Part shown: piece after piece, positions 1 through 36,204 of the stretch
Layout of the letters: the number at the start of each line of letters is the position of its first letter
Position numbering within the stretch: the stretch's first letter is position 1
Source: Candidatus Giovannonibacteria bacterium
GTDB lineage: Bacteria > Patescibacteriota > Minisyncoccia > JACPKW01 > UBA11713
NCBI GenBank assembly: GCA_016176285.1
Contig: JACOXM010000012.1
Span: 1-36,204, forward strand
Length of the DNA: 36,204 nucleotides
Direction of reading: 5' to 3'
Notes under the pieces: model-generated
Databases searched by the model: none
What the model was told of the DNA's origin: nothing
What the model saw: only the letters and a program-made list of their open reading frames with translations
Made by a program: the position numbers and the translations under genes

Positions 1-834
1 CAGAAGGGTGGGCAATGGTTCAGGGGCGCAACGGGAAGAATGGCAATGGCTCCGGTGAGAGGAGCAAGGCAAGCAGCCGCACCTCTGGCGGAAAAAGTTG
101 CAAGATCGCCCCTTGGAAGAATTCCATTTCTTGGAAGGGGTGCGGCAAATATTGCGGCCTCTGAAAGAAAGGCTGCGGCTGAATATCAAAAATCAATCGA
201 GTCATTAAATTCCGATGAATTGAAAAACCAGTTAGGGAGCCCGCGCATTAATCCGACCAAATCGAAGGGTATAATAAATGAGTTAGTAAAAAGAGGGGAT
301 ATAAGTTTCAAGGGAGGCCTAACGCCCGACAGACTTCGGGCCGTTCATAGAGAAATGGGTAGGGTCGGAGAAAATACTAGAGATCTTGAAAGATTATGGC
401 CAGAGCTGGCTGTTTCTCAAAGTGTTTCGGACGCACTTAGAAAAGCTCCGGCCACAGACAGATTCAGAGATTTGGATCCAGCGACAGGTCCTTCTGCAAT
501 GAAAACCCTACGTGATACTGCGCGGAGAATTAGGCCCGATGATTTAAATAAAATGGATGACTCTGTAGCAGATCAGGCCCACACAATGGATGCGGTAGCT
601 GCAAGTTTATCAGTTGGGAGCGCCCAAGCCGCATTCAACCGTGGCGGAAGAATACACCAAGGAATCAGCGATGCCATAAAGCGTCTTAACCAAGCTCGCA
701 CCGGCCATGCCATCGGCGCTGGCCCCCTAACCACAGCCCAACGAACAGAAGTCGCCGCTACTCTTCGTGCGCTTGGAAATAATAGTCTTGCGAACTGGAT
801 CGAAAACGCTCCTATCGGCCAGGCGTTTATGTAA
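1..834 (+). CDS. C-terminal part of a hypothetical protein of the T4SS-like cluster, 5' truncated by the window edge
   Basis: Frame 1 is open from base 1 to the stop at 834; Ala/Arg-rich soluble C-terminus; directly upstream of PrgI/VirB4-like genes in the same orientation. Confidence 0.6.
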   Translation, partial: QKGGQWFRGATGRMAMAPVRGARQAAAPLAEKVARSPLGRIPFLGRGAANIAASERKAAAEYQKSIESLNSDELKNQLGSPRINPTKSKGIINELVKRGDISFKGGLTPDRLRAVHREMGRVGENTRDLERLWPELAVSQSVSDALRKAPATDRFRDLDPATGPSAMKTLRDTARRIRPDDLNKMDDSVADQAHTMDAVAASLSVGSAQAAFNRGGRIHQGISDAIKRLNQARTGHAIGAGPLTTAQRTEVAATLRALGNNSLANWIENAPIGQAFM

Positions 835-836
835 AT

Positions 837-1796
837 ATGCAAACAACACAGGAACAATTAAGACAAAATTACGTGAGACTTCCGCAAGATTTAAAGGATG
901 CACTTTTCAGTATGGAGGCGGCAGACACGATCGGAAAATTAAGAATAAAATACAATCTCAATGAAAAAGGATCTTTACTCGCGGACGAAACCGGACTCGT
1001 GATGTTAGGAATTCTCCATCCCCGTGATTTTATTTCTGATCTCGCAGAAAAACTTGGAGTGGACCGCGAAACGGCAAAAAAAATCGCGGACGATGTTAAT
1101 CAGCAGATTTTTCAGAAGGTCAGGATAAGCTTGAGAAAAATTTACGGCATATCGGACCAAGAGCCGATTACAAAAGAAACGGTTCAAGTGAAACCAAGCG
1201 TTCCCGCACCCCCGCCTGCGCCAATAATAAAAATAGCCGAAGACGTTGCAAGTAAAATTCCGGCACCAAAGCCTCCGATGCCTCCTCGTCCACCTGTTCC
1301 CCCTCCTCAAGCATCGAATCTGCCGCCGGTTTTACGCGTCCCTCCATCGGCTCCGCCGCGAGAAACCCCAAAAGAAGAACTGCGCCCGCTCGAAATTCGC
1401 CCGCTAAAAAGTCCGTTCGATTCCGGAAAACCGTTTACCCCGAAAGTACCGCCCGCCAGCAACGCTTCGCCCGCCCGAAACGCTGCGCATATCGCGGCGG
1501 GCGGGCGTAGCGATGCGGACGGGCCCACCATCCCGGTAGCGCCAAAACCAATAGCAGTAACAGCTAAGCCAGAGGGTGTTTCGCATGCACCGCCGCCCCC
1601 CGAGAAACTTGTTCCAAAAATAGAACCCAAAAATTTGGAAAAAGACCACGGCCTTTTGGTAATGCCCCAGTCGCCTCCATCGAAAGAGAAAGAAAAAGAG
1701 AAGGAAAAAAATTTTGGAGCGCCGCCCCCAGGCATGGCATTTTTAGATAAAAAAATAGAAAAGAAAATAAATGACCCTTACCGTGAAAATATTTAG
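837..1796 (+). CDS. Hypothetical protein with long Pro-rich linker
   Basis: 319-aa ORF, structured N-terminus, Pro-rich middle (PAPKPPMPPRPPVPPP), overlaps the next ORF by 26 nt. Confidence 0.75.
   Translation: MQTTQEQLRQNYVRLPQDLKDALFSMEAADTIGKLRIKYNLNEKGSLLADETGLVMLGILHPRDFISDLAEKLGVDRETAKKIADDVNQQIFQKVRISLRKIYGISDQEPITKETVQVKPSVPAPPPAPIIKIAEDVASKIPAPKPPMPPRPPVPPPQASNLPPVLRVPPSAPPRETPKEELRPLEIRPLKSPFDSGKPFTPKVPPASNASPARNAAHIAAGGRSDADGPTIPVAPKPIAVTAKPEGVSHAPPPPEKLVPKIEPKNLEKDHGLLVMPQSPPSKEKEKEKEKNFGAPPPGMAFLDKKIEKKINDPYRENI
1452..1523. repeat. GC-rich imperfect inverted repeat (26-nt arms, 20-nt loop) lying in frame inside CDS 837..1796
   Basis: CCCGCCAGCAACGCTTCGCCCGCCCG (1452-1477) versus the reverse complement of 1498-1523 (CCCGTCCGCATCGCTACGCCCGCCCG): 22/26 match including a 10-bp perfect core. 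Confidence 0.8.
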
Positions 1797-2241
1797 TTTC
1801 ATGCAACAATTTCACGTTCCACAATTCATAGAGGTAGAAGACAAGATTTTTTGGTCGCTTACGCTGAAACAGTTTATTTATGTAATCGGCGGCGGCGGAA
1901 TTGCGTTCATTATGTATGTTTTTCTTAAAGCATATCTTCCGTTTTTTATCATTCTTACGCTCGCCCTGCCGGTGATAGCTTTTTTCCTCGCCCTCGCTTT
2001 TTATAAAATCAACGGCCAGCCTTTTATAAAAATCCTTGAGAGCGCCCTTAACCATTATTCCAGGTCCCGCCTTTTTATTTGGAAAAGGATCGAGCGAGAG
2101 GAAAAGATCCAGACTTACCAGAAAAAGATAGAAAAAAAAGGAAATGCTTTTTATATGCCGAATACCGCCGGGTCGAAATTGAAAGACATATCCTGGGCAT
2201 TGGATATCCATGGACGTAAAAATATAGAGCCAGAAACATGA
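1771..2241 (+). CDS. PrgI family / VirB3-like membrane protein
   Basis: 156 aa; N-terminal FHVPQFIEVEDKIFWSLTLKQFIYVIGGGGIAFIMYVF followed by a second hydrophobic segment, typical PrgI-like layout; immediately upstream of VirB4. Confidence 0.7.
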   Translation: MTLTVKIFSFMQQFHVPQFIEVEDKIFWSLTLKQFIYVIGGGGIAFIMYVFLKAYLPFFIILTLALPVIAFFLALAFYKINGQPFIKILESALNHYSRSRLFIWKRIEREEKIQTYQKKIEKKGNAFYMPNTAGSKLKDISWALDIHGRKNIEPET

Positions 2242-2894
2242 AATCTTCACTTAAAGCGCGGAGCGCGCAAGAATTTGTACCCATAGAGGAAATCCGCGAA
2301 GGAATAATCATTCTGAAGAGCGGGGGATTGAGGATGGTGCTAATGGCATCGTCCACAAACTTCGCGCTTAAATCCACTCAGGAGCAGGAAGCGACAATTT
2401 ATCAGTACCAGAATTTTTTGAATTCTCTTGATTTCACCGTGCAGTTTTCAATCCAGTCAAGAAAGTTAAATATAGCTCCATACCTCGAAACCTTAAAAGA
2501 AGTGGAGAAAACCCAAACGAATGAATTATTAAAAATTCAAACGCGCGAATACATAGAGTTCATAAAAAATTTCGTGGAGACTTCGAATATTGTATCAAAG
2601 TCTTTCTTCGTTATTGTTCCCTACGAGCCGCCGATATTCGAGAGCCCCAAGGGCGCCGCCGAATCGCTTCTTGGCTTTTTTTCGAGCAACAAAGAAACCG
2701 CAAAAAAAATTCCGGACAATAAATTCGAAGAATATAAAATCCAGCTTTTTCAGAGGGTAGACACCGTGGCGCAAGGACTCACAAGCGCGGGGGTGAGAGT
2801 CGCGCCCTTAAACACGGAGGAACTAACGGAACTTTATTTCAGCCTTTTTAATCCCGGCGAAGCGGAGAAGGGAAGGGCACCGGAAATTTTATAA
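2238..2894 (+). CDS. TraC/VirB4 N-terminal-domain-like protein encoded as a separate gene
   Basis: 218 aa; pattern FLNSLDFTVQFSIQSRKLNIAPYLETL...QTREYIEFIKNF...KSFFVIVPY resembles the N-terminal region of TraC/VirB4; ATG overlaps the previous stop. Confidence 0.6.
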   Translation: MKSSLKARSAQEFVPIEEIREGIIILKSGGLRMVLMASSTNFALKSTQEQEATIYQYQNFLNSLDFTVQFSIQSRKLNIAPYLETLKEVEKTQTNELLKIQTREYIEFIKNFVETSNIVSKSFFVIVPYEPPIFESPKGAAESLLGFFSSNKETAKKIPDNKFEEYKIQLFQRVDTVAQGLTSAGVRVAPLNTEELTELYFSLFNPGEAEKGRAPEIL

Positions 2895-2898
2895 AAAC

Positions 2899-4707
2899 AT
2901 GGCAATCCTTGGATTCGGAAAAAAAGAAAATGAAGAAAAAAATTTAACTCTTCCGGAAAGCCTGCGGGAATCTTCCGCGCTTTCCCTTGAAGATGTTGTT
3001 GCTCCGGCGGCGCTTCAAATAGACTCTAATTTTATAAAGCTGGGGGAAAAAGTCGCGCGCACTCTTTTCGTTTTTGCTTATCCAAGATATTTATCAGCAA
3101 ACTGGTTTTCGCCAGTTATAAATTTAGACAAAGTTTTTGATATTTCTATTTTTATTCACCCGCTCGATACCTCCGCCATTTTGCGACAGCTTGAAAAAAA
3201 AGTCGCAGAGGTGCAATCACAGATCCATGACCGGGAAAACCAGGGCTATGTGCGCGATCCCATGCTCGATACCGCGCACCAGGATTTGGAAGAATTGCGG
3301 GACAACCTTCAGCAGGCACAGGAAAGACTTTTTTCTTTCGGCCTTTATGTTACGGTATACGCGGACGATCTTGCGGAACTGAATAAAACCGAAATGGAAA
3401 TCCGATCTATCCTGGAATCCAAATTAATTTATGTAAAACCGGCCCTCTTTCAGCAGGGCGAAGGAATCGAAAGCGTTTTTCCGCTCGGAACGGATAAAAT
3501 CGAAATAAATACAAAACTCAATTCTTCCCCGATTTCATCGCTCTTCCCATTTATTTCTTTTGACCTTACTTCAAACAAAGGAATACTCTACGGAATTAAT
3601 CGCCACAACTCGAGCTTAGTTCTCTTTGACCGCTTCTCGCTTGAAAACTATAACTCCGTCGTATTCGCAAAGTCCGGTTCTGGAAAATCATACGCCACAA
3701 AACTCGAAATTTTAAGGTCGTTAATGTTCGGCGTTGACGTAATAGTGATCGACCCAGAAAGAGAATACGAATATCTCGCGGAAACTGTAGACGGAAGATA
3801 TTTTAATATTTCCCTATCTTCGCACCACCACATAAATCCTTTTGATCTTCCTGTCGCAAGGGAAGACGAATCCCCGGCAGACGTGCTTCGCTCAAATATC
3901 GTAAACCTCATCGGCCTTTTTAGAATAATGTTCGGGGGGCTTACGCCGGAAGAAGACGCCATTTTGGATAAAGCTATAAGCGAAACTTACGCCTCGAGAG
4001 ATATAACCATTGAATCCGATTTTTCGAAAATCACGCCCCCTATTCTTTCTGACCTTGAACTTGTCCTCGCGAACATGGAGGGGGGGGAATCCTTAGCGCA
4101 AAAACTCCAGAAATATACGCGGGGGACATGGGCAGGATTCATAAACCAGCCGACAAACGTGGATATAAACAAGAAGCTCGTAGTTTTTTCAGTGAGAGAT
4201 ATGGAAGACGAGCTCCGCCCGATAGCAATTTATCTGATAATCCACCACGTTTGGAATACGGTGCGTTCTTCAATAAAAAAACGCTTATTAATAGTAGACG
4301 AGGCTTGGTGGTTAATGAAATCTACGGATGGCGCATCATTCCTCTTTGGAATCGCGAAGAGAGCAAGAAAATATTATTTAGGCATTACAACTGTAACACA
4401 GGATGTGGGAGACTTCTTGAATTCCGAATATGGCAAAGCAATTATCACGAACTCCTCCCTACAGCTACTTTTAAAACAGGCCCCGGCGACAATTGATTTG
4501 CTTAAAGAAACCTTCAATTTAACCGAAGAGGAAAAATTCCTGCTTCTGGAATCGGATGTAGGGGAAGGAATCTTTTTCGCGGGGATGAAACATATAGCCA
4601 TAAAAGTATTGGCTTCATACACGGAGGATCAGATTATCACCTCCGACCCATCCCAGCTTTTGGCGATTAAAAAGGCTAAAGAAGATTTTCAAAAAAGTAA
4701 CAGCTAA
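2899..4707 (+). CDS. VirB4/TraC-like conjugation/secretion ATPase
   Basis: 602 aa; Walker A FAKSGSGKSYATKLE; Walker B LLIVDEAWWLM; TTVTQDVGDFL...IITNSSLQLLLKQ motif typical of VirB4. Confidence 0.88.
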   Translation: MAILGFGKKENEEKNLTLPESLRESSALSLEDVVAPAALQIDSNFIKLGEKVARTLFVFAYPRYLSANWFSPVINLDKVFDISIFIHPLDTSAILRQLEKKVAEVQSQIHDRENQGYVRDPMLDTAHQDLEELRDNLQQAQERLFSFGLYVTVYADDLAELNKTEMEIRSILESKLIYVKPALFQQGEGIESVFPLGTDKIEINTKLNSSPISSLFPFISFDLTSNKGILYGINRHNSSLVLFDRFSLENYNSVVFAKSGSGKSYATKLEILRSLMFGVDVIVIDPEREYEYLAETVDGRYFNISLSSHHHINPFDLPVAREDESPADVLRSNIVNLIGLFRIMFGGLTPEEDAILDKAISETYASRDITIESDFSKITPPILSDLELVLANMEGGESLAQKLQKYTRGTWAGFINQPTNVDINKKLVVFSVRDMEDELRPIAIYLIIHHVWNTVRSSIKKRLLIVDEAWWLMKSTDGASFLFGIAKRARKYYLGITTVTQDVGDFLNSEYGKAIITNSSLQLLLKQAPATIDLLKETFNLTEEEKFLLLESDVGEGIFFAGMKHIAIKVLASYTEDQIITSDPSQLLAIKKAKEDFQKSNS

Positions 4708-5270
4708 TGGAAAACGCCCAAGAACAAATAGAGATGGGGGAACAAAAGATGCGCCTTGACGCGGCCAGGAGATCCGCTATTGAACCTGTAAAAAACGAGG
4801 CGGACAAGCTCGATCAAAAAATAAAGAGAGCACAGGGAGCGATGAATTCGGTTGTTGCCTTAATTTTAGCTTTCTCAAAAGATCTTTTCGATATTGTGGC
4901 CGAATATGTGATAACAAAAATTTCGCTTGCAACAGCTATAATTCCTGGCGCGGGTTTATTATTCGCGCCAGCCGTCAATATGTCTTTTCAAATAGCAAAA
5001 GCAATCACTGGACTTTTTTTAGCGGGAATACTCTATCTATACTTGTGGCGCATGGAATTGCTTCCTAAATCAGGGAGGGCCTCAAGATATATAATGTTAT
5101 TATTTGGCCTTGGGGTAGATAATATTCCCGGGATAGGAGACTTTTTCGTAAATACAATAAATGCAATTTATGCGATAATTAATAGATGGGTAGAAGCACA
5201 ACCCAAAAAAGCTAAACTTAGAAAATTAAGAAAAACAGAAGCAAAAATAGCTAGAAAATATGCAATATAA
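4707..5270 (+). CDS. Hypothetical membrane protein of the T4SS-like cluster
   Basis: 187 aa; several hydrophobic segments between basic/coiled N- and C-termini; ATG overlaps the VirB4 stop. Confidence 0.65.
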   Translation: MENAQEQIEMGEQKMRLDAARRSAIEPVKNEADKLDQKIKRAQGAMNSVVALILAFSKDLFDIVAEYVITKISLATAIIPGAGLLFAPAVNMSFQIAKAITGLFLAGILYLYLWRMELLPKSGRASRYIMLLFGLGVDNIPGIGDFFVNTINAIYAIINRWVEAQPKKAKLRKLRKTEAKIARKYAI

Positions 5271-6243
5271 GCGCTTAATTATAATACCTATCTTAATGCT
5301 TTCATTAATAGGAGTGAGGGCTGATGCACAATTCGCTCCGACCTCGACCCTTTTCATAAAAATAACCCCAGATTTTCCGGAGCCTGGGGTTAATGTAACA
5401 GCAGAATTAATTTCTTATAATACCGACTTGGATTTGGCTAGTATTACATGGACATTAGATGGGAAAGTCATCCTAACCGGCGCTGGTTCCAAGCAAGTTT
5501 CGTTTACAAGCGCATCCATTGGTTCAAAAAATACCCTAAAGGCAGTAGCCATTGATCCCGGCGGCCAAACCTACCAAACCTCGATAATAATACGCCCGGC
5601 GCGCGTAACGATGTTGATTGAAGCTAAAAGCCGCGTTCCGGTTTGGTATAAAGGAGCGGCACTGCCTTCTGCGGATGGCCGCGTTTTAGTTACAGCAGTT
5701 CCGGAATTTTATTCGGGCGCGTCCAAAATAAATCCGGCTTTATTAATATATGAATGGCGCGTTGATGGAGAAATTAAAAGGGGGCTTTCGGGGAAGGGAA
5801 AGCAAAATATTTCTGTTTTGGCGCCGGGGGCTGGAAGTACCCCCAAAGATATTGAAGTAAAAATAAGTTCTTCTGACGGAACAATGAAACAACAAGGTTT
5901 TGCTTCTATAAAGCCGTATCCAGTAGAGCTCCTTTTTTACGAAAGAAGTTCTTCGGGATTAATCACTTCCGGCGCTATTAAAACCAAGGTGATATCGCCA
6001 GGAACTAAATTCGAAGTTGAGGCCGTTCCCTTTTTCGTAAATTACCAATCATCATCGGATTTAAGTTATTCGTGGAGGCAAAACGGAAATTCCATCTCCC
6101 CATTGTCGGGCCGGCCGCAAGCGCTTTCGGTTGAAGCGCTTAGTGGAACGGGGGGCGAGGGCGCACAAATCGATGTAATAATTACAAATGCGAAAAATAT
6201 TTTTGAAAAAATTTATAATTATTTCGATGTTGAAGTTAAATAA
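5260..6243 (+). CDS. Secreted protein with repeated Ig/PKD-like modules
   Basis: 327 aa; N-terminal signal peptide-like LIIIPILMLSLIGVRADAQ; repeated beta-rich modules (ITWTLDGK, YEWRVDGE, YSWRQNG). Confidence 0.65.
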   Translation: MQYKRLIIIPILMLSLIGVRADAQFAPTSTLFIKITPDFPEPGVNVTAELISYNTDLDLASITWTLDGKVILTGAGSKQVSFTSASIGSKNTLKAVAIDPGGQTYQTSIIIRPARVTMLIEAKSRVPVWYKGAALPSADGRVLVTAVPEFYSGASKINPALLIYEWRVDGEIKRGLSGKGKQNISVLAPGAGSTPKDIEVKISSSDGTMKQQGFASIKPYPVELLFYERSSSGLITSGAIKTKVISPGTKFEVEAVPFFVNYQSSSDLSYSWRQNGNSISPLSGRPQALSVEALSGTGGEGAQIDVIITNAKNIFEKIYNYFDVEVK

Positions 6244-6736
6244 AAAAATAATATTTGCGGGTGCGGTAATCACTCCGGCGGGAGGGCCGCCGAATGATTG
6301 GTTGAGCTATGCCCAATTTATTTATCCGTTTATAATCTCGGTTGCAGCGGTGCTAGCGGTAATAATGCTGATAGTCGCGGGCTTAGAAATGATGACGGCT
6401 TCCGAAGGGATGCGCTCGGATGCAAAACAAAAAATCCAAAACGCATTATTGGGCCTGCTTCTGGCCGTCGGAGCTTATTTGATTTTAAATACAATAAATC
6501 CGGATTTATTGAAATTAAAAATTAATACGAGTGGGTTAAGGATAAATGTGCAAGGCCAAAGCGACTCCGGGGGACCAAATCCCACTAAAAATCCTGCAGC
6601 GACATATGCATGTATTTCTGGTTTCTGGGGAACTCCAACGGGATCCTGTTACACAAGTATTTCTGATTGCAATAAACAATGCTCAGGAATGTTAAGCGGT
6701 TGTGGCCCCGCCCCCAAACACTGTGGAATTAAATAA
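6227..6736 (+). CDS. VirB2/TrbC-like pilin-type membrane protein with Cys-rich tail
   Basis: Internal ATG at 6227 preferred over 6188; FIYPFIISVAAVLAVIMLIVAGLEMMTAS...KQKIQNALLGLLLAVGAYLILNTINPDLL is the two-TM pattern of TrbC/VirB2-like proteins. Confidence 0.65.
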   Translation: MLKLNKKIIFAGAVITPAGGPPNDWLSYAQFIYPFIISVAAVLAVIMLIVAGLEMMTASEGMRSDAKQKIQNALLGLLLAVGAYLILNTINPDLLKLKINTSGLRINVQGQSDSGGPNPTKNPAATYACISGFWGTPTGSCYTSISDCNKQCSGMLSGCGPAPKHCGIK

Positions 6737-6737
6737 T

Positions 6738-7928
6738 ATGCAAAATATTTTAACAAAAAAAAATATAATAATAGCACTTGCGGTACTGGTAATTTTTTTC
6801 TTTGGCGCCGGAGCTTATTGGTACTACTCAGATAATAATAAGGATAATAAATCCGGGGGAATTTTAGGCCGCTTTTTTCCGGAAGGAGAAAATAAAGAAA
6901 ATACTTCCGGAGAAAATAATAACAGCAGTGGCGGAAATCCTACCGGCGGGGAAGTAAAAAACACAGAGAGTTTTCAGTTGGTGAAAGAACCCGTTTCCGG
7001 TGCAATTTTTATAAAAGCGCCAAAAGGAGGAGTTTCTAAAATAAGATATATCGAAAAAGCAACCGGAGATTTGTATGAGATGGGGGCCAATGGAGAGGAC
7101 AAAAGTAAAATTGCCGCCACGAATATTCCCTGGGCTTTTGATGTAATTTGGTCCCCGGACGGCAGGCGCGCAATATTAAAAACCGTCTCCGGGGATAAAA
7201 TGAACGCGACGATCGCGACTTTTTCCGGCTCTTCCGTTAAAACCGCCTTTCTTCCCGAGGGTGCGCGCGACGTAGTTTTTTCGCCGAAAGGGGACAGAAT
7301 AGCATACGTTCTTCAGAGCGGGGATGACGGAAGTATAATAACTTCGACCGTTGACTTAAAAAATAAAATAACCCGGCTTAAACTAAAATTTTCGTCATGG
7401 AAACTTTTCTGGCCGGAGGAAGGAAATATTTACGCCCTCACAAGCCCTTCCGCATTTCTTGACGGCCATTTATATAGAATAAATTTAGCGTCAGGCGCAT
7501 TTACTAAAATATTAAACCAGAAGGCAGGACTCACGGCGGCCATAAATAGTACGGCTATATTATTCTCCGAAACTGATGCTGGAAATAAAACGATGAATCT
7601 ATTCCTCTCAAACAACCTGGGAAGTAAAATCGCCCCCCTTCCGATAAAAACCCTGCCCGAAAAATGCATTTGGTCTCCGAAAAAGAAAGAGGTGGCCTAC
7701 TGCGCAACTCCCGTCGCGCTTCCCACGGCATCTTACCCGGACGACTGGTATAAAGGAAAAATAAATTTTGAAGATACTATAATTAAAATAGATCTCGGCA
7801 CAAAATCATTCGACTCAATTTTAATACCTCAGCAAGGGGACGCCACAAATCTATTTCTGTCCGATGACGAAACTATTTTATTTTTCATAAACAAAAGTGA
7901 CTCTTCCCTCTGGAAGATCAAGCTGTAG
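6738..7928 (+). CDS. Membrane-anchored beta-propeller (TolB/WD40-like) protein
   Basis: N-terminal TM (IIIALAVLVIFFFGAGAYWYY), low-complexity linker, then repeats such as FDVIWSPDGRRAILK, VVFSPKGDRIAYVL, KCIWSPKKKEVAYCA. Confidence 0.65.
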   Translation: MQNILTKKNIIIALAVLVIFFFGAGAYWYYSDNNKDNKSGGILGRFFPEGENKENTSGENNNSSGGNPTGGEVKNTESFQLVKEPVSGAIFIKAPKGGVSKIRYIEKATGDLYEMGANGEDKSKIAATNIPWAFDVIWSPDGRRAILKTVSGDKMNATIATFSGSSVKTAFLPEGARDVVFSPKGDRIAYVLQSGDDGSIITSTVDLKNKITRLKLKFSSWKLFWPEEGNIYALTSPSAFLDGHLYRINLASGAFTKILNQKAGLTAAINSTAILFSETDAGNKTMNLFLSNNLGSKIAPLPIKTLPEKCIWSPKKKEVAYCATPVALPTASYPDDWYKGKINFEDTIIKIDLGTKSFDSILIPQQGDATNLFLSDDETILFFINKSDSSLWKIKL

Positions 7929-7931
7929 AAT

Positions 7932-8396
7932 TTAGGATTCCGGCAAAAATGGCTTAATTACCACCTTTCTATTCGGCTCTTCGCCAACGGATTGGGTAAT
8001 TATATCCGGATACTCCGTCAAAATTGCATGGACGATTCTTCTCTCATAAGAGCTCATCGGCCTTAGTTGAATTTCTTTCTTGAAATATCGGACTCTTTGC
8101 GCGGAAAGCCTGGCTAAATCCTTAATTTCTTCCGCTTTTTGTTTTTGGTAATCGTTTACATCAATGGAGTAGGGGACCTCGATCTTCCCGATTTTTGCCT
8201 CAACCATTCTCTTTATAAGATGGTTTAGCGACACAAGATTTTCTCCCTTTTCGCCAATCAAAAGTCCGGCTTCGTGTGCCTTAATTTGAAATTGGACATT
8301 GTCGGTGGTTTCAAAAATATTAACCTCGCCAAAAATTTCCATTTTCGACAGAAGCTCTGCGATTATTTCTTTAATTTTTTCCTTCTCCTCTCCCAT
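7932..8396 (-). CDS. jag: Jag/KhpB-like KH-R3H RNA-binding protein
   Basis: GLLIGEKGENLVSLNHLIKRMV (KH) and SYERRIVHAILTEYPDIITQSVGEEPNRKVVIKP (R3H); overlaps yidC. Confidence 0.9.
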   Translation of the reverse strand: MGEEKEKIKEIIAELLSKMEIFGEVNIFETTDNVQFQIKAHEAGLLIGEKGENLVSLNHLIKRMVEAKIGKIEVPYSIDVNDYQKQKAEEIKDLARLSAQRVRYFKKEIQLRPMSSYERRIVHAILTEYPDIITQSVGEEPNRKVVIKPFLPES

Positions 8397-9108
8397 ACAT
8401 AAGCCGCGCTCTACGTCTCACGACGGCTTCATGTAAAGTAGCAAAAAGATTCGAAGATGTCCAATATAATGCGAGCGCTGCAGGGAATTTTATAGAAATG
8501 AAAAAGATCAGCGCGGGGAAAATATAAAGAGATTGGATGGCAAATGCCCTTGACATCTCTTCCCTCATACTCGTTCCCTTTTTCGGAATTGTCGGGTTGG
8601 CTAATTTCATTTGCGCGAACTGCGAGGCCGCTGCAAGAAAAGCAAACGTCCAGCTCGGCAAAGCTAAATCAACCAATCCCAGAAAATGCGTCTTAATGGG
8701 GGAGGGCATCGAAATAAAAGAGTAAAGATTGCCCCCGGACAAAAGTCCCTTCCAAAAAAGCCTGTAAAGCGCGATCAATATCGGCAATTGAATTAATAAC
8801 AAAAAACAGCCCGATAGGGGGTTCACGCCATGCTCCTTGTAAAGCTCCATAATTTTTTTCCCCTGTTCGTCCGCTTTATCTTTGTGCGTTTCGCGTATTT
8901 TATTTATGTGGGGCTCGAGTTCCTTCATTTTTATCTGCGTGAGGAGCGAGCGATGGGTCAGAGGAAAAATAATTATCCTTACTAGAATTGTTAAAATTAT
9001 TATCGCGATGCCTACATCGTGGTACGGAACAACCCCAGTTAAAAAAGCGAGGGCATTAAAAAGGGGGCGATAAATTATTTCATTGTAAATAAATGGAAAG
9101 ATATTCAT
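8371..9108 (-). CDS. yidC: YidC/Oxa1 membrane protein insertase
   Basis: GIAIIILTILVRIIIFPLTHRS and LYKEHGVNPLSGCFLLLIQLPILIALYRLF motifs; operon with yidD/rnpA/rpmH. Confidence 0.92.
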   Translation of the reverse strand: MNIFPFIYNEIIYRPLFNALAFLTGVVPYHDVGIAIIILTILVRIIIFPLTHRSLLTQIKMKELEPHINKIRETHKDKADEQGKKIMELYKEHGVNPLSGCFLLLIQLPILIALYRLFWKGLLSGGNLYSFISMPSPIKTHFLGLVDLALPSWTFAFLAAASQFAQMKLANPTIPKKGTSMREEMSRAFAIQSLYIFPALIFFISIKFPAALALYWTSSNLFATLHEAVVRRRARLMYGRGEGKN

Positions 9109-9329
9109 GACTTAAACGGGTCAAACAAATTTTTCTGAAAAGGATGGCATCGAATAATCCTTAAAAAACCCTTCTTTAAGCCGTAAAAAATGCCTCCATG
9201 CATTATTGCCTCTTTTGTATATTGGGAACATGACGGCTCAAAAACGCAATATTTTCTTTTTCTAGAAAAAATGCTTTGATCCGGAGAAATAAATTTTTGA
9301 TAAAAATTAATTATCGCTATAATTATCAT
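9105..9329 (-). CDS. yidD: YidD membrane insertion efficiency factor
   Basis: INFYQKFISP...KYCVFEPSCSQYTKEAIMHGGIFYGLKKGFLRIIRCHPF. Confidence 0.95.
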   Translation of the reverse strand: MIIIAIINFYQKFISPDQSIFSRKRKYCVFEPSCSQYTKEAIMHGGIFYGLKKGFLRIIRCHPFQKNLFDPFKS

Positions 9330-9652
9330 ATTTTATTAACCAGCGGTGAAATTTCATTATCTATTGTGTTGTAATTGGGGTCTTTTATTCCTTTAGATAA
9401 TAAAATTATTATATCGTATCCCCTTTTCACTGATTCGAGCCTTTTTCTAAAAACCTCCCTGACAACTCTTTTAATATAATTCCTCTTCGTGGCTTTTTTA
9501 ACAAGCCTTCCTGAAATAATTATTGCAAATCGGCAGAGGTTAAGATCGTTTTTTATGAACCTAATGGAAAAATGTTCACTATTAATCCTCTTTCCCCCTA
9601 AAATACGCTTAAAATCTGCCTCCCTTGAAAGGCGGTGGGGGCGAGGGAGCAT
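9326..9652 (-). CDS. rnpA: Ribonuclease P protein component
   Basis: LPRPHRLSREADFKRIL...KRNYIKRVVREVFR; position between yidD and rpmH. Confidence 0.93.
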   Translation of the reverse strand: MLPRPHRLSREADFKRILGGKRINSEHFSIRFIKNDLNLCRFAIIISGRLVKKATKRNYIKRVVREVFRKRLESVKRGYDIIILLSKGIKDPNYNTIDNEISPLVNKI

Positions 9653-9656
9653 GTTC

Positions 9657-9791
9657 TTATAAAGCTATTCTAGCCCTTTGTTTTCTTCTTCTTTTTCTCA
9701 TGACCGCCCTTCCTGATGTGGTCTTCTTTCTAGCTAAAAAGCCGTGTGCCCTTCTCCTTTTTCTCTTTTTTGGTTGGTATGTTTGAGACAT
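9657..9791 (-). CDS. rpmH: 50S ribosomal protein L34
   Basis: Manual translation: [44 protein letters not shown]; not in the supplied ORF track because of size. Confidence 0.95.
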
Positions 9792-9941
9792 AAAAAAATT
9801 CTAACACAAATTAATATTGTTTCAATATTAACAACAAATCCAGAGTTTACTAACATTCTAGTAATGTTCGGCCGAAGTAGTAAATTTCTGCGTTAAGTAT
9901 AAGATTATTGTTATATTAAGGTTGCTAACATTTCAAAAATT

Positions 9942-11306
9942 ATGACGAATGAAGAATTGTGGCAAACCGCGTTAAATGAGTTGGAGTTAGCGGTTTCGAA
10001 AGCCAATTTTATAACCTGGTTTCAAAATACTTCCATAGCTGATAGGCAAGACGGGGTAATAGTGCTAAATGTCCCTAATGCTTTTGCAAAAGAGTGGCTT
10101 GAATATAAATACCATAAATTTATTTTAAAAGCGCTCCGCAACCTTGCGCCGGATATTCGTAACGTAGAGTATATTATTTCTTCGGAATTAACTCCTTTAT
10201 TGCAAAAAAGGAGGAGGGAGCGCAGTATTGCGCCCCATGAAGAGCAGTTGGAGTTTAAGGAATTCCTGGTTGACCGCGAAACAAACCTAAATCCAAGATA
10301 TACCTTCGATTCCTTTATAGTAGGGCCATTCAACGAATTAGCTCACGCCGCCTCAACTGCGGTAAGTAAGAACCTCGGGCAAGCATATAACCCTCTTTTT
10401 CTCTATGGCGGTGTTGGCTTAGGGAAAACACATTTATTACAATCAGTTGGAAATGAAATAAAAAAATTAAACCCGAGGTTGAGGGTTCTTTATACAACTT
10501 CGGAGCGCTTTACGAGCGAACTTGTGAGTTCAATGCAAAACAATGAAGCGAGTTCGTTTAAAGATAAATATCGATCTTACGATTTGCTTATTTTAGACGA
10601 TATACAATTTGTAGCCGGGAAGGTTAAAACGCAGGAAGAGCTGTTCCATATTTTTAATTCCTTGTATGAAACTGGGAGGCAGATAATTTTTTCATCAGAC
10701 AAGCCGCCGCACGCTATAAATAACCTTGAAGAGCGGCTAAAAAGCCGGTTCGAGGGAGGGATGGTTGCAGACATAGGCCAGCCGGAATATGAATCAAGGC
10801 TCGCAATACTAAAATCAAAGGTGTTGGGCAAGGAAAATTACATCAACCAAGAAATACTTGAGTTTATTGCTTCTAGTGTTCAAAGGAATATAAGAGAGCT
10901 TGAGGGTGCCCTAAATACAGTTGTAGCAAAGTCTAAACTTTCAGGAAAAATGCTAAGTATTCCAGAAATAAAAGAGGTTCTTGATAAAAATACCCAGCCA
11001 AAAAGGATTGTTACCGCGAACCAGATAATTAAATGTGTTGCTGATTTTTTTGATGTTAATGAAAAAATATTATTTGAAAAGACAAGAAAGAAAGAAATAG
11101 TGAAGCCCCGCCAGATTGCAATGTATTTACTGCGCGAGGATTATAACGGCTCTTACCCATATATAGGACAAAGATTCGGCGGAAGAGACCACACAACAGC
11201 AATTCACGCGTTTGATAAAATTTCAAAAGAATTAAAAAAGAGTTCACAGCTTGTTGAAGAAGTGAAAAGGATTCGTGAATTATATGAATATAACAATGTA
11301 AATTAA
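9942..11306 (+). CDS. dnaA: Chromosomal replication initiator DnaA
   Basis: NPLFLYGGVGLGKTHLLQSVGN, LLILDDIQFVAGK, C-terminal GGRDHTTAIHAFDKI. Confidence 0.98.
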   Translation: MTNEELWQTALNELELAVSKANFITWFQNTSIADRQDGVIVLNVPNAFAKEWLEYKYHKFILKALRNLAPDIRNVEYIISSELTPLLQKRRRERSIAPHEEQLEFKEFLVDRETNLNPRYTFDSFIVGPFNELAHAASTAVSKNLGQAYNPLFLYGGVGLGKTHLLQSVGNEIKKLNPRLRVLYTTSERFTSELVSSMQNNEASSFKDKYRSYDLLILDDIQFVAGKVKTQEELFHIFNSLYETGRQIIFSSDKPPHAINNLEERLKSRFEGGMVADIGQPEYESRLAILKSKVLGKENYINQEILEFIASSVQRNIRELEGALNTVVAKSKLSGKMLSIPEIKEVLDKNTQPKRIVTANQIIKCVADFFDVNEKILFEKTRKKEIVKPRQIAMYLLREDYNGSYPYIGQRFGGRDHTTAIHAFDKISKELKKSSQLVEEVKRIRELYEYNNVN

Positions 11307-11472
11307 CTGTTGATAATTTTATCCAGAAAATTTAAAAAATAAAAAAATTTATTTTAAGTAGAAATTATTATCAAGTTATCAACAAAATAATTTTCCATAA
11401 AAACTAAATAGCCATTAGAAAATCAAAATAAAAAAACTTCTCCACAATTCTTACAAATAAAAATAATAATAT
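11307..11472. promoter_or_regulatory. Candidate oriC / DnaA-box region (AT-rich dnaA-dnaN intergenic)
   Basis: AT-rich spacer with inverted TGTTGATAA (11308-11316) and TTATCAACA (11376-11384), one mismatch from the TTATNCACA DnaA box; adjacent to dnaA/dnaN. Confidence 0.5.
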
Positions 11473-12570
11473 ATGAAATTAAATTGTAATAAAAATGAAC
11501 TTTATAGATTAATTAGTCTTGCGGAAAGAAGCACTAGTAAAAATCCCACACTCCCAACTTTATCATCAGTCTTATTAAAGACGGGTAAGAATCAGTTATC
11601 TGTAATCAGCACAAATTTAGAGGTTGGCTTCGAGGGAAATCTTTCCGCGAAAGTGGAAAAAGAGGGAGAGGCTCTCCCCCCGATAAAAACATTAATTTCA
11701 ATACTCTACTCAATACCCGATGAGGAAATAACATTAGAAAATCAAAATAATAACTTAAAAATCACATCAAAAACATCAACCTCAAAAATTAAATGCCTTT
11801 CCGTGGAAGAATTTCCAGTTATCCCGAAAATAAAGAAGGAAAAATTTTTTTCAATTCATCAAGATGACCTTACCCAGGCACTCAAAAACACAATTCCAGC
11901 CGCATCACTTACTCACACAAAGCCGGAACTCGCAAGTATTTACATATATTCGCAGGGGAAATTTCCCATTACGTTTGTGGCAACCGACTCCTTTAGGCTT
12001 TCAGAACACAAAACTTCTTTGAATTTTCCATCCCTTTCCATTTTACTTCCCCAAAAAAGCGCGCAAGAAATAACCAGAATATTTGAAGATTCCGCGGGGG
12101 ATATTGATGTAATATTTAATAATAATCAAATTGTTTTTCAAAACCGGAATATTTCATTTCTGTCACGCCTAACCGAGGGAAGCTTCCCCGAATATCAGAC
12201 AATAATTCCAAAATCTTTCGAAACACAAGTCGTGGTAGAAAAAAACAGCATTTTAGGGTCAACCAGGGCGGCGGGAGTATTTTCATCAAAGCTTTCAGAA
12301 ATAACTTTAAGCGTTAAGGCTGAAGAAGGGAACTTAATAGTTAAGTCTTCAAGCCCGGATACAGGAGAGTACGAAGCCATAAGCACCGCAAAAATATCCG
12401 GACAGGATGTGGAGGCAAATTTCAATTATCACTATCTCCTGGAGGCGCTGCAATTAATTTCAGGGCCAAAGGTTTTTTTAGGCTTTAATGGCGCGCAAAA
12501 GGCGGTCTTGGTAAAAGGAATGGATGAAAGCGGATATATTCATTTAGTTATGCCGATGAGGGGGGTCTAA
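11473..12570 (+). CDS. dnaN: DNA polymerase III beta sliding clamp
   Basis: MKLNCNKNELYRLISLAERSTSKNPTLPTLSSVLLK; C-terminal YIHLVMPMRGV. Confidence 0.97.
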   Translation: MKLNCNKNELYRLISLAERSTSKNPTLPTLSSVLLKTGKNQLSVISTNLEVGFEGNLSAKVEKEGEALPPIKTLISILYSIPDEEITLENQNNNLKITSKTSTSKIKCLSVEEFPVIPKIKKEKFFSIHQDDLTQALKNTIPAASLTHTKPELASIYIYSQGKFPITFVATDSFRLSEHKTSLNFPSLSILLPQKSAQEITRIFEDSAGDIDVIFNNNQIVFQNRNISFLSRLTEGSFPEYQTIIPKSFETQVVVEKNSILGSTRAAGVFSSKLSEITLSVKAEEGNLIVKSSSPDTGEYEAISTAKISGQDVEANFNYHYLLEALQLISGPKVFLGFNGAQKAVLVKGMDESGYIHLVMPMRGV

Positions 12571-12571
12571 T

Positions 12572-12841
12572 ATGGCTTTTATTAAGCTGGAGGGCTATTT
12601 AAAAAAATTCTTAGATCTTGCACCAAAAAAAGATTTAAGTCCGCAGGTTTACGAATTTATAAAAAAAACTTTGCCATATGCCGAATTTAACTTGAAGGTT
12701 AAAAATAAAACCATATATTTTTATGATCTTAATTTTTCCACAAAGAATGAGATTTTCCTAAGAAGGAATGAAATTTTAAGCGGACTCAAGCAAGCCTTAG
12801 GGGTAAATGCCCCCACAAATATTAACTTCCAGAAATTCTAA
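12572..12841 (+). CDS. Small protein with possible DciA/DUF721-like C-terminus
   Basis: 89 aa, directly after dnaN; FNLKVKNKTIYFYDLNFSTKNEIFLRRNEILSGLKQALG resembles the DUF721 pattern by eye only. Confidence 0.6.
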   Translation: MAFIKLEGYLKKFLDLAPKKDLSPQVYEFIKKTLPYAEFNLKVKNKTIYFYDLNFSTKNEIFLRRNEILSGLKQALGVNAPTNINFQKF

Positions 12842-15350
12842 TGTTTTTTTCTATCACAGTCTTGTTTCTAACATTATCATAAATAGTGGCTGAAATTTTT
12901 ATTTCTTTTCCCGACTCGCCGTTTATATCCATTGAAAATTCAAATGGGGTGGATTTATAGGACCCTATAAATTCGGAATTTTTAAATACATCAATTTGAT
13001 CAATGGGATAATAACTTTCCGAGTTTATTCTTATTCTGATTCTTGCGCCGCTCGGATAATTATCTTGAGAGGGGACTAAAACTATTTCTCCTCGCGGGGC
13101 GAGTTCTGGGAGATGAATATTATCCCTATCAAGAGGTATTGATGCCGCTGTTTCATCGAAATATCCGTGCGATAAAGCCCATTCTCTCACGGAAGCCTCC
13201 CAGTTTTTAAATTGAGGATCATTATTCGGATTAGATGGAGCTGGGCCGAGCGGGTTATTTTTATCAACCCAATATAGGATGCTGTGGACCTCCTGAATTA
13301 CTTTTTTCTCAATAAGCTCCTCTGGAGTGTATTCCGTGGCTAGCTTCCCCGTTAGCTTGTCAATTTTATATTCCTGGTTTCCCTTCCACTCCCCCCTTAT
13401 AACAGGCTTATCTGTTTCTTGAATTTCCGGAGGAGTAAATTCTTCCACGGGAAGATCTTTAATAACTTCATGCATGGCGGCATTCCATATCGGCGCTACA
13501 ATTAGCCCCGCAACTTTCTTTACCATTTTTGAGTTATCGTTGTTTCCGGCCCATACGCCCATGACAATATTTGGAGTATATCCAATTATCCACGTATCCC
13601 TCGTGTCTTGAGTTGTGCCGGTTTTGACCGCAACCGGTCTCTCTGGAATATACATGGGGGAGTTTTCGGTGAAAGCCGGCGCGCGCGCACTATTATCTAC
13701 AAGCATGTCATTTATCTGGTTTGCTATATTTGTGTCTAGGGCTTGGGTCCTTTGGTCGTGATATTCTTCGAGAATACTTCCATTGCCATCCTCAATTTTA
13801 AGGATTGGCGTATGGGGCGTATAAAATCCGCCGTTAGCGAATGCGCCGTACGCATTCGTCATCTCAAGCAACTTTACCTCCCCGCCTCCAAGGACGAGTG
13901 TTAAACCATACCTCTCGGGGTTTGTAAGCGTTGATATCCCTAAATCGCGAGCAGTGCTTATTGAATCTTTCGTTCCAGCCAAGTAAAGAACTTTTACTGC
14001 GACGATGTTTACGGATTGCGCGAGGGCGTCTTTAAGCGTCACAGGCCCACGGAATTTGTCATCAAAATTTCCCGGATTGTAGCATTTTTCCGGATCTACG
14101 CCCGGGTCAGGAACGCTCCAGGGGGAGCATTGGGTGCTGAATTCGGTCCTGGTGTCGAATAAGACTGTATTGGGCGAATATCCCCTTTTAAACGACGTTG
14201 CGTAAACAAAGGGCTTAAATGAAGATCCGGGCTGCCTTGATCGCAAGGTCATATTTACTTGCGGATCAAATTTACAGTCGATCCCCGGAGCGCATCCCTC
14301 CGGCCGCGGATCCATAAAATAATCCCTCGATCCTATCATCACTAAAATCTGCCCGGTTTTCGGGTCGGTTGCAACCAAACCCTCGTTATACGCGCTAAAA
14401 TTCCTTTCATTCTGTACTGCGGCGTTTTTAATTAGTTCTTCTAATTTCTCCTGCCACTCCCAGTTGAGCGTGGTCGTAACTTTTAGCCCTCCTTTTTCAA
14501 CGACATCCTCCCCGTATTTTTCAACCAGATATTCTCGAATATACAAAGAGAAGTGAGGCGCCCTTATCCCTCCGATAATTTTACCCGCAAATACAACTTG
14601 TTCATTTTTAGACTCTTCATATTGCTCTCTTGATATCATTTTTCCGTCATAGAGCCGGTTTAAAATTATATTTTTTCTGCTCTCTAATTCGTCTCTATGC
14701 GATCCGTAAGGGGAATAGCGCGTCGGCGCCTGGAGCATTGAGGCGAGATATGCGCCCTCCGCGATGGTAAGATCCTTGGCTGGTTTGCCGAAATAAGTTT
14801 GGCTGGCGGCCTCGATTCCGTAGGCGCTTTGTCCGTAGGGGACCTCATTTAAGTAAAATCCCAATATTTCATCTTTGGAATATCTCAATTCAACTTTCAT
14901 TGAAAGAATAATTTCTTTTATTTTTCTTGAGAGGGTTTTATCGGGGGTGAGAAAAGTATTTTTAATAAGCTGCTGGGTAATTGTGGACCCGCCCTGCTTA
15001 ATTTCTCCGGAAAATAAGTTAACAAAAAAAGCTCTTATTATGGATGTTGGGCTTATCCCATAGTGGCTATAGAAATTCTGGTCTTCCATCGCGATTGTGG
15101 CGTCTCTCACGTGCTTTGGAATCTGGTCGAGGGGAACGACTGTTCGCTGAACATCTCCGTGAATATCATAAAGAAGGATTTGGCCCGTCCTGTCGTAAAT
15201 CTTTGTAGATTGAATTATTTTTCGTTGGTCGAGCGATCCGAAGTTTGGGACAGTTGTGGTGGCGAAAATCCAAGCCCCCACAAAAAACAAGAGAAGCGAC
15301 GCTCCCAGGATAGCTAAAATAAGTTTTCGCTTCTGCTTGCTCCTAATCAT
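12822..15350 (-). CDS. Class A penicillin-binding protein (PBP1A-type)
   Basis: GT51 motifs AMEDQNFYSHYGI, GGSTITQQLIKN; transpeptidase SRQPGSSFKPF, SVN, KTGTTQDTRD. Confidence 0.96.
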   Translation of the reverse strand: MIRSKQKRKLILAILGASLLLFFVGAWIFATTTVPNFGSLDQRKIIQSTKIYDRTGQILLYDIHGDVQRTVVPLDQIPKHVRDATIAMEDQNFYSHYGISPTSIIRAFFVNLFSGEIKQGGSTITQQLIKNTFLTPDKTLSRKIKEIILSMKVELRYSKDEILGFYLNEVPYGQSAYGIEAASQTYFGKPAKDLTIAEGAYLASMLQAPTRYSPYGSHRDELESRKNIILNRLYDGKMISREQYEESKNEQVVFAGKIIGGIRAPHFSLYIREYLVEKYGEDVVEKGGLKVTTTLNWEWQEKLEELIKNAAVQNERNFSAYNEGLVATDPKTGQILVMIGSRDYFMDPRPEGCAPGIDCKFDPQVNMTLRSRQPGSSFKPFVYATSFKRGYSPNTVLFDTRTEFSTQCSPWSVPDPGVDPEKCYNPGNFDDKFRGPVTLKDALAQSVNIVAVKVLYLAGTKDSISTARDLGISTLTNPERYGLTLVLGGGEVKLLEMTNAYGAFANGGFYTPHTPILKIEDGNGSILEEYHDQRTQALDTNIANQINDMLVDNSARAPAFTENSPMYIPERPVAVKTGTTQDTRDTWIIGYTPNIVMGVWAGNNDNSKMVKKVAGLIVAPIWNAAMHEVIKDLPVEEFTPPEIQETDKPVIRGEWKGNQEYKIDKLTGKLATEYTPEELIEKKVIQEVHSILYWVDKNNPLGPAPSNPNNDPQFKNWEASVREWALSHGYFDETAASIPLDRDNIHLPELAPRGEIVLVPSQDNYPSGARIRIRINSESYYPIDQIDVFKNSEFIGSYKSTPFEFSMDINGESGKEIKISATIYDNVRNKTVIEKNIRISGS

Positions 15351-15377
15351 GTTTTATTTCTTTATTTATCATAATAT

Positions 15378-16556
15378 ATGTATATGGTTAAGGTTTTAGA
15401 GAAAGAAATCAAGGAAATACTTAATAGAAATGTTGAAACCGTTATAGAAAAGGGGAGTCTTTTAAAAAAACTCTTATCTGGCAAGAGGCTTCGAATAAAG
15501 CTTGGGATAGATCCAACCGGAAAAAAAATCCACATAGGAAGAGCGGTTTTATTAAATAAGCTTAAAGATTTTCAGGATTTGGGGCACAGGGTAGTCCTGA
15601 TTATCGGTGATTTTACCGCTGAAATAGGCGATCCTTCGGATAAGCTCGAAAAAAGACCCATGCTTACCAAGAAAGATGTACAGGCAAACTTAAAAAACTA
15701 TTTATCCCAAGTAGGTAAAATTATTGATTTAAAAAAGGCGGAGATACACTACAACTCAAAATGGCTATCGAAATTGAGCTTCGCTGAAATTACAAAAATA
15801 GCGGAAATTTTTACAGTTCAGCAGATGCTGGAGAGAAGAAACTTTAAAGAGCGGTTCACGGCGCATAAAGAGATCAGTTTACGCGAACTATTTTACCCGA
15901 TAATGCAGGGTTATGACTCCGTTATAGTTAAGGCGGACCTGGAAATGGGCGGGACGGACCAACTTTTTAACCTTTTGGCGGGGCGCAAAATACAGGAATT
16001 TTACGGAAAGCCGCCGCAGGAAATTCTGATAATTCAAATGCTTGAAGGAACCGACGGGAGGAAAATGTCCACGTCTTGGGGAAATGTAATCAATATAATA
16101 GACGAACCAAACGACATGTTCGGCAAGGTAATGTCCATCAGGGATAGCCTGGTTGAAAAATATTTCTTTCTTGCGACGCGAATGGATGAAAAAAACATTA
16201 AGTCTGCTCTCGCCATGCCTGCGATTGAAGCCAAGGAAGGGCTGGCGTATGAAATCGTAAAAATATATCACGGGGATGCGGCCGCCAATAAAGCAAGGCA
16301 GTTTTTTAAGGAAACTTTTAGGCAGAAAAAATTACCGGAAGAAGTAGACGAGATAAAATTCAACCGTGCGCAAAAGTTATCAGAAGTATTAATTGGGGCG
16401 GGCTTGGTTTCGTCTGGTTCTGAATTCAGAAGGCTTTTGCGCCAAGGAGCGATAGAATTTGATAACAAGATTGTGCGGGATCCGAATTTCAAACTCGAAG
16501 CTTCGGGGTTTCTGAAGGTCGGAAAAAAGATCTTCGCGAAGTTACTCCCTAAATAA
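15378..16556 (+). CDS. tyrS: Tyrosyl-tRNA synthetase
   Basis: GIDPTGKKIHIGRAV (HIGH-type), DLEMGGTDQLFNLLAGR, KMSTSWGN (KMSKS-type), C-terminal S4-like domain. Confidence 0.95.
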   Translation: MYMVKVLEKEIKEILNRNVETVIEKGSLLKKLLSGKRLRIKLGIDPTGKKIHIGRAVLLNKLKDFQDLGHRVVLIIGDFTAEIGDPSDKLEKRPMLTKKDVQANLKNYLSQVGKIIDLKKAEIHYNSKWLSKLSFAEITKIAEIFTVQQMLERRNFKERFTAHKEISLRELFYPIMQGYDSVIVKADLEMGGTDQLFNLLAGRKIQEFYGKPPQEILIIQMLEGTDGRKMSTSWGNVINIIDEPNDMFGKVMSIRDSLVEKYFFLATRMDEKNIKSALAMPAIEAKEGLAYEIVKIYHGDAAANKARQFFKETFRQKKLPEEVDEIKFNRAQKLSEVLIGAGLVSSGSEFRRLLRQGAIEFDNKIVRDPNFKLEASGFLKVGKKIFAKLLPK

Positions 16557-16584
16557 AATCCCCCGCTTAGGCGGGGGATTTTAT
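16556..16584. terminator. Bidirectional intrinsic terminator
   Basis: AAATCCCCCGCTTAGGCGGGGGATTTTATTT hairpin after tyrS, A-rich upstream and T-rich downstream. Confidence 0.9.
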
Positions 16585-16713
16585 TTACTCTTCTTCCTCC
16601 TCTTCTTCTGTATCAATATCTTTCCACGACTCGGTATTATCCGCAGCGTCGTCTAAGTCGTTTTCATCTTCCCCGTCGTACGAGTCGTAGAAATCGTCTT
16701 TCTTTTTTTTCAT
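16585..16713 (-). CDS. Very acidic 42-aa microprotein
   Basis: Manual translation MKKKKDDFYDSYDGEDENDLDDAADNTESWKDIDTEEEEEEE; ends at the bidirectional terminator. Confidence 0.55.
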   Translation of the reverse strand: MKKKKDDFYDSYDGEDENDLDDAADNTESWKDIDTEEEEEEE

Positions 16714-16777
16714 GGAAAATTTATTTAATTAGTGCGACCTTTATGGCCTCTAAATCTCCTTTGAAAATAACCGTTGG

Positions 16778-17145
16778 TTAATCTAATTGCAAAGCTCGGC
16801 TGTGGATAACGCCGCAGCAGGCAATAGCTATTGCGTCCGACTCATCGTCCAGAAATTTTTCATTAAAATTATTCCCCGCACTTCCCCGATAATAAGCGCG
16901 GTTTTGGCATTATTCGAAAAGAAAATTTTTTCGATGCTTATAGCCTCCGGTTTTTCTTCTTTTATTAGTTTTTCAACGAAATCATGGATTTCCAAAAGCC
17001 GTTTGTGTTTCTTGTCGTTTTTATCAGTCCTTTTCACGCCAGAGAGAAGATATTTAAATTTATTCGAATCCCTTTCAACCAAAGACCAGCCGAGCCTCTC
17101 TATCCCGGGGTCGATCCCCAGAACTTTAATCGCTTGTTTCAGCAT
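16778..17145 (-). pseudogene. ruvC: Holliday junction resolvase RuvC, disrupted by an out-of-frame internal deletion
   Basis: In-frame part 16828..17145: LGIDPGIERLGWSLVE, ISIEKIFFSNNAKTALIIGEVRGIIL. A second frame continues as FLDDESDAIAIACCGVIHSRALQLD* (stop 16778). The segment normally between GVIL and DDxADA is absent. Confidence 0.8.
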
Positions 17146-17671
17146 TGGAATAGACGTTTTCCGTTTCGTCTTGCTCCGACAAAGCTTCGAGGAGGGATTC
17201 GAATTTTTTTGAATCCTCAGGAGAGAGCTTTACTGGAAATTTGGACGCATAGCCTTGCTCGCCCGTGTGGTCAAATGCCCACATTGCTGAACCTCCAACC
17301 CCCAATTTTCCTTCGTGTAGGGAGAGGATGTGCTTTACTTCGTTCGTTGTGCGGTTCGCATTGTCGGTAACCGCGGTAATAATTATTGCAGATCCACCGG
17401 GGCCGTAAGCTTCGTATGTGACTTCTTTTAAATCAAGTGCTTCTTTTTCACTCGCCCTTTTAATTGCCCGCTCGATATTTTCCTTGGGAAGATTTTCTTT
17501 TCGCGCCTCATCTATTGCAGCGGCTAATCTGGAATTGGTTTTTGGGTCCGGGCCCCTTTCCTTCGCGGCAATGGTCAGCATTTTCGAAAGCCTTGAAAAT
17601 AACTTTCCTTTCTTTGCGTCTGTCGCCGCCTTTTTATGCTTGATCTGCGCCCAGCGCGAATGCCCCGACAT
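17126..17671 (-). CDS. yebC: YebC/PmpR family protein (short form)
   Basis: MSGHSRWAQIKHKKAATDAKKGKLFSRL; GPGGSAIIITAVTDNANRTTNEVKHIL. Confidence 0.93.
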   Translation of the reverse strand: MSGHSRWAQIKHKKAATDAKKGKLFSRLSKMLTIAAKERGPDPKTNSRLAAAIDEARKENLPKENIERAIKRASEKEALDLKEVTYEAYGPGGSAIIITAVTDNANRTTNEVKHILSLHEGKLGVGGSAMWAFDHTGEQGYASKFPVKLSPEDSKKFESLLEALSEQDETENVYSNAETSD

Positions 17672-17673
17672 AG

Positions 17674-18171
17674 CTAAACTTTATCCGTTAATTTCGCGTG
17701 CTTTAAGATAAGATCGCGCGCGATATGCGGTCTTGGCACTTCATTTATGGAGAAATTTACCTCCCCGGCCGTTTGTATATTGATATTTCCGAAATGGAAT
17801 ATTGTTCCTAGGAAATTAGGAACCTCGATAGTGACATCTTGAACCCGTTCCATGCGGAATTCTGAAACTATATGCCGGAAAAGCCCGGATTGGTTTACAT
17901 ACATTATTCTTTTGTCGGTGATCACAAGCGCGTCCAAGTAGTAATCTATCCAAAACGATAAAGCCAGAAGAAGCGTAATTAAATACCAAATAGAGAGAAT
18001 AAAATAATAAAGCTGTCCTAATTCCGCCATCGGGTATGTATTTAATATAAAGGGAAGCAATACCCAGGGCGCCACTACGAAAATCACAAGAACAAAAACC
18101 GGCATCAAGAGCGCTATCCAATGATGGTGCATTATTAGTACTACTTTTTCTTCGGGATCAAGATTAAGCAT
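17674..18171 (-). CDS. PH-domain (bPH_2/YdbT-like) membrane protein
   Basis: Two TM segments followed by YLDALVITDKRIMYVNQSGLFRHIVSEFRMERVQDVTIE. Confidence 0.75.
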   Translation of the reverse strand: MLNLDPEEKVVLIMHHHWIALLMPVFVLVIFVVAPWVLLPFILNTYPMAELGQLYYFILSIWYLITLLLALSFWIDYYLDALVITDKRIMYVNQSGLFRHIVSEFRMERVQDVTIEVPNFLGTIFHFGNINIQTAGEVNFSINEVPRPHIARDLILKHAKLTDKV

Positions 18172-18173
18172 AT

Positions 18174-18413
18174 TTAAATATTATTAGATGGAGTTTGGAA
18201 AGTTTGGACGGATCTGGCAAACAGCGACCAATCTATTTGGGAGAAAAATATTAATGATAATATCGCGAGAACGACAGAGGCGGAAATATATAAATAAATT
18301 ACTGCGTTAGAGCTTCTCGAAAAAGAGTAAATATGCAGGTGCCATAAAATTGCTCCGGAAAAAAACGCGTATGAAGCGAGAAATAATAAGAATATTATCC
18401 AGGCGATGGTCAT
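18174..18413 (-). CDS. Small integral membrane protein
   Basis: 79 aa with two or more hydrophobic helices; overlaps ruvB and sits 2 nt from the PH-domain gene. Confidence 0.6.
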
Positions 18414-19423
18414 GATAAAAATGCGCTTTGTCCGGAGAAGGAGTGTCCTAGGTGCTGATAAGCCCTCCCCGTGGCGACTCTTCCGCGAGGAGTTCTTTCA
18501 AGAAATCCCAACTGCATCAAATAAGGCTCGTAAACCTCTTCGATTGTTTCTTTTTCTTCCGAAGTGGCCGCCGCCAAAGTTTGAAGCCCGACGGGTCCGC
18601 CTCCAAATTTTGAAATAATTACGTTCAAGATCATCCGGTCTGTTCCCTCGAGCCCCAAAGGATCAATCTCAAGAAGGTCAAGCGCCCTTACTGCCAAGTC
18701 CTGGGTTAAGGATTGGGATTTTTCAACTTGGGCGAAGTCCCTGCACCTTTTTAAAAGCCTATTTGCAACACGCGGCGTGAAACGGGAGCGCTTAGCCACT
18801 TCTTTGACCGCGCCTTTCTCAATATTTATCCCGAGGATTTTTGCGGAGCGCTCAATAATTTTTTCGATTTCATTTTCGCTGTAAAAATCGAGCCTGAATG
18901 TGCCTCCGGAAAACCGGGAACGGAGGGGCGCGGAGAGAAGGGCTATTCTGGTGGTTGCGGCTATTAATGTGAAGGGGGGAAGTTCGAGTTGAATCGTTCT
19001 TGCGGATGGGCCTTTGCCGATAATTATATCAAGAGACCTCGATTCAAGCGCGGGATAAAGTATTTCTTCGATTAATTTATTAAGCCTGTGAACTTCATCA
19101 ATAAAAAGTATATCCCCAGGAGAAAGATTGGTGAGTATGGAGGCAAGGTCTCCAACTTTTTCAATCGCGGGGCCAGAGGTCACTTTTACCTGGGACCTCA
19201 ATTCTTTAGATATCAAATGGGCGAGGGTTGTTTTTCCAAGACCCGCCGGCCCGTAAAAAAGTAAATGCTCAACGGGTTCATTTCTTTCTTGGGCCGCCTG
19301 AATAAGGATTTTTAGGTTTTTTTTAACCATTTCCTGCCCGATATATTCTGCCCAACCCTTAGGCCTTAGGGTTTGGTCAAGGGAGCGGTCGTCTTGTGCA
19401 ATTTTTGGGTCTGTTATAGCCAC
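18410..19423 (-). CDS. ruvB: Holliday junction DNA helicase RuvB
   Basis: [55 protein letters not shown]. Confidence 0.97.
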
Positions 19424-19425
19424 TA

Positions 19426-19454
19426 TTGACTTTTTTTATAATATTTGATAAACT
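19426..19454 (+). promoter_or_regulatory. Possible sigma70-type promoter ahead of the ncRNA candidate
   Basis: TTGACT (19426-19431), 17-nt spacer, TAAACT (19449-19454). Confidence 0.3.
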
Positions 19455-19481
19455 AATTCAAATTTGCTAAAGCTAGATTTT

Positions 19482-19627
19482 GGCCTTGAGCCTCTAAGCG
19501 AACATGGAGATTTGCCTTTAGGAAAACCTGGTTGCCTGCTTGTCGGGAATTTACTGGTGTTTCTCCAATGAATTTCTCCGAACTTATACTACCCATAGTA
19601 TGAGAATCTGCCTAGAGGCTCGTGGCC
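19482..19627 (+). ncRNA. Structured intergenic RNA candidate, family not recognised
   Basis: Closing stem GGCCUUGAGCCUCUA/UAGAGGCUCGUGGCC; internal helix CAUGGAGA/UCUCCAAUG (one bulge); 9-bp hairpin CUUAUACUA-CCCA-UAGUAUGAG; no convincing ORF. Confidence 0.65.
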
Positions 19628-19632
19628 AGCAT

Positions 19633-21303
19633 CTATTCGCCTACTACTCTTTCTAACTCTGAAAGCGTCGTTATACCAGAGAGTAACTTTAATATTCCGT
19701 CCTGTTTCATCGTAAGCATTCCTTGTTCGAGGACTGCTTCTATCAGGGCGGCTTCGGAGGGCTCCGTCAGGATCATTTTTTCAATTTTATCGTCAATCAA
19801 AAATCCCTCGAAGACCCCGACCCTGCCCTTAAATCCTGTCCCTCCGCATTTATCACATCCCACCGGCTTAAAAAATTTAACTTTTTTTATGTCCGGGGCC
19901 TCAATATTTTTTGGTAATTTTTTAATTTCCGCTTCTATTTTATCTATCTCTTCTTTTGACGCGGCGCTTTCCTCTGTGCAGTTTTTGCAAAGTTTTCTTA
20001 TAAGCCTCTGCGCAAGCGCCATTTTTATGGCGGGAGCGATGATATTCGGCTTAACCCCCATATCTATCAAGCGGGGAATTGTCCCTACTGCGTCATTTGT
20101 GTGGAGGGTTGAAAATACCAAATGCCCCGTGAGGGCGGCATGCATGGCGGTTTCCGCGGTGTCGAAATCTCGGATTTCTCCAACCAATATGACGTTCGGG
20201 TCCTGCCTTAAAATTGCACGCAACCCATTAGAAAAGTCATAGCCTTTTTCTGGATCGATCTGTGTTTGGGTGACGCTCTGCAGGTGGTATTCAATCGGGT
20301 CCTCGATGGTTATGATTTCGATCCCCGGCGCGTTGATTTTTTTTATGAAAGCATAAAGCGTGGTAGTTTTGCCGGATCCCGTGGGGCCGGTCGTTAGGAG
20401 CATCCCGTTTGGCTTAGTCAGCACTTTTCTAATTTGCTCCATGAGATACGGATGTATTCCCAAATCTTCAAGCGCTAATGATATCGTTTTCGGGTGAAGT
20501 ATGCGGAGCGTAACCGCCTCGCCATAAGGTCCTGGGAGGGTTGCTGTTCTTATTTCAACATCGGCTTCGTCCGTTCTTATAGTGAATCTTCCGTCTTGCG
20601 CTTTGTCTTTAATGTTTAATTTTAGTTCCGAAAGGAGTTTAATCCTTGAGAGCAAAAGGCCGAAAATTTTCGGCGAGAACGGAGTTATCTCCTGCAAAAC
20701 GCCATCAAGCCTTAATCTCAGCTCGACATTTTTTTCTCCCGGCTCGATATGTATGTCGGAAGCTTCGAGCGTTAACGCCCCCGCTAAAATCATTTCCAAA
20801 ATTTCCGAAATTTTTCGCGATTCGCTTATAGTCCCTGCTTCGGCGAGGAGTGTTTTTAGGGCGCTGACACTTTTTGCTTTTTCCCCAAATTCTAGAATCC
20901 TTTGCTGGGAAATATCCACGACGGAAGCTTTTACCGCCTCGAATGCCGGGATTTCGGCATATCGGGAGAGCGCCTTCTCAAGGCTCTGTGAAGAGACTAG
21001 AAAAATTTCGAGTTCGTATTTTTTGGCCTTTAATTCCTCGATGACTTGCTTCGCCCTTAATTGTTCGGGATTATTTAGGGCGACGGAAATTTTTTTGCCT
21101 ACGGATTGGAAAACCACTATCCTGCCCTCCCTCGCGTCGCCTTCGGGAACAAGTTTTAAAGAATCCAAGTCTATTGTTATAGAGGACATGTCGAGGTAAG
21201 TAAGCGAAAGTTTTTGCGCCATTATCTGAGCAAGCTCCTCCGCTTCCTTGTGTCTTAATTCATCGAATTTGCTTTTCTGTTTTGCCTCATCAAATTTAGT
21301 CAT
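19633..21303 (-). CDS. pilB: GspE/PilB family type II/IV pilus assembly ATPase
   Basis: LLTTGPTGSGKTTTLYAFI, EDPIEYHL, GEIRDFDTAETAMHAALTGHLVFSTLHTNDA, zinc-type CKNC...CDKC. Confidence 0.93.
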   Translation of the reverse strand: MTKFDEAKQKSKFDELRHKEAEELAQIMAQKLSLTYLDMSSITIDLDSLKLVPEGDAREGRIVVFQSVGKKISVALNNPEQLRAKQVIEELKAKKYELEIFLVSSQSLEKALSRYAEIPAFEAVKASVVDISQQRILEFGEKAKSVSALKTLLAEAGTISESRKISEILEMILAGALTLEASDIHIEPGEKNVELRLRLDGVLQEITPFSPKIFGLLLSRIKLLSELKLNIKDKAQDGRFTIRTDEADVEIRTATLPGPYGEAVTLRILHPKTISLALEDLGIHPYLMEQIRKVLTKPNGMLLTTGPTGSGKTTTLYAFIKKINAPGIEIITIEDPIEYHLQSVTQTQIDPEKGYDFSNGLRAILRQDPNVILVGEIRDFDTAETAMHAALTGHLVFSTLHTNDAVGTIPRLIDMGVKPNIIAPAIKMALAQRLIRKLCKNCTEESAASKEEIDKIEAEIKKLPKNIEAPDIKKVKFFKPVGCDKCGGTGFKGRVGVFEGFLIDDKIEKMILTEPSEAALIEAVLEQGMLTMKQDGILKLLSGITTLSELERVVGE

Positions 21304-21356
21304 ATTACGTAATTCTACCTTATTTTTAAGCTATTTCGAGGGGAAAGTAGTAAAGC

Positions 21357-21385
21357 TTGATTTTTTTAATACTTCGTGATATAAT
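21357..21385 (+). promoter_or_regulatory. Sigma70-type promoter
   Basis: TTGATT (21357-21362), 17-nt spacer, TATAAT (21380-21385), upstream of a strong AAGGAGGTG ribosome-binding site. Confidence 0.7.
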
Positions 21386-21413
21386 ACTGCCAAATCTAGA
21401 AAGGAGGTGCTCC

Positions 21414-21959
21414 ATGAAACGAGCACTCGCAAGTTTTTTGGTAATTAGTTTTTGTTTTGCGGTTTCGCCGAGGATTTCCGCGGCGGATGATAAGGGCACA
21501 AACCCGGCGAACGTCGGCATCGTTGCCGGGTTACTGACTGCCGTAATTGGGATCGTTTCATTGGGGAGTTATTTCACAAGCAGTAAGCGTGAAGAAACAA
21601 ACCAGCTCGCGGTTACGGAAGGAAACAAGACCGCGAGGAAACAAATCGACGCCAATGTGACCGTCGGCGCGCTCAATTCCGGTGTAACATCGGGGACAAT
21701 TGATTACGGCGACGTGCAGACGCAGGACGGCGATGTTGTTTCGCGATTGGATGTTAAAAACATCCGTCGCGATGTACCTACGGCGCAGACAGCTTATGCG
21801 CCGCCTGCAGCAGGGAAGTCTCCGAGCATTTGGGAGGAGAATATCCCATCTGCGCCGACCCCGTCTTACGGTCCGCGCCCGCGAACCGGCCGCGCTGCCG
21901 ATTGCCAAGGGCTCCCACCCTCGGCATACCGGAACTGTATGGCCAATTTGCGCCAATAA
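21414..21959 (+). CDS. Secreted/membrane hypothetical protein
   Basis: AAGGAGGTG 5 nt before the ATG at 21414; signal peptide MKRALASFLVISFCFAVSPRISAA; a second hydrophobic segment follows. Confidence 0.7.
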   Translation: MKRALASFLVISFCFAVSPRISAADDKGTNPANVGIVAGLLTAVIGIVSLGSYFTSSKREETNQLAVTEGNKTARKQIDANVTVGALNSGVTSGTIDYGDVQTQDGDVVSRLDVKNIRRDVPTAQTAYAPPAAGKSPSIWEENIPSAPTPSYGPRPRTGRAADCQGLPPSAYRNCMANLRQ

Positions 21960-21970
21960 GGAGGTGACAC

Positions 21971-22237
21971 ATGAAGACAATAATTTTTCTTTTTTCGTTC
22001 ATGGTCACACCTGGCACAGCGTTTGCCCAAGTGGATTTCTGCCGGCATCACTATTACTCGGAAGAGTGCAGAATCCGTCGCGGCGAGTACTTCCGAGATC
22101 AGGGGAAGTGCATATCAAGCAGTCAAACTGACTCACGCCTCGTCCCATTTCAGAAGAGCACCCACATAGGTTTTCACTTATGGCCGCGGTGCTCTTTTTT
22201 TGTTTTGTTCAAAAACCTCATTTATGGGGGCATGTAG
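21971..22237 (+). CDS. Small secreted Cys-containing protein, 3' end uncertain
   Basis: AAGGAGGTGACAC-ATG; signal peptide MKTIIFLFSFMVTPGTAFA; QVDFCRHHYYSEECRIRRGEYFRDQGKC; the ORF reads through a terminator. Confidence 0.5.
   Translation: MKTIIFLFSFMVTPGTAFAQVDFCRHHYYSEECRIRRGEYFRDQGKCISSSQTDSRLVPFQKSTHIGFHLWPRCSFFVLFKNLIYGGM
22154..22203 (+). terminator. Intrinsic terminator
   Basis: AAGAGCACC (22154-22162) pairs with GGTGCTCTT (22188-22196), followed by a T-run. Confidence 0.8.
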
Positions 22238-22261
22238 TATGCAGACGATCGTCTCCATACT
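22236..22261. repeat. Palindromic operator-like element, copy 1
   Basis: AGTATGcAGACGATCGTCTcCATACT: near-perfect 26-bp palindrome just upstream of a putative -35/-10 and the ATG at 22296. Confidence 0.85.
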
Positions 22262-22295
22262 TTGCGGTAAATAATTTAGGGCTTATTATATAAAT

Positions 22296-22838
22296 ATGCG
22301 GTATGGCAAATTGACTGGAAAAATTTTATCCTTATTGGCTAATGGATTACTCCTGGGCTATACTCATTCGAAAAATAATCAAAAGGAAATTTTGGAAGAG
22401 TGTGATAAGATCTGGCTTTCTATTGATAAAAAAGAATTATTTCAAGCTTTAAGAATTCTTAAGTTGAATGGATTTTTGGATGTGGTCGAGGATAACAAGG
22501 GAAATAAAAAAGCTATTTTAACTCCCAGGGGAAAGGAGCGGGGTATGTACTTTAATCTAGATAGCCTTTCAATAAAAAAACCTAAAAAATGGGATAAAAA
22601 ATGGAGAGTTGTCGTATTTGATATTCCAGAGGAGAGGAGGAAAATAAGAAATGCCTTGAGAACGAGATTAAAAAATTTGGGGTTCCATGAAATGCAAAGA
22701 AGTGTGTTTGTTTTTCCTTATGCTTGCGATGATGAGATAAATATACTCGTAAATGTGTATGGCCTTAAAGAATGTGTGCGTCTAGCTGAGGCAACATTTT
22801 TCTATGATCAGGATATTAGGAAAAGATTTAAAATATGA
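22296..22838 (+). CDS. PaaX-like transcriptional regulator with Cas2-like C-terminal domain
   Basis: N-terminal winged-helix-like region; KKWRVVVFDIPEERRKIRNALRTRLKNLGFHEMQRSVFVFPYACDDEINILVNVYGL pattern of PaaX/Cas2-like domains. Confidence 0.75.
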   Translation: MRYGKLTGKILSLLANGLLLGYTHSKNNQKEILEECDKIWLSIDKKELFQALRILKLNGFLDVVEDNKGNKKAILTPRGKERGMYFNLDSLSIKKPKKWDKKWRVVVFDIPEERRKIRNALRTRLKNLGFHEMQRSVFVFPYACDDEINILVNVYGLKECVRLAEATFFYDQDIRKRFKI

Positions 22839-22854
22839 AATAATCATTGAGTGT

Positions 22855-22884
22855 GTAGTATGCAGACGATCGTCGCTATACTAC
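22855..22884. repeat. Palindromic operator-like element, copy 2
   Basis: GTAGTATgcaGACGATCGTCgctATACTAC; shares the 21-nt identical string TGTAGTATGCAGACGATCGTC with copy 1 (22233-22253 and 22854-22874). Confidence 0.85.
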
Positions 22885-22931
22885 TAAACTGTCAAAAAGA
22901 AAACAGATAATATTTGTGATAAGCTGAATTA

Positions 22932-23357
22932 ATGAAGGAAGTTTTAAAAGCCATTACAAAAAATCCAGAAGAGACGAAGAAATTCGCAAGGGTTTTGGCG
23001 GAGGAAATCGTAAAAACCAAACCTGGAAAGGGCGCGGTCGTGATCGGCCTGGAAGGGGAGTTAGGCGCGGGGAAAACAACTTTTGCAAAAGGATTCGCGA
23101 GAGGGCTTGGCATCAAAGAGGAAATGAAAAGCCCGACTTTTATATTAATGCGCGTCTTTAGGAAAAAGAACAGAAATTTTTTTCATATTGACGCTTATCG
23201 AGACCAGCTTGATTTCAGGGAATTTCTGAAGAGCAATAAAAATATTTTGCTCGTTGAGTGGTCTAATAAAGTAAAAAAATTTCTGCCAAAAAATTATTTT
23301 TTATTTAAACTACGCCATGCGGGCAGTGATAGACGCGAAATAAAACTTTATGCCTAA
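22932..23357 (+). CDS. tsaE: tRNA threonylcarbamoyladenosine biosynthesis ATPase TsaE
   Basis: GLEGELGAGKTTFAKGFARGLGI, KSPTFILMRVF, FFHIDAYR. Confidence 0.93.
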   Translation: MKEVLKAITKNPEETKKFARVLAEEIVKTKPGKGAVVIGLEGELGAGKTTFAKGFARGLGIKEEMKSPTFILMRVFRKKNRNFFHIDAYRDQLDFREFLKSNKNILLVEWSNKVKKFLPKNYFLFKLRHAGSDRREIKLYA

Positions 23358-25953
23358 AAAAAATGAAAGACTGGTTCTCCTCGACATGCACGCGATTTTG
23401 CACCGCGCCTTTCACGCGCTTCCCGCATTTTCTTCTCCGAAAGGTGAGCCCACCGGCGCGCTTTACGGCTTTACGACTTTTCTTTTAAAAGTATTCAGAG
23501 AATTAAAGCCTGACTATCTCGCGGCGGCGTACGATCTTCCCGCGCCGACATTCAGGCACGCCGCATACGACAAATATAAAATTCAGCGGCCGGAGATGGA
23601 TTCCAGCTTGGCGGTGCAGATAAAGCGCTCGAAAGATATTTTGGAAGTTTTTGGGATAAAATTTTTTGAAAATCCGAAGTTCGAAGCGGACGATGTGTTG
23701 GGAACTTTCGCCGATAAAACGAAATCATTTAATAATTTGGAAGTAATGGTTGCCTCGGGCGACCTGGACACCCTGCAGTTGGCGGAGGGGGAACGGGTAA
23801 AAGTTTTTACTTTAAGAAAGGGAATAAACGACACGGTTATTTATGACGAAAAAAAAGTAAAAGAAAGGTACGGCTTTGGGCCGAAGCTCTTGGCGGATTA
23901 TAAGGGGCTCCGCGGGGACCCCTCCGATAATATCCCGGGGGTGCCGGGCATAGGAGAAAAGAGCGCCTCGGAGCTTATTATAAAATTCGGAAATCTCGAA
24001 AAAATTTTTAAAGCAGTAAAAAAAGACCGGGCAGGCGTTATTAAAGCAGGAACAAGGGAAAGAATCGTAAAACTTTTGGAGGAGCACGAGGAAGAGGCTT
24101 TTTTTTCGAGGGAGCTGGGTTCAATAAGGAGAGACGTCCCAATAGAGCTTGATTTAGAAAAACTTCGGTGGCGGGATGGATCAAAAAAAGAAAAAATCGC
24201 GGCACTTTTTAAGGGGCTTGGTTTTTTATCCCTTTTGTCGCGCATCCCTGCCGAAAGTTCGGATATTCCCGCAAGCAAGCCGCCTTCGTTATTTGATATA
24301 TCGGAAGAAAATTCGGATTTTCTTGCGAGAGAAGAAAAAATTTTTTGGCATCAATCCGATGGGAAACTTTATGCATCTTCTTCGGCCGGGAAAATTTTTG
24401 CCTTCGAATTTACGGACAAAAAACTTATCGAAGTATTTAGTGGCGAGAAAAAAGTGCATTACTTTTTTGACGCGAAGAAAATTTTGCATTTTCTAAAATC
24501 TCTCGAAATCTCGCCCAAGGTTTATTTTGATATAAAAGTTGCGGCCTGGCTTTCGAGGCCGGCACTGCAGAACCCGAGCTTAGAGACGACGATCCATTCC
24601 TTTATGCCGAGGGAGGTTATTGATAAGGGCGAGATTTTAAAATCAGTAGGACTCCTTCCCGAGCTCGCCCGTATTTTGGAAAAAGAATTGAATGATAAAA
24701 AACTTTTAAGGGTATGGGAAGAAATTGAGCTTCCGTTAGTACCCGTTCTATTGCGCATGGAGGGGGAGGGAATATTGGTGGATACCAAAATGCTTGAAGG
24801 ATTGTCCCGCGAATTTGAGAAAGAAATAATTTCTTTTCAGAAAAAAATCTGGGAAATATGCGGCACGGAATTTAATATTAATTCTCCGAAACAATTGTCC
24901 GAGGTGCTTTTTGGGAAGATGGGGCTTACGGTTAAGGGGCTAAAAAAGACCGGGACCGGAGCCAAATCAACGCGCGAGTCGGAGCTCCTGAAATTAAAAG
25001 GCATACATCCGGTTATTGCCCAGCTGCTTTCTTTCCGCGAGTTATCCAAGCTTAAGTCGACGTACCTCGATACGCTTCCAAAGATGGCAGATGCTTCAGG
25101 CAGAGTCCACACGACTTATGATCAAACCGGAGCGGCAACCGGGCGACTTTCTTCGTCCAGCCCCAATTTACAAAATATTCCAATACGTTCGGAGGCTGGG
25201 AAGGAAATCCGAAAAGCTTTTTTGGCGCGCCCGGGATTTGAGCTTCTCGCTTTTGATTACTCCCAAATCGAATTGCGCATCGCCGCGATTTTGTCGAAAG
25301 ATAAAAAAGTTATTAAAGCTTTTCGCGAAGGCAAAGATATTCACGCGATCACGGCCGCAGAAGTCTTTAATGTGCCGGAAAATAAAGTTACTGACAATAT
25401 GCGAAGAGAGGCGAAAGTCATAAATTTCGGAATTCTGTACGGAATGGGGATTAATGCGCTCTCGCAGGCGCTCGAAGTTCCGAGAGAGAAGGCGCAGGAA
25501 TTTTGGGATGAATATTTCAGAGATTTCGAGGGCATTAGGGAATTTATAGAAAAAACCAAAGCAGACGTAAGAAAGAACGGATATGTCCAAACGCTTTTCG
25601 GCCGCAGGCGCTATCTGCCGGAAATTTATTCCCAGGCGGAATATATCAGAAAAGAGGCGGAGAGGATGGCCGTAAACGCGCCCATTCAGGGGACGGCGGC
25701 GGATATTGTAAAATTTGGAATGATCCGTTCCGACGAGCTTATTGAAAAAAAATTTAAAGGGGAAGTTTTCCAGCTTTTACAGATCCATGACGAGCTTTTA
25801 TTTGAAGTAAAGAAAGATTTGGTCCCCGAGTTTGAAAAAAGCGAGAGAAAAATACTGGAAGGGATTTATGAGGGTGACCTTGTGCTTAAGGTTGAAGTAA
25901 AAAGAGGGCCCAATTGGGGAGAGATGAAGAAATATGGTAATATGAACTCATAA
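23350..25953 (+). CDS. polA: DNA polymerase I
   Basis: 5'-3' exonuclease domain (MPKKNERLVLLDMHAILHRAFHAL, GVPGIGEKSASELI) and family A polymerase motifs (LLAFDYSQIELRIAA, KVINFGILYGMG, QIHDELLFEV). Confidence 0.97.
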   Translation: MPKKNERLVLLDMHAILHRAFHALPAFSSPKGEPTGALYGFTTFLLKVFRELKPDYLAAAYDLPAPTFRHAAYDKYKIQRPEMDSSLAVQIKRSKDILEVFGIKFFENPKFEADDVLGTFADKTKSFNNLEVMVASGDLDTLQLAEGERVKVFTLRKGINDTVIYDEKKVKERYGFGPKLLADYKGLRGDPSDNIPGVPGIGEKSASELIIKFGNLEKIFKAVKKDRAGVIKAGTRERIVKLLEEHEEEAFFSRELGSIRRDVPIELDLEKLRWRDGSKKEKIAALFKGLGFLSLLSRIPAESSDIPASKPPSLFDISEENSDFLAREEKIFWHQSDGKLYASSSAGKIFAFEFTDKKLIEVFSGEKKVHYFFDAKKILHFLKSLEISPKVYFDIKVAAWLSRPALQNPSLETTIHSFMPREVIDKGEILKSVGLLPELARILEKELNDKKLLRVWEEIELPLVPVLLRMEGEGILVDTKMLEGLSREFEKEIISFQKKIWEICGTEFNINSPKQLSEVLFGKMGLTVKGLKKTGTGAKSTRESELLKLKGIHPVIAQLLSFRELSKLKSTYLDTLPKMADASGRVHTTYDQTGAATGRLSSSSPNLQNIPIRSEAGKEIRKAFLARPGFELLAFDYSQIELRIAAILSKDKKVIKAFREGKDIHAITAAEVFNVPENKVTDNMRREAKVINFGILYGMGINALSQALEVPREKAQEFWDEYFRDFEGIREFIEKTKADVRKNGYVQTLFGRRRYLPEIYSQAEYIRKEAERMAVNAPIQGTAADIVKFGMIRSDELIEKKFKGEVFQLLQIHDELLFEVKKDLVPEFEKSERKILEGIYEGDLVLKVEVKRGPNWGEMKKYGNMNS

Positions 25954-25954
25954 T

Positions 25955-26329
25955 ATGAAGATATTAATCATAGAAGACGATAAATTTTTAAGGGATTTGA
26001 TGACCCAAAAACTCGCTAACGACGGCTTCACCGTTGAGGCTGCGGTAGACGGGGAAGAGGGGCTTAAGGCTGCTATGGAAGGGGCCCCGGATTTAATTGT
26101 ACTTGATTTGATATTGCCGCGGGTTGACGGTTTCGGAGTTCTTGAAAAAATTAAGGGGGTTGAGAAGCTCTCACACGTTCCAGTGTTTGTGCTTTCGAAC
26201 CTCGGGCAGAAGGAAGATGTTACAAGGGCCTTGTCTTTAGGTGCGGAGGACTTTTTAATTAAATCCAATTTTACCTTGGGGGAAATTGTTGAAAAAATAA
26301 AGGCAATTTTAAATAAAAAATATCTTTAA
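25955..26329 (+). CDS. Stand-alone CheY-like response regulator receiver
   Basis: MKILIIEDDKFLRD, DLIVLDLILPRVDGFGVL, PVFVLSNLGQ. Confidence 0.93.
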   Translation: MKILIIEDDKFLRDLMTQKLANDGFTVEAAVDGEEGLKAAMEGAPDLIVLDLILPRVDGFGVLEKIKGVEKLSHVPVFVLSNLGQKEDVTRALSLGAEDFLIKSNFTLGEIVEKIKAILNKKYL

Positions 26330-26334
26330 GGCTT

Positions 26335-27195
26335 ATGCTCTACGTTTTCTACGGAGAACCTTTTTGGGCAAGGGAAAAGCTTTCGGAGTTGGCGGCAAGA
26401 GCGAGGGAAAAGAACTGCGAAGTTTTTAGGGCCGATTATGCGTCCGAAGTACCGCTTAACTCATTCCTCTCGAGGGGGCTTTTTGGCGGAAAAACCTTTT
26501 TGATTTTGGAGAATCTTTTGGAAGTTCCGGAGCGTGAGAGGGAAATCAAAGCGCTCGCTAGCGATTTCTCGGCTTCGGAGAATATCGTCGCCGTTCTCGA
26601 ACGGGAATTATCTGAAGAATGGGCAGAGTGTTTTAAAAATTCCGGAGCCAAAACGCAGGAATTTAAAAAAGTAACCGGAGCGAAGCTTAGTTCGTGGCTT
26701 GGGCTTAAGGCGGGCGAGATGGGATTGAAATTGGACCGGATGGATTCGGATGCTTTGCTTGCGGAAAGCACGGATCCCGTTTCACTCCTTAATAAATTAG
26801 AAAGAATGCACCTCGAAAAAGGAAATATAGGGAAGAGTAAAACAAAAATGGAAACGGAGCCTAATTATTTCTCTTTTGCGGACGCCGTTTCCGGACGCAG
26901 GAAAGAGGCGGCGCTACTAATGCTGCGTAATTACATAAAAGAAGGGCTCGGCGCAGAGGAGGCATTTTGGAAATTGTGGTGGAAAATAAAAACGCTCCGC
27001 ATGGTGGATTCCGGTATGAGGAATCATGGCCTGCATCCTTTTGTGGAAAAAAAAGCGCTAGAGCACCTGAGCAATTTTAAATCCGAGGAATTAAAAAAAA
27101 TCTCCTCTGAACTCCAGGACCTTTTTTCGGGTGCAAGAAGGGGGGAGGAGAATTTCGAAGAAGGGCTCGAAAAAATTTTACTGAGGCGGATTTAA
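26335..27195 (+). CDS. holA: DNA polymerase III delta subunit-like protein
   Basis: MLYVFYGEPFWAREKL...FGGKTFLILENLLE...LLNKLERMHLEKG layout typical of HolA; contiguous with polA/RR. Confidence 0.75.
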   Translation: MLYVFYGEPFWAREKLSELAARAREKNCEVFRADYASEVPLNSFLSRGLFGGKTFLILENLLEVPEREREIKALASDFSASENIVAVLERELSEEWAECFKNSGAKTQEFKKVTGAKLSSWLGLKAGEMGLKLDRMDSDALLAESTDPVSLLNKLERMHLEKGNIGKSKTKMETEPNYFSFADAVSGRRKEAALLMLRNYIKEGLGAEEAFWKLWWKIKTLRMVDSGMRNHGLHPFVEKKALEHLSNFKSEELKKISSELQDLFSGARRGEENFEEGLEKILLRRI

Positions 27196-27196
27196 T

Positions 27197-27451
27197 TTAT
27201 TTCAAGCGCAAAGAAAGCCTCGATATTTTACGGCTTGCGGTGTTTTTCTTTATGATTCCCTGCTTTGCGGCTTTATCCAATGCTTTTTGAACGCTCGCAA
27301 AATAATTCTTAGCTTCATCCAATTTTTTGGATTTCAAAAGCTTCGTGTAGTTCTTCACTACTTTTTCCATTGAAGCTTTCCTTGCTACATTCCTGTCTCT
27401 CCTTCGAAGAGATTGCCTTAAGGCCTTTTTTGCCGATTTGGTTATTGGCAT
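27197..27451 (-). CDS. rpsT: 30S ribosomal protein S20
   Basis: MPITKSAKKALRQSLRRRDRNVARKASM...ALDKAAKQGIIKKNTASRKISRLSLRLK. Confidence 0.95.
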   Translation of the reverse strand: MPITKSAKKALRQSLRRRDRNVARKASMEKVVKNYTKLLKSKKLDEAKNYFASVQKALDKAAKQGIIKKNTASRKISRLSLRLK

Positions 27452-27469
27452 GATTGTAAGTCTATATTA

Positions 27470-29416
27470 TCATGCCAAAGTTTTCAAGATATCCCTGAAC
27501 TTTGCGGCTTTTTCAAATTCTAGGTTTTCTGCGGCTTCGAGCATTAATTTTTCAAGTTCTTTTTTCGCGGTGATGCGCTCTTTTTTTGAAAGCTTTTCTA
27601 TCTCTTTTGATACATCAATATTTTTCTTCTCCGCCTCGAAAATAGACGGGCGGACCTCTTTTTTTACGGCGGTCGGAGTTATTCCGTGTTCTTTATTAAA
27701 TTTTTCCTGATAAGCCCTTCGTCTATTGGTTTCGTTTACCGTGTATTCAATTGATTTAGTAATTGTGTCCGCGTACAGAATCGCGCGCCCGTTCACGTGC
27801 CTTGCCGCACGCCCAACGGTTTGAATGAGGCTCGTCGCATTTCGGAGGTATCCCTCTTTATCTGCGTCAAGGATTAATATAAGTCCGACTTCAGGAAGAT
27901 CAAGCCCTTCTCTAAGCAAATTTATTCCAACTAAGACATCGAATTCTCCTTCGCGCAGTTTTCGCAAGACGTCCGTCCTTTCCAAAGTTTTTATCTCTGA
28001 ATGCAAATATTCCGCTTTAAATTTTTTCTCCTGAAGATAATCTGAAATTTCTTCCGCCATTCGTTTTGTTAAGGTCAGGAGTAAAACCCTTTCTTTTGCG
28101 CGGACGCAATTTTCAATTTCTTTTACGGCGTCTTCGATCTGTCCATCGGCGGGGCGGATTTCCAGTTTCGGATCGAGGAGCCCCGTCGGCCGCACTAGTT
28201 GTTCGACGACTTCCTCGGATTTCGCAAGTTCATATTGCCCCGGCGTCGCGGATACGAAAATAGTTTGCCCGGTTTTATTCTCAAATTCATCGAATTTAAG
28301 CGGGCGGTTATCAAGGGCAGAGGGCAGGCGGAAGCCGTACTCCACCAAAGTTTTTTTTCGCGCCTGGTCGCCGAAATACATTCCTTTTATCTGCGGCATC
28401 GACATATGGGATTCATCTACGAAAAAAATTGTATCTTTTGGAAGATAGTCTATTAACGTTGAAGGAGGGGAGCCTGGTTTTCTTGCGGAGATATGGCGCG
28501 AGTAATTTTCGATTCCTGACGCGTAACCGACAGTCCTTAACATTTCCAGGTCGAATTTTGTTCTCTGCTCAAGGCGCTCAGCCTCCAATAGTTTTCCTTC
28601 TTTTTTTAATTCCCGCAATCTTTCGTCGAGCTCCTTCTCAATATTTTTCAACGCTCTTTCCATTTTTTCTTTCGGCGTCACGAAGTGCTTTGCGGGGAAT
28701 ATTTTTTTATTATTTAGGGCATGCGGTTTAGAGTCTAATGCCGATTTGCGCTCCGATATTTTTTCAATCTCATCTCCAAAAAATTCAAGCTTTGTTATGG
28801 TCTCTCCGTCCGGGGAAGCGATTTCAATAAGCTCCCCTTTGACCCAGAATTTCCCCGGAAGAAGTTCGTAATCATTTCTCTCGTACTGCAAATCTGCTAA
28901 ATGCCCCAGAAAATTTTTTCTGTTAATTTTCTCCCCCGTATTTATTTCAAGGGACATATTTGCATATTCTTCTGGGTCGCCAATGCCGTAAATACATGAA
29001 ACTGAAGCTACTATTATGAAATCTCTGCGGGTTATCGCGGACTGGGTGGCGGCATGCCGAAGGCGGTCTATGAACTCATTTATTTTAGCGTCCTTTTCTA
29101 TATATGTATCTGTCACGGGGAGATAAGCTTCTGGCTGATAATAATCGTAATAAGAAACGAAATAATGCACGGCATTCTCCGGAAAGAATTCTTTAAATTC
29201 CTGGTAGAGCTGTGCCGCCAAGGTTTTATTGTGCGAAATTATCAAAGCTGGCCGCCCGACTTTCGCGATAGTGTGCGCCATGGTCAAAGTTTTCCCGGAG
29301 CCCGTAACTCCAAGCAGGGTTTGAAACTTTTCTCTTTTTTTAATCCCTTCCACGAGCTTTTCGATTGCTTGCGGCTGATCCCCGGCGGGCTTTAATAAAT
29401 TATTTTTTGAAAACAT
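27470..29416 (-). CDS. uvrB: Excinuclease ABC subunit B
   Basis: TLLGVTGSGKTLTMAHTIAKV, YYDYYQPEAYLP, FVDESHMSMPQIKGMY, C-terminal UvrB/UvrC motif. Confidence 0.98.
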   Translation of the reverse strand: MFSKNNLLKPAGDQPQAIEKLVEGIKKREKFQTLLGVTGSGKTLTMAHTIAKVGRPALIISHNKTLAAQLYQEFKEFFPENAVHYFVSYYDYYQPEAYLPVTDTYIEKDAKINEFIDRLRHAATQSAITRRDFIIVASVSCIYGIGDPEEYANMSLEINTGEKINRKNFLGHLADLQYERNDYELLPGKFWVKGELIEIASPDGETITKLEFFGDEIEKISERKSALDSKPHALNNKKIFPAKHFVTPKEKMERALKNIEKELDERLRELKKEGKLLEAERLEQRTKFDLEMLRTVGYASGIENYSRHISARKPGSPPSTLIDYLPKDTIFFVDESHMSMPQIKGMYFGDQARKKTLVEYGFRLPSALDNRPLKFDEFENKTGQTIFVSATPGQYELAKSEEVVEQLVRPTGLLDPKLEIRPADGQIEDAVKEIENCVRAKERVLLLTLTKRMAEEISDYLQEKKFKAEYLHSEIKTLERTDVLRKLREGEFDVLVGINLLREGLDLPEVGLILILDADKEGYLRNATSLIQTVGRAARHVNGRAILYADTITKSIEYTVNETNRRRAYQEKFNKEHGITPTAVKKEVRPSIFEAEKKNIDVSKEIEKLSKKERITAKKELEKLMLEAAENLEFEKAAKFRDILKTLA

Positions 29417-29479
29417 TTTGGTCTGATATTATAACATAACTTTGTTTCAAAATCCGAGTCTTATATTTTTATTTAAATA

Positions 29480-29502
29480 GGCGGGAATCACGGATTCCCG
29501 CC
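29480..29502 (-). terminator. Intrinsic terminator overlapping the stop of the upstream minus-strand gene
   Basis: GGCGGGAATC-ACG-GATTCCCGCC perfect 10-bp stem, T/A-rich flank on the minus-strand 3' side. Confidence 0.8.
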
Positions 29503-30192
29503 CAGTGTTTTTCGCCGTTTCTTTAGCTGTTTTTTTAATTTTTCCCATTCCGGGTCGGTGAATCTTCTGCGAACTGTTCCATAGGCCATATTATGATTTT
29601 CCCAGAGATCCCAAACGGTAAGGCAATTTTTTGCTTTTTCAAGTATCTCTTCTTTTGTAACCGGGGATCTCAATCTACCAAGGCCGGAGGGCAATTTTAC
29701 TTTCAGCCGCCTGGCTGTCGCAAGTAGCGTGTGCGCTGAAACATTTAATTCTTTCGCGATTCCGACCTGCGTGTACTGTTTTTTTATCGCGGCGGATAAC
29801 TCTTTGCGCTTGAATGGGAGCGGACGTTTCGCAAAAATTTTTTTCTTTTTAATTCCTAAATTTTTCAAAATTTGCCCTATTCTTGCCCTTGTGATGACGC
29901 GCCTTTCTCCCATCTGCGCCTCGGTAAATTTCTTTGCTTCCCTTGCTAACGCCTGCCAGGCCCCACTCCCGTGCTTTCTGTTGAAAAAAATTCTGTATCT
30001 TGGAATACTTCCCCCCGATGCAGGCGAAAAAACTTTTCGCTTCTTCTTATGGAGGCGCATACCGGTTTTTCTTTTTAATGTTCGATAGAGCTGTCCGTAA
30101 TCCCAATTATTCTCTCTCGATATCCCGGCAACGGACGCATCCTTTTTTCTGATCCGCTCCACGATCGATTTTGTCAGATTGATTTCCATCAT
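29488..30192 (-). CDS. Basic multi-HTH DNA-binding protein of unknown function
   Basis: 234 aa, very Lys/Arg-rich; repeated HTH-like units (VGIAKELNVSAHTLLATARRL; VWDLWENHNMAYGTVRRRF; VAGISRENNWDYGQLYRTL). Confidence 0.7.
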   Translation of the reverse strand: MMEINLTKSIVERIRKKDASVAGISRENNWDYGQLYRTLKRKTGMRLHKKKRKVFSPASGGSIPRYRIFFNRKHGSGAWQALAREAKKFTEAQMGERRVITRARIGQILKNLGIKKKKIFAKRPLPFKRKELSAAIKKQYTQVGIAKELNVSAHTLLATARRLKVKLPSGLGRLRSPVTKEEILEKAKNCLTVWDLWENHNMAYGTVRRRFTDPEWEKLKKQLKKRRKTLGGNP

Positions 30193-30263
30193 TTCCCCCT
30201 TTGTTGTTAGTTTTATATATTTAACTCTATAAATAGTCTCAAAGTTGCGATAGGATATGAATT

Positions 30264-30839
30264 ATGATTGGGTACTTGGAAGGAGACGTCGCTTATAAAG
30301 GGGAAAAGCATATCATTATTGATGTTTCTGGGGTGGGGTATAGGCTGATGGTAAATGCCGAAACTTTAAAGAAACTTTCTCTTGGCTCTCGGGCGAAAGT
30401 TTGGACGCACTTACAGCAGAGAGAAGATACTATAGAACTTTACGGTTTTATGGAGGGAGAAGAGCTTGAATTTTTCGAGACTTTAATCGGTGTTCCGGGA
30501 GTAGGGCCGAAAACTGCTTTGGGGATTTTGAATGTGGCGCCGGCAAATATGATAAAGCGCGCGATTTCCACGGGGGAAATTTCTTATTTAACAAAAGTTT
30601 CCGGAATCGGCAGGAAGACCGCGGAGAAAATTATGGTGGAGCTTCGCGAGCGTTTCGGGAAAGCTGTTCTTGAGGGGGAGGCGCTTAAGGACGAGCAGGA
30701 CGCACTCGAAGCCCTCGAATCTTTGGGATATTCTTTGCGCGATGCGAGGGATGCCCTGCAGGCTATCGGGAAAGAAGTCGCCGGAACATCCGCGCGCGTG
30801 AAGGCCGCGCTAAAAATTTTGGGAGGCAATCATGGATAA
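30264..30839 (+). CDS. ruvA: Holliday junction DNA helicase RuvA
   Basis: MIGYLEGDVAYKGEKHIIIDVSGVGYRL; GVPGVGPKTALGIL; VSGIGRKTAEKIMVEL. Confidence 0.97.
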   Translation: MIGYLEGDVAYKGEKHIIIDVSGVGYRLMVNAETLKKLSLGSRAKVWTHLQQREDTIELYGFMEGEELEFFETLIGVPGVGPKTALGILNVAPANMIKRAISTGEISYLTKVSGIGRKTAEKIMVELRERFGKAVLEGEALKDEQDALEALESLGYSLRDARDALQAIGKEVAGTSARVKAALKILGGNHG

Positions 30840-32049
30840 ATTATTTTTCTTTCTTAAGCGGTTTATACCGAAGAGGGTTTTTATTTTTTTTCAGCCCTTC
30901 TATCACCGTTTGCTCGCATTTTTAGCCGCCGTGGTTTACGGGTTCCCCTCGCGGGGAATGAAGGTTATCGGCGTTACGGGAACTTCCGGAAAAACAACCA
31001 CAATAGAATTTTTATATGAAATTTTCACTGAGGCTGGCCTAAAAACGGCATCGGCTTCGGGACTTTGGTTTAGGATCGGGAACGAGAAAAGCCCGAATAA
31101 TTTAAAAATGACAATGCCCGGGCGTTTTCGTATCCAGAAATTTTTGCGCGAGGCAAGGCGCAATGGCGCCGAATATGTTTTTCTTGAAGTTACTTCAGAA
31201 GGCATCAAGCAGTATCGGCATACGTTTATAAAGTTTTACGCGGCGATCCTTACAAATCTCTCGCCCGAACACATTGAGTCGCACGGGGGGTTTGAAAAAT
31301 ACCGTTCCGCAAAAGCCGAGCTTTTTAAAATTGCCCCGCTTGCTATTTTAAATGGAAATGATCCGAATTTTGAATATTTCTATAAAATTCTCGCCCGGGA
31401 CGGATCGCGAAAGGAAAAAATTGTTTTTGTTGAAAATGATTTCCCGCGCGATCTGGTTTTAAAAATGCCCGGAGAATTTAATAAAATGAATGCAGTCGCG
31501 GCGCTTACTTTCGCTAAGCACGAGGGGATCCGCCCGGATACGGCAAGGGATGCGCTTTCCAAAATTGGCGGAATCGAAGGAAGAATGGAGTATTTAAATT
31601 TGCCAGGAGGCCGTGATTTTAAAATTCTTATTGATTACGCCTTTTTGCCGCAGGTTCTTGAAAAAGTTTACGAAGAAGCTAAATCCAAAAGTGAGGGGCT
31701 AGTCTGTGTATTGGGCGGAACTGGAGGGGGGCGCGATAAATGGAAGAGGCCGAAGCTGGGCGACGTTGCGGCAAAATATTGCAGAAAAGTTTTTGTAACA
31801 AACGAAGACCCGTACGACGAAGATCCGATGGAAATAATAAATCAAGTGGCGGGAACGCATGATGAATTTGAAAAAATATTGGACCGGAGAGAGGCAATAA
31901 GAACTGCGCTAAAAGAGACGAAGCCAGGTGAGACCGTTGTGATCACGGGCAAAGGGGCGGAGCCGTGGATCATGGGACCGGGCGGCGGCCGAATTGCGTG
32001 GGATGATAGAAAAATTGCGATGGAGGAATTGGAAAAATTCGAAAAATAA
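30832..32049 (+). CDS. Mur ligase family protein (MurE-like)
   Basis: VIGVTGTSGKTTTIEFLYEIF, LTNLSPEHIESHG, NDPNFEYF, VTNEDPYDEDPMEI; TM-like N-terminus in place of the usual first domain. Confidence 0.88.
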   Translation: MDKLFFFLKRFIPKRVFIFFQPFYHRLLAFLAAVVYGFPSRGMKVIGVTGTSGKTTTIEFLYEIFTEAGLKTASASGLWFRIGNEKSPNNLKMTMPGRFRIQKFLREARRNGAEYVFLEVTSEGIKQYRHTFIKFYAAILTNLSPEHIESHGGFEKYRSAKAELFKIAPLAILNGNDPNFEYFYKILARDGSRKEKIVFVENDFPRDLVLKMPGEFNKMNAVAALTFAKHEGIRPDTARDALSKIGGIEGRMEYLNLPGGRDFKILIDYAFLPQVLEKVYEEAKSKSEGLVCVLGGTGGGRDKWKRPKLGDVAAKYCRKVFVTNEDPYDEDPMEIINQVAGTHDEFEKILDRREAIRTALKETKPGETVVITGKGAEPWIMGPGGGRIAWDDRKIAMEELEKFEK

Positions 32050-32054
32050 ACCCC

Positions 32055-32095
32055 AACCTTTGCTAATTTGGCGGTCAAGGTTTATAATTTTTTAT
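32055..32095 (+). terminator. Weak intrinsic terminator candidate
   Basis: AACCTT...AAGGTT followed by TATAATTTTTTATT. Confidence 0.4.
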
Positions 32096-32565
32096 TAGCC
32101 GAATCAGCTTCATTATCATGAAAAGACTATCGAAAAGCCTAAGGAAATTCATACGCGGCCAAAAAATCAAAGAACTCTTCGAAAAAATTTCAAAAGGGGT
32201 ATAATTTAAACAGGGGAAACGAGAGCTTTTCTATGAAGGGCATTCGCTTCAAATTATTTCTATTTTTTATAATTAGCGTAAGCTTTTTTATATTTTCCAA
32301 TAAAGCCGAGGCTTCGAGTTGTAAAACCTCCACGGAAACAACCGGGGCTTCTTTTGAAAATTTCGAAAACGCCGAGTATATAAATGGTTTTTTGGTGTTG
32401 CACTTTAAACTTGCGAGTCCATTTTCCGGACTATATCCAATTCGCGCAGATAGACTTTTTTATACCGATGAATGTCAAAATGGCATGGATCCAACTGCAA
32501 TGCACGGTATTTCTTTGACCCCGGGAACAAAATCATTTTCTGTAAGATTTATATCTCAAACGAAG

Positions 32566-32600
32566 TACGAAATTTGGAACGACGAAACCGAAACCAAAGA
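32566..32600 (+). repeat. 35-nt near-identical internal direct repeat, copy 1 (YEIWNDETETKE)
   Basis: tacgaaatttggaacgacgaaaccgaaaccaaaga; two mismatches to copy 2. Confidence 0.85.
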
Positions 32601-33039
32601 GAATTGTGAAGGTTGCTGGGAATTACCGCTCTTCCCTACTTATTATGAAACTAGCTTTCTATTTATATTGGGAGCGGATACTTTTCAGTCCGCGTCTCAC
32701 CACATAATAGAAAACCCCGCGCCCCCGCCCGTAAAAAATTCCACCCTGCCGGTTCCTGAAGAGTGCGCCCCGAGCCGTTTTTCCAAAGTCAGCGCGATCG
32801 GATATTTTTTTGATAAATATGAAAAGGCTGAATATATGAAGGGACTCTTGGTTTATCACTTCAGATTACTCCCTCCGAGGAATTACGGACAAAATTGGTA
32901 TATGAATTTCAGTTTATTTGATAAAGACTGTTATTACGGCGCGGATTATGGGCATGGCCTTACTCCCGAAAATTTTTATTCAACCTCCATAAAGCCGTGG
33001 TCGAGATATTACAGTGTTCGCTTCACAAGCCCAACCCAT

Positions 33040-33074
33040 TACGAAATTTGGAACGATGAAACCGAAACCAAGGA
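33040..33074 (+). repeat. 35-nt near-identical internal direct repeat, copy 2 (YEIWNDETETKE)
   Basis: tacgaaatttggaacgatgaaaccgaaaccaagga. Confidence 0.85.
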
Positions 33075-35636
33075 AACTTGCGCTTCGTGTTCCAAAGATA
33101 TTCCAAGTATTTTGCCGAATGGCTCGGAAGCGAAATTTTTCACTGTACGGTTTTCGGTTCCCGGGGGCATGGGGGGAGATAGCTTTTTTTCTTCATCGTA
33201 TTTTTCAATAGAAGAGCCCAAGCCAAAACAGAACCCGGTCTTAATAATTCCGGGGATGATCGGGAGTGAATTATATAATGAAGATGATTTTATATGGATG
33301 GATAAAGGTCAAATAGCCTCAGATATAAGGGATGATTTTTTAAAACAGTTAAATTTAGATAGTAATGGCCATTCTATTAACTCAATTAGCGTAGGAAATC
33401 TGATTGATGAAATAAATATAAACATTCCAGCGCTTGGAAGAATATTAATATTAGATATTTTTAAAGGTTTAATTAAAGATTTTAAATCGAACGGTTATGT
33501 AGTAAATAAATCTTATTTTGTTTTCCCATACGATTGGAGAATTAATTTAGATAGATCAATAGAATCTTTAAGGCAGAAAATTAATGAAATTAAATCTGAA
33601 ACAGGCTCAAATAAAGTTGAATAAAAGATTATATAAACGAATATAGCAAAGAAAGTATAGATAAATTAATTTTTGTAGGAACGCCGCATCTTGGGTCGCC
33701 AGAATCAATGAGGGTTATTTTAGAAGGTGACCAACTTAGGCTGCCATTTTTAACGCGCGGACGTATTCAAGAAATAGCCGTAAATTCGCCAGCGATGTAT
33801 GAACTGCTCCCGAGCCCGACTTATTTTGAAAAATTATCCGGATACATCAAGCCGTTTTCATTTATTTTTGACAAAAAACTTTATAATTATGACGAGACCA
33901 GATCGCATATCACAAAAGAAGGAGGAAATAATAATGTATTTGGCCAGGCGGAAACATTTTTCGATAAAAACTTGGCGAATATAGATTTATCCGGGATAGA
34001 TGCATACAACATTTCCGGGTGCAAAACAGCAACCCCCATAAGTTATAAGCTTGCTTTGATGGGTGGAATTGGAAAAATAAATTACGGACCGGGAGACGGA
34101 ACCGTTCCGATCGGCAGTGGGGATTATTTAAATATTCCGGAATCAAATAAATATTATGTTGCGGGCACGGAACATGCGGAGCTCCCAAGCGCCAAAGATG
34201 TTAGGGGCGCGATATTAAACATTCTTTATGGAAGAAGCGCTACGACTACGAAAAATTTTTCAAAAGATTTTTCCACCTGCGGAATAAAAGGAAAACTTCT
34301 ATCTTGGCATAGCCCTGTTGATGTCAGTGTTTATGATTCAGAAGGAAATCACTCGGGACCGCTTGAGAATAATTTTGAATTCGGGATTCCTGGCGTGAAT
34401 TACATTATAAGCGGCCACAATAAATTTATTTTCCTGCCGACCGATGAAAACCGGCAATATAGAATCGAGGGCCAGGGGACGGATAAAGGAACATTTGACT
34501 TATTAATATCCGAATACGACGATAGCCAAGTTATTAAGACGGATGTTTTTAACGATGTTCGCGTGAGCACGTCGACACTAGTTCAATTCAATATTTCTGC
34601 AACGAGTACGGACGACTCGATTTTAGTTAACGATGAAAATATTTTTGAAATTTCCGAACTGACCGGTGATCAGGGCGAAGATGTCGCGCCCCCGCAAACT
34701 TCAATAAAAATAAATGACTCGAGCGAAATAAAAAATTGGTATAAGGATGCGGAAGTATCTTTGGAATCGATTGATGATGACTCGGGAATTTTTGAGACAA
34801 GATATTCCACCGATGGAGAAAATTTCTCAACATATTCTTCGCCGTTTCATATAAGCGGTGAGGGCACTACTACGATAAAATATTATTCCATTGATAAGGC
34901 GGGGAATAATGAAGAAATTAAAACCGCGTCTTTTTATATAGATAATACCCCGCCAGAATTTAAAACCTTTTTTGACTTGAATACTAAATCAATAGTATTT
35001 CTGGCATTTGATAATTTGGACGCTTCACCGGACATTTCCTGCGCGGAAATTTTATGCGCCGCTATAGATAAGGCGGGAAATGAGACAATTCTTAATTTTA
35101 AACAAAAAAATTATCTTGGGGATTTTTCCCTGAATTTATCATCCATTATATATAATGGAATTACTAATAATTTTATTGAGAATGAATTTGAGGTGGATAT
35201 TGAGAAAAAGAGCGGAGTTATTAAAAATTTCAGACAGGAATTTTCTTGGGATGAGCGAAACCGAATAAAAATCGAGTATAAAAAATCAAAAGATGAATCT
35301 TTAATAAAGGAATATGCCGAAAAGGGGCGCGACAAAACTACGAAAGTACCGGGCATTAAATTTTTGCAGGTTATTACCAATAAAGGTAAAATATTAACAG
35401 TTATTAATGAATATTTTCTTTATGGATATATTTGTTCTCCTGGTTCGTTCACTATTCTAAATTTAACTCCAATTTTGGGAAGTTTATTTAGTTTATTTCT
35501 AAATTTTAAGCAAAAAAAATCTATTTTTTGGTATTTAATAAACGGAATAGTATTTATTCTTATTTCTTTAAATATTCTCACACTATTATCCATTTCAAAT
35601 ATGAAATTATTATAAGTTCAAAAATAATTTTATTTC

Positions 35637-36065
35637 ATGAATAATTTAAAAAAACTATCAATTATTGCAGCTTCCCTTTTGCTAATATTTTTATTATTGA
35701 ATTCTGCTCAGGCAACTGGTGCACAAATTTTGGGGTGTGTAGCAAAAGAAGGAGTTTTGAGAATAATTGGGATGGGTTCTAGAAAGGAAAAATGTAATAA
35801 AAATGAAACGCTAATAAGTTGGAATTCCGAAGGTCAAATAGGCTTGGAAGGTCCTCAAGGACCGAAGGGTGATACGGGGGCGAATGGAGAAAATGCTACG
35901 GAGTTACATTTGTATGATACTAATAATCAAGATTTATCATCTATGGCCTTAAAAAAGAGGTCAAAAAACAGGAGGAGTCATAATGGATTTCAAAAAGAGT
36001 TTATTGGTTTTGGTTTTATCAATATTTTTAATAATAGGTATGGGTTCTGTTTTAGGTGCTGCTAA
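35637..36065 (+). CDS. Collagen-like secreted protein; 3' end possibly frameshifted
   Basis: Signal peptide, GAQILGCVAKEGVLRIIGMGSRKEKCNKNETLISWNSEGQIGLEGPQGPKGDTGANGENATELHLYDTNNQDL; the C-terminal ~40 aa overlaps the next gene out of frame. Confidence 0.6.
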   Translation: MNNLKKLSIIAASLLLIFLLLNSAQATGAQILGCVAKEGVLRIIGMGSRKEKCNKNETLISWNSEGQIGLEGPQGPKGDTGANGENATELHLYDTNNQDLSSMALKKRSKNRRSHNGFQKEFIGFGFINIFNNRYGFCFRCC

Positions 36066-36204
36066 TTTTACCGTAACATTAAGAGGCCCAGCAACTAACA
36101 CAACATTTTATAATCTTACATTAGATAATTTAGATGCTGGGGGAAGCCCAGCAGGAAGTACAGCTTATGGTAAGATGCCTGGATTTAACTGTTCTGCTGA
36201 AACT
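35983..36204 (+). CDS. Secreted hypothetical protein, 3' truncated by the window edge
   Basis: GGAGGAG ribosome-binding site at 35971, ATG at 35983; MDFKKSLLVLVLSIFLIIGMGSVLGAANFTVTLRGPATNTTFYNLTLDNLDAGGSPAGSTAYGKMPGFNCSAET, open to the end. Confidence 0.75.
   Translation, partial: MDFKKSLLVLVLSIFLIIGMGSVLGAANFTVTLRGPATNTTFYNLTLDNLDAGGSPAGSTAYGKMPGFNCSAET

Follow-up and report, generated by a model that had tools for sequence, protein, structure and literature searches.

A probable new family of stand-alone structured RNA encoded between ruvB and pilB in Paceibacteria

Genomic locus

The window, that is, the whole 36,204-nt stretch of Candidatus Giovannonibacteria DNA that we analyzed, contains a 146-nt block (positions 19482-19627) between the start of ruvB at 19423 and the stop of pilB at 19633, both genes being encoded on the minus strand. 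The ruvB product (18410-19423) has the Pfam domains RuvB_N, AAA_lid_4, and RuvB_C, and the product of pilB (19633-21303), a T4P assembly ATPase, has the domains T2SSE and MshEN. A covariance model assigned the interval 19477-19629 on the plus strand to a structured non-coding RNA, the true ends of which need RNA data. In this orientation, ruvB is divergent from the RNA promoter, whose -35 element is 2 nt away from the GTG start codon of ruvB (19421-19423, minus strand). By contrast, pilB and the RNA are convergent, and the pilB stop codon falls approximately 6 nt past the closing stem. Paceibacteria (Parcubacteria), the class to which we assign this RNA below, make up a very large and mostly uncultured bacterial branch, whose genomes are tiny and whose RNA genes are poorly charted. 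Elsewhere in the window, ruvC (16828-17145, minus strand) is apparently broken: its open reading frame stops after 105 aa, covering 88 of the 148 positions of the Pfam domain, and is followed in a different frame by a segment that resembles the C-terminal part of RuvC, with some of the middle absent. On the plus strand, positions 22296-22838 encode a protein with a PaaX central/Cas2-like domain.

Predicted fold and covariation

The minimum free energy of the 146-nt block is -53.5 kcal/mol (z = -5.14), lower than that of any of 200 dinucleotide shuffles (-35.3 +/- 3.5 kcal/mol), and the corresponding RNAs of two relatives also fold below their shuffles (z = -4.51 and -6.27). The outer stem pairs 19482-19496 with 19613-19627 over 15 positions, with one U.U mismatch and one U-G pair, and extends inward by approximately 3 bp to 19499/19610. 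The resulting closing stem P1 (covarying helix 1) has the 5' arm GGCCUUGAGCCUCUAAGC at 19482-19499 and the 3' arm GCCUAGAGGCUCGUGGCC at 19610-19627; across the family it measures approximately 20 bp, and its inner part reads UCUCUAGGCAA/UUGCCUAGAGA in many members; where it differs, both arms change together. The junction strand GAACAU (19500-19505) occupies a site at which an additional hairpin, P2, is present in most other families; this optional hairpin is absent in the genus of the window, so the junction is three-way there. The next element, P2b (covarying helix 2), pairs GGAGA (19506-19510) with UCUCC (19575-19579) and leads into P3 (19518-19569), the two forming a long arm whose GGA/UCC and UGG/CUGG (more fully, UGGY/RCUGG) segments are nearly invariant and whose tip varies. 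In the alignment of 69 sequences, the P3 pair at columns 102/207 is G-C in 68 sequences, and the pair at columns 112/195 is G-C in all 69. The tip of P3 in the window, CCUG-CUUGU-CGGG (19535-19547), is supported by the fold and is variable. Finally, the P4 hairpin CUUAUACUA-CCCA-UAGUAUGAG (19583-19604) comprises covarying helices 7 and 8, with 94% and 93% of cells paired among the 69 sequences, and its CCCA loop is conserved in many members. The RNA as a whole is thus modeled as a molecule of approximately 150-180 nt, in which the long closing stem P1 would surround a three- or four-way junction carrying the optional hairpin P2, the long arm P2b-P3, and the hairpin P4 with a CCCA-type loop.

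Two-sided changes were observed in 22 of the 52 pairs in an alignment of six sequences and in 47 of the 52 pairs with 69 sequences. In the larger alignment, 91.6% of cells were paired, compared to 69.4% in shuffles and 41-48% when pairing partners were slid by 1-3 columns, and two-sided cells numbered 849, compared to 233 +/- 19 in shuffles. The alignments were fitted to the model structure, which inflates these counts somewhat in favor of structure. The slide controls, together with pairs that appear outside the model, speak against an alignment artifact as the source of the covariation. Specifically, the top signals of APC-corrected mutual information, calculated for all column pairs, were the helices of the model, and the same calculation picked out extensions of P1 as well as P2 (signal at columns 32/65), neither of which is included in the model. 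RNAalifold applied to the 69-sequence alignment reproduced this fold; 44 of its 48 pairs are compensated. A pseudoknot involving the P4 loop gave no covariation signal in the mutual-information scan of all columns. Overall, the predicted fold is supported by overwhelming covariation.

The original prediction, which was made from the window alone, had described a block of approximately 146 nt enclosed by a 15-position stem with one mismatch and one G-U pair, the 9-bp hairpin with the CCCA loop now termed P4, and the weaker hairpin at 19535-19547, and all three are present with the pairs as described. Its inner pairing CAUGGAGA/UCUCCAAUG was placed in the wrong register: covariation joins the second UCUCC, at 19575-19579, to GGAG(A) at 19506-19510, and AGGA of the long arm (approximately 19520-19523) to the first UCC, at 19564-19566.

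Phylogenetic distribution and gene neighborhood

BLAST searches within the family identified two homologs with 74-76% identity that occupy the same genomic place and carry compensatory changes. A three-sequence model matched six of the seven genomes of the order, and no match to the RNA model was found in G001, a genome of the same family that is 91% complete. A six-sequence model applied with strict filters matched at least 89 of 392 class genomes. In a sample of the whole phylum, the 69-sequence model (R3) matched at least 28 of 34 genomes of the class, a total counted from the listing of the sample, compared to 1 of approximately 355 genomes of other classes. The identity of the class as Paceibacteria is inferred from the named matching records; scanning named genomes for an exact pattern recovered Giovannonibacteria, Tagabacteria, other Parcubacteria/Patescibacteria, and one record named only 'bacterium'. 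The sole match outside the class (L108, G516:C42) is on a small contig with the order pilB-RNA-ruvB in a genome assigned elsewhere, and it could reflect either contamination or an older origin. Nearly all searches returned one site per genome, most second hits being merely weak matches to the reverse strand at that site. A transposable element or repeat is ruled out by the single genomic copy and the orthologous position across families, and no plasmid relatives of the element were found.

Neighboring genes were tallied at 109 loci, and the RNA lies between ruvB and pilB in 99 of them, next to pilB only in six, and next to ruvB only in four. Every match fetched across the class, down to E = 0.07, adjoins pilB and/or ruvB; since the model holds no information on neighbors, this synteny is an independent check of the matches. 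The RNA is kept where ruvB is absent nearby (L058, L080, L122, and L126) and where pilB is absent nearby (L091, L094, L097, and L121). At most of the one-neighbor loci, different genes stand in place of the missing neighbor, such as those for ribosomal proteins at L080 (product names were read from the translations), and a few of these loci may be cut by contig ends. Retention of the RNA without one or the other neighbor therefore indicates its independence from both genes.

The near-constant synteny leaves room for a regulatory link to ruvB and pilB, and we considered whether a plus-strand RNA might mainly control these neighbors through antisense action, transcriptional interference, or service as a junction-shaped decoy for RuvAB. 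The overlap of the promoter and the RNA with the pilB-ruvB spacer on the opposite strand is, together with the synteny, in keeping with such control. However, antisense action requires no conserved multi-helix fold, and the RNA survives the loss of either neighbor. The decoy variant, which invokes mimicry of a Holliday junction, is weakened because the missing P2 leaves a three-way junction in the genus of the window. We regard neighbor control as the main role of the RNA as rather improbable.

Promoter, strand, and 3' end

The putative sigma-70-type promoter of the RNA (19426-19454, plus strand) consists of the -35 element TTGACT (19426-19431), a 17-nt spacer, and the -10 element TAAACT (19449-19454), with an extended -10 TG (19446-19447) closing the spacer; it is conserved in the relatives G002 and G003 and in most homologs. 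We scanned the 80 nt upstream of the RNA at 109 loci for matches to TTGACA-N16-18-TATAAT. At least 10 of 12 promoter positions matched on the RNA strand at 78 of the 109 loci (perfectly at 28), compared to two of 109 on the reverse strand and 2.9 loci predicted by mononucleotide shuffles, and 57 of the 78 positive loci have the extended -10 TG. The window promoter itself matches at only nine of 12 positions. Transcription from this strong housekeeping promoter (sigma-70, extended -10) would leave ruvB behind and approach pilB from its 3' end.

The model R3 scored 109.5 bits on the plus strand of the window compared to 25.2 bits on the minus strand. Read on the plus strand, the helices of the aligned homologs contain 477 G-U cells and 72 A-C cells, and an excess of G-U over A-C is expected only if the plus strand is the RNA strand. 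A T-rich stretch (at least six T in eight) was found within 25 nt 3' of the RNA at 53 of 109 loci, compared to 26 of 109 for the opposite transcript. In the window, neither an intrinsic terminator nor a T-rich stretch was found after the RNA. As a separate candidate, an intrinsic terminator of pilB on the minus strand was rejected, none being found in the window and no U-tract being present. The combined evidence supports, at the level of sequence alone, transcription of the RNA from its own plus-strand promoter, and it agrees with the original proposals that TTGACT-17-TAAACT is a promoter candidate and that the plus strand is favored.

These observations also weigh on the possibility that the element acts in cis on the minus strand, as an intercistronic structure, leader, or attenuator of a pilB-ruvB unit. 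The tandem arrangement of pilB and ruvB on that strand, with the element between them at 99 of 109 loci, would suit such a role, but the model score, the G-U excess, and the conserved promoter all favor the plus strand, the window has no U-tract in the minus direction, and the RNA persists without ruvB or pilB nearby. We consider a cis-acting element very improbable.

Comparison with known RNA families

Neither the window nor 22 homologous loci gave a credible match when compared with the 4227 families of Rfam 15; at both gathering and relaxed thresholds, only chance-level matches to unrelated families were obtained. In the absence of an Rfam match, the element looks like an unrecognized RNA family, as the original prediction of an unassigned structured RNA implied. 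Among the outcomes named there as refuting, a lack of conservation, a lack of covariation, and membership in a known family were looked for, and none of these three came true.

The further claim that the locus lacks the cores of tmRNA, SRP RNA, and RNase P RNA held in that no matches to those families were found at the locus. ARAGORN called no tmRNA in the window, no Rfam match to tmRNA was obtained, and no CCA end was seen. The RNase P RNA was found elsewhere in the genome (G000:C2:57797-58212), and the locus gave no RF00010 match. Among the seven family genomes, G004 (95% complete) is the only one without an RNase P RNA match. SRP RNA (RF00169) was detected neither in the family nor, at E <= 0.1, in 389 genomes of the phylum, so that an unrecognized SRP RNA is conceivable; the Paceibacteria RNA shares with the bacterial small SRP RNA the character of an abundant-type small structured RNA gene. 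On the other hand, it has no match to RF00169, and the domain IV loop motif is absent from its alignment. The Ffh M domain (PF02978), found in 14 of 14 control genomes, was found in none of the seven family genomes, which leaves an SRP RNA there without a known partner; these bacteria may have lost the SRP pathway or may carry it in a strongly altered form. We give hardly any credence to a diverged SRP RNA, RNase P RNA, or tmRNA of the lineage.

The element resembles the orphan bacterial structured RNA classes obtained by comparative genomics (PMC6429828, PMC8632094) in its intergenic position, conserved fold, covariation, and lack of a known function at discovery. It differs from them in lacking a credible counterpart among the Rfam 15 families, in its confinement, within the present searches, to a single class save one genome, and in its fixed ruvB-pilB position. 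We found no report of the element in literature on 6S, SRP, and structured RNA in CPR/Patescibacteria/Parcubacteria, and PMC8321541 and PMC10768705 contained nothing relevant to it.

Based on these results, we conclude that the locus is very probably the gene of a new stand-alone structured RNA family characteristic of the class Paceibacteria (Parcubacteria). Its predicted fold, strand, promoter, class-wide range, independence from neighbors, and, in nearly all searches, occurrence at one site per genome are all established by comparative sequence analysis alone. The newness lies in the RNA family, which is absent from Rfam; its biochemical job could prove to be of a known type.

Possible function

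The fold, promoter, single gene, class-wide retention, and neighbor independence point to a constitutive, trans-acting RNA that is probably protein-bound. This role is inferred, no transcript or partner having been shown, and P1, P3, and the P4 loop are the inferred contact surfaces. Among known functions, a 6S-like niche, in which the RNA would bind RNA polymerase, is by analogy the most plausible single guess, and it remains unlikely in absolute terms.

In its strictest form, this guess would identify the element as 6S (SsrS) RNA in a highly diverged form, which would bind RNA polymerase by mimicking a promoter. Both RNAs are of similar size, and are single-copy stand-alone genes with a strong constitutive housekeeping promoter; in each, a long closing stem leads to a junction and a terminal arm. 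Furthermore, the 32 genomes matched by RF00013 all belong to other classes of the phylum, so the niche looks vacant here. However, only 9% of those other genomes gave a 6S match, and the exclusive distribution is therefore not statistically compelling. No RF00013 match above the cut-off was found in the family genomes, and none was found in the tested homologous loci; conversely, R3 does not recognize the 6S loci of other classes, which lie in a different gene neighborhood. The hallmark of 6S RNA is a large conserved single-stranded bubble between the closing and terminal stems. The Paceibacteria RNA has no such open bubble, its junction being filled by P2, P2b, and P4, and it also differs from 6S RNA in that the sequence within P1, P3, and the P4 loop is strongly conserved. 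Descent from 6S RNA is thus unlikely in our assessment.

A new RNP function takes the remainder after the 6S-like and neighbor-control readings. We tentatively propose, with slightly less than even confidence, that a new housekeeping ribonucleoprotein is built around this near-universal, constitutive Paceibacteria RNA of no known family, and that the particle may have taken over a global function, such as control of RNA polymerase or the ribosome, in a lineage without detected canonical 6S and SRP. An RNA that is kept in most of these reduced genomes as one gene at one place with a near-consensus promoter is likely to be important to the cell. With the alignment and the covariance model, it can be annotated directly and tested in metatranscriptomes that are already available.

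Two observations concern the 6S RNAs of the other classes themselves. They are approximately 150-160 nt in length, and most score below the Rfam cut-off. In L141, L144, and L146, the 6S RNA adjoins an open reading frame resembling an M50 site-2 protease, as read from its HExxH-type translation.
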